From NCBI RefSeq assembly GCF_000024985.1, contig NC_013524.1:248001-312000 (forward strand): DNA of 64,000 nucleotides, in the 5' to 3' direction. The notes under the pieces are model-generated. The model did no database searches, had not been told where the DNA came from, and saw only the letters and a list, made by a program, of their open reading frames with translations. Position numbers and translations under genes: made by a program. Shown here one piece after another: positions 1-64,000 of this stretch (positions are counted from its first letter, which is position 1; every line of letters starts with the position of its first letter). Source of the DNA: Sphaerobacter thermophilus DSM 20745. GTDB taxonomy: Bacteria; Chloroflexota; Chloroflexia; Thermomicrobiales; Thermomicrobiaceae.

Positions 1-24
1 CAGCATCCGCGGGACACTCGACGC

Positions 25-53
25 TTCCGGCTGACGCCGATTCGCGGTAGATT
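25..53 (+). promoter_or_regulatory. possible sigma-70-type promoter before the SelW-like gene
   Basis: TTCCGG (25-30) and TAGATT (48-53) are separated by 17 bases. The -10 is good and the -35 is poor. A 7-bp hairpin (CGGCTCC 62-68 with GGAGCCG 78-84) lies in the predicted leader ahead of the ribosome binding site at 116-120. The call rests on spacing and the -10 only. Confidence 0.35.
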
Positions 54-126
54 AGGCGGTGCGGCTCCCGGCGTACTGGAGCCGGGTAATTGTGGTTGCA
101 TGGTCGGTACGAGAAGGAGGGTGTCG

Positions 127-372
127 ATGCCCCATCGCATCACGATCGAATACTGCCAGAGTTGAGGCTACCGCGGTAAAGCCACCGGTGCGGTGGACGC
201 GATTCTGGCGCATTACCAGTCCCACCTCAGCGAGATCACCCTCAAACCCAGCAGCGGCGGTGTATTCGACATAACCGTCGACGGCGAAGTCGTCTTCTCG
301 AAGCACGACGCCGGACGCTTCCCGGAACAGGACGAGGTCATCCGCCTCGTGGGGGAGCGGATCCGCGCCTAA
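127..372 (+). CDS. SelW/SelT/SelH-family (Rdx) selenoprotein, read through an in-frame TGA
   Basis: This 81-residue thioredoxin-like protein is probably a small redox protein of the cytoplasm. ATG 127 follows GGAGG (116-120) with six bases between. Reading through TGA 163-165 as selenocysteine gives Y-C-Q-S-U-G-Y: Cys10 and Sec13 form the C-x-x-U redox motif at the end of the first beta strand, exactly where Rdx proteins carry it. The remainder keeps the family tail G-G-V-F-D-I-T-V-D-G, then F-S-K and G-R-F-P-E, and ends at TAA 370-372. Both sides of the TGA are in one frame, so a decayed gene is unlikely. A hairpin just after the TGA fits a bacterial SECIS. The family has Cys-containing forms (C-x-x-C). 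Its precise substrate is unknown. The genome must also carry selA, selB, selC and selD, none of which lie here. Confidence 0.88.
172..201 (+). promoter_or_regulatory. bacterial SECIS-like stem-loop after the TGA codon
   Basis: CCACC (182-186) pairs with GGTGG (192-196) around the loop GGTGC (187-191). A lower helix, CGCG 172-175 with CGCG 198-201, extends it across an internal loop. The apical loop begins 21 bases after the TGA and starts with GG. Bacterial SECIS elements are known to be loose hairpins within the coding region, with the loop about 16-37 bases from the UGA and a G among its first bases. SelB binding is inferred, not shown. Confidence 0.6.
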
Positions 373-606
373 CGCGTGTGCGCCGGGAGCCCGCAGCGCA
401 CAGCGGATGGCCCATCCATGTGCGCTGCCCCCGGCGATCCTGGCCCGATGCTGCGACCGACGGACCCGGCAGCGATCAGTCCCGGTGTGGACGGTCGCTG
501 CCCGGGCGGGGGCAGCCTGCCCGCTTCCCTACGCCGAATGGTTGCTGGAGATCCCGCCGCGCCGAGCGGCGGTGAGGCTCATGCCGTCGCTCGCCGGGCG
601 GGGCGA

Positions 607-1005
607 TCAGGCCTCACCCGGCTGCGCGGTGGCCGGGGTTTCGAAGCGGGGAGGCACACGTGTCGTCACGGCTTCGCCAAGCTCGTCCAGGTCGAACGGC
701 TTGTGCAGCAGCGCGTCGATCGGCAGCACCGAGGCGAGTTCATCGGCATTGCCCAGGGCGGAGATGGCGATGATCGGGATCGACGCAGTGTGCGCGTGCT
801 GGCGCAGCATGCGGGCAGCCTCACCGCCGTTCAGGTGCGGCATCATGAGATCCATGACGATCAGATCCGGCGGTGCCGCGGTGGCTCGCTTGACTGCCTG
901 CTCGCCGTGCGCAACGACCTCGACCACGTATCCGAGTTCGCTCAGGTACTCCCCCAATGCCTGCGCGAGATTCGGCTCGTCCTCGACGACGAGAATCCGC
1001 GACAT
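607..1005 (-). CDS. single-domain response regulator (CheY-like receiver)
   Basis: This is a cytoplasmic receiver of 132 residues with no output domain, so it signals by protein contact or as a phosphate relay. It begins M-S-R-I-L-V-V-E-D-E, giving the acidic pair Glu8/Asp9. The phosphoacceptor is Asp52 in L-I-V-M-D-L-M-M-P, the switch Ser is Ser82 and the conserved Lys is Lys102 in H-K-P-F. The ATG at 1005 was chosen over a longer frame because GGAAGGG lies just upstream and the receiver fold starts at once. A short Pro/Ala-rich tail follows. No histidine kinase is adjacent; the nearest one in the window is at 22,401-24,410, and a link to it is not supported. Confidence 0.88.
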   Translation of the reverse strand: MSRILVVEDEPNLAQALGEYLSELGYVVEVVAHGEQAVKRATAAPPDLIVMDLMMPHLNGGEAARMLRQHAHTASIPIIAISALGNADELASVLPIDALLHKPFDLDELGEAVTTRVPPRFETPATAQPGEA

Positions 1006-1199
1006 GCCCAATCCCTTCCAGGTGCCCTTCCGGCCTAAAGCGAACGGATTCGGGACGACGGCCGGATAGTTCGCTTCCAACTGCGTAGCGGCCGATTGGT
1101 AGAATAGTCGACAGCACGGGACCCTGCACGGTGCGGCTCGCCTCCGCCCCGCCGAGCGGTCCGGATCGACGTCGCGCGGAGTGGTTCCAGGAGGATGGT

Positions 1200-2414
1200 G
1201 TGCCTGAAATCCGGCCGGTTGTGGTCGTACGAGTCCATGAAGTCGCCCTCAAGGGACGCAACCGTCCCTGGTTCATGCGCGTGTTGCGTCGAAACCTCGC
1301 GCACGCGCTGCGGGGCGTGCCGTACCAGGATCTGAAACTCCGCAGCGGCCGTGCCCTCATCACGCTGAACGACGTAGCCGAATGGTCCCAGGTCCGGGAG
1401 AGGCTGTCCCAGGTCTTTGGGGTAGCCAACTTCTCGTTGACGGTGGAGGCGGGCCTCCCGATCGAGGAGATCCGTGAGGCGATCGGGGCGCTGCTGGAGG
1501 CGGAGGGCCCCCCGCCGGGCACGTTCCGCGTGCGCGCCAAGCGCTCCAACAAGGACTATCCCCTGATCTCGCCCGAGATCGAGCGCGATCTCGGCGCCTA
1601 CATCCAGCAGCGGACCGGTGCACCGGTGGACCTGCGTCGGCCGGACCGCACCTACCGCGTCGAGGTGCTGCACGATGCCGCATACGTCAGCAGCGAGACG
1701 ATCCCGGGACCGGGCGGGCTGCCCGTGGGTGTCAGCGGACGGGTCGTGGTGTTGATGTCCGGCGGCTTCGACTCGCCCGTCGCCGTGTATCGCATGATGA
1801 AGCGTGGCTGCGAGGTGACGCTGCTCCACTGCCACGCCTACCCCTTCGTCCGCTCCACCTCGATTGAGAAGGTGGTCGAGCTGGCGCAGCACCTGGGACG
1901 CCACCAGCCCGGCATGCGCCTGGTCATTGTCCCGATCGGGCAGGCACAGCGGCAGATCGCGATTGCCACCGAGCCGGAGATCCGGGTCGTCCTCTACCGG
2001 CGGCTGATGATGCGGATCGCGGAGGCCATCGCCGAGCGGGAGGGGGCCAAGGCCATCGTTACCGGCGAGAGCCTGGGGCAGGTCAGCTCCCAGACTTTGG
2101 ACAACCTGCGGGCGATCGGCGCCGCGGTCAAGCTTCCGATCCTCCGGCCGCTGATCGGGTTCGACAAGGAAGAGATCCTGGCCGAGGCCAAGCGCATCGG
2201 GACCGAGCCGATCTCGCGGGTGCCCGACGACGACTGCTGCACCGTCTTCGTGCCGCGCCACCCGACGACCCACGCCACGATCGAAGAGGCCGAGGCCGCC
2301 GAGGAGCCGCTCGACGTGAAGGCGCTGGTTGAGAGTTCCCTCGCGCAGCGCACCGAGTACCGCGGCGACCCGGCCAAGTGGAACGTGATGGACGCGCTGG
2401 CAGGCGCGGCCTGA
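1200..2414 (+). CDS. thiI: tRNA 4-thiouridine synthetase ThiI (no rhodanese domain)
   Basis: ThiI adenylates uridine 8 of tRNA and transfers sulfur to make 4-thiouridine; in many bacteria it also serves thiazole synthesis. The 404-residue product has an N-terminal ferredoxin-like region and THUMP domain (about residues 1-160). The PP-loop ATPase domain follows with S-G-G-F-D-S-P-V-A near residue 185, and the family's D-D-C-C-T-V-F-V-P-R-H-P lies near the C-terminus. The extra rhodanese domain of enterobacterial ThiI is missing, as in Bacillus-type enzymes, so sulfur must come from a partner. GTG 1200 is preferred because AGGAGG stands at 1189-1194; an in-frame ATG at 1131 lacks a site. The gene converges on the next one with only 16 bases between stops. 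Confidence 0.93.
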   Translation: MPEIRPVVVVRVHEVALKGRNRPWFMRVLRRNLAHALRGVPYQDLKLRSGRALITLNDVAEWSQVRERLSQVFGVANFSLTVEAGLPIEEIREAIGALLEAEGPPPGTFRVRAKRSNKDYPLISPEIERDLGAYIQQRTGAPVDLRRPDRTYRVEVLHDAAYVSSETIPGPGGLPVGVSGRVVVLMSGGFDSPVAVYRMMKRGCEVTLLHCHAYPFVRSTSIEKVVELAQHLGRHQPGMRLVIVPIGQAQRQIAIATEPEIRVVLYRRLMMRIAEAIAEREGAKAIVTGESLGQVSSQTLDNLRAIGAAVKLPILRPLIGFDKEEILAEAKRIGTEPISRVPDDDCCTVFVPRHPTTHATIEEAEAAEEPLDVKALVESSLAQRTEYRGDPAKWNVMDALAGAA

Positions 2415-2430
2415 GAACTCCCGAGCCAGG

Positions 2431-3837
2431 TTAGACCTGCTTTTCGCTCGCGAGCATCTGGCTTGGCTGTACCGGGACGTCGGGCTCGGCGGCCGGCGCT
2501 CCCACTTCTTCCTGCAGCCGCGCGCTGGTGACGACCTCGATCCCGGCCGCGGTGGCGATGCTGGCCGCAACTTGATCCGGCGTCACCACCTGTAGGCGGA
2601 TGTCGCGGCGCAGTGCCTCGGCTGCCAGCCACTGCACGTCCGGGAGATCCTCCATCGCCAGCGCGTCGCTCGCGATCAGCAGGACCACGTGCTGGCGATC
2701 GTAGCGGCCCAGGTGCTGGCTGAAGCTGTGGAGTTCACCCGGCTCGCGTAGTGCGACCACGTGGCGCGCGGGCGGGTGCCGCAGCTCCTCCAGCACCGCC
2801 AGCACGATCAGCTTCGACGCCGCCAGGAGCGGCACCGCGAGCACCAGGCCCAGGGCTCCCCCGATCGACGCTCCGGCCAGTACCCCAAAGATCACCATCA
2901 GCGGGTGGAGGCGAACGATCCGCCCGACAAGCTGCGGGATGACGAAATGGTCCTCCATCAGGCGGAGGGCAAGATAGGTGAGGCCCACCACGGCAGCGAG
3001 CTGCACCGGTGTCCAGCCGAAGGGGGTGCTCCCCTGCGAGAGGGCCACCGTTACCGCAATGCCACCTGCGGTCCAGGGACCGATGATGGGGATCAACTCA
3101 AGCGCGCCGGTGGCGATGGCGAGCGCCAGGGCGTATTGCACCTTCAGGATGCTCAGTGCGATGAACGTGGCCACCGACATGATGGCGAAGAGAATCACCT
3201 GCGCCCGGATGTAGGCCCCGAACGTCGCGTTGACCTGGCCGCTGACCCGCTCGAAGGTCTGGTGGTGCCGTGGCGGCAGCAGGTTCGACAGGCGCTGTAC
3301 CAAGCGGCTGCCCTGGAGCAGGAAGTAGTAGGTGGCCAACAGGTAGACGAGCAGGTGGATCAGGAAGCCGACCGTCTGCAAGACGAGGGAGGGCGCCTCA
3401 CGGCTGAAGCGAGCCGCGACATCCTTCGACACCTCTTCGATCTGCGCATTGATGGCGGCCGTGTCGATCGTCACGCCACCAATCGAAATCCGTTCGTTCC
3501 GGACTAGCTCCTGCCGGGCGGTGTCGATGAGGCTGGGCAACGATGCGATCAGGGAGCGGAGCTGCTCGTAGAGCGTCGGGACGACCCTCACGCCAACCAC
3601 GCCCAGGATCCCGGCGATCAATACGAAGACCATCGCGATCGCTACAGGGCGCGGGATGCGCAACCCCCGCTGCACGCGGTTGACGACGGGGTGGAGCAGG
3701 TAGGCAGTAACCGCCGCCCACACGAAGGGCGGCAGGATGTGAGCTACACGGAGTAGGAACAACCCCAGCGCGAGGAGCACCAATCCGACCACGACGGGCA
3801 GTAGGCGCGTCTCGCGCAAGCGATCGAGTGGATGCAT
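2431..3837 (-). CDS. AI-2E family transporter (PF01594-type permease) with soluble C-terminal extension
   Basis: This inner-membrane protein belongs to the AI-2 exporter-like permease superfamily, whose members also include ion and sporulation-associated carriers; the substrate here cannot be told. Hydrophobic segments occur at about residues 10-45, 50-80, 145-175 and as a cluster at 215-340. That cluster includes the family's G-A-L-E-L-I-P-I-I-G-P and the long hydrophobic stretch before the last helix. After about residue 355 comes a roughly 110-residue soluble tail with alternating strands and helices, ending in a Pro-rich stretch, which is longer than the usual permease end. ATG 3837 is chosen, though the G-rich site (GGGGGAGGG) sits almost against it. 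A GTG at 3891 is possible but has no site. Confidence 0.85.
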   Translation of the reverse strand: MHPLDRLRETRLLPVVVGLVLLALGLFLLRVAHILPPFVWAAVTAYLLHPVVNRVQRGLRIPRPVAIAMVFVLIAGILGVVGVRVVPTLYEQLRSLIASLPSLIDTARQELVRNERISIGGVTIDTAAINAQIEEVSKDVAARFSREAPSLVLQTVGFLIHLLVYLLATYYFLLQGSRLVQRLSNLLPPRHHQTFERVSGQVNATFGAYIRAQVILFAIMSVATFIALSILKVQYALALAIATGALELIPIIGPWTAGGIAVTVALSQGSTPFGWTPVQLAAVVGLTYLALRLMEDHFVIPQLVGRIVRLHPLMVIFGVLAGASIGGALGLVLAVPLLAASKLIVLAVLEELRHPPARHVVALREPGELHSFSQHLGRYDRQHVVLLIASDALAMEDLPDVQWLAAEALRRDIRLQVVTPDQVAASIATAAGIEVVTSARLQEEVGAPAAEPDVPVQPSQMLASEKQV

Positions 3838-3960
3838 GCCCTCCCCCACGGATCGTGCTGCGGCCCATTCTACCAAGTCCGCCGCCGGCACGGGATGCCG
3901 TTTGTGGGAGTCACGGGCGTGGCCTGATCCTGCGGCTACGCTCGCAGACGCCGTACCCCC

Positions 3961-3989
3961 TTGACAGGCACGAACGCCCGTTCTATTCT
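3961..3989 (+). promoter_or_regulatory. strong promoter with LexA-like operator in the spacer
   Basis: TTGACA (3961-3966) and TATTCT (3984-3989) are 17 bases apart. The spacer contains CGAAC-GCCC-GTTCT (3971-3984), which matches the Gram-positive type SOS box CGAAC-N4-GTTCG at nine of ten conserved bases and would block RNA polymerase if bound. Just downstream are a perfect palindrome TGTACGTACA (3991-4000) and a direct repeat TGTTCGGCAC (4003-4012 and 4016-4025). LexA control is inferred from the motif and its position. Confidence 0.6.
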
Positions 3990-4045
3990 GTGTACGTACA
4001 TTTGTTCGGCACGCATGTTCGGCACAGGCGTTCGAGGAGGCGGCG

Positions 4046-4234
4046 ATGCGGACGAGTCAGGCAGCGGGGATTGCGGGCGGAGTGGCGTGCGGTGTGGTGC
4101 TGCTGGCGATCGGGCTGGCCCTGGGGCTCGGCGCGGCGGTCGGCTCGGCCGTGACGCAGGCGCTCCCGGCGGCTCTGGTGGCTGGATGCGTGGCGGCACT
4201 GGTCGCACTGGCCGACCGCGAACCGTCACTGTGA
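4046..4234 (+). CDS. small two-helix membrane protein, possibly SOS-controlled
   Basis: The 62-residue product has a short charged start (M-R-T-S-Q), a long Gly/Ala/Leu-rich hydrophobic segment at about residues 6-37, a second at about 39-56, and an acidic-basic end (A-D-R-E-P-S-L). AGGAGG at 4034-4039 stands six bases before the ATG. The leader carries a strong promoter with a LexA-like box. I do not recognise a family. Small membrane peptides under LexA control are known in other bacteria as TisB-type toxins or division inhibitors, so that role is a guess from context. It could equally be a structural or transporter-associated peptide. It converges on the MFS gene behind it with 19 bases between. 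Confidence 0.7.
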   Translation: MRTSQAAGIAGGVACGVVLLAIGLALGLGAAVGSAVTQALPAALVAGCVAALVALADREPSL

Positions 4235-4253
4235 CGATGTCCTCCAAGTGACC

Positions 4254-5621
4254 CTACCCGCGCACGCGACGGGAGCGCGTCAGCAGTCCGTAGCGGGCGA
4301 GCAGGGGAGTCGGACGGAGGAAGCGCGGCTCGTGCAGCGAGCCACTGGAGAGCACGGCCGCGAACCCGATGAGGAAGGTGACCAGGAAGAGGAACTGGAA
4401 TCCGAAGCGTTCGAGGAGCAGACCCCCGACGAGCGGAACGAAGGCCACCACGGCCAGCACCGTGTTCAGCAGCCCGGTGTACGCCGGGCGCTCAGCCTCC
4501 GGCGCAATATCCAGCAGGTACGCCATGTTCGCCAGCGCCTGCCCGCTTAGTGAGACCCCGTACACCACGAAGACCAGCGTGAAGGCGTAGGCGAGCGCGC
4601 GCCCGCCCATCAGCCCCAGGTCGGCAATGACCGACCATCGCAGCAGCGGCGGGAGCGCCAGCGCCAGCAGCGGGATCAGCATGCGCAGCAGCGCTGAAAC
4701 CTGCAGCACCAGCCGGTTGCCCCGGCGCGCGGAGATCGGTTCCCAGATCAGGTTCGAGGCGAAGCGTCCTACTGCCAGCGCCGCGACGTAGAGACCGATC
4801 AGATCGATCGGAACCCCCAACTGCCGGTAGGCGAACACCACATAGAACGGGTCGGCGATCGCGGAGAGCGAGAGGAAGGCCCGGAAGGCGAGGAAGCGGC
4901 GGAAGTAGTCGTTTCCAAGCAAGTGCGGAGCCTCACGGAGCTGGTGGCCCAGGCTGGCGACGTACCCGTCGCTGCGGTACGGCTCACGCATCATGGCGGC
5001 GGCGTAGGCCGCCAGGCTGAACGCGACGAAGGCCAGCAGAAACAGGATTGCCACGCTGGCCGGGATGTCGTCGCTGCCCCCCAGGAGGCGCGCGATGGTG
5101 TACCCGACCATGACACCGAGGACGGCACCCCACAGGTTGCGCTGGCCGAACACGAGGCCCAGACGTTCACCCGAAAAGGAGTACGCCGTGAGGTCGACCA
5201 TCGGCGTGTTGGCGAACCCCGACGCCAGGTTGTAGAGCGCGTAGACGACGAAGAAGGTGACGAGCAGCGCCGGCGGCGTCCCGTCCCCGAGCGCAAAGCT
5301 GACCGCACCGAGGAGCCCGATCGCGGCCGCGCGGAAGATACTGGCCCAGACACCGACGGTAAGCCGGCCCGCTCGTCCCGGTGCGGACCCGGCGCCGAGC
5401 AAGAGCGGGAAGGCCGCCAGCCCGGTCGCCAGCGCAGGCACAAGCCCGACGAGCACGTAGGAATCGCTGATCAGGCTGACGAAGAATGCCAGGACGATGA
5501 CCGGGTGGATCAGTGTGTGCCCCAGCATGAGCATCGCCCCGTAGGCGATGCCGAACCCGGCGTTGTGCCGCCCGGTGCGACGGTCCCTGCTGGTCACGGT
5601 GAGCTGGGAGTCTACTGGCAC
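4254..5621 (-). CDS. major facilitator superfamily transporter
   Basis: This integral membrane carrier of 455 residues has about twelve hydrophobic segments. The N-terminal half begins H-N-A-G-F-G-I-A-Y-G-A-M-L-M-L-G and includes a Gly/Ala-rich segment A-L-A-T-G-L-A-A-F-P-L-L-L-G. A central loop carries many charges (Y-R-S-D-G-Y). Substrate and ion coupling are not evident. GTG 5621 is preferred because AGGGGG lies six bases upstream; the frame is open to 5711 but the extra residues are hydrophilic and unlike an MFS start. It stands alone between a convergent small gene and a divergent SRPBCC gene. Confidence 0.82.
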   Translation of the reverse strand: MPVDSQLTVTSRDRRTGRHNAGFGIAYGAMLMLGHTLIHPVIVLAFFVSLISDSYVLVGLVPALATGLAAFPLLLGAGSAPGRAGRLTVGVWASIFRAAAIGLLGAVSFALGDGTPPALLVTFFVVYALYNLASGFANTPMVDLTAYSFSGERLGLVFGQRNLWGAVLGVMVGYTIARLLGGSDDIPASVAILFLLAFVAFSLAAYAAAMMREPYRSDGYVASLGHQLREAPHLLGNDYFRRFLAFRAFLSLSAIADPFYVVFAYRQLGVPIDLIGLYVAALAVGRFASNLIWEPISARRGNRLVLQVSALLRMLIPLLALALPPLLRWSVIADLGLMGGRALAYAFTLVFVVYGVSLSGQALANMAYLLDIAPEAERPAYTGLLNTVLAVVAFVPLVGGLLLERFGFQFLFLVTFLIGFAAVLSSGSLHEPRFLRPTPLLARYGLLTRSRRVRG

Positions 5622-5830
5622 GCCGTCCCCCTGGTGGTTGTGGCCATCCACCCCTGGGCGCGACGGGAGGCCGAAACAGTCGGGGTGCGATGACCCGGCA
5701 CCTACGCCCACGACAATGATCTGCGCTTCGCGCCAGTATAGGAAGGCTTTCGTCGGACGTAAACAGGGGCCCGTGGCCTGAGCCTTGCGTCACCCGGACA
5801 AGACTGTTCGCCCTACCGAGGGAGGTGACC

Positions 5831-6304
5831 ATGGCGACCGTTACGAAGTCGATCGAAGTCAACGTTCCGGTCCGCGCGGCGTACAACCAGTGGACCCAGT
5901 TTGAGGAGTTCCCTCGCTTCATGGAGGGCGTCAAGGAGGTGCGGCAGATCGACGACCAGCACCTGCAGTGGCGCGCCGAAATCGGCGGCACTGAGCAAGA
6001 GTGGCAAGCGCGGATCGTTGAACAGGTCCCCGATCAGCGCATCGCCTGGCACAGCGTCGCGGGGGATGAGAATGCCGGTGTCGTGACGTTCCACTATATC
6101 GACGAGGACACGACCCGGGTGACGCTTCAGATGGGCTACGAGCCGGAGGGGCTCAAGGAGCGCCTTGGGGATGCGCTCGGCTTCATGGAGCGCAAGGTCC
6201 AGGGTGATCTGGAGCGCTTCAAGGACTTCATCGAGAGGCGCGGCCGGGAAACGGGCGGCTGGCGCGGAACGATCGACGAGCATCCCCACGCCGACCCCAC
6301 TTAG
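5831..6304 (+). CDS. SRPBCC-family (polyketide cyclase/START-like) protein
   Basis: This 157-residue cytoplasmic protein has the helix-grip fold of the SRPBCC superfamily, which binds hydrophobic ligands. The start K-S-I-E-V-N-V-P-V-R-A-A-Y-N-Q-W-T-Q-F-E-E-F-P-R-F-M shows the family's first strand and helix. W-R-A-E-I-G-G and the T-R-V-T-L-Q-M strand follow, then a long amphipathic C-terminal helix (L-G-F-M-E-R-K-V-Q-G-D-L-E-R-F-K). ATG 5831 follows GGAGG (5821-5825). Relatives of this kind are often stress-associated cyclase/dehydrase-like proteins of unknown ligand. It converges on maf. Confidence 0.85.
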   Translation: MATVTKSIEVNVPVRAAYNQWTQFEEFPRFMEGVKEVRQIDDQHLQWRAEIGGTEQEWQARIVEQVPDQRIAWHSVAGDENAGVVTFHYIDEDTTRVTLQMGYEPEGLKERLGDALGFMERKVQGDLERFKDFIERRGRETGGWRGTIDEHPHADPT

Positions 6305-6379
6305 CACAACCCCCCCACTATGGGGCGTCACCGCGCAATAGGCTTCGCCTGGCCGGCGATGCCCCACCAACCTGGTACC

Positions 6380-6404
6380 GGGCGCGGGTCACTGACCCGC
6401 GCCC
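6380..6404. terminator. palindromic hairpin between convergent genes
   Basis: GGGCGCGGGTCA (6380-6391) is followed after one base by its complement TGACCCGCGCCC (6393-6404). The stem overlaps the stop codon of maf and follows the SRPBCC gene, so it could end transcripts from either side. There is no clear T run. Confidence 0.5.
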
Positions 6405-7051
6405 GCATCCAACGGCGCGCCTGCGAAGAGCGGGCAGCACGCGCACGCTGGCAGGAGATCCGCCGGCTCGGTGAGCGGCACCTGGATCCCGACACCTGCC
6501 AGAAGCTCGATCACCGGCGCCAGTGGCAGTCCGACGACGTTGCAGTAGCACCCCTCGTGGCACGCGACCGGCCGGAAGTCCGGATCCTGAATCGCATACG
6601 CCCCGGCCTTGTCGAACGGGGTGCCGGCCGCGATTGAAGCGGCGATCTCGTCGTCGCTGTAGGAGCGCATGTGGACCGTCGTCACCACGTGTCGGACCCA
6701 CACCCGTCGCCCGGCGGCGAGCGCGACGCCCGTGATGACCCGGTGCCGTCGTCCCCGGAGCGCGCGGAGCATGGCCCAGGCCTCCGCCGCGTCGGCGGGT
6801 TTCCCGAGCAATCGACCGCGTAGGGCTACGACCGTGTCCGCCGCCAGCACGACCGAGCCGGGGTGCTGGGCGGCCACGGCCAGCGCCTTCCGCCGGGCCA
6901 GCGCGCGGGCCACGCGCTCCGGGCGCATGCCCGGCCCGCCCACGTTCTCGTCCACGTCCGCCGGGGTGACTGTGAACGGCACGCCCAATCGCCCCAGCAG
7001 TTCACGGCGCCGTGGTGATGCCGAAGCCAGGACCAGGGGCGGCGTGCTCAT
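6389..7051 (-). CDS. maf: Maf-family nucleoside triphosphate pyrophosphatase
   Basis: Maf proteins hydrolyse non-canonical or TTP/UTP-type nucleotides to monophosphates, a house-cleaning role in the cytoplasm. The 220-residue product begins with the phosphate-binding S-A-S-P-R-R at residues 10-15. The conserved A-A-D-T-V-V with the catalytic Asp, the K-P-A-D-A-E-A loop, and the R-V-W-V-R-H...[22 protein letters not shown] region follow. Its ATG overlaps the stop of rlmD by four bases (ATGA), which indicates translational coupling and one transcript. An open frame extends upstream inside rlmD but is not needed. The last residues are Cys/Pro/Ala-rich. Confidence 0.93.
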
Positions 7052-8250
7052 GCTCGCTCCAGCGCGGCGACACACTCGATGTGGTAGGTCTGCGGGAACA
7101 TATCGACCGGCGTCACGTCCAATAGGCGATAGCCACCGTCCACCAGGATGCGCAGGTCGCGGGCGAGCGTCGAGGGATCGCACGAGACGTAGACCAGCCG
7201 CTGCGGATGCATCTCCAGCACCGCCTCCAACGCCCGCGGATGGCAGCCCGCCCGCGGCGGGTCAAGGATGATGGCGTCCGCCTGTATCTCCAGCCGCGGC
7301 AGCACCCGCTCCACCTTGCCGGTCACGTACTCGACGTTCGAGATCCCCTCCAGGTTGGGCTGTGCGTCGGCCACGGCCGAGGGCGACTCCTCGATGGCGA
7401 TGACCCGGCGCGCCTCCGAAGCCAGCAGTATCGCGAACGTGCCCACGCCCGCGTACGCGTCGACCACGACCTCGTTGCCGGTCAGCGCCAGCCGCTCCCG
7501 GACCAGCTCCACCAGCCGCTCGGCCTGCTCGGTGTTGGTCTGGAAGAAGGAGGGACCCGAAATGCGGAACCGTCTCCCCAGGAGCGCCTCATGGAAATAC
7601 TTCTGACCCGACTCCACCTCCGGCTGGCGGTGGCGCAGGTCGGGTTGGATCAGCATCTCCCCGGTGTTCTCCCCGTAGCGGATCACCACCTGGTGTTGCC
7701 CGGCACCGGTCCCCTGCAGCTTGGCCAGCGCCTCATTGATCTGCGGGACCATGATCAGGCACCGGTCGATGCGCTGGAAGCGATACCCTGTGCCCGGCCG
7801 GGTGATGAAGCCCAGATCTCCCTGGCGCGAGGTGGAGAAGCGGGCATTGTTGCGGTAACCATAGGGCTTGCTGCACGGCACGGTCGGTGACACCGGCGGG
7901 TCGTCGAACTTGCCGATGCGCCGCAGTTGCTCGCGGACGATATGCTGCTTGAATTCGAGCTGCTTCTCGTAGGCGATGTGCTGCCACTGGCAGCCGCCGC
8001 AGGCGCCGAAGTACGGGCAGGGCGGCGTGACTCGCTCCGGCGCGGGTTTGAGCACCTCCACAACCTTGCCCGAGGTGTACTGGCGCCGGCTCTTATCGAT
8101 CTCGACCACCACCTCCTCACCCGGGATGCCGAAGTCCGCGAACACCACGCGGCCGTCGACGCGGCCGACCGCCGGGCCCTGGTAGGCGATGTCGGTGAGC
8201 GTCACCGTCAGTCGCTCGGCCTGCTTCTCGTCTGCCATGCTGTTCTCCAT
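7048..8250 (-). CDS. rlmD: 23S rRNA (uracil-C5)-methyltransferase, RlmD/RumA type
   Basis: The enzyme transfers methyl from S-adenosylmethionine to C5 of a uridine in 23S rRNA; this family also contains RlmC and TrmA. A TRAM domain spans about residues 12-75. Iron-sulfur ligands Cys78, Cys84, Cys87 and Cys164 show the C-x5-C-x2-C-x76-C spacing. The methyltransferase core follows, with [15 protein letters not shown] and the catalytic Cys in [11 protein letters not shown]. At 400 residues it is slightly short for RlmD but complete. ATG 8250 has AGGAG ten bases away; ATG 8238 with GGAG six bases away is also possible. It lies in one transcript with maf and diverges from an MFS gene. Confidence 0.92.
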
Positions 8251-8345
8251 CGTCCGTCTGCTCCTCGTGGCGCCGCACCGCTCGCGGCGGGCCGTCCCTA
8301 AGTGTTCCACGATCGGGCGCGGCGTGGAGCGATTGACCGACCGTC

Positions 8346-8374
8346 TTGACGCCGCCGGGCACTGCCGGTACCGT
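8346..8374 (+). promoter_or_regulatory. probable promoter for the MFS gene at 8456
   Basis: TTGACG (8346-8351) and TACCGT (8369-8374) are 17 bases apart, in the gap between the divergent rlmD and MFS starts. The -35 is strong and the -10 moderate. It would leave a leader of about 75 bases. Confidence 0.45.
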
Positions 8375-8455
8375 TGCACGGCTGGCAGGTCCGACGTGCG
8401 ATGCCACGGGGCCGCGCCGGCACTGTTTCGCGCGAAAGAAAACGGAGACGCGTCC

Positions 8456-9655
8456 TTGGCCGAGACCCAGGCGGTTCCCGCGGCAGCGGGCAGCATCGTG
8501 CGCAACCGCCCCCTCATCACCCTTGCACTGGGCCACTTTACCATCGACCTGTACGCTGGCCTGCTTCCTGTCCTATTCCCCTTGCTGGCCTCCCGCTTCG
8601 GGCTGGACCTGAAGACGGTCGGCCTGGTGAGCCTGGCCTACAGCGGGGTCGGGTCGGTGTCGCAGCCCCTCTTCGGCTACCTCGCCGATCGGTTCGGCAC
8701 GCGCCTCATCGGCTTTGCGCTGATCTGGACGGCCGTGACCTTCGCCGGGATCGGCTTCGCGCCCTCCTTCCCGGTGATTCTGACCCTGGCCGGGCTTGCG
8801 GGGCTCGGTTCGGGCGCCTTCCACCCGTTCGGCGCGCTCAACGCCAACGCGGTCATTACCGATCAGAAACGCAACGCGGCGATGTCGGTCTACGCCTCCG
8901 GCGGGACGATCGGCTTCGCGCTCGGCCCGCTGATCGGCGTCGGCCTGCTGGCACTGTTCGAACTGCGCGGCGTCTCGGTGATGCTCTTCCCCGGGACGGT
9001 GATCGCCTTCTGGCTGCTCTACGAGATGCGGGCGATCGCAGTCCGACCTGCGGTCCGGGCCGGCCACGCCCGGGTGAAGCCGGCCCCGATCCCGAAGCTT
9101 GCCATGGCCGCCGTCATCCTGATCATGATGGCGCGCTCCTGGAGCATGAGCAGTATCCAGGCGTACGTGCCGACCTGGTACGAGTCCCTGGGCTACTCCA
9201 AGGGTTTCTACGGCGCCCTGGCAACTGTCATTACCCTGTGCAGTGCCGCAGGCACCATCGGCTCGGGCAACCTCGCCGACCGTTACGGCCGGCGGGCGGT
9301 CATCCTCGTCTCGCTGATCCTGACGATCCCGACCGTGCTCCTCTTCGCGCAGTTCACCGGACCGATCGCGTTCGTCACCGGCGCCCTGGTCGGCCTGCTC
9401 GCGGCCTCCACTGCACCGCTCTTGCTCGTGATGGCACAGCAGCTTATGCTCGGTCGAGCAGGCATCGCATCCGGCCTGATCCTGGGCCTCGGCTTCGTCA
9501 CCGGCGCGATCGGTGTCCCGATCACCGGCGCCGTGGCCGACGCGCTCGGGATCCAGATGGCGATGCGCCTGCAAGTGGTGCTGGCGCTTATCGCGATCCC
9601 GCTGTGCCTGTTGCTGCCCACCGAGCGCAGCCTGCAGGCCGCGAAGCGGGAGTGA
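8456..9655 (+). CDS. MFS transporter resembling fosmidomycin-resistance carriers
   Basis: This 399-residue inner-membrane protein has about twelve transmembrane segments. Its opening, [22 protein letters not shown], and the first-loop motif [10 protein letters not shown] are like the Fsr-type drug exporters. The later half repeats the loop motif as N-L-A-D-R-Y-G-R-R. The exported compound is not known; fosmidomycin itself is only the name of the family. TTG 8456 was chosen because GGAG (8444-8447) stands eight bases before it and the first helix follows soon after. The frame is open far upstream over rlmD, but that part is a shadow. Confidence 0.82.
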
Positions 9656-9656
9656 G

Positions 9657-9799
9657 GCGTGATGCGTGATACGTCATGCGTCATGCGTCATACGTGTTGC
9701 GTGTTCCGTTCATGTCGAGCGGTGCCATGGTGAGACCGCAGGGTATGGTTCTGCCACGGAGCACGGAACACGCGTGACGTATGACGTATGACGCATGAC
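9657..9799. repeat. heptad tandem repeats arranged as an inverted repeat
   Basis: Units of seven bases (GCGTGAT, ACGTCAT, GCGTCAT and variants ACGTGTT, GCGTGTT) run head to tail from 9657 to about 9705. The arm 9673-9708 is inverted at 9764-9799 with 32 of 36 bases matching, around a 55-base centre. The right side again shows heptads (CGTATGA, CGTATGA, CGCATGA). It fills the gap between two co-directional MFS genes and could fold into a long cruciform or RNA hairpin. No coding potential is evident. Confidence 0.75.
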
Positions 9800-9813
9800 G
9801 ATCGGGAGTCGAG

Positions 9814-11058
9814 ATGCTCCACCGGTGGGTCGAGACGGCCAGTCCGGCCGCGCGGCGTGGATTCGTGCTGCTGGCGATCATGTCGGCTGCCTTCGGCATG
9901 TCGATGGCCATGCAGCAGAACGTGGTCACCAACTACTTCGAGGATGTCCTGGGCCTCGCCGGGCCGCAGTTCGGCTACATCACGGCAATCCGTGAAATCC
10001 CCGGCTTCCTCCTCCTCTTCCTGACCGCGCTCTTCTACCGCATGTCCATCCCGCGCCTGACCGCCTGGGCGCTGGTGCTCCTGGCGATTGGCTACGGGCT
10101 CTTCGGCGTCTCGAACTCCTTCTGGACCGTCACGCCGTGGGTCATCATCTCCTCGATGGGGTACCACACCGTGCTCCAGACGCAGCACGCGCTGGGCATG
10201 AGCCTCACGACAGCCGACCGCGCGGGAGTGGTGCTCGGGCGGATGTCGGCGATCTACAGTGGCGGCTCGCTGGCGGCGATGCTCCTGGTGTTTGTCACCT
10301 TCCGCCAGGGTTGGATCTCGTTCAACGGCGCCTTCGTCCTCGCAGGGCTGCTGGCATTGATCGGCGCGATCGCGGCTTTCGGCATCCCGAACCTGCGCGA
10401 CGGGCACGAGGTGCCCCACCGGCCGCGCCGCGAGCCCATCGTCATTCGCCGAGCGTACCGCTACTACTATTATCTGAGCCTGCTCGACGGGGCGCGGCAA
10501 CAGATCTTCTTCTCGTTCGGGCTGTGGGTTCTGGTGAACCACTTCCGGCTCTCGGTTCCCGGCGTCAGCGCGCTCCTGGTGGTGGTGAGCCTGGCCTCGA
10601 TGGTGGCCGGTCCCTGGATCGGGCGCATGATCGACGTCCGAGGGGAACGCGAGGTGCTCGGCGCGATCAACGTGGCCTACATCGCCGCGCTCCTCGGCTA
10701 TGCGTTGATCGACAACCTCTACATCGCGGCCGCCTGCTACCTGATCTACTCGCTCATCTTCCCGCTGTCGTCGGTCGGGGCGGCGACCTACCTGCGCAAG
10801 ATCGCCCCGGTCGCGGACGTGGCGCCGTCGCTGGCGACCGGCCTGACTCTGCAGCACGCGGCCGCGGTGATCGTGCCCATCACGGCAGGCTTCATCCTGA
10901 ACTTCACCGGCTACCAGATCCCGTTCCTGATCGCGTGCGTCTTCGCAAGCATCACCATCCTGGTCACCCGCCGGCTCGACCCGGTCGCGCAGCGCTCCCC
11001 GGCCAAGCTGGCGGAGGAGGAGGCGTCACTCGTTCCCGCCACCGCAGAGGCACGCTGA
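9814..11058 (+). CDS. major facilitator superfamily transporter
   Basis: This membrane carrier of 414 residues has about twelve hydrophobic segments. It begins with R-G-F-V-L-L-A-I-M-S-A-A-F-G-M-S-M-A-M-Q-Q-N-V-V (a helix after a short amphipathic start), and a charged central loop (R-D-G-H-E-V-P-H-R-P-R-R-E-P) separates the two halves. The second half opens with Y-Y-Y-Y-L-S-L-L-D-G-A-R-Q-Q and contains I-G-R-M-I-D-V-R-G-E-R-E, the inter-helix loop motif. Substrate unknown. ATG 9814 follows GGGAG (9803-9807). It is downstream of another MFS gene but separated by the heptad repeat, so it may be expressed on its own. Confidence 0.8.
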   Translation: MLHRWVETASPAARRGFVLLAIMSAAFGMSMAMQQNVVTNYFEDVLGLAGPQFGYITAIREIPGFLLLFLTALFYRMSIPRLTAWALVLLAIGYGLFGVSNSFWTVTPWVIISSMGYHTVLQTQHALGMSLTTADRAGVVLGRMSAIYSGGSLAAMLLVFVTFRQGWISFNGAFVLAGLLALIGAIAAFGIPNLRDGHEVPHRPRREPIVIRRAYRYYYYLSLLDGARQQIFFSFGLWVLVNHFRLSVPGVSALLVVVSLASMVAGPWIGRMIDVRGEREVLGAINVAYIAALLGYALIDNLYIAAACYLIYSLIFPLSSVGAATYLRKIAPVADVAPSLATGLTLQHAAAVIVPITAGFILNFTGYQIPFLIACVFASITILVTRRLDPVAQRSPAKLAEEEASLVPATAEAR

Positions 11059-11508
11059 GGCACGGGCTGGATTATCTTGCTAAAGGCCATTACGTCCGGC
11101 ACGTGCCGAACGCTGGGTACCTGATCATCTGGATGAAAGCCCCTATTCTCCCAGCCGGCTTTAGCCGGCTTCGCCTTGTCAGCCCGGGGGTTTACCCCCG
11201 GGCACCTGCCACGGCGCTCGGACCCTTCTCCAGCCGATCGCGACTCATGGCTAGTGCGTAGCGGGCTGCGGGCGGGTGCAACGAGCCGATTGCTCAGAAC
11301 TCATGAGCGGCAGTCTGGGCACTGGAGCGAGCCCGGCATACCGTTACGCCACGAGTGTCCGTAAACTGGCGCCCGGGTGGCCCGGCTGGGAGAATGGGTC
11401 ACGAATCGGCGGCGAGATCGTCTGGCGCGACGGGAAGGCGACGGGAGCGCGGCCGGGTGGCGTGATTCGGACGCCGCGGCGGTGAGCGGGTGATTGGAGG
11501 AATGGGGA
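11059..11508. other. 450-base intergenic region holding one REP-like unit
   Basis: After the MFS stop the region has no open frame with a ribosome binding site or sensible composition. It contains the double hairpin at 11,153-11,203. The rest (11,210-11,490) is GC-rich with no clear promoter. GGAGGA at 11,496-11,501 belongs to the next gene. Confidence 0.6.
11153..11203 (+). repeat. REP-like double-hairpin unit (copy 1)
   Basis: AGCCGGCT-TT-AGCCGGCT (11,153-11,170) is followed by the linker TCGCCTTGTCA and then the hairpin GCCCGGGGG-TTTA-CCCCCGGGC (11,182-11,203). The same two-hairpin plan with the CTT...TTGTCA linker recurs near 28,713-28,762 and 59,689-59,950, so this is a dispersed family. 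Confidence 0.8.
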
Positions 11509-12693
11509 ATGGCGGTTCCGGAGGGGGATCGAAGCGTGAACGCCGGGGAACTGGTGGATTTCACGCTACGGCTGGTGCGGGAGCCGAGCCCATCGGGGAC
11601 GGAGGGGGCGGTTGCGCGGATCGTGGCCGCGGAGATGGCGCGCCTGGGCTTCGTCGTTGAGACGGACGACTGGGGGAACGTGGTCGGGACGATCGACGCC
11701 GGGCCGGGGCCGTGTCTCCTGTTCGACGCCCACATCGACACCGTGGGGGTGAGTAACCCGGACGACTGGTCGCGAAATCCCTGGGGTGAGGTGATGGGCG
11801 ATCGGCTCTACGGCCGCGGCTCGATGGACATGAAGGGGCCGCTGGCAGCCGCGGTGTACGGCATCGCCTCCCTGCGCGGCTCGCTGCGCCGGGGACGAGT
11901 GGTCGTGTCGGCGACCGTCGCCGAGGAGCTGGTCGAGGGGCCGGCGCTCGAGCACGTCGCGAAGCGGGTGAAGCCCGACGCCGTGGTGATCTGTGAGGCG
12001 ACCGGGCTGACCGTCGCCCGAGGCCAGCGGGGGCGGGCAGAGATCCGGGTTGAGGTCAACGGGCGGCCGACGCACTCCTCCCGGCCGGAGTTCGGGATCA
12101 ACGCGGCGGAGGCGATGGCCGACGTCATCGTCGCCCTGCGCGAGCTCGACCCGACCCAGCACCCCGTGCTCGGTAAGGGGATCCTGGTGCTGACTGATAT
12201 CCTGTCGGAGCCATACCCGGGACTCTCGGTTGTGCCGCACCGCTGCGTCGCGACCTTCGACCGGCGGACGCTGCCGGGGGAGACGGAGGAGTCGATCCTG
12301 GCGCCGATCCGGGAGCGGATGGACCGGGCGCTGGCGCGGACCGGGGCGAACGGGTCCGCGACGATTGCGGTGGACGACTTCGAGAGCTACACGGGGGCGC
12401 GCGTGGAGGCGCCGAACTTCGCCCCCGCCTGGTTCTTCCCCGATGACCACCCGCTTGTGGCCGGTGCGCTCGCCGCGCTGCAGGAGGCAGGGGTGCCGAC
12501 GCGGCTGGGCCACTATGCCTTCTGCACCAACGGGAGCGGCACCGCGGGGCGGCTCGGCATCCCGACCATCGGGTTCGGGCCGGGCGACGAGGAGATGGCC
12601 CACCGGGTCGATGAGTACATCGAGATCGCCCAGTTGGAAGCGGCGGCAAGGGGCTACGCCGCCATCGCGCGACACCTCACGGAGCGCGGCTGA
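11509..12693 (+). CDS. M20 metallopeptidase of the YgeY type
   Basis: This 394-residue zinc hydrolase is related to ArgE, DapE and carboxypeptidase G2. Metal and catalytic residues are visible: His75 and Asp77 (H-I-D-T-V-G), Asp107 (G-R-G-S-M-D-M-K-G), Glu139/Glu140 (A-E-E-L-V-E-G) and a late His in A-H-R-V-D-E-Y. The stretches R-G-Q-R-G-R-A-E-I-R-V and T-N-G-S-G-T-A-G-R-L-G-I-P-T-I-G-F-G-P-G are those I associate with YgeY, the hydrolase linked to selenium metabolism in several genomes. ATG 11,509 follows GGAGGA (11,496-11,501). The next gene is a PLP enzyme 74 bases on, and a dipeptidase lies further along, so a role in amino-acid or peptide-derivative breakdown is likely. The substrate is unknown. 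Confidence 0.85.
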   Translation: MAVPEGDRSVNAGELVDFTLRLVREPSPSGTEGAVARIVAAEMARLGFVVETDDWGNVVGTIDAGPGPCLLFDAHIDTVGVSNPDDWSRNPWGEVMGDRLYGRGSMDMKGPLAAAVYGIASLRGSLRRGRVVVSATVAEELVEGPALEHVAKRVKPDAVVICEATGLTVARGQRGRAEIRVEVNGRPTHSSRPEFGINAAEAMADVIVALRELDPTQHPVLGKGILVLTDILSEPYPGLSVVPHRCVATFDRRTLPGETEESILAPIRERMDRALARTGANGSATIAVDDFESYTGARVEAPNFAPAWFFPDDHPLVAGALAALQEAGVPTRLGHYAFCTNGSGTAGRLGIPTIGFGPGDEEMAHRVDEYIEIAQLEAAARGYAAIARHLTERG

Positions 12694-12767
12694 AAGACCA
12701 GTGCGGTCTGGCGGTTCGGCCGGAGCGGGCCGGATCGCCGGGATCGGTGAAGGTAGAGGGAGTGGTG

Positions 12768-13982
12768 ATGGGCATTCCGACCGGCGCGACGGTCGTGTAC
12801 GACGACGGCACCGAAGAGACGTTCGAGGACGTGAGCCTCGCCGAGGCGCGAGCCGATGAGGGGCGGGTGGAGTACCGGTACGCCTACGCCGCGGACTTGC
12901 TGCCGGGTGAGCCGGCAGGAGAGACCGGGATGTGGCGCTACCGTGCGCTCTTGCCGCTGGAGGAGGGGCCGATCCACTACCCGCTGCCGGTCGGGGGGAC
13001 CCCGCTCGTGGCGGCTCCCGGGCTCCGGAACCGGCTGCAGATGCCACACCTCTGGGTGAAGGACGAAACGCGTGGGCCGACCGGCTCGAACAAGGACCGC
13101 GCCACAGCGATGGTGCTGGAGCACGCTATGCGCGCCGGGGCGCAGACGGTGAGCTGCGCCTCGACCGGCAACGTGGCGGTGTCGCTGGCAGTTGGGGCGG
13201 CCGCGGCCGGGCTGCGGGCGGTCATCTTCGTGCCGGAGCAGGTCGCGGAGTCGAAGCTGGCGCTCATGCGGCTGGCCGGGGCGACGGTGCTGAAGGTCCG
13301 CGAGGGCTATGACGCGGCGATGCGCTTCTCGCGTCGGGCGGCTCGCGAGTTCGGCTGGTTCGACCGCAACACGGGCTACAACCCGGCCACGCTGGAAGCG
13401 AAGAAGACCGTTGCCTTCGAGATCTGGGAGCAGTTGGGCCGCAGGGTGCCGGACGTGGTGGTGTCGCCGATCGGCGACGGGGTGACCCTCAGCGCGCTGG
13501 CCAAGGGCTTCCGCGAGCTGGTCGCCTGCGGCGTCACCACAGGCGTGCCCCGGATCATCGGCGTCCAGGCCGAGGGGTGCCAGCCGGTGAAACTGGCCTG
13601 GGAGCGGGGTGGCCAGGTCGAGCCGGTGGAGCCCAAGACGATCGCCGACGGAATCGCGGTGGGCCAGCCGCTGAGCGGGGCGGCCGTGCTGCGGGATGTG
13701 CGTGATTCGGGCGGAGCTTTCGTCGCGGTGAGCGATGACGCGATGGTGCGCGCTATTGGCACGCTGGCGGCGTCGGCGGGCATCCTGGCCGAGCCGGCCG
13801 GCGCGGCCGCCATGGCCGGGCTGGAAGTGGCGCTGGAGGCCGGGCTGGTGAGCCGCGATGAGCGGGTCGTGGTGCTCGCGACCGGCACCGTGCTGAAGAA
13901 TCCGATCTTTCCGGAGTTGCCCGGCGCGGTACACACCGTGCACGCCGATCTGGACGAGTTGCGGCGGGCGCTCGGAGTGTAG
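12768..13982 (+). CDS. threonine-synthase-like PLP-dependent enzyme
   Basis: This is a fold-type II PLP enzyme of 404 residues. T-G-S-N-K-D-R-A carries the Schiff-base lysine Lys109. S-T-G-N-V-A-V-S-L binds the substrate carboxylate, and G-D-G-V-T-L-S-A-L is the phosphate-binding loop. The C-terminal A-T-G-T-V-L-K-N-P is typical of threonine synthase. True threonine synthase would convert O-phosphohomoserine to threonine, but the gene lies behind a YgeY-type M20 hydrolase rather than with hom or thrB, so a lyase or beta-replacement reaction on another amino acid is equally possible. ATG 12,768 follows GAGGGAG (12,756-12,762); a GTG at 12,747 lacks a good site. Confidence 0.82.
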   Translation: MGIPTGATVVYDDGTEETFEDVSLAEARADEGRVEYRYAYAADLLPGEPAGETGMWRYRALLPLEEGPIHYPLPVGGTPLVAAPGLRNRLQMPHLWVKDETRGPTGSNKDRATAMVLEHAMRAGAQTVSCASTGNVAVSLAVGAAAAGLRAVIFVPEQVAESKLALMRLAGATVLKVREGYDAAMRFSRRAAREFGWFDRNTGYNPATLEAKKTVAFEIWEQLGRRVPDVVVSPIGDGVTLSALAKGFRELVACGVTTGVPRIIGVQAEGCQPVKLAWERGGQVEPVEPKTIADGIAVGQPLSGAAVLRDVRDSGGAFVAVSDDAMVRAIGTLAASAGILAEPAGAAAMAGLEVALEAGLVSRDERVVVLATGTVLKNPIFPELPGAVHTVHADLDELRRALGV

Positions 13983-13999
13983 TCAGGAGCATGAGGTAC

Positions 14000-14031
14000 G
14001 AGGGCCGGGCTCCGCCGGGGGCCCGGCCCTC
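14000..14031. terminator. hairpin terminator between convergent genes
   Basis: GAGGGCCGGGC (14,000-14,010) pairs perfectly with GCCCGGCCCTC (14,021-14,031) around a ten-base loop, followed on the plus strand by TCCTTTCC. It lies between the PLP gene and the convergent hypothetical gene and could serve both. Confidence 0.7.
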
Positions 14032-14058
14032 TCCTTTCCGACGGGCCGCGTCGCTCGC

Positions 14059-14388
14059 TTAGGTCGCCTCGAGCACGCCGTAGTCCAGCACGAAGCGGTT
14101 GTCCGTGCCCAGGTGGAGTTCCAGACTCCAGTCGAACAGGTAGTCGGGCGGCGGGAGCTCCAGCGTGTCGTCCGCTGCCAGCACCACCCGCGCGTGCTCG
14201 GTATCCACGAGTTGCACTCCATCGGGGGGCGATTGCGACGACTTGTGGATCAGCTCGTGCTCGTGGTCGCCGTGGGGCATGACCTTGAACTCGAGCGTGC
14301 TCACGTTCCAGTCGATCACGTCGACCGGCAGGTGAATGGGGCGCTCGAAGACGTTCTCCTGGCCGCGTGTGAGGTCGAGCCGCGACAT
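14059..14388 (-). CDS. conserved-looking hypothetical protein, 109 residues
   Basis: I do not recognise a family. The product is soluble and acidic, with a His/Asp/Glu-rich stretch near the middle (P-H-G-D-H-E-H-E-L-I-H) and alternating strand-like segments (A-R-V-V-L-A-A-D-D-T-L-E-L). It ends in L-E-L-H-L-G-T-D-N-R-F-V-L-D-Y-G. There is no signal peptide or membrane segment. AGGAG stands eight bases before the ATG, which supports a real gene. The His/Asp cluster might bind metal, but that is only suggested by composition. It converges on the PLP gene and diverges from the M19 dipeptidase. Confidence 0.65.
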   Translation of the reverse strand: MSRLDLTRGQENVFERPIHLPVDVIDWNVSTLEFKVMPHGDHEHELIHKSSQSPPDGVQLVDTEHARVVLAADDTLELPPPDYLFDWSLELHLGTDNRFVLDYGVLEAT

Positions 14389-14555
14389 GGTGACCGCTCC
14401 TGTGCTTGTCCGGAGTGAGGACGCGTCGTCTCCCCGAACCTAGATGCCCTCGGGCTTCCCCGCATGTGGCGATCCACGGCCGGCATGATGCTCATAGCGC
14501 AAGCGTTGAGGTCTTGGCATGGCCGATTGGGTCACCTGACAGCCTGGGGACCGGA

Positions 14556-14585
14556 TTGACAGCGGCTCCCGAATGGCCGTACAAC
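14556..14585 (+). promoter_or_regulatory. probable promoter for the dipeptidase gene
   Basis: TTGACA (14,556-14,561) and TACAAC (14,580-14,585) are 18 bases apart, about 60 bases before the start codon at 14,644. The -35 is perfect. Confidence 0.5.
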
Positions 14586-14643
14586 CGTGCGGACTGATGA
14601 AGGGACGCTCCGCGCGCCGCGCGGTGCACGAGGGAGAGGGCGT

Positions 14644-15777
14644 ATGAGCGCGTCGACACAGGGTGGAGGCTTTCCGCCGATCTTCGACGGACACAACGAC
14701 ACCATCATCAGCCTGGCTGGCGAAGGGTTCGATGGCCCGGGCCGCCGGTCGTTCTTCGAGTGGACCGAGAAGGGCCACATCGACCTGCCGCGCGCCCGCG
14801 CCGGTGGGCTGGGCGGCGGGTTCTTCGCGGTCCTGCCGCGGAGCCGCAAGCAGCGCCCCGGAGAGGGAGATCCGTCGACAGCGGTCGGGGCGGTTGACGT
14901 AACCGGTCGCGCGGAGAAGATCGGCACCGCGTTCGACCCCGAGAAGGGGTGGCCGCCGCCGATCCCCGTGGAGGACGCACAGTCGGACGCGCTGGCGCGG
15001 CTGGGTGAGTTGATCCGGATCGCGCAGGAGTCGAACGGGCAGTGCCGGATCATCCGCACCGCGGCCGAATTGCAGGAGTGCCTTGACACCGGCGTCTTCG
15101 CTATCCTGCTGCACTTCGAGGGGGCTGACGCGCTCGACCCGGATGGGTACGCGCTGGAGGTCTTCTATGAGGCCGGGCTGCGTTCGGTCGGGATCACCCA
15201 CTTCCGGCAGAACGCCTTCGCCGCGGGGGTGCCGAACATCTTCCCCGGTACGCCGGACATCGGGGAAGGGCTCACCGACGCGGGGAAGGAACTGATCCGG
15301 CAGCTCAACCGCAAGCGGGTGCTGATCGACCTGTCCCACGCGAATGAGAAGACCTTCTGGGACGTGGCGGAGATCTCCGACGCGCCGCTGGTGGCGACGC
15401 ACTCCAACGCCTGGGCGCTGTCGAACTCGCCGCGCAACCTGCTAGACAAGCAGCTCGACGCGATCCGGGAGCGGCGCGGGATGGTTGGCCTAAACTTCCA
15501 CGTCGGCTTCCTGCGCGCCGACGGCGCCATGGACCCGAACACCCCCATCTCGACCATGGTCGACCACATCGACTACCTCGTCGAGCGCATGGGGATCGAC
15601 TGCGTCGGGCTCGGTTCGGACTTCGACGGCGCGGTCGTGCCGGCCGAGTTGAAGGACGCGGCGGGGCTCCCGAAGCTCATGCAGGCGCTGCGCGATCGCG
15701 GCTACGACGACGAGGCGCTGAAGAAGCTGGCCCACGGCAACTGGGTCCGCGTCCTCCGGGACACGTGGGGCGAGTAA
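14644..15777 (+). CDS. M19 membrane-dipeptidase-family zinc peptidase
   Basis: This 377-residue binuclear zinc hydrolase of the renal dipeptidase family cleaves dipeptides, often with a D-amino acid at the C-terminal side. Ligands seen: His17 and Asp19 in F-D-G-H-N-D, the bridging Glu in H-F-E-G-A-D, the two His in L-S-H-A-N and A-T-H-S-N, and the Asp in G-L-G-S-D-F-D-G. There is no signal peptide, so it is probably cytoplasmic. ATG 14,644 follows GGGAGAGGG. The neighbourhood (M20 hydrolase and PLP enzyme upstream) fits peptide or amino-acid use, but the gene has its own promoter. Confidence 0.92.
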   Translation: MSASTQGGGFPPIFDGHNDTIISLAGEGFDGPGRRSFFEWTEKGHIDLPRARAGGLGGGFFAVLPRSRKQRPGEGDPSTAVGAVDVTGRAEKIGTAFDPEKGWPPPIPVEDAQSDALARLGELIRIAQESNGQCRIIRTAAELQECLDTGVFAILLHFEGADALDPDGYALEVFYEAGLRSVGITHFRQNAFAAGVPNIFPGTPDIGEGLTDAGKELIRQLNRKRVLIDLSHANEKTFWDVAEISDAPLVATHSNAWALSNSPRNLLDKQLDAIRERRGMVGLNFHVGFLRADGAMDPNTPISTMVDHIDYLVERMGIDCVGLGSDFDGAVVPAELKDAAGLPKLMQALRDRGYDDEALKKLAHGNWVRVLRDTWGE

Positions 15778-15808
15778 GTCCGGTCGTCCAACGCACCGGA
15801 ATGGACAC

Positions 15809-15834
15809 GAGCGCCGGCACGCATGCCGGCGCTC
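15809..15834. terminator. hairpin terminator between convergent genes
   Basis: GAGCGCCGGCA (15,809-15,819) pairs with TGCCGGCGCTC (15,824-15,834) around a CGCA loop. GTTGTGT follows. It stands between the M19 dipeptidase and the convergent transhydrogenase gene. Confidence 0.7.
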
Positions 15835-15842
15835 GTTGTGTC

Positions 15843-17120
15843 CTACCAGCAGCGCATGGAGTCGAGGAAGAGCTGGCGCAGTTCGGCCTCCCCGGCGGGG
15901 CGCGGTGACAGCTTGGTGACGCGGTGCTGGGGCAGGGTGCCTGCCACCAGCGCGTCGATGTCGTCGCGCTCGAACCCCACGGCGTGCAGGCCGTTGGGCA
16001 TCCCGAGCCGCCGCATCAACTTGATGATGGCCCCGGCCAGGAGATCGCCGGCGTCCTCCGGACCGGCGCCGCGGGTGTCGACGCCCATCAGCCGCGCCGC
16101 TTCCAGGTGCCGCTCCGGGTTGGCCGGCGCGGTGAACCGCACCACCGCCGGGGTGTGCAAGATGACCGACATCCCGTGCGGAATGATCGGGTGGTCCTTG
16201 GGATAGCCTTCGGGGATGTAGTCGCGCACCATACCGGAGACCGGGTACGACATGCCGTGGGGCAGGTGGACCCCGGCGTTGCCGAAGCCGATCCCCGCGA
16301 AGGCAGCAGCCAGGAGCATCTGCCCGCGCGCTTCCTCATCGTCCGGGTCCTCGACCGCGCGCACGATGTAGCGCGAGACGCGCTCGATCGCCTCGCGCGC
16401 CCAGATGTCGCTGATCGGGTTGGCACCCTGATAGGCCGGGCGGAGCGCCAGCGACGGCGGCGCTTCCCGCCGGTTGTAGGGCAGGGCCGTGTACGACTCG
16501 ATGGCGTGGCTCAGCACGTCGAACCCGGAGCAGGCGGCCACCATCGGCGGGAGGGAGCGCGTGTTGTTCGGGTCGATGATGCCCATCACCGGCCGCAGCG
16601 CGCGGTGGGCGATGCCGGTCTTGGCGTGCATCTCGGTCAGATCGAAGATGGCCACGCCGGTCGTCTCACTGCCGGTCCCGGCGGTGGTCGGAATGGCGAT
16701 CAACGGCTTGAGCGGGCCGGGCACCGGTCGCCCCTCGCCGATCGGCTGGTTGACGTAGGCGAGGAAGTCGGCCGGGTAGGTGGCGTACAGGTTGGCCGCT
16801 TTGGCGGTGTCCATGGACGACCCGCCGCCGACGGCCACGTAGCCGTCGAACCGGCCCTCCTCGGCGAAGCGGATCGCCTCCTTGAAGGAGACGTCGGTCG
16901 GCTCCACGCGTACCTGATCGTAGAGCACGGCGTCGATCCCGGCGTTTCGCAGCGACTCCATCGTCACCGCCACCGCTTCGGTCTGCGCCACGCGCGGGTC
17001 AGTCACCACCATGACGCGCCGCGCGCCGAGTGCGGCCATGTCGTGCCCCACCTCGCGGGTGACGCCGGGGCCGTACTTGATGCTCGATGTGTCCATGGTG
17101 AAGGCGGTCTCGTACGCCAT
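15843..17120 (-). CDS. hydroxyacid-oxoacid transhydrogenase (iron-containing alcohol dehydrogenase family)
   Basis: This is a group III-type, metal-dependent dehydrogenase of 425 residues. Its whole length follows the ADHFE1-like hydroxyacid-oxoacid transhydrogenase, which couples oxidation of 4-hydroxybutyrate to reduction of 2-oxoglutarate without free NAD. Seen: the N-terminal F-T-M-D-T-S-S-I-K-Y-G-P-G, the nucleotide site G-G-G-S-S-M-D-T-A-K, T-T-A-G-T-G-S-E-T-T, the metal ligands around F-D-V-L-S-H-A-I-E-S-Y and H-L-P-H-G-M-S-Y-P, and I-P-H-G-M-S-V-I-L. ATG 17,120 follows GGGAGGGAG. A hairpin at 17,141-17,167 stands immediately upstream. Substrate assignment rests on family resemblance. 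Confidence 0.87.
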   Translation of the reverse strand: MAYETAFTMDTSSIKYGPGVTREVGHDMAALGARRVMVVTDPRVAQTEAVAVTMESLRNAGIDAVLYDQVRVEPTDVSFKEAIRFAEEGRFDGYVAVGGGSSMDTAKAANLYATYPADFLAYVNQPIGEGRPVPGPLKPLIAIPTTAGTGSETTGVAIFDLTEMHAKTGIAHRALRPVMGIIDPNNTRSLPPMVAACSGFDVLSHAIESYTALPYNRREAPPSLALRPAYQGANPISDIWAREAIERVSRYIVRAVEDPDDEEARGQMLLAAAFAGIGFGNAGVHLPHGMSYPVSGMVRDYIPEGYPKDHPIIPHGMSVILHTPAVVRFTAPANPERHLEAARLMGVDTRGAGPEDAGDLLAGAIIKLMRRLGMPNGLHAVGFERDDIDALVAGTLPQHRVTKLSPRPAGEAELRQLFLDSMRCW

Positions 17121-17140
17121 CGTGCCACTCCCTCCCGTTT

Positions 17141-17167
17141 GGGCACCGGGTTTCAACCGGTGTGCCC
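17141..17167. repeat. short hairpin upstream of the transhydrogenase
   Basis: GGGCACCGG and CCGGTGTGCCC form an imperfect stem with one bulged base around GTTTCAA. It lies directly before the ribosome binding site of the minus-strand gene, so it may be a leader hairpin, the end of the upstream transcript, or a REP-type remnant. I cannot tell these apart. Confidence 0.45.
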
Positions 17168-17225
17168 ACCGGCTCGGCTGTGTGGCTAGCATACAACCAC
17201 TCGGCCTGGTGCGGACCCGGCCGAG

Positions 17226-17522
17226 CTAGACCTCGATGACCGAGTCCTCGGTGCCGAAGGGGTTGGGGGCGTACCCGTCCGCCGCCGGGTCGTTCTCCCA
17301 GCGGTGGCCGTCGATGAGGTAGCGGAAGTGGTAGCGGCGCCCGGGCTTGGCCGAGATGGTCGTGCTGAAGCTGCCGTCGCGCCGCCGCTTCAAGGGAGTG
17401 GCCTCCTCGTTCCAATCGTTGAAGTCCCCCACCACGGAGACCGACCGCTCGGCGCTGCCTGGTGGCAGCTCGAACGTCACGCGGCAAGAGCGGCCAGTCT
17501 TCGTGTACTCCTTTTTGATCAT
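17226..17522 (-). CDS. glycogen-binding (CBM48/AMPK-type) single-domain protein
   Basis: The 98-residue product is one carbohydrate-binding domain of the isoamylase N-terminal/AMPK beta type. It shows the glycogen-contact pattern V-V-G-D-F-N-D-W-N, then a strand with G-S-F-S-T-T-I-S, and [19 protein letters not shown], which is the family signature. It lacks any catalytic domain and would bind alpha-glucan or regulate an enzyme. It lies 105 bases downstream of glgX on the same strand, so a shared role in glycogen turnover is reasonable. ATG 17,522 follows AGGGAGAGG; the frame is open to 17,558 but without a site. Confidence 0.85.
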
Positions 17523-17627
17523 AGGATCCTCTCCCTGTTCCCCACAGTTGTTCACCACCGGCCAGATGCCGGGGTCCTCTCACCGAGGCCGACAGCGAGA
17601 TCCGTTCCACCGCGGTCACTGCGGCGA

Positions 17628-19781
<2,154 letters not shown>

Positions 19782-19918
19782 GAATTCCTCCTCGTCGCGC
19801 GCGACCCGCGGCTCGGCCCACTTCTGGGAAACGGGTCGCTGAAGCCGCTGAGCAGGATCGATGCCCGCCTGGTGCGGTGCGCGCGGGAGGATGCCCGCGT
19901 ACGTAGCGGGAGGCACGC

Positions 19919-21076
19919 GTGAGCCAGCCGGTCGCGTCCAAACTGCACCCGCCGCGAGCGGCCCGCCTCGCCGTGGCAACCATGTTCTTCGTCGCCGGTG
20001 CGGGCCAGGGCAACTGGGTCGTGCGCATCCCGGACGTGCAGCAGTCGCTCGGCCTCAGCCCGGGCGCGCTCGGGGTGGCTCTGTTCGGACTGCCGCTGGG
20101 CTTGCTGGTCGGAGTCCCCGCTTCAGGGTGGGCGAGCGTCCGTTGGGGCAGCAGGTCCGTCACGGTCGTGGCGGCGCTCGGCTACTGCGCCACGCTGGTG
20201 CTGCCGTCACTGGCCTGGAGTGGCGCCACCCTGCTCGCCGCGCTCGTCCTCTTCGGGATCGCGAGCGGGTCGCTGGACGTGGCGATGAACACGCAGGCGG
20301 TGGCCGTCGAGGCACGCTACGAGCGGCCGATCATGTCCTCGTTTCACGCCGTCTTCAGTGGGGGCGGGCTGGCGGGGTCGGCCGTCGGCGGCGCGGTCGC
20401 GGCGTTCGGCGTGGGACCGTTCTTCCACCTGGCGAGCGCGGGGTTGGTGCTCGGGGCCATGGTGGCAGTGGCCGCGGGGCGCCTTCTCCCGGCTACTGTC
20501 GAGTCACGGGAGCGGGAGTCGCGGCGACGGCTGCGGCCATCCTGGCGGATGCTTGCCCTGGGCACGATCGCCTTCTGCGTGCTCATGGGCGAGGGTGCGG
20601 TGGCAGATTGGAGCGCCGTGTTCCTGCGGCAGGACGTGGGTGCGGGGGCGGCGCTCGCCGGGGCAGGGTTTGCAGCCTTCTCGCTGGCGATGGCTGGAGG
20701 CAGGCTGGTGGGTGACGTCCTCAACGCCCGGCTCGGTGCGGTGGCCCTCCTGCGCCTTGGCGGCGCGGTCGCGGGCGCCGGGATGGCGCTGGCGCTGGTG
20801 CCGGACGGCGCGGCGCTGTCGATCCTCGGCTTCGGGCTGGTCGGTGCCGGGCTGTCGACCCTCTTCCCGACGGTGATCGGGGCCGCGGGGCGAATGCGCG
20901 ATGCACCGACCGGCACGGTGATCGCCACGATCACGGCTCTCGGCTACTTCGGCTTCCTCGCCGGCCCGCCGCTGATTGGGCTGCTGGCCGATGTGGCCGG
21001 ACTGCGCGCGGCGCTCAGCGTGGTCGTGGCCCTGGCTCTCCTGGTGGTTGCGTTCGCGGGGAGCGCCCGCGACTGA
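19919..21076 (+). CDS. major facilitator superfamily transporter
   Basis: This 385-residue inner-membrane carrier has about twelve transmembrane segments. It begins [26 protein letters not shown], which resembles the YbjJ-like MFS branch, and has the [10 protein letters not shown] loop. Helix 4 carries [11 protein letters not shown], also typical of that branch. The substrate is unknown. GTG 19,919 follows GGGAGG with six bases between. It diverges from glgX and converges on an M20 peptidase, with a hairpin between them. Confidence 0.83.
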
Positions 21077-21091
21077 CCCCGGCGGGGCTCT

Positions 21092-21124
21092 GTGCCGCTC
21101 CGAACGATAAGACCGGAGCGGCAC
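21092..21124. terminator. hairpin terminator between convergent genes
   Basis: GTGCCGCTCCG (21,092-21,102) pairs with CGGAGCGGCAC (21,114-21,124). It lies between the MFS gene and the convergent M20 gene. There is no T run on either side. Confidence 0.6.
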
Positions 21125-21163
21125 AAGAGCGACAGTCACTGCGATAACAAACCGGCTGCGCGG

Positions 21164-22309
21164 TTACTGGAGCAGGTCGAGCGCCAGACGCAGGATGACC
21201 CGGATCGTGCCGCCGATGGTGGGGATGTCGACCCACTCGTCGCGCTGGTGCAGCCCCACGGCGCGCGGGCCGAACTGGATCGTCGGAATTCCCGCGTCCG
21301 CGGAGAAGTAGTTCGCGTCAGACACGCCCGGGAAGTAGCCGAATTCCGGCTCCTTGCCGAGTTCTGCGGCGTAGGCGCGGCTGAAGCGCTCCACCAGCGG
21401 GTGGTCAACTGGCTGCTCCCAGGGCGGGTAGTAGGGCGGGTCGATGGCGAACTCGAAGGTCGCTGGGGAGTTGAGCGAGTCCGCCAGCGCACGCATCTCC
21501 GCCAGCACGCTCTCGTTCGTCTCGCCCGGCACGATGTGGCGGTTGATGGTGAAGCGTGCTCGCTCCGGCACGGTGATGACGTACTGCTCCGAGCCGCTAT
21601 GCAGGCTCAGAACCGACTGCGAGGACTTCATCTTGGGATGTTGCCCGAGCGGCATCTCGTCCAGGCGCGCGATGAGCCGGGCCGCCTCGACCGCGGCGTT
21701 GATGCCCTCCTCCGGCAGTGAGCCGTGTGAGGCGCGGCCGATCACGTCGCCGCGCACGAGCACCTTGCCGACTCCCCCAAGCGTCGGATGATCCCATGAC
21801 GGCTCGGTGACGATGCAGGCATCGGCGCGGATCCCGGCGTCGATCAACGCGCGGGCGCCGATGGAGTAGGCCTCCTCGTCGACGACCGAGGTGAAGATCA
21901 CCGTCCCCCGCCAGAGATCACGCCGCTGGGCGAGGGCACGAGTGATGAGCATCGCGGCGGCGACGCCGGCCTTCATGTCGCCCGCGCCGAGCCCGTAGAG
22001 CCGGTCCCCCTCGCGTCGCGCCTGCCACGGGTCGCTCGACCATCCCGCTGCGGCGAGGACCGTATCGACGTGCCCGTTGAGCAGCAGCGTCGGCCCCTCG
22101 CCGTTCTCGACCCGAGCCACCACGTTTGGCCGATCGCCCTCGGTCGGCATCAGCTCGGGCTCCAGCCCGTTCTCCCGCAGCCACTCGGCAACCGCGCGCT
22201 GGACCGCGCCCTCCTCGCCTGGGTAGCTGCGGATCGCGACGAGCTGGGAGGTCAGCGTTACGGCCTCCTCCGTGTCGGAGGCGGCACGCAGCCATTGCTC
22301 GTCTACCAT
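21164..22309 (-). CDS. M20 peptidase of the ArgE/DapE type
   Basis: This 381-residue zinc deacylase/peptidase has unknown substrate. The metal site is seen as N-G-H-V-D-T-V, G-L-G-A-G-D-M-K-A-G and V-D-E-E-A-Y, with a distal His in G-L-H-Q-R-D-E-W. The dimerisation domain contains G-R-A-S-H-G-S-L-P-E-E-G-I-N-A. The family removes acyl groups from acetylornithine, succinyl-diaminopimelate or peptides; no arg or dap gene is near, so a catabolic amidase is possible. ATG 22,309 follows an AGGAAG site. It is downstream of the kinase gene on the same strand, 91 bases away. Confidence 0.87.
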   Translation of the reverse strand: MVDEQWLRAASDTEEAVTLTSQLVAIRSYPGEEGAVQRAVAEWLRENGLEPELMPTEGDRPNVVARVENGEGPTLLLNGHVDTVLAAAGWSSDPWQARREGDRLYGLGAGDMKAGVAAAMLITRALAQRRDLWRGTVIFTSVVDEEAYSIGARALIDAGIRADACIVTEPSWDHPTLGGVGKVLVRGDVIGRASHGSLPEEGINAAVEAARLIARLDEMPLGQHPKMKSSQSVLSLHSGSEQYVITVPERARFTINRHIVPGETNESVLAEMRALADSLNSPATFEFAIDPPYYPPWEQPVDHPLVERFSRAYAAELGKEPEFGYFPGVSDANYFSADAGIPTIQFGPRAVGLHQRDEWVDIPTIGGTIRVILRLALDLLQ

Positions 22310-22400
22310 CGAGCTTCCTTTCCTTCCGCATTGACGTGGTCCCCCAGCGGGGCCGGCGGTAGTGTATCCGATCGCGCGCGCTGCCGGGTGGCTGTGCCGT

Positions 22401-24410
22401 TCACCCGGTTTCGCGTGAGACATCCGTCGCGCCGCTTGGGCGCGCAATGGACACAGGGTCGGGGGGTGTCAGGGGAAGGCGCACCGTGAACGTGCTGCCG
22501 ATGCGAGGCGTGCTCTCGACGGTGATGCTCCCGCCATGAAGTTCGACGATGCGCTTGGTGATGTGGAGCCCCAGACCGGTGCCGGGGATGTGCCCGACGA
22601 TGCTGTCGGCGCGGAAGAAGGGTTCGAAGACCCGCGACTGCTCCTCCTCGGTCATCCCGACTCCCTGGTCCCGCACGCAGATCACGGCGTGCGTGCCCTC
22701 GCGGCGGACCTCCATCACCACCTCTCCACGACCGGTCGAGAACTTGAGGGCGTTCGACAGCAGGTTGGCGAGGACCTGTGTAATGCGTGCTCCGTCCCAG
22801 ATGCCCGGGAGGGTGTCCGGGACGGACAACCGCATCGGTTGCGCCGGATCGTGGTCGACGCTGTGCTCGACCGCGTCGAAAACCTCGCGGGCGATTGCCG
22901 CGAGATCGCACGGCTCGCGCTGGAGGGCGAGGTGCCCGCGGTCGATGCGCGAGATGTCGAGGAGGTCGCGGACGATGCGCTCGAAGCGCGCCAGTTGGGG
23001 GCGCAGCTTCTCCATCGAGGCCCGCAGTGCCGCGATGTCCGGCTGCTCAATGGCCAGGCGTCGATCCAGCAGTTGGATGTACCCCTTGATACTCGTCAGT
23101 GGGGTGCGCAGCTCGTGGGCCGCGACCGACAGGAACTCATCTCGTGCCTTGATCGCCTCTCGTGCCTCCTGGTACAGCCGGGCGTTGTCCACGCTCAGCG
23201 CGCTGCGGCGGGCGACCTCCTCCAGGAAGGCGCTGTCGATGGGCTCGTATGGCTTAGACCCGGCGCGGCGAAGCCAGACGATCGCGCCGAGCATCCGGTT
23301 GCGCGGGACAAGCGGAACGGCCACGAACGAGGAGACCTGGAAGGCGCGGCCGAGCACGTCTTCCTCCAGTGGCAGGTCCCGCCGGGCGGTCGCCCAATCT
23401 ACGGCCGACCCCACCATCGGTCCCTGCCCCTCCACGAGCTGGTTCAGCAGCGCCTGGGTTCTGGCGGGGATCGGGGTGGCCAGCAGCGTCGCGGCTAGGT
23501 CCGCGTCAGCCGGGTCGGCATGGGTCACCGCGACGCGCCGGAAGCCCGCGACCGGATCGGCGAGGTAGACCAGGCACCAGTCCGCCAGTTCCGGGACCGC
23601 CAGATCAGCGACGCGCTGGAGTATGGCCGCATAGTTGGGCTCGACCGCCGCCAGCTCGCGGCTCATCTCCGCCAGGAACGCAACCCGGCGTGCCCCAGCG
23701 GCCCGCGCCGCGGCCGCTTCTTCTTGGGCCTGCTCAGCCCGGTGGCGCTCGGTCACATCGCGGAAGTAGACGGTGACGCCGCCGTCCGTCGGAGTAACGC
23801 GGACCTCCAACCAGGCGTCGCCGTGGGCGTGGTACGCTTCGAACTGCCGCGGAATCTGCTCGCTAAGCGCCTGCGAGATCGCCTCCACGAAGAATGCGTC
23901 TTCTGTGTTGGGCCACACGGCCTGCAGGGTGTTCCCCAACAGCTCCTCGCGTGGCACCTTGAGGAGATCTTCCGCTCGCCGGTTGACATATGTGAAGCGG
24001 CCCTGGGCATCGAGAGCGACGAAGCCGTCGCCGATGCTCTCCAGGATGCGCCGCGATTCGGCGTCGGCCTCTTCGGCCGTCGTGGCGCGCCGGAGGGTGC
24101 CCAGGCGATGACGGGCAAGCTCGATCGCCAGGCCGGCCATGGCCAGGATCCCCAGCATGCCCGCGATCACCGCTGCGACAGGGGCTTCCTGCGAAAAGGC
24201 ACAACCGAGGTAGAATGCCGCGGCGACGGCCGCGACAATCGTCACCAGGCGCGGGGAACCACGCCGCGTTGCAATCAACATCGGGATGGCATAGAGCGAT
24301 GGCGCCAGATAGCCGCGAGGTAGGACAAACTCCACGCCGGTCGCCAGGACGAGCGACGCGCTGATGACGGCAATTGTCAGCCACTCAGCCCGACCGCGCG
24401 CCGGCACCAC
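22401..24410 (-). CDS. membrane-bound PAS-GAF sensor histidine kinase
   Basis: This 669-residue sensor has a membrane region of about four helices (residues 8-100), a PAS domain (about 118-225, ending in V-Y-F-R-D-V-T-E-R), and a GAF domain (about 250-415). A HisKA domain follows with phospho-acceptor His432 in A-A-H-E-L-R-T-P-L-T. The ATPase domain has the N box N-L-L-S-N-A-L-K-F, the G1 box D-Q-G-V-G-M and the G2 box G-T-G-L-G-L. No receiver or output domain is attached and no response regulator is adjacent. GTG 24,410 follows GGGGAGG. It lies downstream of the GGDEF-EAL gene on the same strand. The signal sensed is unknown. Confidence 0.93.
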   Translation of the reverse strand: MVPARGRAEWLTIAVISASLVLATGVEFVLPRGYLAPSLYAIPMLIATRRGSPRLVTIVAAVAAAFYLGCAFSQEAPVAAVIAGMLGILAMAGLAIELARHRLGTLRRATTAEEADAESRRILESIGDGFVALDAQGRFTYVNRRAEDLLKVPREELLGNTLQAVWPNTEDAFFVEAISQALSEQIPRQFEAYHAHGDAWLEVRVTPTDGGVTVYFRDVTERHRAEQAQEEAAAARAAGARRVAFLAEMSRELAAVEPNYAAILQRVADLAVPELADWCLVYLADPVAGFRRVAVTHADPADADLAATLLATPIPARTQALLNQLVEGQGPMVGSAVDWATARRDLPLEEDVLGRAFQVSSFVAVPLVPRNRMLGAIVWLRRAGSKPYEPIDSAFLEEVARRSALSVDNARLYQEAREAIKARDEFLSVAAHELRTPLTSIKGYIQLLDRRLAIEQPDIAALRASMEKLRPQLARFERIVRDLLDISRIDRGHLALQREPCDLAAIAREVFDAVEHSVDHDPAQPMRLSVPDTLPGIWDGARITQVLANLLSNALKFSTGRGEVVMEVRREGTHAVICVRDQGVGMTEEEQSRVFEPFFRADSIVGHIPGTGLGLHITKRIVELHGGSITVESTPRIGSTFTVRLPLTPPDPVSIARPSGATDVSRETG

Positions 24411-24555
24411 CGTCCTCCCCTTACCAAACCCCTCGCGGCGAGGTCGTGGTCATGCTAACGCTCCCTGCACGGGATCGGGTCAGCTTCACGCTCCTCGTCG
24501 GTAACCCGCATGATACCGCGTTCGGGTCGACAATGGAAGCAGTGGAAGCTGCGAA

Positions 24556-26814
24556 TCACAGTAATGCCGGGGGGTGGAAGCCGCTCGTTTGGAGTCCGGT
24601 GTGCAAGAAACGGGCTACCTCATCGGGCGGCATTGGTGGTGCGAACAGGAATCCTTGCACCAGGTCGCAGCCGACCCGTTCGAGGAACTCGAGCTGCTCC
24701 TCGGTCTCAACTCCCTCGACCGTGACCTGGAGCCGCAGGGCATTGGCGGCGGCGATCATCGCCTCAACCAGGGCCTGATCCTCGCGGCTCTGGTCCAGGC
24801 CGCGCGCGAAGGATCGGTCAATCTTCATCGCGTCGGTCGGAAAGCGCTTGAGGTAGGAGAGCGAGGAGTACCCGGTGCCGAAGTCGTCGACGGCCAACTG
24901 GACGCCCAGTTGCTTCAGGTCGCGGAGGGCCTCGAGGGTTGAAGCGGTGTCGTCCATCATCACGCTCTCGGTGATCTCCAGCTTGAGCGACGCCGGCGGC
25001 AGGCCCGTTTCGGCAAGGATCTGAGCAATGTCCGCGGTCAGCGACGGGTGGCGGAACTGCCGCGCGGAGAGGTTGACGCTTACTGCGCTCGGGGCGCAGT
25101 CGGGGAACGCCGTGCGCCATGCGGCGAGTTGGCGGCACGCCTCGGCCAGTACCCAGTGTCCCAACGGCACGATGAGCCCGGTCTCCTCGGCGATCGGGAT
25201 GAACTCGCCGGGCGAGATCAGGCCGCGTTCAGGGTGGTGCCAGCGCACCAGCGCCTCGACTTCCACCGGTCGGCGGGTGCGGACGTCGAGCACTGGCTGG
25301 TAGTAGATCTGGAACTCCCCCCGCTCAAGCCCGTGGCGGAGGTCGCGCTCCAGGGCGAGTCGCTCCACCGCCTGGGCGTACATGGCGGGGTCGAAGACGA
25401 CGCGCCGCGCCTTCCCCAGCAGCTTGGCCCGGTGCATCGCCGCGTCGGCATTGCGGATCAAGTCCTCGGGCCGATCGTCCGGGTCGCCACCCAGCGCAAC
25501 ACCAATCGATGTGGTAATGACCAGCTCGTGGCCGTCTACGACGAATGGCTCGGCGAGGGTAGCCGCCAGCCGGTCGGCCGCAGCAAGCGCCGCGTCCGTC
25601 CCTGGGGTGCCGTTGATCAGCACCATGAACTCATCGCCGCCGAAGCGGGCCGCCATGTCGCCGCACCGGATACAGCCGAGAAGACGCTTCCCGAGTTCGC
25701 TCAGGACCCGATCTCCAGCATCGTGGCCGAGGCTGTCGTTGATGAGCTTGAAGTTGTCGAGATCGATGAAGAGGAGCGCGACCCTGGTACGCTCCCGAGC
25801 GGCCTGGGCCAGGGAGTCGGCGAGGCGCCGCTGGAGGAAGACGCGGTTCGGCAAGCCGGTCAGCGGGTCGTGGTACGCCTGGTGGACCAATTCTTTCTCG
25901 AACCGCTTCCGCTCGCTGATGTCGCGCGCGTTGATGACGATGCCGCCGACGGCCGGGTTATCGAGCAGGTTGGTGGCGGTCGCCTCCACATAGACCCACG
26001 ATCCGTCGGCGCGACGATAGCGGAACTGGGTCGGCGGCATCGCGCCACGACCGAGGACGATCTCCGTTAGTTGCGCTCGGGCGTGTGGGAGGTCGTCCGG
26101 ATGGATTCGATCGAAAACGGACGTCCCGATCAGGTCCTCCGGACGGTAGCCCAGCACGTGTTGGATTGCAGGGCTCACGTAGCGCGCGGTTCCATCCGGA
26201 CCAAGGACGGCGACGACGTCTGATGCGTGCTGTACCAGCGACCGAAACCGGACTTCGCTCTCCCGGAGTGAACGCTGGGCGACCCGGAGGCGTGCTCCCA
26301 CCCAGGCGATCGCCTCGGCGACCAGCACGCAGACCGGCGCCGTGCACACGGCAGCGCTCAACGCGGTGGCGATGGAGGTGCCGGTGACGACGAGGGGGGT
26401 GACGTAGGCAACGATCATCAGAGGGACGAACGGAAGCGATGTCCACCGCGGGCACGCGAGCCCAATCCAGGTGAAGGTCACAATGAAGAAGAGCCCGAAC
26501 CGAGCGGGCTCGTCACGGGCGAAGTAGTTGTGGATGGCGATCAGCGTGAAGGCGACGGGAACCAGCGTGAGCGGCGCCCGTCGGCTCCAGGACCCCCAGG
26601 GAAGGAGCCAGACGGCGATGCCGATGCCGATGGCCGCGGTGGCGACGAGTGCGACTCCGAGGACGTGGAGCGGCCTAGAGGGCAGCAGCAGCGTGGCCAG
26701 CGTGACCACGCCGCTCAGGGTGAAGAACGCACCTCCTATGCGCCCGACCACGCGACGAGAGAGTCCTTCATCCTCGTCGTATGGCTGGTGCGAAGGGTGC
26801 ACGGCGCTATTCAC
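24556..26814 (-). CDS. membrane PAS-GGDEF-EAL cyclic-di-GMP enzyme
   Basis: This 752-residue protein can make and degrade cyclic-di-GMP. There are about six transmembrane helices (residues 23-173), a PAS domain (about 184-308), GGDEF intact at 392-396 with an inhibitory R-x-x-D site five residues before it (383-386), and an EAL domain beginning E-A-L-V-R-W at 520. The later EAL motifs (L-E-I-T-E-S, D-D-F-G-T-G-Y-S-S-L, K-I-D-R-S-F, V-E-G-V-E-T, Q-G-F-L-F) are also intact. Both activities are therefore possible. GTG 26,814 has GGAG nine bases before it; the frame is open to 26,910 and the start is uncertain. Its neighbour downstream is the sensor kinase. Confidence 0.93.
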   Translation of the reverse strand: MNSAVHPSHQPYDEDEGLSRRVVGRIGGAFFTLSGVVTLATLLLPSRPLHVLGVALVATAAIGIGIAVWLLPWGSWSRRAPLTLVPVAFTLIAIHNYFARDEPARFGLFFIVTFTWIGLACPRWTSLPFVPLMIVAYVTPLVVTGTSIATALSAAVCTAPVCVLVAEAIAWVGARLRVAQRSLRESEVRFRSLVQHASDVVAVLGPDGTARYVSPAIQHVLGYRPEDLIGTSVFDRIHPDDLPHARAQLTEIVLGRGAMPPTQFRYRRADGSWVYVEATATNLLDNPAVGGIVINARDISERKRFEKELVHQAYHDPLTGLPNRVFLQRRLADSLAQAARERTRVALLFIDLDNFKLINDSLGHDAGDRVLSELGKRLLGCIRCGDMAARFGGDEFMVLINGTPGTDAALAAADRLAATLAEPFVVDGHELVITTSIGVALGGDPDDRPEDLIRNADAAMHRAKLLGKARRVVFDPAMYAQAVERLALERDLRHGLERGEFQIYYQPVLDVRTRRPVEVEALVRWHHPERGLISPGEFIPIAEETGLIVPLGHWVLAEACRQLAAWRTAFPDCAPSAVSVNLSARQFRHPSLTADIAQILAETGLPPASLKLEITESVMMDDTASTLEALRDLKQLGVQLAVDDFGTGYSSLSYLKRFPTDAMKIDRSFARGLDQSREDQALVEAMIAAANALRLQVTVEGVETEEQLEFLERVGCDLVQGFLFAPPMPPDEVARFLHTGLQTSGFHPPALL

Positions 26815-27106
26815 CAGGGTCTTCTCCGGTCGGTCCACCTGCCCGCGCTCAGTACCGATCGGGTAGGAGCCACGGCCGTGCCGGGCCTTCCACGCTGCGA
26901 TCGTACGCAATCTGTCGGTCGCCTACCATGAGCGGAAGGTCGTACGTGACGGCACTGCGATCCCGACCGGAAACAGGACGATTGTCTTACTCCGCACTGA
27001 TGGCAGCGGGGCGACGGTGGCTGGTGTATCCTGCGTTGGGGCGGCCCGCTCGGCCGCCCGGCGATAGCTAAGTCGAGACCGCGAGAGGACCACGGAGGAG
27101 ACAAGG

Positions 27107-28525
27107 ATGACTGTGTCCGAAGAGAAGGGCTACCGGATTGAGCGCGACAGCATGGGCGAGATGCGGGTACCCGCCGACGCGCTCTATGGCGCCTCCACCG
27201 CCCGTGCCGTCGAGAACTTCCCGATCAGCGGGCTGCGTTTCCCCCGCGCGTTCATCCGTGCCCTCGGCCTGATCAAGCTCGCGGCCGCTCGTACCAACGC
27301 CGAACTTGGGCTGCTCAGCGAGGAAAAGTCGCGGCTGATCCAGGAGGCCGCGCAGGAAGTGGCCGAGGGGCGATGGGACGACGAGTTCCCGCTCGACATC
27401 TTCCAGACCGGCTCGGGCACCTCGACCAACATGAACGCGAACGAGGTGATCGCGACGCGGGCGGCGCAGATCGCCGGAGGCGGTCGGCCGGTGCACCCAA
27501 ACGACGACGTCAACATGGGGCAGAGCAGCAACGACGTCATCCCGTCGGCCATCCATGTGTCCGCCTACCTCGAGATCGCCGAGCAGCTCCTGCCGGCGAT
27601 GGCGCACCTGCAGGAGACGCTCGAACGCCGCGCCGCCGAGACTGACGACGTGGTGAAGATGGGGCGCACCCACCTGATGGATGCCATGCCGGTGCGCTTG
27701 AGCCAGGAGATCAGCGGCTGGGCGGCGCAGGTGGCGCAGGCGCGTGAGCGCATCGAGGCCACGCTGCCCCGCCTCGCGCAGCTCGCCCTCGGCGGCACGG
27801 CGGTCGGGACCGGCATCAACGCGCACCCGGAGTTCGGCAGTCGCGTCGCGGCGGCACTCGCCGACATCACCGGTCTGCCCTTCCGCGAGGCAGACAACCA
27901 CTTCGCCGCGCAGGCGACGCAGAACACCGCCTCCGAGGTGAGCGGTCAGCTCAAGACCTACGCCGCGGCGCTGATGAAAATCGCCAATGACCTGCGCTGG
28001 ATGAACAGCGGGCCGCAGGGCGGCTTGGCCGAGATCGCGCTCCCGGCGTTGCAGCCAGGCTCCTCGATCATGCCGGGGAAGGTCAACCCGGTGATCCCCG
28101 AGGCGGTCATGATGGTCTGCGCCCAGGTCATTGGTAACGACGTCACCATCACCGTGGCTGACCAGGCGGGCAACTTCGAGCTGAACGTGATGCTGCCTGT
28201 GATCGCCTATAACCTGATTCAGTCGATCCAGATCTTGGCCAGCGCGTCGCGGGTGCTGGCCGACCGCGCCGTGGCGGGCTTCACCGTCAACCGGGAGGCG
28301 ATCGACGAGGTGGTCGAGAAGAACCCGATCCTGGTGACGGCGCTGAACCCGATCATCGGCTACGACCGGGCCGCGCAGATCGCCAAGCGCGCCTACGCCG
28401 AGAATCGCCGGATCAAGGACGTGGCCGCCGAGATGACCGATCTGTCGCCTGAGGAGATCGACCGGCTGCTCGACCCGGCCGAGCTCACCCGCGGCGGCAT
28501 CAAGGCCGGCGGCAGCGCGGGGTAG
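27107..28525 (+). CDS. fumC: class II fumarate hydratase
   Basis: FumC reversibly hydrates fumarate to malate in the citric acid cycle. The 472-residue product starts with the family's [19 protein letters not shown]. It carries [13 protein letters not shown] and [14 protein letters not shown], the His of G-R-T-H-L-M-D-A, and the signature [11 protein letters not shown] with catalytic Ser319/Ser320. These features fit fumarase rather than aspartase. ATG 27,107 follows GGAGGAG. It is monocistronic: a GGDEF-EAL gene diverges upstream and a REP-type element follows the stop. Confidence 0.95.
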
Positions 28526-28533
28526 ACGGCACG

Positions 28534-28662
28534 CAGCCGGGCTGACACGGCGAAGCCCGCTGCAGGGGCTGTGATGCCCAACCTGCATCGCGATGGACTC
28601 GGCGTCCCCAGCCCCTGCAGTGGGCTTCTTGTTGAATCAGCCCGGCGGCTCTAGCCTCGGGC
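28534..28662. repeat. composite REP-like element (two units facing outward)
   Basis: AAGCCCGCTGCAGGGGCT (28,553-28,570) is inverted at 28,610-28,627 with one mismatch, around 39 bases. On each outer side lies the unit's linker and GC hairpin: CAGCCGGGCTGACACGGCG on the left, and CTTGTTGAATCA with GCCCGG...CTCGGGC (28,640-28,662) on the right. This is the arrangement of paired REP sequences (BIME). It directly follows fumC and may also act as its terminator. Confidence 0.75.
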
Positions 28663-28712
28663 CCTGACCCGATAGCGGCCACCTAACACCCGTGCCTGAG
28701 TCTTACTTCCCC

Positions 28713-28762
28713 AGCCCGCTGTAGCGGGCTTCCGTTGTCAGCCCGGGGGTTCACCCCCGGGC
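28713..28762 (+). repeat. REP-like double-hairpin unit (copy 2)
   Basis: AGCCCGCT-GT-AGCGGGCT (28,713-28,730), linker TCCGTTGTCA, then GCCCGGGGG-TTCA-CCCCCGGGC (28,741-28,762). It overlaps the 3' end of the Mut7-C gene, whose final codons and stop lie in the second hairpin. Confidence 0.85.
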
Positions 28763-29538
28763 ACAGACCGCTGACGCAGATCCGTCAGAGCCCCGGGCGC
28801 CTGCTCCACCAGCTCAGCGATCAACGCGCGCAGGCGATCGTAGTGGGATCCTTGCCAGTACACGCGGTCGCATCGCTCACAGAGCCAGAACTCTTCGTAC
28901 TCCTGCCGGGTACGGGGCGGCAGACGCTCCAGCACGGCGGCCTTCGGCACCGGGCGTAGCCGGCCGTTGCAGCGGAGGCACCGGCTGAAGGGTTGAATCA
29001 ATCCGGCCAGATCGAAGCGCCGCACAACCTCGCGCACCTGCTCGACCGGCGAGGCCGCGCGGACGTAGTAGCCGTGCGTCACTGCACTGCGCTTCAGCAA
29101 GCCGCGGTCCTGGGTCAGGAGGATACGCCGCTCGTCCGCCGAGATCCGCGCCAGCGTAGCGTCGTCGTAGTTGTTGCGGTACAGGGTGTCGAAGCCCAGG
29201 AGCCGAAGGTAGCCCGCAAGTTTGCCCAGGTGCGTGTCGAGAACGAAGCGCGGTTCGCGCAGCGGGCTAGGCCGGACGCGCACGAGTGGACTGATGTCGA
29301 GCGACTCGAAGACCGGGTAGACGCTGATGCGGTCACCGGGCTGCACCAGGTAGTCGAAGCCGACCGACTCCCCATTGGCGAGGAGCAGATCCACCTCCGT
29401 GTGCGGTACTCCAAGCGACTCGATCAGATCCTTGATCGAGGTGCGCCGCGCCAGCGGGTAGGTGATGGGTACCTGACGCCGCTCGCGGGGCAGGAAGTCG
29501 TTCAGTTCAGCGTAGAAGCGGACCGTGACATGGTCCAT
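28738..29538 (-). CDS. Mut7-C RNase-like protein with N-terminal ubiquitin-like domain
   Basis: The 266-residue protein has a beta-grasp, ubiquitin-like domain (about 1-85: V-T-V-R-F-Y-A-E-L-N-D-F-L). The Mut7-C domain (about 92-235) is PIN-like, with R-F-V-L-D-T-H-L-G-K-L-A-G-Y-L-R-L-L-G-F-D-T and I-L-L-T-Q-D-R-G-L. A zinc ribbon is seen as C-L-R-C...C-E-R-C. The family is thought to be RNA-processing nucleases; the target is unknown. ATG 29,538 is two bases after the stop of the membrane-protein gene, so the two are one operon. The tail S-V-P-G-G-E-P-P-G is encoded by a REP hairpin, which suggests the repeat inserted at or replaced the original end. Confidence 0.88.
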   Translation of the reverse strand: MDHVTVRFYAELNDFLPRERRQVPITYPLARRTSIKDLIESLGVPHTEVDLLLANGESVGFDYLVQPGDRISVYPVFESLDISPLVRVRPSPLREPRFVLDTHLGKLAGYLRLLGFDTLYRNNYDDATLARISADERRILLTQDRGLLKRSAVTHGYYVRAASPVEQVREVVRRFDLAGLIQPFSRCLRCNGRLRPVPKAAVLERLPPRTRQEYEEFWLCERCDRVYWQGSHYDRLRALIAELVEQAPGALTDLRQRSVPGGEPPG

Positions 29539-29540
29539 GG

Positions 29541-29846
29541 CTAGAGCACGATCTCCGCGTCCTGACGTCGAACGACGAGCCACTTGAGTGCCACACCGAT
29601 TCCCAGTAGCAGCGCCGCCAGCGCGAGCAGGCCGATCCCCATCGCCGCCTGGAACGGACCTCCGCCGAAGTGGGAGAAGGGGAACGGCCCGGAGATGATC
29701 CAGATGTAGCGGTCGTAGTCTCCGTGGATCCACCAGTAGAGCGCCAGCGGCGACGCCGCGGCGATCAGTCCCAGGCCGAGAAACACCGAGGCTACCAGGT
29801 CGAGCAGGAGCGTGCCGACAGTGATCTGCACCTGCGCGCCGTGCAT
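29541..29846 (-). CDS. small membrane protein of unknown function
   Basis: The 101-residue product has two hydrophobic stretches: about residues 10-38 (L-L-L-D-L-V-A-S-V-F-L-G-L-G-L-I-A-A) and 66-92 (A-A-M-G-I-G-L-L-A-L-A-A-L-L-L-G). Between them is an aromatic external loop (W-W-I-H-G-D-Y-D-R-Y-I-W-I-I-S-G-P-F-P-F-S-H-F-G-G-G). I do not recognise a family. CGGAGGG stands just before the ATG. It is the first gene of a two-gene unit with the Mut7-C protein. Confidence 0.75.
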   Translation of the reverse strand: MHGAQVQITVGTLLLDLVASVFLGLGLIAAASPLALYWWIHGDYDRYIWIISGPFPFSHFGGGPFQAAMGIGLLALAALLLGIGVALKWLVVRRQDAEIVL

Positions 29847-30104
29847 GGCTGCCCTCCGTTTCGCTCAGGAAGCCGGTTTCCGATCATCCATCACGGCGAC
29901 TCGATGGTACCACGCGGTGGGCTGTGCCACCGCTCCACGCTCCCGCGCCGATCGGCAAGAGGCGAACGCGAACGATGCCCTGTTGGATGAGGGCAGGAAC
30001 GGCCACATCTGTCCGGGTCGAGGAACGCCTCATGCGGTTCTGGCGCGGGATAGGGCTGCGATCTAGATGCATTGAGAATGTTTTCGGACCAGGAGGATAC
30101 GGCC

Positions 30105-32528
30105 GTGACGCAAGATGTGGCAGCGGTCCAGATCCCGGATGGGTACGAGGCGGTCGGCTCCGCCCACGTAGTCGAGCAGGGACCCGCAAGCGTGCGCCTG
30201 CGGGCGGGCACGGCGACGGTGGAGGTCACGGTGCTGGCGCCGGACCTGTTTCGGGTCGGGATGTTCCCCGATAGCCGACCGGTGGTCTACCCGGACGCCG
30301 CCATCGCGCGGCACGACTGGTCGGCGGGAGAGGTGACCGTCGCGGATGAGTCGGGCTCGCTGCGTCTGGAAACCGGTGCCGCCGCTGTCGTGATTGACCT
30401 CGAGCCGCTCCGGATCGGCTTCCGCGACGCTGTAGGGCGGCCGTTCCTGGAGGATGACCCCGACCTGGGCATGGGCGCCGCCGGACCGCCGCCGTTGGGT
30501 GGCGTCCCGGCCGCACTGGGCCGGCCGGTGTACATGTACAAGCGACGGGTGCCGGGGGAGCGCTACTTCGGCTGCGGCGAGCGCACCGGCGGGTTGGAGA
30601 AGACGTCGTCCCATCAGGTCTTTTGGAACGTCGACCCGCCCGTAGGCCACAACGCGGCCATGAACGCCCTCTACACGTCGATCCCGTTCCTCCTTGCACT
30701 CCGCGAGGGCAGAGCCTGGGGGCTCTTCTTCGACAATCCCTGCCGGAGTGAGTTCGACCTCGCCCGGCGTGATTCGTCACGACTGTGCTTCAGCGCGATC
30801 GGGGGCGACCTGGTCTATTACGTTTTCAGCGGGCCATCGCTGCGGGATGTGCTCGACCGCTACACCGACCTGACCGGTCGCACCCCGATGCCGCCGCTCT
30901 GGGCCCTCGGCTACCACCAGAGTTCCTGGAACTACGAGACGGCGGAAGACGTGGAGGCGGTCGCTCGCGCCTTCCGCGAGCGCGACATCCCGTGCGACGC
31001 GATCTACCTCGACATCGACTACATGGACGGGTTCCGCGTCTTCACCTGGAGCCCAGAGCGGTTCCCCGACCCCGACGGTTTGATCGCACGGCTCGGCGAG
31101 CAAGGCTTCCGGGTGGTGACGATCGTCGACCCGGGCGTGCGCGTCGACGAGTCGTACTCGGTCTACACCTCAGGTCGCGATGCGGGCTACTTCTGCCGGA
31201 CCCCGACGGGTGAGGAGTACCGAAACGTGGTCTGGCCGGGCGTGTGTGCCTTCCCCGACTTCAGCGATCCCAATGTCCGTGCCTGGTGGGGCGACCAGCA
31301 CGCGGCGCTTCTGGACCGGGGCGTGGCCGGCATCTGGTGCGACATGAACGAGCCGACGGTCTTCATCCCGTCGCGCGGAACCCTGCCGGACGACACGGTT
31401 CACCCGGGCGGTGGACACGCCCGGCTCCATGCGCAGGTACACAACCTCTACGGCAACTACATGGCTCAGGCGACGCGCGAGGGGCTGGAGCGGCTGCGAC
31501 CGGACCGCCGCCCGTTCGTCATCTCCCGCGCCGGGTATGCCGGGCTACAGCGCTTTGCCCTGCAGTGGACCGGCGACAACTCGGCCTGGTGGGAACACCT
31601 TTGGATGTCGATGCCGCAGCTCCAGAACATGGGGCTGTCCGGGATGGCCTGGGCCGGAGTCGACATCGGCGGCTTCTCCGGCGATGCCACGGGCGAGTTG
31701 CTGGCACGCTGGGTGGAGTTCGGTATCTTCCAGCCCTACTGCCGGAACCACAGCGAGAAGGGGACCACGCGCCAGGAGCCGTGGGCGTTCGGCGAGCCGT
31801 ACGAGTCGATTATCCGGAACATGCTCAAGCTTCGACAGCGGCTGCTCCCGTATCTCTACACGCTGTTCGAAGAGTGCCACCGCACTGGCGCGCCGATCCT
31901 GCGACCACTCCTGTTCGAGTATCCAGAGGACGATGCGACCTACAGCGCCGATGATGAGTTCCTGGTGGGCGACCGGCTGCTGGTGGCCCCCATCACCCGC
32001 CATGGCCAGTCGTACCGCCACGTCTACCTGCCGGCCGGCACCTGGTTCCACCTGTGGCGTGGCGAGCGCTACGAGGGACCGGCCGACGTGCTGATCCACG
32101 CGCCGCTCGGCGAGCCGGCCGTCTTCGTGCGCGGCGACGCGCCGGTGCCGCTGTGGCCCGCGATGAACTACGTCGGCGAGCGGCCGGCCGATCCGCTGAC
32201 GCTGCTGATCTATCCGGCCGGAGGACGGGGCGCGCTGGAGCTCTACGAGGACGCCGGGGACGGCTATGCCTACCTGCAGGGCGAGTACGCCCGGACGCGC
32301 GTCACCTGTCGCTCAGACGACGCCGGGATCATCGTCGAGATCGGCGCGCGCGAGGGCAGCTTCGTGCCGGAGCGCACCCGTGTCGTGGTCGAACTCCGTG
32401 GGCTGGAAAAGGCGCCGTCGCAGGTGCTGGTCGACGGGCAGCCGGATGAGGCGACCTTCGACGACGGCACCGTGACTGTGAGCCTGGACGCGAGCGCCGA
32501 GGCGCGGACAGTCGAGGTCCGCCGCTAG
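30105..32528 (+). CDS. GH31 family alpha-glucosidase
   Basis: GH31 enzymes release glucose or xylose from alpha-linked oligosaccharides. The 807-residue product has an N-terminal beta-sandwich and the catalytic barrel. The nucleophile is Asp413 in I-W-C-D-M-N-E-P and the acid/base is Asp491 in T-G-D-N-S-A-W-W. Also seen are D-I-D-Y-M-D-G-F-R-V-F-T-W and the late C-R-N-H-S-E-K-G-T-T-R-Q-E-P-W. C-terminal beta domains follow. There is no signal peptide, so it acts on imported or glycogen-derived sugars. GTG 30,105 follows AGGAGG (30,091-30,096). It is a single gene; glgX elsewhere in the window fits the same alpha-glucan economy. Confidence 0.93.
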   Translation: MTQDVAAVQIPDGYEAVGSAHVVEQGPASVRLRAGTATVEVTVLAPDLFRVGMFPDSRPVVYPDAAIARHDWSAGEVTVADESGSLRLETGAAAVVIDLEPLRIGFRDAVGRPFLEDDPDLGMGAAGPPPLGGVPAALGRPVYMYKRRVPGERYFGCGERTGGLEKTSSHQVFWNVDPPVGHNAAMNALYTSIPFLLALREGRAWGLFFDNPCRSEFDLARRDSSRLCFSAIGGDLVYYVFSGPSLRDVLDRYTDLTGRTPMPPLWALGYHQSSWNYETAEDVEAVARAFRERDIPCDAIYLDIDYMDGFRVFTWSPERFPDPDGLIARLGEQGFRVVTIVDPGVRVDESYSVYTSGRDAGYFCRTPTGEEYRNVVWPGVCAFPDFSDPNVRAWWGDQHAALLDRGVAGIWCDMNEPTVFIPSRGTLPDDTVHPGGGHARLHAQVHNLYGNYMAQATREGLERLRPDRRPFVISRAGYAGLQRFALQWTGDNSAWWEHLWMSMPQLQNMGLSGMAWAGVDIGGFSGDATGELLARWVEFGIFQPYCRNHSEKGTTRQEPWAFGEPYESIIRNMLKLRQRLLPYLYTLFEECHRTGAPILRPLLFEYPEDDATYSADDEFLVGDRLLVAPITRHGQSYRHVYLPAGTWFHLWRGERYEGPADVLIHAPLGEPAVFVRGDAPVPLWPAMNYVGERPADPLTLLIYPAGGRGALELYEDAGDGYAYLQGEYARTRVTCRSDDAGIIVEIGAREGSFVPERTRVVVELRGLEKAPSQVLVDGQPDEATFDDGTVTVSLDASAEARTVEVRR

Positions 32529-32540
32529 CATCGCCTCAAA

Positions 32541-32582
32541 GCCGGGCCGCCAGCGCTGCGGCGACCCCGTCGTGTCGGCCCG
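32541..32582. terminator. possible hairpin after the GH31 gene
   Basis: CCGGGCCG (32,541-32,548) can pair with CGGCCCGG (32,575-32,582) across a 26-base loop, followed by TCGCGTCTTT. The loop is long, so confidence is low. Confidence 0.3.
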
Positions 32583-32684
32583 GTCGCGTCTTTGATGGTC
32601 CGTTACCATTTTGACGCCGGGCGGACGTGGACGCCGGGCGAAGGTGGTGGGCATACTTGTCGGCCGTCCGGAAAGGGGGCCGAT

Positions 32685-33200
32685 ATGATCCTGCCGAAAG
32701 TCCGCGACCCGCGGCTGGTGACGATCCGGCGTGGCGGGACCCTCACCGATGAGGATCACCACCTCCTCGCCTTGTGGGCGGCGCTGTGCGCGGAGCATGT
32801 CCTTCCTCTCTTCGAAGCGGTGCAGCCGGATGACCCGCGGCCGCGCTATGCGATCGAGCAGGTTCGCGCCTGGGCGCGCGGCGAGGTTCGGATGTCCCAG
32901 TCGCGTGCGGCTGCCGGTCATGCGAATGCCGCGGCGCGGCATTTGACCGGGGCACCGCGGTTTGCCGCGTTTGCGGCCGGACAGGCGGCGGCGGTCGCCC
33001 ATGTCGCCGCACACGCACTCGGCGCAGCCGCCTATGCGATCAAGGCCGTGCGCGCCGCCGCCCCGGAAGGAGAGGCGTTGCACGCCGGGCGACTTGAGTG
33101 CCAGTGGCAGCGCGACCAGCTCCCGGAGCCGATCCGCGAATTCGTCCTCGATGACCAGCGGCTGCGGAACCACCTCTGTTGGGGCGTGTTCGACTGCTGA
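32685..33200 (+). CDS. orphan immunity-like protein (Imm-5-like helical domain)
   Basis: The 171-residue protein is soluble and mostly helical. It opens with D-P-R-L-V-T-I-R-R-G-G-T-L-T-D-E-D-H-H-L-L-A-L-W-A-A, followed by two Ala/His-rich helices (A-A-A-V-A-H-V-A-A-H-A-L-G-A-A-A-Y-A-I-K). This pattern is that of proteins annotated as putative immunity proteins in Actinobacteria and Chloroflexota. No toxin gene stands beside it, so a role in contact inhibition is not supported by context. ATG 32,685 follows AAGGGGG. Repeated regular His and Asp positions might bind metal. Confidence 0.72.
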   Translation: MILPKVRDPRLVTIRRGGTLTDEDHHLLALWAALCAEHVLPLFEAVQPDDPRPRYAIEQVRAWARGEVRMSQSRAAAGHANAAARHLTGAPRFAAFAAGQAAAVAHVAAHALGAAAYAIKAVRAAAPEGEALHAGRLECQWQRDQLPEPIREFVLDDQRLRNHLCWGVFDC

Positions 33201-33261
33201 CCGGCCGACGCGCACGGCTGCTGCAACGGCTCCCAGCTTCCAGAAATGGCGCTCGACTCGT

Positions 33262-33381
33262 TGTCATCCGGAGCGAAGCGAAGGATCTCGCGCTGGAGCG
33301 GCCACACCGCCCGAGATCCTTCGACTCGGACAGAGCCGCCGGCCAGCGCTCGCGCTCCGGCCGGCTCCGCTCAGCATGACA
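33262..33381. repeat. TGTCATCC-type palindromic interspersed repeat
   Basis: The element begins TGTCATCCGGAGCG and ends GCTCAGCATGACA; the two ends are imperfect inverted repeats. Inside, CGAAGGATCTCG (33,279-33,290) is inverted exactly at 33,312-33,323. Repeats of this form, with AGCGAAGCGAAGGATCT, are common between genes in Chloroflexota and other bacteria and behave like small non-coding mobile elements. Confidence 0.75.
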
Positions 33382-33590
33382 TCAGAGGTGTGGCGGACTG
33401 CTGGCGGGTCATCCGGTCCCGCCCCTAGGCAGTCTCCGATCTGGTCGGCTGTCGCGCTGGCACTGTGTGGTTCGTCGCAACGGTGACGGATCGTGCGCTC
33501 CCCGTACCTCTCCGCGTTCTGTTGCCATCGTGACCCGCCCTGCCGAGCTTCGCGCAAAGCACGGGGCATCCCGCTGCGAATCCCTTGGCG

Positions 33591-33619
33591 TTGACGCTCG
33601 TAACAGCCTTTGCTACAGT
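33591..33619 (+). promoter_or_regulatory. strong promoter for the branched-chain importer operon
   Basis: TTGACG (33,591-33,596) and TACAGT (33,614-33,619) are 17 bases apart. No gene begins near it, so the transcript would carry a leader of roughly 520 bases before the binding-protein gene at 34,148. Confidence 0.55.
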
Positions 33620-34147
33620 GGAGAGGGCGGAATCCATACAGTGTCTGACAACGTTTAACGAGAATGACCACGCCCGATCGCGCGGCTTGTCGAGGGCCGG
33701 TCCGGGGCAGTGACCGGGCGAGTGTTCGGCGCAGTTGTGCGTGTGCACAGTGGTGGTAGACCAGCGCTCAGTGCTGGCCGCCCCGTGCGGTGTTGCGCGC
33801 AAGTGCCAGCCCGGACGGATTGCGTGATGCTTGGGAGCGGTTCCACATTTGGAGAGCCGGTGGCAGCACACGTGTTCATGGGACAATCCGGCCCCTGCTG
33901 CGCGATGGTGCCACACGTGTCTTCGTCCGAGAGCGGTTTGCGCGACATAAGTCCCGGCGGGCACGGATTCGTCCGGTCAATCGCCGGGCCGAGCCGAGAG
34001 GCCTGGCCCCTACTGGTGGAATCGGACGGCCGGGTGCTCTGGACGTGACGAGAGGCGCGATCGGTTCCATGCCGACGAACCCGGCGCGTCCGGATCCCGG
34101 TCGAGGGATGGCCGTGCACGGTTTATGGTGAGGAGGGGCAGTTCGAA

Positions 34148-35503
34148 ATGCAGCGTGATTCCCAGCCGCTCATGAACCACAGACTCAGTCGCCGTTCGAT
34201 GTTGCTGGGACTCGGGACGACCGTGATCGGTGGCCTGCTGGCGGCCTGCGGTGGCGGAGAGTCTGAGGAAACGACTCCGGCTGCCGCTGAGACGCCGACC
34301 CAGGCTGCCGCTGCGGAGACGCCTACGACGGCAGCCGCCACTCCGACCGCTGCCGCCAGCCCGAGTGCCAGCACGCCGTCGACGTCCACGTCCTCCGGTG
34401 AACCAGTCCGCGTCGGGGTGATCGGCACCATCTCGGGCGTCTACTCCACCCTTGGACAGAACATGGTCGACGGGATGCAGCTCTACCTCTCGGAGATCGA
34501 GTACCAGGCCGGTGGTCGTCCGATCGAGCTCATCATCGAGGACTCGGCGGGCAGCCCGGATCAGGCGCTGGCCAAGGCGCGGCAACTCGTCGAGCGCGAC
34601 CAGGTGCACATCATCGCCGGAGTGACCTTGAGCAACGAGGCGGCCGCGGTCCGCGACTACATCGTCGAGGCGCAGGTCCCCTGGATCATCGGCAACGCCG
34701 GGTTGCCGGGGCTGACGCGCGACCCCAACATGCGGAGCCCCTACATCTTCCGCGTCTCCTTTGCCAACGGCCAGTACGAGGCGCCGTTCGGCGACTACGC
34801 CTACAACACCCTCGGCTACCAGCGGGTCATCGTCACGGCGCTCGACTACTCGGCCGGACACGACAAGGCGGGCGCCTTCATGCAGCGCTTCCGCGATGCC
34901 GGCGGTGAGATCGTCGGCGAGGTCTACGCGCCGATGGACACGCAGGACTATGGCCCGTACCTGCAGCGCATCCAGCAGATGGACGCCGATGCCGTCTGGG
35001 CTTTCTATTCCGGTGGTGATGCGGTACGCTTTGTGCTGCAGTACGCGGAGTTCGGTCTCAAAGACCAGTTCCCGCTCATCGGTGCAGGTGACACCGTGGA
35101 CGAGAACATTCTTAACCAGCAGGGTGATGCTGCCCTGGACGTGGTCAGCACCCTGCACTACAGCCCGCTGTACGATTCGCCGGAGAATCAGGCCTTCGTC
35201 GAGGCCTTCGAGTCGACGTACGACGCCCAGGCGAATCAGTTTGCCTACCAGGGCTACCTCGCTGCCCGCGTGATCGCCGAAGCTTTGACGGCGACCGACG
35301 GGAACGCGGAGGATACGCAGGCGTTCCTGGAGGCCCTGAAGGGCGTGAGCTTCACCGGGCCCACCGGTGAGTTCCGCTTCCACCCCGAATCTCAGGGGGC
35401 GGTGATCACGGTGCTGGTGCGGCGCGTCGAGCAACTGCCCGACGGCAGCTACGGGAACGTCGTGATCGATGCGATTGGGAATGTCGATGACCTGTCGTTC
35501 TAG
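34148..35503 (+). CDS. LivJ-type ABC substrate-binding lipoprotein
   Basis: This 451-residue surface lipoprotein is for a branched-chain-amino-acid-type importer (periplasmic-binding fold type I). The signal has a twin-arginine-like L-S-R-R-S-M-L-L-G-L and the lipobox G-L-L-A-A-C. A Thr/Ala/Pro-rich linker to about residue 80 follows, then the binding domain starting V-R-V-G-V-I-G-T-I-S-G-V-Y-S-T-L-G. The ligand may be an amino acid, amide, urea or aromatic acid; the family is broad. It is the first gene of the livJHMGF operon, and AGGAGGGG stands before ATG 34,148. A second protein of this type lies at 43,586. Confidence 0.9.
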   Translation: MQRDSQPLMNHRLSRRSMLLGLGTTVIGGLLAACGGGESEETTPAAAETPTQAAAAETPTTAAATPTAAASPSASTPSTSTSSGEPVRVGVIGTISGVYSTLGQNMVDGMQLYLSEIEYQAGGRPIELIIEDSAGSPDQALAKARQLVERDQVHIIAGVTLSNEAAAVRDYIVEAQVPWIIGNAGLPGLTRDPNMRSPYIFRVSFANGQYEAPFGDYAYNTLGYQRVIVTALDYSAGHDKAGAFMQRFRDAGGEIVGEVYAPMDTQDYGPYLQRIQQMDADAVWAFYSGGDAVRFVLQYAEFGLKDQFPLIGAGDTVDENILNQQGDAALDVVSTLHYSPLYDSPENQAFVEAFESTYDAQANQFAYQGYLAARVIAEALTATDGNAEDTQAFLEALKGVSFTGPTGEFRFHPESQGAVITVLVRRVEQLPDGSYGNVVIDAIGNVDDLSF

Positions 35504-35527
35504 CGGCAGGCTGCAGGGGAGGGTAGC

Positions 35528-36385
35528 ATGCCGATCAACGCGGCGAGCGTAGTCATCGGCCTGTCATACGCGAGCCTGCTCTTCTTGATCTCGGTGGGGC
35601 TGTCGGTGGTGTTCGGGTTGATGCGCTTCGTCAACCTGGCCACCGGCGCCCTCTACATCGTCGGTGGCTACGTTGCCTGGAGCGTGGCGAACCGGACCGA
35701 CAACTTCTGGCTGGCGCTTCCGGCAGGGGCAATCATGGCGCTGATCATCGGCGTCGTGATCGAGCGAGGCTTCCTGGACCGGTTGCTCGGCAAAGAGTTG
35801 ATGCAGGTCAGCCTGACGCTCGGGGTCGCGTACATCGTAGCGGATGTGACGCGCTGGATCTGGGGCGGCGACCCATTGCGGGTGCGCGCTCCTGAGATGC
35901 TGCGTGGCTCGACCCGCCTGTTCGGCTCCGTCTTCCCCACCTACCGCCTGGCGTTGATCGTGATCGGCGCCGTGCTGGCGATCATCGTCTGGTACCTGCT
36001 GGAGCGCACGCGCTGGGGCGCATATGTCCGCGCGGGCGTGGACGACATGGAGATGCTCGAGTGCCTCGGAGTGAACGGGCGCCGCGTCTTCTCCGTGGTC
36101 TTCGCGCTGGGTGCGCTCCTGTGCGGCCTCGGCGGAGCACTGGGCACGCCGGTGACCGGCGTTTCGCCGGGCATCGACTCGCAGATGCTGCTGATGGCCC
36201 TGATCGTGGTGGTGCTCGGTGGCCTGGGATCCGTACTCGGCGCGATCGTGGCGAGCGGCGTGGTCGGCATGGTCGACAACATGGTGCGGACCTTCTGGCC
36301 CGAGGCTTCGTTCTTCGTCGTCTGGGTGCTCGTCGCCCTGGTGCTGATCGTTCGGCCGCAGGGTTTGTTCGGCCGTGCGGTCTGA
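35528..36385 (+). CDS. livH: branched-chain-type ABC permease LivH
   Basis: This 285-residue inner-membrane permease has about eight hydrophobic segments and starts directly in the first helix. V-F-G-L-M-R-F-V-N-L-A-T-G-A-L-Y is typical of LivH. The late A-L-I-V-V-V-L-G-G-L-G-S-V-L-G-A-I-V-A-S lies in the region that contacts the ATPases. It follows the binding protein by 24 bases and overlaps the open frame of livM. With LivM it forms the channel of the importer. Confidence 0.92.
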   Translation: MPINAASVVIGLSYASLLFLISVGLSVVFGLMRFVNLATGALYIVGGYVAWSVANRTDNFWLALPAGAIMALIIGVVIERGFLDRLLGKELMQVSLTLGVAYIVADVTRWIWGGDPLRVRAPEMLRGSTRLFGSVFPTYRLALIVIGAVLAIIVWYLLERTRWGAYVRAGVDDMEMLECLGVNGRRVFSVVFALGALLCGLGGALGTPVTGVSPGIDSQMLLMALIVVVLGGLGSVLGAIVASGVVGMVDNMVRTFWPEASFFVVWVLVALVLIVRPQGLFGRAV

Positions 36386-36407
36386 GGAGAGGCAGGGCGA
36401 AATCGGC

Positions 36408-37460
36408 ATGCAACGCATGGGACTGGACGTACGCAGCGCGCGCTCACGCCGCCTGCTGGTGGGTGTTGTCGCCGCGGTCGCGCTCCTGGCAGCCCCGGCT
36501 GTGCTGCCCGACTACCCGCTGAGCGTCCTCACCGAGATCGTGATCTTCTCGCTCTTCGTGATGTCCCTGAACCTCCTGGTCGGGTACACCGGGCTGCCCT
36601 CGCTGGGCCACTCGGCCTTCTTCGGAACGGGCGGGTACGCTGTCGCCTTGCTGGCGATCCGCGCTCACCTCTCGGCGGTCCCGGCGCTCATCGTCGCGGT
36701 CCTCGCCGGGATCGCGCTGGCGCTCGTCACCGGCCCGTTCGTGCTCCGGACGAGCGGCGCGTACTTCCTCATCCTCACGCTCTCGCTGACGCAGGTACTC
36801 TTCGGGATCGTCTGGCTCTGGCGCGGGATGACGGGCGGCGATGACGGCCTCCCCGGCGTGCCCCGGCCCGAGCTTCCGTTCCTGACCGGCCTCGTGGGGA
36901 GCTGGACCAACTTCTACTACGTGGTGCTCCTCGTCGTGGCCATTGCCGTGGCCACCCTCTGGTGGATCGTGCGATCCGGCTTCGGCCTGACGCTCGTCGG
37001 GATTCGGGAGAACGAGCGGATCGTCGAGGGGCTGGGCTACCCCACCTGGTGGACCAAGTACATCGTCTACATCCTCGCCGGTGGCTACGCCGCCCTGGCC
37101 GGCGGGCTCTTCGCCTACTTCAAGGGCTACGTCGGCCCCGGCCAACTGAGCTGGCTCACGGCGGGCGAGGCGCTGGTGATGGTCATCCTCGGCGGGGCCG
37201 GAACCTTCTGGGGGCCGGTTCTGGGTGCCACGGTCGTGCTGCTGCTCCGGTACGAGGTGAGCAGCTTCACGCAGCGCTGGGAGACCATCCTCGGTCTGGT
37301 CTTCATCCTGGCTGTGCTCTTCCTCCCGGAGGGGCTCGCGCGCCTGCCTGATCGGATCAGAAGCATCCGGGCGAAGGGGCGGCCGACGGGAGCGCCTGCG
37401 GGCCAACCTGCTGCGGAGGCTGTCGGGTCCACGGCGATTGCGGAGAGGTCGGAGCAATGA
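36408..37460 (+). CDS. livM: branched-chain-type ABC permease LivM
   Basis: This 350-residue second permease subunit has about ten hydrophobic segments. Y-T-G-L-P-S-L-G-H-S-A-F-F-G-T-G-G-Y and V-G-I-R-E-N-E-R-I-V-E-G-L-G are typical, and V-M-V-I-L-G-G-A-G-T-F-W-G-P-V is the ATPase-contact loop. A Pro/Ala-rich tail ends the protein. ATG 36,408 is chosen before the first helix; the ribosome site (GGAGAGG near 36,386) is rather far, and a GTG at 36,375 inside livH is the other option. Its stop overlaps the start of livG (ATGA). Confidence 0.9.
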   Translation: MQRMGLDVRSARSRRLLVGVVAAVALLAAPAVLPDYPLSVLTEIVIFSLFVMSLNLLVGYTGLPSLGHSAFFGTGGYAVALLAIRAHLSAVPALIVAVLAGIALALVTGPFVLRTSGAYFLILTLSLTQVLFGIVWLWRGMTGGDDGLPGVPRPELPFLTGLVGSWTNFYYVVLLVVAIAVATLWWIVRSGFGLTLVGIRENERIVEGLGYPTWWTKYIVYILAGGYAALAGGLFAYFKGYVGPGQLSWLTAGEALVMVILGGAGTFWGPVLGATVVLLLRYEVSSFTQRWETILGLVFILAVLFLPEGLARLPDRIRSIRAKGRPTGAPAGQPAAEAVGSTAIAERSEQ

Positions 37461-38221
37461 CGGCGCCGGCGCTACAGCTTGAGGACGTCACCAAGACCAT
37501 CGGTGGCCTCACCATCCTGGACGGCGTGCCCCTGACGGTTCAGCCCGGGGAGCGGCGCGCGATCATTGGGCCGAACGGCGCCGGGAAGACGACGCTCCTG
37601 AACGTTATCGCCGGTTTCCTCCCGCCGACGCGCGGGCGGGTGCTGGTTTTCGGCCGCGATGTCACCCGGCTGCCGGCCCACCGCCGCGTCGACGTCGGTC
37701 TGCTGAAGACCAACCAGCAGCCGGCCGTGCTGCGGGAGCTGACGGCGCTGGAGAACGTGCTGCTCGCGCTGCTCCGGGGGCGTCACCGCTTCTTCGGTCT
37801 CGCCGGGTCGGTGGACCGTGACCGCGAGGCGCGGCGCCAGGCGATGGCGGTGCTGGAGGAGTGGGATCTGCTGGATGTGGCGAACGAGCGCGTTCAACAC
37901 CTGTCGCACGGCTACCAGCGTCGCCTGGAACTGGCAGCGCGCTTCGCCATGCGGCCGCGCCTGCTGCTCCTGGATGAGCCTGCGGCGGGTTTGGCTGCCG
38001 ACGAGATCCCGGCGTTCCTCGAGCGGCTCCAGCGACTGCCGCGCGACATGACCGTCGTTCTTGTCGAGCACAGTATGCGCGTGGTCTTCGCCTTCGCCGA
38101 CCGCATCACCGTGTTGCACCACGGCGCGGTGCTTACAGAGGGCACCCCGGACGAGGTACGACAGGACCGATACGCACAGGAGGCATACCTGAGTGGCGGG
38201 ACGCGGAGGAACGATGCTTGA
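37457..38221 (+). CDS. livG: branched-chain-type ABC ATPase LivG
   Basis: This 254-residue nucleotide-binding subunit powers the importer. Walker A is G-P-N-G-A-G-K-T-T near residue 37. The signature is L-S-H-G-Y-Q-R-R-L-E, as in LivG-type subunits where the second Gly is replaced, and Walker B is L-L-L-L-D-E-P-A-A-G-L. The H-loop follows as V-E-H-S-M. The ATG overlaps the stop of livM and the gene overlaps livF by eight bases, so translation is coupled. Confidence 0.93.
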   Translation: MTAPALQLEDVTKTIGGLTILDGVPLTVQPGERRAIIGPNGAGKTTLLNVIAGFLPPTRGRVLVFGRDVTRLPAHRRVDVGLLKTNQQPAVLRELTALENVLLALLRGRHRFFGLAGSVDRDREARRQAMAVLEEWDLLDVANERVQHLSHGYQRRLELAARFAMRPRLLLLDEPAAGLAADEIPAFLERLQRLPRDMTVVLVEHSMRVVFAFADRITVLHHGAVLTEGTPDEVRQDRYAQEAYLSGGTRRNDA

Positions 38222-38933
38222 GCTCCGTGATCTCTCGGGCGGGTACGGCGACGGCTCTGTGCTCAACGGGCTGTCGCTCACGGTGGAGGAGGGGCAGGTC
38301 GTTGCCCTGCTCGGCCGCAACGGCGCGGGCAAGACGACCACGATGCGGGCCATCTTCAACCTGCTGCCCCAGCTCACCGGCAGCGTGACGCTGCGCGGCG
38401 AGTCGCTGCGTGGCCTGGCGCCCTACGAAGTGTCCCAGCGGGGCGTGGCGCTCGTGCCCCAGGGGCGCCGGATCTTCCCCTCGCTGACGGTCGAGGAGAA
38501 CCTGCTCATCGGTGCCCGGCCTCCGCGGTCCGACACGAACCTGCGTTGGACCGTCGACGAGATCTATTCCCTCTTCCCCGTCCTGCGCGAGCGCGGCCGG
38601 GTGCGCGGCACCCTCCTCAGCGGTGGTGAGCAGCAGATGCTGACCCTCGCGCGCTCGCTGATGACGCAGCCGCTCCTGCTCCTGTGCGACGAGCCGTCGG
38701 AGGGTCTTGCGCCGGTGATGGTTGACCGGGTGCGCGAGGTCCTGCAGCGCCTCCGGGCTGCCGGCCTGTCGATCCTGCTGGCAGAGCAGAACCTCGATCT
38801 GGCGCTCTCCGTCGCCGACGTGGCCTACATCATCGAAGAAGGCCGGGTGATCTGGCACGGCACGAGCGCCGAACTGCTGGCCAACGAGGATGTGCAGGCC
38901 ACCTACCTTGGCATCCGCATCCAGGAGGACTGA
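38214..38933 (+). CDS. livF: branched-chain-type ABC ATPase LivF
   Basis: This 239-residue partner ATPase has Walker A G-R-N-G-A-G-K-T-T, the LivF-type V-P-Q-G-R-R-I-F-P-S-L-T-V-E-E-N-L, the full signature L-S-G-G-E-Q-Q-M-L-T-L-A-R-S, and Walker B L-L-L-C-D-E-P-S-E-G-L. The H-loop Gln-rich form A-E-Q-N is as usual for LivF. ATG 38,214 follows GGAGGA by a few bases and lies inside the end of livG. It is the last gene of this operon; a weak hairpin (GCGGCT-GGA-AGCCGC near 39,086) follows at a distance. Confidence 0.93.
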   Translation: MLELRDLSGGYGDGSVLNGLSLTVEEGQVVALLGRNGAGKTTTMRAIFNLLPQLTGSVTLRGESLRGLAPYEVSQRGVALVPQGRRIFPSLTVEENLLIGARPPRSDTNLRWTVDEIYSLFPVLRERGRVRGTLLSGGEQQMLTLARSLMTQPLLLLCDEPSEGLAPVMVDRVREVLQRLRAAGLSILLAEQNLDLALSVADVAYIIEEGRVIWHGTSAELLANEDVQATYLGIRIQED

Positions 38934-39244
38934 GGAGCGCCCGCGACTCGGTCCTCCCTCCGTCCCCTACCTTGTTCTCCCTGGCCGCGTAGCCGGTTCC
39001 TCAACGCTCGGGAACATCAAGCTGTCCCGAGTGCGCATCGTGCTGCCCCGCCCCATTCCTGTGTCTCCATGCACGCCCAAATCCGCGGCTGGAAGCCGCT
39101 AACGATACGTGGGGGTTGCCGAATCCTGACCTCCCCGGTTAGACTGCTGATTATTGCACCGGCAGATCAAGTGAACTCATACGTCAACAGCCAGAGTCCT
39201 CGCTGGATAGGCGTTTGAGTCCAGACTGGGACGGAGGTGTGGCG
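38934..39244. other. 310-base gap with a small hairpin and a promoter
   Basis: After livF there is no credible frame. A short hairpin, GCGGCT-GGA-AGCCGC near 39,086, resembles a REP remnant. A probable promoter at 39,116-39,145 serves the next importer. Confidence 0.5.
39116..39145 (+). promoter_or_regulatory. probable promoter for the NitT/TauT-type importer
   Basis: TTGCCG (39,116-39,121) and TAGACT (39,140-39,145) are 18 bases apart, about 100 bases before the TTG start. Both boxes are moderate. Confidence 0.4.
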
Positions 39245-40066
39245 TTGGCCGGTACAGGTGGGACGACCTCGACCGGCGTCACCGGCAGTCGGCTCGCACT
39301 GCGCGTGGAGTCCGTCTCTAAGCGCTTCCGCCAAGGGCAGCGTGACTTGCTGACGCTCGACAATGTGAGTTTCGGCCTCGAGGTCGGGCGCTTCCTCGTC
39401 ATCGTTGGCCCGAGCGGTTGTGGCAAGACGACGCTCCTGCGCATTCTCGCCGGGTTGGAGCGCCAGGACGAGGGGCAGATCTGGATCCGTCCCAACGCCG
39501 ACGGTCACCCGGCGGCCGCCATGGTCTTTCAGGAGCAGTCGGTCTTCCCCTGGATGACGGTGCGGGACAACGTCGCTTACGGGCTGGCGCTCCGCGGCGT
39601 GGGACGACGGGAACGCAGCCAAGTGGCCGAGCGCTGGATCCGGAGCGTCGGGCTGGAGGGATTTGAGCGTGCCTACCCGCACCAGCTCTCCGGCGGGATG
39701 AAACAGCGCGTCAGTATCGCGCGGGCGTTCGCGGTCGACCCCGACGTGCTGCTCATGGACGAGCCCTTCTCGGCGCTCGACGAGCAGACGCGCACGATCC
39801 TGCAGCAGGAGGTGTCATCGCTCTCCGAGCAGCAGCAGAAGACGGTGGTGTTCGTCACCCACAGTATCGACGAGGCGATCACGCTGGGCGATGAGGTGCT
39901 GGTTATGACGCACCGGCCGGGCCGGGTGAAGCGCCTCATTTCCGTCCCCTTCCCGCGCCCGCGCGATGTGGTCGGCGTGCGAGCGAATCCGCAGTACGGC
40001 GAACTGTACGAGGAGATCTGGCAACTCATCGCCGAAGAAGTCCAGCACGGCCCGAGGGAGGAATGA
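39245..40066 (+). CDS. NitT/TauT-family ABC ATPase
   Basis: This 273-residue nucleotide-binding subunit belongs to the SsuB/TauB/ThiZ group. Walker A is G-P-S-G-C-G-K-T-T, then V-F-Q-E-Q-S-V-F-P-W-M-T-V-R-D-N (the W-M-T form is typical). The signature is L-S-G-G-M-K-Q-R-V-S-I-A-R-A, Walker B L-L-M-D-E-P-F-S-A-L-D, and the H-loop V-T-H-S-I-D-E-A. TTG 39,245 is chosen since GGAGG (39,233-39,237) is seven bases before it. It forms one operon with the permease (one base between) and the two binding proteins downstream. Confidence 0.9.
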   Translation: MAGTGGTTSTGVTGSRLALRVESVSKRFRQGQRDLLTLDNVSFGLEVGRFLVIVGPSGCGKTTLLRILAGLERQDEGQIWIRPNADGHPAAAMVFQEQSVFPWMTVRDNVAYGLALRGVGRRERSQVAERWIRSVGLEGFERAYPHQLSGGMKQRVSIARAFAVDPDVLLMDEPFSALDEQTRTILQQEVSSLSEQQQKTVVFVTHSIDEAITLGDEVLVMTHRPGRVKRLISVPFPRPRDVVGVRANPQYGELYEEIWQLIAEEVQHGPREE

Positions 40067-40067
40067 C

Positions 40068-40901
40068 GTGTCCGAGCGTGGTGTGACCGTGACGAGCGAA
40101 GCCCTCCCTGCGGGACGGGTACTGCGCCGCCCGCGCGCAGGGGCCAAGACCGAGGTCGCCGTTCAGCTCCTGTCGCCCCTGGTGCTCCTCGCTATCTGGG
40201 AGATCACCGCGCGGGCCGGCTACGTCGACCAGCGGTTCTATCCGGCTCCCAGTTCGATCATCCAGGCGTTCTGGGAGGCGGTGACGACCGGTGTCCTGCT
40301 GCACCATCTCAAGATCACGCTGGGGCGGCTCGCGCTGGGTACCCTGATCGGTGGGTTGCCGGCAGTGCTGCTCGGGCTGGCGATGGGGCTGTCGCGCTGG
40401 CTGCGGTTGGCGCTCGACCCCATCATCGCCGCGACCTATCCCCTGCCCAAGAGCGCCCTCTTCCCGCTGCTGCTGCTCATCTTCGGCCTCGGTGAGGGGT
40501 CGAAGGTGGCAATGGTTGCCATCGGGGTGTTCTACCTCGCGGTCACCAACTCCATGGAGGGTGTGCTGGCCATCAACCCCGTCTATCTCGACGTAGCCAA
40601 GACCTTCGGCGCGCGGCGACTCGATGTCGTCCGTACTGTGGCCCTGCCCGGCGCGCTGCCGCTGGTGCTGGCAGGGCTGCGGCTCGGTGTCGGCACCGGG
40701 CTCATCCTGGGGGTCCTGGCCGAGATGCTGGGGGCGCGCGACGGGCTGGGTTACCTGCTCTGGAGCGCCTGGCAGACCTTCTCCGTGTCATCGCTCTACG
40801 CGGTGTTGTTCGTGACTGCGGTGCTCGGGTTCGTGAGTGTCAAGGTCGTGGACATCCTGCGCCGGTGGCTCGTGCCCTGGCAATCCGGCTCGCGGAACTG
40901 A
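40068..40901 (+). CDS. NitT/TauT-family ABC permease
   Basis: This 277-residue inner-membrane subunit has about six helices. The conserved N-terminal pattern A-I-W-E-I-T-A-R-A-G...F-Y-P-A-P-S-S-I-I-Q-A-F and the coupling loop D-V-A-K-T-F-G-A-R-R-L-D-V-V-R-T-V-A-L-P-G-A-L-P place it with SsuC/TauC. The first 30 residues are cytoplasmic. GTG 40,068 follows GGAGG and stands one base after the ATPase gene. Taurine, nitrate, sulfonates, thiamine pyrimidines or nucleobases are possible cargoes in this family; none is decided by the sequence. Confidence 0.9.
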   Translation: MSERGVTVTSEALPAGRVLRRPRAGAKTEVAVQLLSPLVLLAIWEITARAGYVDQRFYPAPSSIIQAFWEAVTTGVLLHHLKITLGRLALGTLIGGLPAVLLGLAMGLSRWLRLALDPIIAATYPLPKSALFPLLLLIFGLGEGSKVAMVAIGVFYLAVTNSMEGVLAINPVYLDVAKTFGARRLDVVRTVALPGALPLVLAGLRLGVGTGLILGVLAEMLGARDGLGYLLWSAWQTFSVSSLYAVLFVTAVLGFVSVKVVDILRRWLVPWQSGSRN

Positions 40902-41026
40902 ACGTAGTTCGTTGGAGCTGTCGGACCACGGGCGAGTTGCCAGTGATTCAGTGTGGTTTCGAACGCGGCTGGAACCGGCCAGCCGCATGGTGCCCGGCAG
41001 GGCTAGAGGGCTAGGAGGAGGGGAGC

Positions 41027-42226
41027 ATGACCCAAGACTCGAAGCTGACGCGGCGCTCGTTCGTCCGGGGTGCGGCGGCGCTTCTCGCGGCCGGCCCTCT
41101 GACGACACTCCTGGCAGCCTGCGGCGGTGGGGAAGCCGAGCCGACCGAGCAGGCGGCCCAGGCACCGACGACCGCTCCCTCGCCGACGAGCGCCAGCGGT
41201 GGAGCTGATGCGAGCCCGGCCGCATCGCCCGCGGCGTCGCCGGCGGCCGAGGTGCCCACTCCCACGGTCGTGACCGGCCAGGGTGCCATGACGCCGTTCA
41301 AGTTCGCCACGGCGCGGCAGATCGCCTCCCTCACCCCGTACATCGCCCTGGAGAAGGGCTACTTTGCCGAGGAAGGGCTCGAGGTCGAGCTTGCCGAGAT
41401 CCAGACGCTCGGCCAGATGGTGCCCTTCCTGGGGACCGGCGAGATCCTGGCGGCGGGAGGCGCGCTCTCCGCAGCGCTGTTCAACGCCATCCGCCAGGGC
41501 ATCGAGTTGAAGGTGATTGCGTCACGCACAGCCCTGACCCGCGGCTTCACGTTCCACGGCTACTACGCGGCAAAGTCGCGCTACGACAGCGGCGAGATTC
41601 AATCGATCGCCGACCTGCGGGGAAAGACCATCGCGAACACCAACGTGGAGGGCCTGGTCGCCTGGGAGAATGCCCGGATCCTCCAGAGCGCCGGGCTGAC
41701 GCTGGACGATGTCGAACTGGTCGGGATGACCCCGCCCGATATGCCGACCGCCCTCGCCAACGGTGCCGTCGATGCCGCGCTCCTGATCGAGCCGTACGTG
41801 GTGATGACGAAGCGGCTGGGGGCCGGGGAGCCGCTGGTCGAGGGAGACGGGATCCACGACCTGCTCGGCCAGGATGTCCCGATCGGTGTCGTGCTGGCCT
41901 CGCCGGTGCTCCTGGAAGACCGCGACCTCGCCATTCGCTTCCTCCGAGCGCACCTCAAGGCCGCGCGCTTCTACAACGAGGCGCTGGTCGATCCGGCCAC
42001 CAAGAGCGAGGTGATCGACATCGCGCTCACGTATCTGCCCGGCCAGGATCGATCGCTGTACGAAGAGATGATCTGGCCTGGTATCCCCGAAGACGGCGGC
42101 TTCAACCCTGAGTTCGTCGACGAACTGCAGCAGTTCATGATCGAGCGAGGGGAGATTGAATCCGCGTTACCGGTCGAGGACGTAGTTGATCTGAGCCTGC
42201 TTGAGGAAGCGCGGAACTCGCTGTGA
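41027..42226 (+). CDS. NMT1/SsuA-like ABC binding lipoprotein A
   Basis: This 399-residue Tat-type lipoprotein begins L-T-R-R-S-F-V-R-G-A-A-A-L-L, with lipobox L-L-A-A-C near residue 32 and an Ala/Pro/Ser/Thr linker to about residue 85. The type II binding domain follows: F-A-T-A-R-Q-I-A-S-L-T-P-Y-I-A-L-E-K-G-Y-F-A-E-E-G-L-E-V, typical of NMT1/THI5-like and sulfonate binders. AGGAGGAGGGG stands before the ATG. The next gene is a paralogue with the same domain, so one permease and ATPase seem to serve two binders. Confidence 0.9.
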   Translation: MTQDSKLTRRSFVRGAAALLAAGPLTTLLAACGGGEAEPTEQAAQAPTTAPSPTSASGGADASPAASPAASPAAEVPTPTVVTGQGAMTPFKFATARQIASLTPYIALEKGYFAEEGLEVELAEIQTLGQMVPFLGTGEILAAGGALSAALFNAIRQGIELKVIASRTALTRGFTFHGYYAAKSRYDSGEIQSIADLRGKTIANTNVEGLVAWENARILQSAGLTLDDVELVGMTPPDMPTALANGAVDAALLIEPYVVMTKRLGAGEPLVEGDGIHDLLGQDVPIGVVLASPVLLEDRDLAIRFLRAHLKAARFYNEALVDPATKSEVIDIALTYLPGQDRSLYEEMIWPGIPEDGGFNPEFVDELQQFMIERGEIESALPVEDVVDLSLLEEARNSL

Positions 42227-42324
42227 CGTGACGGAGCAGGTGCCGCCCCGCACGCCGGTGGCGTCCGGCGTACGTCGATGCGGTGCGACGTGGCTTGTGG
42301 GCAGACCATTGGGGGGAGCGACGA

Positions 42325-43491
42325 ATGCCCAGACGACTCACTCGACGATCGTTTCTCGCCCTGTGGGGTGGCGCGCTCGCCGGAGGACTGCTGGCGGCGT
42401 GCGGTGGCGGGGAACCGACCCCGGAAGCTCCGGCATCGAACCCGACTTCGGCGCCGGAACCGACGCCGGCGTCCGCGAGTAGCGATGCAAGCCCTGCTCC
42501 AGATCCCACGCCGACACCCGCCGCGACCCCGACGGTGCAGCAGGCAACGCGCACGCTCCGTGTCACGACGATCGGCGCGGTGTCGGGCGCCGGGATCTTC
42601 ATCGCCATGGAGGAAGGCTACTTCCTGGAAGTCGGCATCGAGATCGAACTCGATACCGCGGCGCGCACCGCAGGCGAAACGATCCCGCTGCTCAGCACGC
42701 AGCAGTTGGACATCTCCGGCGGCTCCTTCTCGGCCGCGCTGCTCAACGCGGTGGCACAGGGGGTTCGCGTCCCCGCAGTGGCCACCAAGGGATCCCTGAG
42801 CCGCGGGTTCGGCTTCCACGCCATCGGCGTGCCCAAGCATCTCTACGACGATGGGACCATCACCACCGTGGCCGATCTCCGCGGCAGGAGGTTCGCCGTC
42901 ACGAACGACTCGGGCATCGACATCCTGGAGGCTCAGCGGGTACTGGAGAGTGGCGGCCTGACCCTCGACGACGTCGAGATCGTGGTCATGCGCGTCCCGG
43001 ATATGCCGGTTGCGCTGCAGAACGAGGCGATCCACGCGGCGGAACTGGTCGAGCCGACCGCGGCGATCGCCATCGATCAGCTCGGCGTCGCAGCGCCGCT
43101 TCTCCGGGGCGACTCCCTGGTGGACGTGATCGGGGACGACTTCCCCATTGCCGGGATCTTCTTCGGCCCGCACATCGCAGACGACCGCGACCTGGCGGTG
43201 CGCTGGATGGTCGCCTACCTCCGCGGGTTGCAGTTCTACAACGACGGGTTGCAGGACCCAGACCAGCGGCGGCGGGTCATCGAGATCCTCAAGCTGTACA
43301 CGCCGGTCCAGGATGACGCGCTGTTCGACCGGATGGTCTGGCCCGGCCTGCGCGCGGACGGACGGTTCGACACCGCGCCGCTGGAGCAGGTGCAGGAGGT
43401 CTGGCTCGCGCGCGGGGCGATTGAGCAGACCGTACCGGTGGACCAACTCGTAGACTTCAGCTACATTGATGAGGCCATGCAGCAACTCTAA
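42325..43491 (+). CDS. NMT1/SsuA-like ABC binding lipoprotein B
   Basis: This 388-residue paralogue of the preceding gene has the Tat-type signal L-T-R-R-S-F-L-A-L-W and lipobox G-L-L-A-A-C. The binding domain keeps I-F-I-A-M-E-E-G-Y-F-L-E-V-G-I-E-I, D-L-R-G-R-R-F-A-V-T-N and I-A-V-L-like segments, and the G-L-T-L-D-D-V-E pattern is shared with lipoprotein A. The two diverge in the pocket regions, so different ligands are possible. ATG 42,325 follows GGGGGGAG; an upstream in-frame GTG at 42,283 would add residues before the signal and is rejected. Confidence 0.9.
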   Translation: MPRRLTRRSFLALWGGALAGGLLAACGGGEPTPEAPASNPTSAPEPTPASASSDASPAPDPTPTPAATPTVQQATRTLRVTTIGAVSGAGIFIAMEEGYFLEVGIEIELDTAARTAGETIPLLSTQQLDISGGSFSAALLNAVAQGVRVPAVATKGSLSRGFGFHAIGVPKHLYDDGTITTVADLRGRRFAVTNDSGIDILEAQRVLESGGLTLDDVEIVVMRVPDMPVALQNEAIHAAELVEPTAAIAIDQLGVAAPLLRGDSLVDVIGDDFPIAGIFFGPHIADDRDLAVRWMVAYLRGLQFYNDGLQDPDQRRRVIEILKLYTPVQDDALFDRMVWPGLRADGRFDTAPLEQVQEVWLARGAIEQTVPVDQLVDFSYIDEAMQQL

Positions 43492-43585
43492 GTACGGACG
43501 TCGCGGCGATGAGCATTTGGTGATGGGTCATCCATTCCACCGGAGTGCTCACGCCGCGCCCATGCGGGGAGGAGGGAAGGTGGGG

Positions 43586-44962
43586 ATGCTTGGTCACGAG
43601 GATCAGCCGGCTTCGGCGCTGAAACGCCGCCTGACGCGCCGTGGTACGCTGAAGCTCGTCGCGTTTGGGCTGAGCTCGGTTACCATCGGGTCGCTGCTCG
43701 CCTCCTGCGGCGGTACCCAGGACACGACGTCAGGCGGGGAGACGACCTCCACTCCCACGACCGATGCCGGTTCGACCGGTTCAGCCGGTTCGACGGCTGC
43801 GACGCCCAGCACATCGCCGACCACCGAGGCTGCTGAGTCCTCTCCTGAGGCAGCCGACGATCCGATCCGACTCGGAATCTTGCTCCCGTTCACCGGCGTC
43901 TATGCCCAGCCAGCGGCGGACGTCGAGCGCGGGGTCATGCTCTACCTGAAACAGATCGGCAACGAGATCGCCGGACGGCCTGTGACCGTCATCCGCGAGG
44001 ACTCCGAGGCCGATCCGTCGACCGGGATCACTAAGGCGCGCAAGTTGATCGAGCGGGATCAGATCGACGTCATGGTTGGGCCGTTGAGCAGTGCCGTTGG
44101 GACGGCCGTGCGGGATCTGGTCGTCAGCAGCGGCGTCCCTCAGATTTACCCGATCCCGGGCACGTTGGAGGAGAGCGGCACTCCCCCGGCTCCCAACATC
44201 TTCCGAGTCTCCTACTCCCCAGCGCAGCTCGGCGTCGCCTCGGCGCGGTACCTCTATGAGACGCTTGGCTACCGTACGGTCGCAATCATGTGCCCGGACT
44301 ACGTCTGGGGTCAAAAGGTGGCCGAAGCCTTCCAGACCAGCTTCGAGGAGCTGGGCGGCACCATCGCGGACGTGACCTTCACCCCGCTCGACACCACCGA
44401 CTTTGCACCGTATCTGGGCAGAATAGACCCCTCCAGCCTCGACGCGATGTGGGTCTTCTACTCGGGCGGGGATGCCATCCGGTTTGTGGTGCAGTACGGC
44501 GAGATGGGGCTCACGGACGCACTTCCGCTGACGGGTGCCGGGGATGTGGTGGACGAGGCCTTCCTCCCGTCTCAGGGTGAAGCGGCTCTCGGCTTCATTA
44601 GTTTCTTGCCTTACACACCCAGCCTTGAGAACGACGCGAACGCGGCCTTCGTCAGCGCCTATCAGGCTGAATACGATACCAGCCCGGGCTTCTTCAACGA
44701 GATCGGCTGGGTGGCAGCCGCGATCGTTGACGAAGCGGTGCGCGCCGTTGATGGCGAATTGAGCGACAAGGCTGCGCTCGCGGCAGCGATGGAGCAGGTC
44801 GAGTTCGACTCGCCGCACGGCCGCTTCCGCTTCGATGAGAATCGGTTCCCGATCCTCGACATGCAGGTCCGACGCGTGGAGCAGAACGAATCCGGGGAGT
44901 ACGTCAACGCCATCATCGATGTCATCGAGGGCATCGACAGCAATGGCGTGATCGGTCGCTGA
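43586..44962 (+). CDS. second LivJ-type ABC binding lipoprotein
   Basis: This 458-residue Tat-type lipoprotein has L-T-R-R-G-T-L-K-L-V, lipobox L-L-A-S-C and a Ser/Thr/Ala linker. The type I binding domain begins I-R-L-G-I-L-L-P-F-T-G-V-Y-A-Q-P. It has the same domain plan as the protein at 34,148 but no permease or ATPase of its own, so it probably delivers to LivHMGF. ATG 43,586 is chosen; GTG 43,580 has a slightly better spaced GGAGGG and cannot be excluded. The RutB-like gene begins 49 bases after it, so ligand and enzyme are probably connected. Confidence 0.88.
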   Translation: MLGHEDQPASALKRRLTRRGTLKLVAFGLSSVTIGSLLASCGGTQDTTSGGETTSTPTTDAGSTGSAGSTAATPSTSPTTEAAESSPEAADDPIRLGILLPFTGVYAQPAADVERGVMLYLKQIGNEIAGRPVTVIREDSEADPSTGITKARKLIERDQIDVMVGPLSSAVGTAVRDLVVSSGVPQIYPIPGTLEESGTPPAPNIFRVSYSPAQLGVASARYLYETLGYRTVAIMCPDYVWGQKVAEAFQTSFEELGGTIADVTFTPLDTTDFAPYLGRIDPSSLDAMWVFYSGGDAIRFVVQYGEMGLTDALPLTGAGDVVDEAFLPSQGEAALGFISFLPYTPSLENDANAAFVSAYQAEYDTSPGFFNEIGWVAAAIVDEAVRAVDGELSDKAALAAAMEQVEFDSPHGRFRFDENRFPILDMQVRRVEQNESGEYVNAIIDVIEGIDSNGVIGR

Positions 44963-45011
44963 TTCCGTTGCGGGTCAAGCAGGCGACATTAGTGCAGCGA
45001 AGGAGGGAACA

Positions 45012-45731
45012 ATGCAGCCGGAAACGAGCCTGCGGGTCAATATCCCTGCTGAACCAGAGGCGATCGAGGTCGACTTGCGGCGCACCGCGGCCATTGTGGT
45101 CGATATGCAGAACGCCTTCCTGTCGAAGGGCGGGATGCTCGATATCGCCGGGCACGACATCTCGCGCGCGGATGAAACCATCGCTGCGGCCAAGCGGACA
45201 CTGACAGCCCTGCGTCGTGCCGGGTCGCCGGTGATCTACCTGCAAATGGGCTACACCGCGGACCTGTCCAATGCGGGTGGTCCGCAGTCTCCGAACCCAC
45301 GCAAGGAACTCGCGCTGTGCCTGATGGCAGCACAGCCAGAGCTACGCGGGAAGCTCCTCATCTGGGGCGACTGGGACGCCGAGATCGTTGATGAACTGAA
45401 GCCGGAGCCCGGCGACCTCGTTGTGCGCAAGTCGCGCTACAGCGGCTTCGCGGGAACGAATCTCGATGCGCTGCTGCGGACCCGCGGAATCTCGCACGTC
45501 GTCGTGATGGGCGTCGCCACCAATGTCTGTGTGGAGTCGACCGTGCGCGACGCCTTCTTCCACGAGTACTGGCCGGTGGTTGTCCAGGATGCCACCTACC
45601 AGGCTGGCCCGCCGGAGATTCAGGAGGCAAGCCTCTTCAACATCCGGAGCTTCTTCGGCTGGGTGACCACGTCGCACAACATCGCACAGGCGGTCGAGCA
45701 GGCACTGGCTGCCGGCGTGCGTGCGGAATGA
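45012..45731 (+). CDS. RutB-like cysteine hydrolase (isochorismatase family)
   Basis: RutB cleaves ureidoacrylate to carbamate and aminoacrylate in pyrimidine breakdown. The 239-residue product matches RutB along its length: D-M-Q-N-A-F...G-G-M-L-D-I-A-G-H-D-I, A-G-G-P-Q-S-P-N-P-R-K, K-S-R-Y-S-G-F-A-G-T-N-L-D, V-A-T-N-V-C-V-E-S-T-V-R-D-A-F-F, D-A-T-Y-Q-A-G-P and F-N-I-R-S-F-F-G-W-V. The catalytic triad is Asp31, Lys140 and Cys173. No rutA, C, D, E, F or G gene is present, so the physiological substrate may be another N-carbamoyl or amide compound. It lies between a binding protein and an amidohydrolase on the same strand. Confidence 0.85.
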   Translation: MQPETSLRVNIPAEPEAIEVDLRRTAAIVVDMQNAFLSKGGMLDIAGHDISRADETIAAAKRTLTALRRAGSPVIYLQMGYTADLSNAGGPQSPNPRKELALCLMAAQPELRGKLLIWGDWDAEIVDELKPEPGDLVVRKSRYSGFAGTNLDALLRTRGISHVVVMGVATNVCVESTVRDAFFHEYWPVVVQDATYQAGPPEIQEASLFNIRSFFGWVTTSHNIAQAVEQALAAGVRAE

Positions 45732-45856
45732 CCGACCGGTAGGAGTGGAATATCATCTCGACATAACCCATCAGGTCCCGGCGGGGTGATGTTCCGTGAG
45801 CGCGGACCGGTGGCAGTCCTGCGGGCCGCGGGCCCGGATGAAGGGAGCAGAGTTTC

Positions 45857-46879
45857 GTGCCGCTGAAGATCGATGTCTTCTGCCACTTCTTCCCGCCCCG
45901 TTACTGGCAAGCAATGCTGGAGCAGGCGGCGGGCTCGGCCTACATGCAGAAGCGGGTGCGGGGGATCGCTGCGCTGCACGATTTGGACGAGCGCTTCCGG
46001 CTGATGGAGCCACATGAGGACTACGTGCAGGTGTTGTCCCTGCCCGGGCCGCCGATCGAGGCGTTCAGCTCACCGGACAAGGCTCCGGAGCTGGCACGGA
46101 TCGGCAACGAGGGCATGGCGGAGTTGGTCGATCGCTATCCCGACCGCTTCGTCGGCTTCATCGCCGGGCTCCCGATGAACAACCCAGACGCGGCCGTGCG
46201 CGAGGCGGAACACGCCATCACGCAACTCGGCGCTACCGGGGTCCAGATCTACACCAATGTGAACGGTGCGCCGCTCGACCAGGATGCCTACCTCCCGCTC
46301 TTCGCCCTCATGGCGGAGCACGACCTCCCGATCTGGGTGCATCCGTCGCGCGAGCCCGACGTGCCCGACTACCGGACGGAGGAACGCTCCAAGTACGACA
46401 TCTGGTGGGCCTTCGGCTGGCCCTACGAGACGAGCGTCTTCATGGCGCGGATGGTCTTCTGGGGCCTGTTCGACCGCTTCCCGAACATCAAGATCATTAC
46501 TCACCACATGGGCGGTATGGTCCCGTACTTCGAGGGCCGCGTCGGCTACGGGCTCGACTCGCTCGGCCGGCGCACCGACGAGGCGGAGGACCTGGAAGCG
46601 CGGGAGCGGCTCCAGGGCCGGCCCTACGACTACTTCCGCCGGTTCTACGCCGACACGGCGCTGTTTGGGGCGCTCCCGGCAACCGAGTGCGGCCTCGCTT
46701 TCTTCGGCACCGAGCGCGTCCTCTTTGCCACCGACTTCCCGTTCGACCCGCAGGGTGGTGCGCTGTTCATCGGCGAGACCGTGCGCGTCGTGGAGAACAT
46801 GACGGCGTCGGCCGAGGACAAGCAGGCCATCTTCGAGGGCAACGCCCGGCGGCTGCTGCGGCTGCGCTTGCCCGACTAG
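45857..46879 (+). CDS. amidohydrolase family protein of the ACMSD type
   Basis: This 340-residue metal-dependent barrel enzyme is related to aminocarboxymuconate-semialdehyde decarboxylase, whose branch includes both decarboxylases and hydrolases. Ligand positions seen: H-P-S (His162), T-H-H-M-G-G (His216/217) and A-T-D-F-P-F (Asp293). The N-terminal motif is I-D-V-F-C-H-F, so the first His of the usual D-x-H-x-H is Phe8 and only His10 remains; this may alter metal binding. GTG 45,857 follows GGGAG. The reaction is not known; the neighbours (RutB-like, LigM-like) fit ring or amide breakdown. Confidence 0.82.
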   Translation: MPLKIDVFCHFFPPRYWQAMLEQAAGSAYMQKRVRGIAALHDLDERFRLMEPHEDYVQVLSLPGPPIEAFSSPDKAPELARIGNEGMAELVDRYPDRFVGFIAGLPMNNPDAAVREAEHAITQLGATGVQIYTNVNGAPLDQDAYLPLFALMAEHDLPIWVHPSREPDVPDYRTEERSKYDIWWAFGWPYETSVFMARMVFWGLFDRFPNIKIITHHMGGMVPYFEGRVGYGLDSLGRRTDEAEDLEARERLQGRPYDYFRRFYADTALFGALPATECGLAFFGTERVLFATDFPFDPQGGALFIGETVRVVENMTASAEDKQAIFEGNARRLLRLRLPD

Positions 46880-46914
46880 CGCGGGGAGGCGCGTGCGCGG
46901 CCGGTCGGCCTCGC

Positions 46915-46943
46915 TTGACCGTGTCCGGAACGCCACCTACACT
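46915..46943 (+). promoter_or_regulatory. strong promoter for the LigM-like gene
   Basis: TTGACC (46,915-46,920) and TACACT (46,938-46,943) are exactly 17 bases apart. The start codon is at 47,164, so the leader would be about 210 bases. It ends in a perfect stem CCGTGGGC-CCG-GCCCACGG (47,117-47,135) just before the ribosome binding site. Confidence 0.6.
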
Positions 46944-47163
46944 GGAGCGGGCCGACATCGGGGATGCTTCGGGACGGGGTGTTCCTCCCGGCACTGCCGT
47001 GCGCTGCGCGCGTGTGGTGGTTCTCTTGCGCCGGGACACGGAGGCTGCGCCACGATGGCGGGTGCCGCCGCCTGCGGCCCATGTGTGGCTGACCGGCACC
47101 CGTTGGTGTGCGGTTACCGTGGGCCCGGCCCACGGGCAGGTAGTACGGAAAGGACAGTCACCG

Positions 47164-48561
47164 ATGACTTCCACAGCCAAACCGAGGACCCTGCAAGAGA
47201 TCGTTGACAGCGTGCCCAACATCGCCCAGTACCTGTACAACAACCAGACCGGCCCCCGGATCTACCCGGTGGTGCAACCGGAGTACACCAACTGGCGTGA
47301 TGAGCAGCGGTCCTGGCGGGAGACGGCCTGTCTGTTCGACCTCTCCTACCACATGACCGACCTCTATGTGAGTGGTCCCGATGCGTTCCGCCTGCTGGAG
47401 CGGCTGGCGATCAATAGCTTCAAGGGCTTCAAGCCGGGGCGGGCAAAGCAGATGGTCGCCTGTAGCCCGGCCGGTTACGTCATCGGCGACGTGATCCTGT
47501 TCTACCTCGACGAGGAGTCGTTCAACCTCGTTGGTCGCCCCTCGGTCCACAACTGGGTGCAGTACCACGCCGAGACGGGCGGCTACGATGTGCAACTGGA
47601 GCGCGACGAGTGGGCGGTGGGCGACCCCAACCGGCGGCGCAAGGCCTTCCGCTTCCAGGTGCAGGGGCCGAACGCGGTGCAGATTTTGGAGAAGCTCAAT
47701 GGCGGGCCGCTGCCGGACGTCAAGTTCTTCCACATGGGCTGGATCAACATTGCCGGGCACCAGGTCCGGATGCTGCACCACGGGATGTCCGGGGTGGCCG
47801 GAGCCGAGCTGATTGGGCCGTTTGAGCACGGGCCGGAGGTCAAGGCGGCGATCGTCGAGGCCGGCAAGGAGTTCGGCTTGCGCCAGGTCGGCTCGCGTGC
47901 GTACGCCACCAACACGCTGGAGTCGGGTTGGATCCCGTCGCCGCTGCCGGCGGTGTACACGGGCGAGGAGCTGCGGGCGTACCGCGAGTGGCTGCCGGCG
48001 GCCAGCTACGAGGGTGGCGGCGCAATCGGCGGGAGCTTCGTCTCGGACAACATTGAGGACTACTACCTGGATCCGTGGGAGCTGGGGTACGGGTCGATCC
48101 TCAAGTTCGACCACGACTTCATCGGGCGCGAGGCGCTCGAGGAGATGGCGAAGCAGCCGCACCGCAAGAAGGTGACGCTCGCCTGGAACGGCGAGGATGT
48201 GGCGAAGGTCTTCGCCTCACTCTTCGGGAAGGACACGCCCGGCAAGTACATCGACCTGCCGCTGTCGCAGTACGCCACCTGGATGTACGACAAGGTGGTG
48301 AACCAGCAGGGCGAGACGGTGGGGATCTCCACCTTCTGCGGCTATAGCTGGAACGAGCGGTCGATGCTGTCGCTGGCGATGCTGGACGAGGCGTACGCCG
48401 AGCCCGGCACCGAAGTGACGCTGATCTGGGGCGAGCCGGACGGCGGCTCGCGCAAGCCGTCGATCGAGCCGCACCGGCAGTTCGAGATTCGGGCGACGGT
48501 CGGGCCGGTGCCGTATGCCGAGCCGGCGCGGCAGTACCGTGCGCGGCTGCGCGGTCAGTAG
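47164..48561 (+). CDS. ligM: LigM-like tetrahydrofolate-dependent O-demethylase (GcvT fold)
   Basis: LigM moves the O-methyl group of vanillate or 3-O-methylgallate to tetrahydrofolate. The 465-residue product follows LigM closely, including Y-P-V-V-Q-P-E-Y, S-Y-H-M-T-D-L-Y (His63), F-N-L-V-G-R (Arg125), S-N-T-L-E-S-G-W-like N-T-L-E-S-G-W-I-P-S-P-L-P-A-V-Y-T-G, Y-E-G-G-G-A-I-G-G-S-F-V-S and V-T-L-A-W-N-G-E-D. It is cytoplasmic, longer than GcvT, and its long colinearity argues against a glycine-cleavage T protein. ATG 47,164 follows AAGGA. The convergent neighbour is a MetF-like reductase, as metF lies with ligM in lignin-degrading sphingomonads. The substrate here may be another methoxy or N-methyl compound. 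Confidence 0.85.
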   Translation: MTSTAKPRTLQEIVDSVPNIAQYLYNNQTGPRIYPVVQPEYTNWRDEQRSWRETACLFDLSYHMTDLYVSGPDAFRLLERLAINSFKGFKPGRAKQMVACSPAGYVIGDVILFYLDEESFNLVGRPSVHNWVQYHAETGGYDVQLERDEWAVGDPNRRRKAFRFQVQGPNAVQILEKLNGGPLPDVKFFHMGWINIAGHQVRMLHHGMSGVAGAELIGPFEHGPEVKAAIVEAGKEFGLRQVGSRAYATNTLESGWIPSPLPAVYTGEELRAYREWLPAASYEGGGAIGGSFVSDNIEDYYLDPWELGYGSILKFDHDFIGREALEEMAKQPHRKKVTLAWNGEDVAKVFASLFGKDTPGKYIDLPLSQYATWMYDKVVNQQGETVGISTFCGYSWNERSMLSLAMLDEAYAEPGTEVTLIWGEPDGGSRKPSIEPHRQFEIRATVGPVPYAEPARQYRARLRGQ

Positions 48562-48589
48562 CCGCGCCGGTCACCCGCAGACACGAACC

Positions 48590-48617
48590 AGGCCCCGAGG
48601 GTACTCCCTCGGGGCCT
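48590..48617. terminator. perfect hairpin terminator between ligM and the MetF-like gene
   Basis: AGGCCCCGAGGG (48,590-48,601) pairs perfectly with CCCTCGGGGCCT (48,606-48,617) around TACT. It lies between two convergent genes and can serve both directions. Confidence 0.75.
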
Positions 48618-48664
48618 CGTCATACTGGGCTACTTGCTGGGCTTCGGGTGGGTGCCTGCGGCTC

Positions 48665-49519
48665 CTACGCCGAGCCATTGCCCGGACACCCAAGCTCTCG
48701 CTGCTTTTCCTGCACCCACTTGACGGTGGACTCCACCGCGTTGAACGTACTCCAGTGGACGCCGATGATCCGGTCGCGAGCGGCGTCCTGTGATTCAGCC
48801 AACTCACCGATGGTGGCCCAGGGGTCGTAGCGTGCCCCGCCGGTCAGCACGAACCGCGCAAGGCCTCGCTGCTTCTCCAGATAGCGGAGCGAGGCGCCGA
48901 TCCCCAGCCGCATCGCGATCCGCACCAGCCGGTCGAAGCGGATCGTACCGGGCAGACAGAGGTAGAGGGGCAGCGTGAAACCGGCTGCCGTCGCTTCATT
49001 GATCCATGTGAGCATCGCCTCCGGGTTGAAGCTGATCTGCATGATGGCGTAGGAGGCATACCGCTGCTTCGCCAGGAGCGCGGACATGAGCGCGTCGTCG
49101 GAGATCTTCGGGTGCCCTTCCGGGTAGGCGCCGATGCCGATCGTGCTGGGGCGCTTCGGCAGGGTCGCAAGTGACTCCAGCAGGTCGAGCGCGCTCTCGA
49201 ACTCCCCGACCGGCCGATCCGGGTCGCCCCCGATGACGAACACCTCATCGATGCCGAGTTCCATCAGGTTGGCGATGATGCGCTCCAGCTCGGACGGTCC
49301 GGCGATGCCCCGCGCCGTCAGGTGTGGCACGACCCGGACCCCACGCCGGTGCAGGTCAGCCGTAAGCGCGAGTGTGGCGTCGATGCCGAGATCCGGCGAG
49401 ACCGTCACGGTCACCTTCATCGAGGGTGGCACGAGCGGGGCGAGCTTCTCGGCTGTGATCGTCGGGAGCACCTCGAGCCGCGAGTCTCCCAAGACGCGAC
49501 ACGCCCACGTGTTGTCCAT
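48665..49519 (-). CDS. MetF-like methylenetetrahydrofolate reductase-family protein
   Basis: This 284-residue FAD-type barrel protein of the MTHFR family interconverts methyl- and methylene-tetrahydrofolate. Seen: V-P-P-S-M-K-V-T-V-T-V-S-P, V-V-P-H-L-T-A-R-G, the F-V-I-G-G-D-P-D-R-P-like loop, I-G-A-Y-P-E-G-H-P, and a long helical C-terminal region. The family's usual N-terminal S-F-E-F is replaced, so it may belong to a divergent branch. Facing LigM, it would oxidise the methyl-folate that LigM forms, or recycle the carrier. ATG 49,519 follows GGGAGGGGAG. A divergent importer gene lies upstream. Confidence 0.82.
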   Translation of the reverse strand: MDNTWACRVLGDSRLEVLPTITAEKLAPLVPPSMKVTVTVSPDLGIDATLALTADLHRRGVRVVPHLTARGIAGPSELERIIANLMELGIDEVFVIGGDPDRPVGEFESALDLLESLATLPKRPSTIGIGAYPEGHPKISDDALMSALLAKQRYASYAIMQISFNPEAMLTWINEATAAGFTLPLYLCLPGTIRFDRLVRIAMRLGIGASLRYLEKQRGLARFVLTGGARYDPWATIGELAESQDAARDRIIGVHWSTFNAVESTVKWVQEKQRELGCPGNGSA

Positions 49520-49887
49520 GTGTAAGCTCCCCTCCCGCTTCGGTCGGGCACGCCGCCCAGGCTATCGCCGAACGGCACGCACCGTTCCGGCAACGGGCAC
49601 ACTCCGGCGTACACTTGCCGCCTGGTCACCCGCTGCTTCGCACGTTCGCGTCGATTGTAGGTGCACCACGGACCCGCCCGCAACGCCGTCCGGCCCAGGG
49701 GGCGGATGCCGCTCCGCCTGTTGACGAGGCTCCAGTTACCACGGAGTCCTACGTGCGCGTCGGTGCTCAATCAGCGTGCGCACGAGTTCTGGTGGATTGA
49801 ACGGGTTGACCTGCTCGGGAGACGCCATTAGAATGCCAGTGGCCGAATCTCCGGGGTCAACAACACATTAAGACGATAAGAGGCAAC
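49520..49887. other. 368-base divergent intergenic region
   Basis: The gap lies between the MetF-like gene and the third importer. It holds a clear plus-strand promoter at 49,806-49,834. I see no hairpin repeat or credible small gene, and no clear minus-strand promoter. Confidence 0.5.
49806..49834 (+). promoter_or_regulatory. strong promoter for the third importer operon
   Basis: TTGACC (49,806-49,811) and TAGAAT (49,829-49,834) are 17 bases apart, about 54 bases before the GTG at 49,888. Position and sequence are near consensus. Confidence 0.6.
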
Positions 49888-51105
49888 GTGGATCGACCTC
49901 TATCGCGACGTGACTTGCTGCGCTACGGTGCGTTCTCCTTCGTCAGCCTCGGGGCGGGTGCCCTGTTGAGTGCGTGTGGTGGCGGATCGGAGACGCCGAC
50001 GCCTGAGGCCGCGGCTCAAACGACGCCCACGCCGATGGAGGCCTCGGCCACTGCCGCCGCGTCGCCGACAGCCGGTCCTTCGCCCACCGCGAGCGGAGAG
50101 GCCCAAGCCTCGCCCGAAGCGAGCGGGGCGACCGCCGATTGGGACGAGGTCGTCGCCCAGGCGCGCGAGGAAGGGCAGCTCGTACTCTACGACGGGCACG
50201 GCGGCGCGATTCCCACCATCGGGTACGCTGCGCAGGAGTTCCAGGCCGAGTACGGGATCCAGGTCGACGTCTCCGCCATGCGCGCCAGCGAGGGGCAGGA
50301 GCGCGTCCGCGTCGAGCAGCAGGCTGGCCAACCTGTGGCTGACCTCGTCACGATCGGATCGACGCAGGCATGGCTCATGATCAACCAGGATAAGACCGTC
50401 CAGCCGATCGGGGATCTCCCCAACCTCTCCCGGGTCTCAGAGGAGGTTATGGCGCAGGCTGAAGGATTCGGCCTGACCGAGTATGCGGTCTTTGAAGCGA
50501 TCCAGGTCTATGGTGTTCTGGTCAACACGCGTTTGGTGCCCGAGGGAGAAGAGCCCCGGACCTGGGAGGATGTCCTCGATCCCAAGTGGATTGGCCAGAT
50601 CATCATGGATGACCCCCGGGCCATCGGCGGCGGGTTCGTGTTCTTCTCCGCAGCCCTCGTTGGGCTGGGGGAGGAGTTCCTCCGGAACCTCGCAGCTCAA
50701 GAGCCGGTGCTGACGCGGAACATTGCTGACTCGGCCAACCGCGTCGCGCGGGGTGAGTTCGCTCTCATGATTCCGTTCGCCCTCGGCCTCTTCCCGCAGG
50801 TGAAGGATGTCCCGACGGTCAAGGTCGTGATGCCGGAACCGGGTGCGCCGTTCGTCCTCCAGGGCATTTCAATCCCGGCTGAGGTGCGCCATCCGAACGC
50901 GGCCCGGCTCTTCATCGACTACCTGCTGTCCGACAAGATCCAGGAGCATCTCGCCGCCAACTACCTGCGTCCGGTCGTGGATTCCGCGCTGGAAGCGGCG
51001 CCCCCGGAGGCACGAGACCTTTTGTCTGCCCCGCTCTTGGGAACGTCCGATCCGCCACGTAGCGAGGAGCGTCTGGCGCTCGCCGCGGAGATCTTCCAGG
51101 AGTAA
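49888..51105 (+). CDS. Fe/thiamine-type ABC binding lipoprotein
   Basis: This 405-residue Tat-type lipoprotein has L-S-R-R-D-L-L-R-Y-G, lipobox A-L-L-S-A-C and a linker to about residue 80. The binding domain is of the iron(III)/thiamine/2-aminoethylphosphonate class: W-D-E-V-V-A-Q-A-R-E-E-G-Q-L-V-L-Y, then F-Q-A-E-Y-G-I-Q-V and W-E-D-V-L-D-P-K-W-I-G-Q-I. Ligand unknown. GTG 49,888 follows AGAGG. It opens an operon with a fused permease, a dehydratase, a HAD hydrolase, the ATPase and an FAD enzyme; spacing is small throughout. Confidence 0.88.
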   Translation: MDRPLSRRDLLRYGAFSFVSLGAGALLSACGGGSETPTPEAAAQTTPTPMEASATAAASPTAGPSPTASGEAQASPEASGATADWDEVVAQAREEGQLVLYDGHGGAIPTIGYAAQEFQAEYGIQVDVSAMRASEGQERVRVEQQAGQPVADLVTIGSTQAWLMINQDKTVQPIGDLPNLSRVSEEVMAQAEGFGLTEYAVFEAIQVYGVLVNTRLVPEGEEPRTWEDVLDPKWIGQIIMDDPRAIGGGFVFFSAALVGLGEEFLRNLAAQEPVLTRNIADSANRVARGEFALMIPFALGLFPQVKDVPTVKVVMPEPGAPFVLQGISIPAEVRHPNAARLFIDYLLSDKIQEHLAANYLRPVVDSALEAAPPEARDLLSAPLLGTSDPPRSEERLALAAEIFQE

Positions 51106-51196
51106 GGCCCAGCGCCGGTTTCACCGTGGTACCGCGGCTGGCGGCCCGCGCCGGTTCGCGAGGCGCGCCGCCGGCCGCGCTGGGAGCGAGAGGTCC

Positions 51197-52918
51197 ATGG
51201 CGATCGCAGATATCATGAGGCAGTCGCGCCGCCGCACATCGACCCTGCTCACCGGGCCTGTCCTGCTCCTGGTGATTGTGGCGGTCTTGACGGTCTCGCC
51301 GGTGCTGCTCCTCGCCTACGGCGGCCTGCGGGATGCCCCCATCGGTGCACCGGGGAACCTGACGCTGGACAACATTACCCGCCTCGTGCTCTCACCGGCC
51401 TGGATCGTCATCCTGGAGACAGCGGTCATCGCTGCCGCGGCAGTGGTCGGCGGCTTCCTGGCCGGAGGGGTCGCGCTGGCCTGGTTAGTGGGCCGCACCA
51501 ACCTCCCGGGCGCCTCCTTCTTCGAGGCGGTGCTCACCCTCCCGTTGTATCTCCCGCCGATCATGCTGGCCGTCGCCTGGGCCATGCTCGGCGCGCCGCG
51601 GGTCGGGCTCCTGAATGTGATCACGCGGGAAACACTCGGGTTCGAGGTCCTCGATGTCTACTCGCACGCCGGAGTCATCTGGTACCTCCTGGTGTTCAGC
51701 GTTGCCTTTCAACTCAGCTTTGCCGCCAGCGCTTTCCGCACCTTTGACGCATCGCTGGAGGAGGCGGGGCGTGTCTCCGGCGCACGTCCGTTTCGGGTGT
51801 TGACCCGCATCGTCGTCCCGCTGCTCTTCCCGATCCTGTCCGGGGTCTTCCTCTACTCCCTGGTGCGTTCATTCGAGGCATTCGAAGGTCCCCTGCTCCT
51901 CGGTGCTCAGGCCGGTGTGGACATGATCTCGGTGGAGATCTACGACCTGGTGCAGAACCGCCTGCCGCCCGACTACCCGATGGCGTCCATAATGGGGGTG
52001 TTCTCGGTGCTCATCGTCTTGCCGCTGACGTGGTACCAGTGGCACCTGCTGGGCAGGCGGAGCTTCACCGTGCTGGGCGGCCGGGGGTACAAGGCGGGCT
52101 CGTACGACCTCGGCGTCTGGAAGATCCCAGCCTTCCTCCTCTGCGTCGCCGCGACCGTATTGGTGGTGTTCCTGCCGATATCCCAGTTGGTTCTGGGCTC
52201 GTTCACACGGTTCTTCGGTGTCTTCGAAGCGGGGTTTACCCTGGACCACTACACCAGCGTCCTGAGCAACGGCCAGCTCCTGCGGGCGCTGCGCAACTCG
52301 GCGGTCCTGGGGATGACGGGGGCGACGCTGGCGCTCCTGCTGAGCGGCCTGGTCGGGTACGTGATCGCCCGTGGCCGTACGGTCCCGCGATGGGTGCGGG
52401 TGACCCTAAATTTCCTGAGCTGGCTCCCGCTCACGGTGCCGGGCATCGTGCTCGCGCTTGGCTTCCTCTGGCTCTACGCCTTCGCGCCCATCCCGCTCTA
52501 CGCGACGCGCGTCGGGCTGGTGATCGCCTACGTGGTCCTGGTCCTGCCGCTGGCGGCGCGTGCGATGGTGGGTTCGCTTTCGCAGATCTCGGCTGACGTC
52601 GAGGAGGCTGGTCGGATCGCCGGAAGCGGCTGGCTTCGGACCGTCGTGACTATCCTGATCCCGTTGATCTGGCCATCGGCCATGGTCGCCTGGATCCTGG
52701 CCTTCGTCGGGATCTTCCGCGACCTGAGCACGTCGGTGCTCCTGGTGCCCCCGGGGCAACCGGTGTTCTCCACCGCGCTCCTCGAACTGTGGGGCGTCGG
52801 CAAGATCGAAGAGGTCTGCGTGTTGTCCGTCCTCGCCATGCTCCCGATGGTGGCGGCCCGATACCTGGTGGGACGCCTGCAGGGCTACGAGATGCGGATG
52901 CGGTCGACCAGCCGGTGA
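51197..52918 (+). CDS. fused two-domain ABC permease (FbpB-like)
   Basis: This 573-residue inner-membrane protein joins two permease domains in one chain, as in iron(III) and some spermidine-type importers. About twelve helices are seen. Each half has the coupling loop: E-E-A-G-R-V-S-G-A-R-P-F-R-V-L-T-R-I-V-V-P-L-L-F-P and E-E-A-G-R-I-A-G-S-G-W-L-R-T-V-V-T-I-L-I-P-L-I-W-P, so both halves contact the ATPase. ATG 51,197 follows GAGAGG; the frame is open upstream over the binding protein but is a shadow there. The IlvD/Edd gene follows with ten bases between. Confidence 0.9.
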   Translation: MAIADIMRQSRRRTSTLLTGPVLLLVIVAVLTVSPVLLLAYGGLRDAPIGAPGNLTLDNITRLVLSPAWIVILETAVIAAAAVVGGFLAGGVALAWLVGRTNLPGASFFEAVLTLPLYLPPIMLAVAWAMLGAPRVGLLNVITRETLGFEVLDVYSHAGVIWYLLVFSVAFQLSFAASAFRTFDASLEEAGRVSGARPFRVLTRIVVPLLFPILSGVFLYSLVRSFEAFEGPLLLGAQAGVDMISVEIYDLVQNRLPPDYPMASIMGVFSVLIVLPLTWYQWHLLGRRSFTVLGGRGYKAGSYDLGVWKIPAFLLCVAATVLVVFLPISQLVLGSFTRFFGVFEAGFTLDHYTSVLSNGQLLRALRNSAVLGMTGATLALLLSGLVGYVIARGRTVPRWVRVTLNFLSWLPLTVPGIVLALGFLWLYAFAPIPLYATRVGLVIAYVVLVLPLAARAMVGSLSQISADVEEAGRIAGSGWLRTVVTILIPLIWPSAMVAWILAFVGIFRDLSTSVLLVPPGQPVFSTALLELWGVGKIEEVCVLSVLAMLPMVAARYLVGRLQGYEMRMRSTSR

Positions 52919-52928
52919 GGGGGATCCG

Positions 52929-54611
52929 ATGCCGCGCTTACGCAGCGTGTTACCGAAGGGGAGTCCGCGGTGGGCCGTCCGGCTCGCCCAGTGGCACGCG
53001 CTGGGGCTCGCGGACGAGGATTTGGACAAGCCCAAGATCGCGATCGTCAACTCTTCATCGGAACTCGCGATCTGCTACAGCCATCTGGACCAGATCGCTT
53101 CCCGGCTCAAGCCCATCATCCGCGCGGCGGGTGGGGTGCCGTTCGAGGTCCGTACCACCGCGCCGAGCGACTTCATCACCAGTGTCGGAGGCCGGGGCGG
53201 GTACATCCTCTCGGCGCGCGACCTCATCTCGTTCGACATCGAGGCGATGGTCGAGGGCGCGTTCCTGGATGGGATGATCTGCCTTTCGTCCTGCGACAAG
53301 ACGCTTCCCGGGCATCTGATGGCCGCTGCACGGCTCAACATCCCGACCCTCATTCTCGCGTGTGGCTACCAGCCGTCGGGTTGCTGCCGGGGTGAGCCGG
53401 TGGACATTGAAGAGGTGTTCGTCTCCGCTGTCCACCACGTCCTGGACGAGACCGACGAGGGCCGCGATTGGCTGGCTGAGTGTGCTCGGGAGGCGATCGG
53501 CGGACCGGGCGTCTGCTCGGGTCTCGGCACCGCGAACACGATGCACATGGTTGCGGAAGCACTGGGCATGACGCTGTTCGGCACCACGCCAGTCCAGGCG
53601 AACAGCGCCCGGATGTGGAAGACCGTCGAGCGTGCCGGCCGTCGCGTGGTGGAGATGGTCCAGGAGGATCTGCGGCCGAGCCGGATCCTCTCTCCCGGGG
53701 CGTTCCGGAACGCCGCGACGCTCCTCCTGGCGACGGGCGGGTCGCTCAACGCCGTCAAGCACCTCCAGGCGATCGCTAAGGCAGGCCGGATCGACGTCGA
53801 TATCTTCGACCTGCTGGGAGACCTATACGATCGTGTCCCGCTCCTCGTTGAGGTACGACCCAACGGACCGACCTCGATCGAGGAACTCGAACAGGCGGGC
53901 GGCGCGGCTGAGTGCCTGCGGCGCCTGGCGTCCATGCTCGACCTCGGGGCGCTGACGGTCGAGGGCGAGCCCCTCGGCGCCCTTCTGGAACGCTCGGGTG
54001 CCGACCAGACGTCATCGTGCATCGCCTCGCTGGAGGCCCCGGTCCGGCGCCAGAGCACGCTCATGCCGGTCCGAGGAACGCTGGCCCCGCGCGGCGCGCT
54101 GGTGCGCTCGACGGCGTGGGTGCAGGAACGCAGCGGCGAACCATTCCGCGGCCGCGCCGTGGTCTTCCATGATCAGGACCGCGTCGTCGATGCGGTGCGA
54201 AACGGGCGGATTCAGCCGGGCACGGTGGTCGTGCTGCGCGGGATTGGTCCGCGCGGACAACCCGGCATGGGGATGGCATCGTTCGCCGCGTTCGCGCTGG
54301 CGCGACCGGAGCTGGTGGACCATGTGGCCCTCGTCACCGATGGGCAGATCTCGGGTCTGGTCAATCAGGGGCTTGTGGTCGCTGAGGTGACGCCCGAGGC
54401 CGTCAGTCCGGACTCACCGCTCGGCCGCGTGCAGGACGGGGACGAGATCGTCGTGGATCTCAGCGCGAGGCGGGTGGATCTCCTGGTGGACGAAGCGACG
54501 CTCCGGCGTCGGGAGCCATATCAGGGGCCGGAATCCCTGCCGGACGGCTGGCTCGGTGTCTACGCGCGGCTAGCCACAGATCTGCGAAAGGGGAACATCG
54601 TGGAGCCTTAA
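52929..54611 (+). CDS. IlvD/Edd family dehydratase
   Basis: Members dehydrate dihydroxy acids or sugar acids to 2-oxo acids with an iron-sulfur cluster. The 560-residue product has the three cluster cysteines Cys49, Cys122 (S-S-C-D-K-T-L-P-G-H-L-M) and Cys196 (G-P-G-V-C-S-G-L-G-T-A-N-T-M). Near the end it has G-M-G-M-A-S-F-A-A and L-V-T-D-G-Q-I-S-G-L, which bind the substrate. Sugar-acid dehydratases (xylonate, arabinonate) are close relatives, and no ilv genes are near, so a catabolic acid is likely. It lies inside the importer operon. Confidence 0.9.
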   Translation: MPRLRSVLPKGSPRWAVRLAQWHALGLADEDLDKPKIAIVNSSSELAICYSHLDQIASRLKPIIRAAGGVPFEVRTTAPSDFITSVGGRGGYILSARDLISFDIEAMVEGAFLDGMICLSSCDKTLPGHLMAAARLNIPTLILACGYQPSGCCRGEPVDIEEVFVSAVHHVLDETDEGRDWLAECAREAIGGPGVCSGLGTANTMHMVAEALGMTLFGTTPVQANSARMWKTVERAGRRVVEMVQEDLRPSRILSPGAFRNAATLLLATGGSLNAVKHLQAIAKAGRIDVDIFDLLGDLYDRVPLLVEVRPNGPTSIEELEQAGGAAECLRRLASMLDLGALTVEGEPLGALLERSGADQTSSCIASLEAPVRRQSTLMPVRGTLAPRGALVRSTAWVQERSGEPFRGRAVVFHDQDRVVDAVRNGRIQPGTVVVLRGIGPRGQPGMGMASFAAFALARPELVDHVALVTDGQISGLVNQGLVVAEVTPEAVSPDSPLGRVQDGDEIVVDLSARRVDLLVDEATLRRREPYQGPESLPDGWLGVYARLATDLRKGNIVEP

Positions 54612-54679
54612 CGAGGCCGGGTCTGAGAGCAGTGCGGATTAGTCGTCCTCGCTTAGAAGTCGTCGAGAAGGAGGAACGC

Positions 54680-55432
54680 ATGGCGATTGTGGGACGCTGG
54701 CCGCGGGCGATCTTCTACGATTCGAAGACGACGCTGTTCGACTGGGCCTGGAGCTGGCGCGAGGCTGCCAGAGCCTACATCGAGAAGTACGGCCTGGACA
54801 CCTCGGTCGACGACTTCGTCGAGCGATGGGTGCGTAACTTCGAGGGCTATCAGCGCATCGCCGCCTTCGGCCAGTACACCCCCATCACCGGGGTCTCGAT
54901 GAAGAACGCCCTGGCCGACACCTTCCAGCAGTACGGGGTGGACGGGGATGCCGCGACCGACATCCAGGTGTTCGAGCAACTGCAGGAGCAGGTGCCGCTG
55001 TTCCCGGACACCGAGGCGGCGCTGCTGGCGCAGAAAGAGCTGGGGGTCAAGATCATCATCTACTCGGACGTGGAAGCGAAGTACCTGCGCATGTACGTGG
55101 AGAAGTTCGAGCGCTTCCAGCCGGACCTGGTGGCCACGACGGATGAGGCGGGCTATCACAAGCCGAACCCGTGGACCTATCGCTGGGTGCTGAACAAGAT
55201 GGGGCTGGAGCCGCGGGATGTGATCTACTGTGCGGCGCCGGTGTTCGACATCCAGGGGGCGATGGCGACGGGGATGATCGCGGCGCACCTGCGGCGCAAG
55301 GAGGGGCGGCTGTCGCGGGCGACGCACACGCCGGGGGTGGTGCCGGCGGACTATGAGATTGAGAGCCTGCACGAGCTGACGACGATCGTGGAGTTCAACC
55401 GCTACCCGGAGCGCTACCGGCGGCAGGGCTAG
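54680..55432 (+). CDS. HAD-superfamily hydrolase (haloacid dehalogenase type)
   Basis: This 250-residue cytoplasmic hydrolase has nucleophile Asp14 in F-Y-D-S-K-T-T-L-F-D-W, the Ser of I-I-I-Y-S-D, and the lysine region of Y-H-K-P-N-P-W. The cap is helical, as in L-2-haloacid dehalogenases and phosphoglycolate phosphatases. In the first motif the residue two after the Asp is Lys instead of the more common small residue, so dehalogenase or phosphatase cannot be told. ATG 54,680 follows AGGAGG; the preceding dehydratase ends 68 bases before. Context suggests a step in the same pathway. Confidence 0.85.
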   Translation: MAIVGRWPRAIFYDSKTTLFDWAWSWREAARAYIEKYGLDTSVDDFVERWVRNFEGYQRIAAFGQYTPITGVSMKNALADTFQQYGVDGDAATDIQVFEQLQEQVPLFPDTEAALLAQKELGVKIIIYSDVEAKYLRMYVEKFERFQPDLVATTDEAGYHKPNPWTYRWVLNKMGLEPRDVIYCAAPVFDIQGAMATGMIAAHLRRKEGRLSRATHTPGVVPADYEIESLHELTTIVEFNRYPERYRRQG

Positions 55433-55475
55433 CGCCGACTGACCACGTCTGAACGACCTTGCGACAGGAGCGAGC

Positions 55476-56582
55476 ATGCGCGTAGGCGTGCGCGGACTGA
55501 CCGTTCGGATCGGGAACGTCACGATCTTGCAACCGGTCGACCTCGACGTGGAGGACGGGGAGTTCTTCGCGCTGCTCGGCCCGAGCGGCTGTGGCAAGAC
55601 CACCTTCTTACGGGTGCTCGCCGGCCTCGAACGTCCTGCAAGCGGCCGCGTCTGGATCGGCGACCAGGTGGTGAGCGACGCCGACGGGGTGTTCCTACCC
55701 CCGGAGGCGCGCGACGTTGGCTTTGTCTTCCAGTCGTACGCGCTGTGGCCGCACATGACGGTCTTCGAGAACGTGGCGTTCCCGCTCAAGTCGCGCGGGT
55801 GGGCCAAGGCCAAGATCCCGGAGCAGGTGGACTGGGCGCTGCGCATGGTCGGCCTGGCCCACCTCAGCTCCCGGCCGGTGACGGCGTTGAGCGGGGGCCA
55901 GCAGCAGCGGGTGGCGATCGCCCGGGCCATCGTCGCCCACCCGAAGCTGCTGCTGATGGACGAGCCGCTCTCGAATCTAGATGCCGACCTGCGCCGGGAG
56001 GTCCGCGATGAAATTCGCCGGCTGCAGCAGGAACTCCAGATCACGACGCTCTACGTGACGCACGATCAGGAGGAGGCGTTCGCCATCTCAGATCGCATCG
56101 CCGTCATGAACGCGGGTCAGATCCTCCAGGTCGGGTCGGCGAAGCAGATCTACGACGCCCCGCAGCACGCCGCCGTCGCCCACTTCCTCGGGCTGAAAGT
56201 CCTGGAGGGGGAGCTGGTCCGCGAGGGCGGCCAGGCGGCGCTGGAGATTCATGGCTCCCGTGTGCCGTGCGCGGTGCCCGACGCGCTCCCCGAGGGGCCG
56301 GTTGAGATCGCGCTTGACGCGGGGAAGCTGCGCGTGTGGCAGCCGAGAGATCCGTCGGAGGCGCCGCCCGCGGCAGCCCTCCCCGCGTTCGTGGAGCGGG
56401 TCGCGTTCTCGGGGCGCTGGGGATGGCGCGCGCGGGTGCGGCTCTGGGAGGGAGTCGCACTCGAGCTCTACACGCCGGCCGAGCTGCAGGAGGGCATGGA
56501 CGTGCTGCTCGTGGGAGAGCCGGGGTTCCTGCGCGTCGTCGGCCCAGTGGCGGCCACACCCGCAACGGCGACGACGGGCTGA
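55476..56582 (+). CDS. ABC ATPase of the FbpC/PotA type
   Basis: This 368-residue ATPase serves the fused permease of the same operon. Walker A is at 35-42 (G-P-S-G-C-G-K-T), the Q-loop is V-F-Q-S-Y-A-L-W-P-H-M-T-V, the signature L-S-G-G-Q-Q-Q-R-V-A-I-A-R-A, Walker B L-L-L-M-D-E-P-L-S-N-L-D, and the H-loop V-T-H-D-Q-E-E-A. The C-terminal 120 residues form the regulatory OB-type domain of the MalK/PotA group. AGGAG precedes ATG 55,476. The frame of the FAD gene overlaps its end only as an open-frame extension. Confidence 0.9.
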   Translation: MRVGVRGLTVRIGNVTILQPVDLDVEDGEFFALLGPSGCGKTTFLRVLAGLERPASGRVWIGDQVVSDADGVFLPPEARDVGFVFQSYALWPHMTVFENVAFPLKSRGWAKAKIPEQVDWALRMVGLAHLSSRPVTALSGGQQQRVAIARAIVAHPKLLLMDEPLSNLDADLRREVRDEIRRLQQELQITTLYVTHDQEEAFAISDRIAVMNAGQILQVGSAKQIYDAPQHAAVAHFLGLKVLEGELVREGGQAALEIHGSRVPCAVPDALPEGPVEIALDAGKLRVWQPRDPSEAPPAAALPAFVERVAFSGRWGWRARVRLWEGVALELYTPAELQEGMDVLLVGEPGFLRVVGPVAATPATATTG

Positions 56583-56677
56583 TCCCCATCACTTCGGGGA
56601 CCGAATCTCTACGTTGGGCGGGCTCGCGGCCGGCCCTCGGTCCCTTCCGAGGCCGGCGGATGCGACAGGGAGATGAC

Positions 56678-58030
56678 ATGGCCGAGAGCGTGTCTGCCGT
56701 TCGCACGGTACGGCGCAGCGACACACCGGGCATGACCGTCCAGGCGGATGTCTGCGTCGTCGGTGCAGGGATCAGCGGCACGACCGCCGCGATCATGCTG
56801 GCACGACGCGGGCACCGGGTCGCCCTCGTCGACTCCTGCACCTGGATTGGTGGGCAGGCCGTCGGTGTGCCGATCGGCACCATCGCCGGCCTCTTCTCGG
56901 CGGGGCCGAATCCGTTCCTGCTTTCCCCGGTGTTGGCTACCGAGGTACTCGATGCCCTGGCCCGGGAAGACGCTTGCTACATCCAATACTCGCGGCGGGC
57001 GCGTACCAACACTGTGGTCTACGACGAGGTTACGGCCATGCGCATCTTCGAACAGATGCTGCGGGCTGGTGACGTGCAGATCATCCTCGGTGGCGTGGTG
57101 ACCGCAGCCGATCTGGACGGCAGGCGCATCCGGGCCGTGGACGTCGCCACGCGGTTCGGCGCCTGCCGCATCGCCGCGCGCGCCTTCGTCGACGCGTCCG
57201 GGGACGCGGCGCTTGCGTGGACCGCTGGCCTGGCCTGCCGCGAGCCGACCATGGCCATCCATGGCACCCAGATGTGCGTCCTCGAAGGGGTGGTCTGCGG
57301 CGACCCCGCTGAGACGCGAGCGGTCGTCCAGCACGCCGAGGGGCTCATCCGTGAGCGGGGTGAGGCGTACGGTCTGACACGGCGGGAGGGGGTGATCTTC
57401 CTGCTGCCCTCCCGGCAGGTTGCCATCCTCAACGTCACGCACGTCGAAACGCCGCTCGACCCGGTGGCATTCTGGCACCATGGTCTGGAGGGTCGCGAGC
57501 AGGTGGAGCGAGCCATCGCGCTGCTCAAGGCGGAGTACCCCGAGGTCTTTGGGCGCGCCCACGTGCGCAGCCTCGGCCACCCCGGCATCCGTCAAACCCG
57601 GTCGATCGTGGGTATGCACATGCTCACGGTCGATGAGGTGAACGCAGGGGTGCGTTTCCCCGACGCGATCGCCCGCGTGGCCTGGCCGATCGAGCTCCAC
57701 GACACCGCGGCGGGCTACCGGTGGGAGCCTTTCCCGGATGGCCACGTGCACTACATCCCGCTCCGCTCCCTCCTCCACGCTGAGGCGGACAACCTGATCG
57801 CTACCGGGCGCTGCATCGACGCCGATCCGTTTGCGCTCTCCAGCGTCCGGGTCATGGGGCCGTGCATGGCCACGGCGGTGGCTGCGGCTGAGTGCATCGA
57901 TCTCGCCCTGTGGAGCGATTCGAGTCTCCACGACGTCGACGCCGGCAAGGTTCAGGAACGCGTCGCGCCCAACCTGGACGGCGAGTGGCCGTGGCCGCCC
58001 GATGGCGGGACGAGCGCATCCGGCGCCTAG
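56678..58030 (+). CDS. FAD-dependent oxidoreductase (PF12831 type)
   Basis: This 450-residue flavoprotein has the Rossmann motif G-A-G-I-S-G at 29-34, E/D-rich strand R-V-A-L-V-D-S, and W-I-G-G-Q-A-V-G-V-P-I-G, typical of the FAD-dependent group related to succinate dehydrogenase flavoproteins. F-V-D-A-S-G-D-A-A-L and S-S-V-R-V-M-G-P-C-M-A-T bind FAD near the end. The substrate is unknown; relatives oxidise or reduce hydroxylated rings and acids. ATG 56,678 follows GGGAG. It is the last gene of the operon, and the dCMP-deaminase gene converges on it. Confidence 0.87.
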   Translation: MAESVSAVRTVRRSDTPGMTVQADVCVVGAGISGTTAAIMLARRGHRVALVDSCTWIGGQAVGVPIGTIAGLFSAGPNPFLLSPVLATEVLDALAREDACYIQYSRRARTNTVVYDEVTAMRIFEQMLRAGDVQIILGGVVTAADLDGRRIRAVDVATRFGACRIAARAFVDASGDAALAWTAGLACREPTMAIHGTQMCVLEGVVCGDPAETRAVVQHAEGLIRERGEAYGLTRREGVIFLLPSRQVAILNVTHVETPLDPVAFWHHGLEGREQVERAIALLKAEYPEVFGRAHVRSLGHPGIRQTRSIVGMHMLTVDEVNAGVRFPDAIARVAWPIELHDTAAGYRWEPFPDGHVHYIPLRSLLHAEADNLIATGRCIDADPFALSSVRVMGPCMATAVAAAECIDLALWSDSSLHDVDAGKVQERVAPNLDGEWPWPPDGGTSASGA

Positions 58031-58197
58031 CACCTCGTCGCAGGAAGGCCGGGTGCCAAGCCACCGCATCGTCGTTCAACCCGACTCGGGGAGCGTGTCG
58101 GGACGGATCTCCCAAGTGACGGAGCCGCTGCCGTCAGTGGGATGAACGTGCCTGGTGCAGGCAGTCCTGACACCCTCGGGTCGTGCGCGCCGGCGTG

Positions 58198-58773
58198 TCA
58201 CTCTGCGTCGGTGGCTGGCGGTGCCGCGTGGCCGGTCTCGGCCGCGACTCGCCGCGGCATCGCCCAGGCTATGCGGTCGTCTGGGATGTTCACCTGCCGG
58301 ATGCCATGGGGGATCGCCTGCTGGATGCGCTCGTATTGCTCCTGGAGGTGGGCCGGGGGTTGCCACGGGTGGAGGTAATACACCGCCTCAATTTCCGCCT
58401 GCAGTAACTCCTTGAGGCAGCCGAAGCAGGGCTGCATCGTGGTATACACCACCGCCCCGCGGACGGCGATGCCGAAGCGAGCCGCGGTCAGGAGCAGGTT
58501 CTGCTCGGCGTGGACGCAGATGCACGCGTCATATCCCTGACCCGCTGGGTACCGCTCCGGATGCGCACAGCGGTCGCAGCCACCCTCATCACAGTTCTTC
58601 ATCCCCATCGGCGTGCCGTTGTAGCCGGTGGCGATCACGCGGTCCTGGAGCACCAACACCGCCCCGACGCGGCTGCCGAGGCAACTGGCCCGCTCCCGCA
58701 CGGCCATCGCGAGCCGCATGTAGTACTCGTCGCGCGCCATCCGCTCTGCCGGGGACGTCTCCTTGCTCGGCAT
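58198..58773 (-). CDS. deoxycytidylate-deaminase-family protein
   Basis: This 191-residue zinc deaminase has the active site C-V-H-A-E-Q-N (His and Glu) and P-C-F-G-C (two Cys). An N-terminal region R-M-A-R-D-E-Y-Y-M-R-L-A-M-A-V and a Cys-rich loop (C-D-E-G-G-C-D-R-C) that can bind a second zinc are as in dCMP deaminases. It would convert dCMP to dUMP, or act in competence like ComEB. ATG 58,773 follows GGGAGGAG with five bases between; M at 58,797 and 58,788 are alternatives. It is a single gene, convergent with the FAD enzyme and divergent from the nitroreductase. Confidence 0.88.
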   Translation of the reverse strand: MPSKETSPAERMARDEYYMRLAMAVRERASCLGSRVGAVLVLQDRVIATGYNGTPMGMKNCDEGGCDRCAHPERYPAGQGYDACICVHAEQNLLLTAARFGIAVRGAVVYTTMQPCFGCLKELLQAEIEAVYYLHPWQPPAHLQEQYERIQQAIPHGIRQVNIPDDRIAWAMPRRVAAETGHAAPPATDAE

Positions 58774-59028
58774 CCGGGCTCCTCCCATGTGGCTCATGCC
58801 ATCCCAACCATCTGCATCTGGGGTCGATAATACGCGATCAACCCAGACACAACGCCTGACGACCATGGGTGGGGACACGGTGTCGGGAAGCGGAGATAGG
58901 CGCTGCGACGTTGACGCAAGAAGAGGGCGGGTGCGACACGGAACCCGTGGTCAGGGGCACGTGCCGTATCATGGAGCTGGCTCCCTACCACGGTTCGTGC
59001 ACTGTGCATATGAGAGGAGATCGACATC

Positions 59029-59583
59029 ATGGGAGTAACGTCGGAGGCGGGCGCGGTGCTGGAGCAGGTCCGAAAGGTGCGCCAGGTTCGCCAGTACCGG
59101 CCGGACCCGGTTCCGGCTGAGGCCGTGGACCAATTGCTGGAGATCGCTCGGTGGACGGGTAGCTCCCGCAACACCCAGCCGTGGCACTTCATCGTGATTC
59201 GTGATAAGGAGACCCTGCGCCGGATCAGCCAGTTGCGTCCCCCGATCAATTGGGTTGCGGACGCGCCGATGGCCATCGCTATCGTGCTCGACGGGGCGAG
59301 CCAACTCAGCGAGGCATACGACGAGGGCCGCGTCACCGAGCGCCTGCTCATCGCGGCACAGATCCTCGGACTGGGAGGCGGGGTCGCCTGGTTCGGCGAT
59401 GCGTCGCAGGAGGCTGAGGCCAAGCGGATTCTCGGCATCCCGGATGACCGCACGGCCCGCTCAGTTGTCACTATCGGGTATCCGAAGTCGATTCGAGATC
59501 CCCGCCCCAACCCCGCGCGGGCCGGCCGCAAGCCAATCTCCGAGATCGTCAGCTACGAGCGGTTCGGCCAGACCAGCGCGTGA
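59029..59583 (+). CDS. nitroreductase-family FMN oxidoreductase
   Basis: The 184-residue protein shows the family's R-Q-V-R-Q-Y-R-P-D-P-V-P, W-T-G-S-S-R-N-T-Q-P-W-H-F-I-V and the dimer helix A-A-Q-I-L-G-L-G-G-G-V-A-W-F. It uses FMN and NAD(P)H to reduce nitro, quinone or halogenated rings. The family also includes RutE, but the sequence does not follow RutE, so no link to the RutB-like gene is claimed. AGAGGAG stands about ten bases before ATG 59,029. It has no partner gene; the REP-rich gap follows. Confidence 0.85.
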   Translation: MGVTSEAGAVLEQVRKVRQVRQYRPDPVPAEAVDQLLEIARWTGSSRNTQPWHFIVIRDKETLRRISQLRPPINWVADAPMAIAIVLDGASQLSEAYDEGRVTERLLIAAQILGLGGGVAWFGDASQEAEAKRILGIPDDRTARSVVTIGYPKSIRDPRPNPARAGRKPISEIVSYERFGQTSA

Positions 59584-59688
59584 TGCTGGCGGGCACGGAC
59601 AGCGGCTGTGGGGCGTCTGGCGGCGGACGTGCAGGCCCCCGTCTGTGCCCGGCACTGGTGGCGAGAAGGTTCTCAGGCCGCGGCCCGT

Positions 59689-59845
59689 GCCCGAGGTTAA
59701 ATCCCCGGGCTGACAAAGAAAAGCCCGCTGAAGCGGGCTGGTGATGGCTTCATGGAGGCGTATCCGGTTTGGCCCACCACCGGGCGCGGCGTCCCAAGTT
59801 CCTTCAGTGGGCTTCGACTCCTCGCCCGGGGAATTGTCCCCGGGC
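59689..59845. repeat. composite REP-like element (two units facing outward)
   Basis: Left unit, minus orientation: GCCCGAGG...CCCCGGGC (59,689-59,710), linker TGACAAAGAA, then AGCCCGCT-GA-AGCGGGCT (59,722-59,739). Right unit: CTTCAGTGGGCTTCGACTC followed by GCCCGGGG-AATTGT-CCCCGGGC (59,824-59,845). The middle is 60-70 bases. The plan equals that after fumC. Confidence 0.8.
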
Positions 59846-59899
59846 ACAGGTCGAGCGGCGGACACCGTGTCATGAGAATCTGAGCTCAGCTGCGATTGC

Positions 59900-59950
59900 A
59901 GCCGGCTTTAGCCGGCTTCCCCTTGTCAGCCTGGAGGTTCACCCCCGGGC
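59900..59950 (+). repeat. REP-like double-hairpin unit (copy 5)
   Basis: AGCCGGCT-TT-AGCCGGCT (59,900-59,917), linker TCCCCTTGTCA, then the imperfect hairpin GCCTGGAGG-TTCA-CCCCCGGGC (59,929-59,950). The first hairpin is identical to that at 11,153-11,170. Confidence 0.8.
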
Positions 59951-60270
59951 ACGTGCCTGACGGTGTGGAACTCTTCGCCTGGATCTGGGTCCCCTCCTCC
60001 CCTACCGCACTCCATCGACTTTCTGTTTCATGACGGCGGTCCTGACCCCGCGCTCACGTCGTCACCAGGTACCGGATTGTGCCGTCGAACTCCTGTGACA
60101 ACTCCGCTGCCCCACATCGCCGCAAACGAGCCCGCCAATTACCACGTTGAGACGTGGGCGATAGCACCAGGTTACACGGCCGTGCCACGCGCGCGGTGGT
60201 TCAGCATGTCACGACAATTGCGAATCGGACCTCCAGACGAGCCGTGTCGAGATGGGCACAGAAAAACCTG

Positions 60271-60279
60271 TGTTACAGT
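60271..60279 (+). promoter_or_regulatory. extended -10 promoter for the serine hydrolase
   Basis: TG-T-TACAGT at 60,271-60,279 forms an extended -10; no good -35 is present. The predicted leader to GTG 60,336 is about 50 bases. Confidence 0.35.
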
Positions 60280-60335
60280 GGCCGTGACGGCGATCCTCGC
60301 ATTACTTGCGAGGCTAGTGAGTAAGGGGGTGCGAC

Positions 60336-62066
60336 GTGACACAGAAACGTCTCGCGGTTCGCGTCATGGCGCTGTTCGTTCTGCTGCTGACGGCGTTCAC
60401 GGCGCCGGCCGCGGCCAGCGCGCAGGAGGATGAGCAGTGCCGGGCATTCGCCGAGACGGATCACCAGATCTGCGGCAACTTCCTGGAGTACTGGGAGGCT
60501 AACGGGGGCCTGGAAGTGTTCGGGCTTCCGGTGACCGACACGTTCCAGGAGCTCAACTGGGACACGCTGACGCAGTATCAGGTTCAGTACTACGAGCGCG
60601 AGCGCTTCGAATACCACCCGGAGAATGAGGGAACGCCGTACGAGATCCTCCTCGGCCGTCTGGGGGTCAATGTGCTCGAAGCCCGGGGGATCGATTGGAC
60701 GCAGCTCCCCAAGGCGGACCCCAGCGAGCCGTACTACATGGATGTCACCGGGCATGCGATCGCTCCTGAGTTCTGGGAGTACTGGTCAAGCCACGGCCTC
60801 GAGTTGGGTGACGAGGGGATCTCCTTCCGGGAGTCGCTGGCCCTGTTCGGCTATCCCATCACGTCGCCGGCTATGGAGCGGAACCCCGATGGGGACACCG
60901 TCCTGACCCAGTGGTTCGAACGCGCGCGCTTCGAGCTGCACGAGGACGGGACTGTGCTCCTCGGGCGCCTCGGCGCCGAGATGAACACCAACGACGGGCA
61001 GTTCGCCGTTCGTGTCCAACTCGAGTTCGACGCCACCCTCCGGAAGGCCATGGAGGATCACCAGGCCGACGGCTTCCTGGCCGGCGTCTGGTCGCCGCAC
61101 GTAGGGGACTGGCTCGGGACAATTGGGGTTGCTGATCCCATCACCGGAATGCCCTACTACCTCGACACGCACCACCGGATCGGTAGCGTCAACAAGACCA
61201 TGACGGCCACGCTGATCCTCCAACTGGTGGACGAGGGCCAGCTCAGCCTCGACGACACCATCGACCAGTGGTTCGACGGTGTCACCTATGGCGACCAGAT
61301 CACGGTCCGCATGCTGCTCAACATGACCAGCGGCATCGGCAATTTCACACTGAACCCGCGCTGGCAGGAAGACTTCTTCGCCAACCCGGAGCGCGTCTTT
61401 GATCCCCAGGAGATCGTCGCCTACGGGATCGAGATGGAGCCGAGCTTTGAACCCGGCGCGGGGTGGGAGTACTCCAACACCAACTACGTCATGCTCGGCT
61501 TGATCGTCGAAGCCGTCACCGGCCAGGACATCCGCGATCTGTACCAGGAGAGGATCTTCGAACCGCTGGGGCTCGATGAGACAACCTTCCCGGAGCCGGA
61601 CGACGCGTCGCTGCCCGAACCGTACGCCCGCGGCGTGACGTGGCAGGGGCTGCCGCCCGAGATCCGCGACGCGACAAACTGGAACCCGTCCTGGGCCTAT
61701 GCGGCCGGGCAGATGATCTCGACCGCCGATGATCTCCGCGTGTGGGCGCGCGCCCTGGCGACGGGTGAGCTGGTGAGCGAGGAAATGCACGCGGAGCAGC
61801 TCACCTGGGTACAGGTCGTGCCCGACGTGCCGGAGGTCGGGTACGGGCTCGGTATCGTGAATGACTTTGGCTGGTTGGGGCATGACGGCACGGTGTTCGG
61901 CTACGACACGGTGATGTTGTACCGACCCGATCTCGATCTCAGCCTGGTCACGCTGGCTAACTCCGATATCCCGACCGAGGAGTTGATGTGGCCGGCGCAC
62001 TCGGTGGCCGCCGGGATCATGTCCATCATCAACCGCGAGTACCCGTCGGAGGTCGTGGTCCAGTGA
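60336..62066 (+). CDS. secreted serine hydrolase (beta-lactamase class C type) with two surface repeats
   Basis: This 576-residue exported protein has a Sec signal (residues 1-28, ending A-A-A-S-A-Q). Two copies of a repeat follow: 48-110 (F-L-E-Y-W-E-A-N-G-G-L-E-V-F-G-L-P-V...Y-Y-E-R-E-R-F-E-Y...L-L-G-R-L-G) and 146-213 (F-W-E-Y-W-S-S-H-G...F-G-Y-P-I-T...W-F-E-R-A-R-F-E-L...L-L-G-R-L-G). The catalytic domain has Ser284-Val-Asn-Lys287, Y-S-N at 379-381 and G-H-D-G near residue 526. Class C-like enzymes include esterases and D-peptidases. The repeat is common in Chloroflexota exported proteins and may anchor or bind wall polymer. GTG 60,336 follows AAGGGGG. It converges on the FAD oxidoreductase. 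Confidence 0.9.
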   Translation: MTQKRLAVRVMALFVLLLTAFTAPAAASAQEDEQCRAFAETDHQICGNFLEYWEANGGLEVFGLPVTDTFQELNWDTLTQYQVQYYERERFEYHPENEGTPYEILLGRLGVNVLEARGIDWTQLPKADPSEPYYMDVTGHAIAPEFWEYWSSHGLELGDEGISFRESLALFGYPITSPAMERNPDGDTVLTQWFERARFELHEDGTVLLGRLGAEMNTNDGQFAVRVQLEFDATLRKAMEDHQADGFLAGVWSPHVGDWLGTIGVADPITGMPYYLDTHHRIGSVNKTMTATLILQLVDEGQLSLDDTIDQWFDGVTYGDQITVRMLLNMTSGIGNFTLNPRWQEDFFANPERVFDPQEIVAYGIEMEPSFEPGAGWEYSNTNYVMLGLIVEAVTGQDIRDLYQERIFEPLGLDETTFPEPDDASLPEPYARGVTWQGLPPEIRDATNWNPSWAYAAGQMISTADDLRVWARALATGELVSEEMHAEQLTWVQVVPDVPEVGYGLGIVNDFGWLGHDGTVFGYDTVMLYRPDLDLSLVTLANSDIPTEELMWPAHSVAAGIMSIINREYPSEVVVQ

Positions 62067-62119
62067 TCAAACGGTGAAAAGCCTTCGTGCGCCGGTAGTC
62101 GGGGTCTGATGACCTGGCG

Positions 62120-62149
62120 CCGCCCGGGGATGAATCCATCCCCGGGCGG
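62120..62149. terminator. perfect hairpin terminator between convergent genes
   Basis: CCGCCCGGGGATG (62,120-62,132) pairs perfectly with CATCCCCGGGCGG (62,137-62,149) around AATC. It lies between the serine hydrolase and the convergent FAD oxidoreductase. Confidence 0.7.
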
Positions 62150-62219
62150 CCCCATAGCGCGTTCACTGGCCAGGTTCTCGGTGTGATTCTTTCCTGACGG
62201 TTCCGATCGCTCTTCTCTC

Positions 62220-63596
62220 TCACACAGCGACGTCGAGCGGCTGGGGCGTCGCTCCGGTTGACTCCGCCTGGGCGGCCGGGGTGCGGCTGCCGCGCCAGCG
62301 GCGGTACTCGATCCATCCCTGGAAGGCAAGGTGGCGGAGCCAGCCACCCGGGAGCCGCGGGTGGGTCCGTGGCGGACGCAGCAGCGCGAGATCGGGGTCC
62401 GGGTTGCCCAGGATGCTCTGCGCCAGCAGAAACCCGAAGAAGTGGGTGGGCATCACCCCTGACCCGTTGTACCCCGCCGCAACGTAGATGTTCTCGTCGA
62501 CTTGCCCGGAGACGGGCCACCAATCGGCCGTGCGCGCGGTGACGCCGTGCCACTCGTACTCGATCGGCACGCCGGCCAGCCACGGGTAGCGCTGCAGGAG
62601 TTCGCGCCGGCCGATCTCGCGTTCTCGCTCACTGATCTGCCAGCTCGTCCCCTCGAAGGCGCGGTGCCCGAGCACGTGGCGGTAGAAGAACCGCCGGTCG
62701 GGCGTGGAGCGGACCGTGTGGGTGTAGTAGCCGCCAGCCTCCAGACGGAACGGCCAGCGCTCCAGACCGCTTCGCTCCCACTCCGCCGGGGTCAGCGGCC
62801 GAGTGACGATGACGCGGTGATGCATCGTCAACAGGACGGACCGCGCGAAGCCAAGCTGCTGCGTGTAGCCGTTGGTGGCCAGCACGAGGTGCTGGGCCGT
62901 CACACGCCCTCCGGGCGTGTGCAGCGTGATCGACCGCCCGCGGTCGATCCGCACGACCGGCGACCACTCGTAGAGTTCAGTGCCCCGACGCTGGTTCGCT
63001 TCCACCAAACCCGCGATGAGTTTACCCGGGTGCAACCAGTTGGCCGTGGAGACCTCCGCCGTGGCATAGAAGGGCGAGCCGATCTCGCGGGCAAGCTCGT
63101 CGCCGGTGAGATCGGGATTGGGGCACCGCTGCGCAGCGGAGTACAGGGTGATGCATGGGATGCCCTCGGCCAGATCGAAGTCGATCCCCTCGGTCTCGGC
63201 GAAGGTCTGGAGGAGCTGGTAGCCGCGTGCCGCGCTCGGGGAAGGGTCGTGGCCGCGGAACCGGGCGCGAACCCCGCCGGAGTTGCGGGAGCTAGCACCC
63301 GATCCGAACCGCTGTGCTTCCAGCAGAACCACGCGGAGGCTCGGCTCGAGCTTCTTCAGGTAGTAGGCTGCTGCCAGCCCGGTAAAGCCGCCGCCGACCA
63401 CGGCCACGTCGACCTGCAGCTCGCGGTCCAGCCGCGGGAACTTGGGCAGCGGCGGGATAGTGCACATCCAGTAGCTCGGTGCCCGCTCCGGCTCGGTCGC
63501 GATCTCCACCCGGCGACGCGGCTTCCAATCGGCGGCCACCAGCGGCAGGGCAACCGCCGCGGCCCCGGCGATCCCCATCCAACGGCTCCGTCGCAT
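62220..63596 (-). CDS. membrane-anchored FAD oxidoreductase (DAO/PuuB-like)
   Basis: This 458-residue D-amino-acid-oxidase-fold flavoprotein, of the kind that oxidises amines or amino acids, has a short hydrophobic segment at residues 8-22 that suggests a membrane anchor. FAD binding is V-V-G-G-G-F-T-G-L-A-A-A at 66-77, then L-L-E-A-Q-R-F-G-S-G-A-S-S-R-N-S-G-G. The C-terminal part has A-A-G-Y-N-G-S-G-V, where the flavin isoalloxazine is held. The relation is to gamma-glutamylputrescine oxidase-like enzymes. GAGGAG stands before ATG 63,596. No amine gene is nearby, so the substrate is unknown. Confidence 0.87.
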   Translation of the reverse strand: MRRSRWMGIAGAAAVALPLVAADWKPRRRVEIATEPERAPSYWMCTIPPLPKFPRLDRELQVDVAVVGGGFTGLAAAYYLKKLEPSLRVVLLEAQRFGSGASSRNSGGVRARFRGHDPSPSAARGYQLLQTFAETEGIDFDLAEGIPCITLYSAAQRCPNPDLTGDELAREIGSPFYATAEVSTANWLHPGKLIAGLVEANQRRGTELYEWSPVVRIDRGRSITLHTPGGRVTAQHLVLATNGYTQQLGFARSVLLTMHHRVIVTRPLTPAEWERSGLERWPFRLEAGGYYTHTVRSTPDRRFFYRHVLGHRAFEGTSWQISEREREIGRRELLQRYPWLAGVPIEYEWHGVTARTADWWPVSGQVDENIYVAAGYNGSGVMPTHFFGFLLAQSILGNPDPDLALLRPPRTHPRLPGGWLRHLAFQGWIEYRRWRGSRTPAAQAESTGATPQPLDVAV

Positions 63597-64000
63597 CCGA
63601 TCTCCTCACTCCCGAGGCCCGGAATCTCTCCCGGACCGCACCGACTTCGTGACGCCCTCGCGGCCACAAGAGCTGCCTGACCCACGCAGATACACCGGGA
63701 CGGCGTCGCGGGTGCTCGCGATCCTTCGTCCTGACGGCATCGTCGATCCGTACCCGTTGGCTGCAGCACAACGCCGTTGGTGTGCGTACCCGAGAGCGCG
63801 GGCCCATGGTAGATAGCTCGCGCAACGCTGTCAAACCTTTGGCGTACGTGCGGCGATCGTACCCTGACGCGCCCACCTGCCGTGGTGCCGGGCGCGGCGC
63901 GATGCCGCATGTCTGTCATCGTGTCGTCCGGTTTCGTGACGCGCCGGATTGGTGCTGCTGTGCTAGTCACCCTCTTTCGACCGGGGCTGGCGATCCTCAG
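63597..64000. other. 403 bases at the window end without a clear gene
   Basis: Open frames here are shadows with no ribosome binding site. No hairpin, promoter of good spacing or RNA gene is evident. The next gene, if any, lies beyond the window. Confidence 0.45.

Follow-up and report, generated by a model that had tools for sequence, protein, structure and literature searches.

A predicted SelW-like selenoprotein with an in-frame UGA and a short downstream hairpin in Sphaerobacter thermophilus

The reading frame and its internal TGA

The smaller replicon (1,252,731 bases) of the two-replicon Sphaerobacter thermophilus genome (3,993,764 bases; G000) carries a short reading frame that is interrupted by a TGA codon. 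The question raised by this locus is whether that codon ends a product of only 12 residues, as it would without UGA decoding, or is read as selenocysteine (Sec) within a complete redox protein. The window, meaning the whole 64-kb stretch of DNA that was analysed (G000:C2:248001-312000), contains the following features at and beside the locus:

114-120, plus strand: Shine-Dalgarno sequence AAGGAGG, 6 nt 5' of the ATG, read directly from the sequence
127-372, plus strand: predicted selW-like (Rdx) selenoprotein gene, 81 aa, ATG start and TAA stop (translation with TGA as Sec, family matches, homologues)
154-165, plus strand: redox motif Cys10-Gln-Ser-Sec13 (TGC CAG AGT TGA; translation and alignment)
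163-165, plus strand: in-frame TGA, predicted to be read as Sec (TGA in 43 Sec-form genes, a Cys codon at this place in Cys forms)
607-1080, minus strand: response regulator, 3' of selW
1131-2414, plus strand: ThiI-like gene, 3' of selW

With TGA taken as Sec (U), positions 127-372 translate as MPHRITIEYCQSUGYRGKATGAVDAILAHYQSHLSEITLKPSSGGVFDITVDGEVVFSKHDAGRFPEQDEVIRLVGERIRA, the terminal stop being TAA (370-372) and the TGA at 163-165 the only internal one. The original prediction had described an 81-residue Rdx protein with Cys10-x-x-Sec13 read through this TGA, its frame intact on both sides, preceded by a good ribosome site and cut short or missed by standard gene calling, and these points were borne out. 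An open reading frame listing under translation table 11 gave no frame of at least 60 aa in the selW frame here; only two overlapping shadow frames (52-306, minus strand; 59-274, plus strand) were listed at the locus. A motif resembling the Shine-Dalgarno sequence also precedes the selW start in nearly all homologues. Comparison with the SelW/SelT/SelH families, which had been proposed as a check, gave matches over the cut-off to Pfam family Rdx (PF10262; 83.5 bits, E 1.2e-23, cut-off 22.6) and to TIGR02174 (CXXU_selWTH; 66.8 bits, cut-off 34.2). The Pfam match runs across the TGA (residues 4-75) and aligns profile positions 1-72 of 74, so that the Rdx domain extends over the whole protein. 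In a 15-row alignment the columns of Cys10 (always Cys) and of residue 13 (always Sec or Cys) are invariant.

An Rdx match was identified in 46 of the 61 genomes of the order and contains a TGA in 42 of the 61 (43 genes, one genome having two); among genomes of the same family, 18 of 21 possess the TGA form. The TGA lies at the CxxU position in all 43 Sec-form genes and is retained across homologues from 85% down to approximately 32% identity. Homologues in close relatives, where a different codon or frame would have counted against the prediction, agree with S. thermophilus in both the TGA and the frame. Cys forms occur in the order too (CAEC, CHEC, CFEC and CADC). A lone TGA where some homologues have Cys, with only 12 residues ahead of it, could be the mark of a pseudogene, namely an ordinary Cys Rdx gene broken when a TGC or TGT codon mutated to TGA; against this, the same codon is shared by those 43 genes even at the lowest identities, and selection against amino-acid change persists 3' of it. 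For that part, comparison of S. thermophilus with congener G001 gives a dN/dS of 0.42, and four further pairs give 0.07 to 0.26; the protein part after the TGA is under purifying selection and is therefore made. That the TGA is an error of sequencing or assembly has no specific support beyond the principle that any single codon can be misread, and the recurrence of the same codon in independent genomes of the genus and family leaves this explanation a negligible probability.

The response regulator adjoins selW in G001 as well, and a regulator about 40% identical does so in four genus-g4 loci; ThiI was seen beside selW only in S. thermophilus and G001. In one genome of the order, two Sec-form SelW genes (L021 and L072) form a tandem pair (G050:C364:11133-11648), both with the TGA and with the hairpin described below.

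Selenocysteine machinery of the host genome

S. thermophilus S 6022T (DSM 20745) is an obligate aerobe (PMC3035262). Its genome contains the following genes relevant to Sec decoding (C2 is the smaller replicon and C1 the other):

C1:1198172-1198264, minus strand: selC, tRNA-Sec, anticodon TCA (UCA), 74.1 bits against a 47-bit cut-off; called tRNA-SeC by ARAGORN
C1:767488-768840: selA, 527 bits against a cut-off of 268
C1:2192540-2194390, minus strand: selB, 359 bits against a cut-off of 242
C1:928852-929787, minus strand: selD (L059), 380 bits against a cut-off of 125, with one in-frame TGA at ASCAGU
C2:11655-13013, plus strand: formate-dehydrogenase-like (molybdopterin oxidoreductase) gene L082, with an internal TGA in RIUHSSTV
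C2:1093294-1094742, plus strand: second formate-dehydrogenase-like (molybdopterin oxidoreductase) gene, with an internal TGA

The absence of sel genes from the genome had been named as grounds for rejecting the prediction; the search for selA, selB, selD and the selC tRNA identified all four over their family cut-offs. The tRNA-Sec call is based on the 74-bit RNA-family match together with the ARAGORN call, since ordinary tRNAs with a long arm also turn up among the RNA-family matches, most of them under the cut-off and a few just above it. Matches to selA, selB and selD far under the cut-offs were disregarded, being taken for related enzymes with different functions. A tRNA search of the 64-kb window found none, because selC is located on the other replicon, and an Rfam search of the window gave no match.

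The selD gene is itself predicted to encode a selenoprotein (ASCAGU), and the same holds for most of the order. TGA-containing formate-dehydrogenase-like genes are situated on the small replicon of this obligate aerobe, and the RIUHSSTV of L082 is presumably the formate dehydrogenase Sec motif (FdhA). Judged from gene content, the S. thermophilus genome decodes Sec, with three or four candidate selenoproteins so far.

Across the 61 genomes of the order, a TGA-form Rdx gene and a full-score selA occur together in 38, the former alone in four, selA alone in seven and neither in 12 (Fisher p = 2.9e-5, a value that overstates independence because the genomes are related). Two of the four genomes with TGA-form Rdx and no full-score selA are incomplete (G006, 78%; G060, 64%), and the other two (G035, G040) contain selA fragments. 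In congener G002 (91% complete, sel genes present) no SelW match was found; selW may be dispensable, or may be absent from that assembly. No Rdx gene and no full-score selA were found in genus g12 (G026, G034, G055 and G056), a pattern suggesting that Sec decoding and SelW were lost together, although two of its four genomes are only 72% complete.

Readthrough of the TGA as another amino acid, whether by a near-cognate Trp tRNA or under a reassigned code, would likewise keep the frame under selection. The selW genes of several relatives, however, terminate at TGA, and TGA is therefore also a stop in the order. The presence of tRNA-Sec(UCA), SelA, SelB and SelD, and the location of the codon where the family has its Cys/Sec redox site, also speak for Sec rather than for another residue.

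A hairpin downstream of the UGA

A putative SECIS element was identified 3' of the UGA:

182-196, plus strand: predicted apical hairpin of a bacterial SECIS, consisting of CCACC (182-186), loop GGUGC (187-191) and GGUGG (192-196); pairing in 43 Sec genes

Counted from the UGA, the two arms of its 5-bp stem fall at nt 17-21 and 27-31, and the 5-nt loop lies at a distance of 21 nt. The stem is fully paired at the same offset in 43/43 Sec genes; the next-best offset (28 genes) shifts this hairpin into an overlapping register, and no independent offset comes close. When the genes were reduced to 25 distinct representatives, every stem cell still paired and no slid version came near. Compensatory changes on both sides were observed in two of the five pairs (GC to AU and CG to UA). 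Synonymous redrawing of the codons according to the genes' own usage (2000 draws) gave a full stem in 8.7 +/- 2.6 of the 43 genes, with a maximum of 18, against the 43 observed. The hairpin is present in none of the six Cys homologues. Loop base 2 is G in all 43 genes and loop base 3 is U in 41.

A published bSECIS model describes an apical loop of 3-9 nt, a stem of 4-16 bp, G at loop positions 1 and 2, a distance of 16-37 nt from the UGA and a minimum free energy of -7.5 kcal/mol or lower (PMC13188914). The S. thermophilus hairpin agrees with this model (loop GGUGC of 5 nt, 5 bp, 21 nt, -8.0 kcal/mol as a simple stem). It is not the minimum-energy fold of the 48-nt single strand from the UGA, where its pair probability is about 0.20; once the 12 bases directly 3' of the UGA are excluded, the best fold becomes a hairpin on the same stem with a smaller loop. 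Those bases would presumably be covered by a ribosome waiting at the UGA.

That the hairpin obeys the bSECIS rules counts further against another amino acid at the UGA, which we consider very unlikely. A pseudogene is also hard to reconcile with a complete set of Sec machinery and a hairpin that covaries, and its chance appears extremely small. The gene is thus predicted, with high confidence, to encode a SelW-like (Rdx, PF10262) selenoprotein with a CxxU site whose UGA is decoded as Sec. The established way for bacteria to insert Sec relies on SelB and on a SECIS hairpin 3' of the UGA. Translation would start at ATG 127; at UGA 163-165, SelB-GTP-Sec-tRNA(Sec), recruited by the hairpin at 182-196, would insert Sec at residue 13 instead of allowing termination, and the ribosome would then continue to TAA 370-372.

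It is about as likely as not that the SelW-like genes throughout this order of Chloroflexota share a lineage-specific minimal SECIS (a 5-bp CCRYC/GRYGG stem, a GU-bearing 5-nt loop and fixed spacing) kept under strong selection in a hot-living obligate aerobe. If so, it would offer a compact natural SECIS for study.

Place among known selenoproteins

The protein is probably a small thiol/selenol oxidoreductase in which Cys10 and Sec13 would form a selenenylsulphide, a function suggested by its CxxU motif, and a putative role in peroxide or thiol homeostasis is probable. A literature search on experimental bacterial SelW function returned nothing useful.

The original prediction held that this gene would make the organism a Sec-decoding member of its group. 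The full sel set upholds the decoding; any implied distinction within the group needs qualifying, Sec decoding being common in the order and phylum and having been reported earlier for Chloroflexi (PMC1794560) and described in Dehalogenimonas (PMC4918011). Rdx was found in 72 of 151 sampled Chloroflexota genomes, in many with TGA, across many families. In its Sec decoding S. thermophilus is no exception, the trait being present in the majority of its order and in many families of Chloroflexota. Some of the Chloroflexota Rdx matches (G172:C12, G168:C9, G088:C10, G069:C40 and G186:C12) are listed with a second stop (TAG or TAA) besides the TGA, which is probably the ordinary terminal stop within the match.

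The 2010 genome paper, in which genes were called with Prodigal and GenePRIMP, makes no mention of selenium biology (PMC3035262). In openly accessible main texts, no earlier description of the gene was met in work linking Sphaerobacter or Thermomicrobium to selenocysteine or selenoproteins; a 5200-genome survey (PMC5029168) names its organisms in supplements only. S. thermophilus thus gains a well-supported predicted selenoprotein of an already well-known kind; the Sec form of SelW is the usual one in its order and common in Chloroflexota, and the general picture of selenium use is unchanged. The 43-gene set makes a clean comparative case for a short SECIS hairpin.

SelW-like proteins are among the commonest bacterial selenoproteins. 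A further curated family is the Campylobacter-type equivalog NF041051 (SelTWH_Campy, NCBIfam), matched over residues 5-75 at 83.9 bits; the protein is not assigned to it because this score is just short of the curated 88-bit cut-off. Among Rdx structures in the PDB, 3dex (SAV_2001; E 1.7e-14) and 2fa8 (Atu0228; E 2e-11) are related over most of the protein, although their chains are more than 20 residues longer. Known bacterial SelW-like selenoproteins share an N-terminal-region CxxU, a small Rdx domain, an in-frame UGA and a SECIS inside the coding region close 3' (PMC2398784). The S. thermophilus case differs from these in nothing essential; its host, a member of the Chloroflexota, is thermophilic and obligately aerobic, and its hairpin follows a fixed CCRYC-NGNNN-GRYGG pattern throughout the order.
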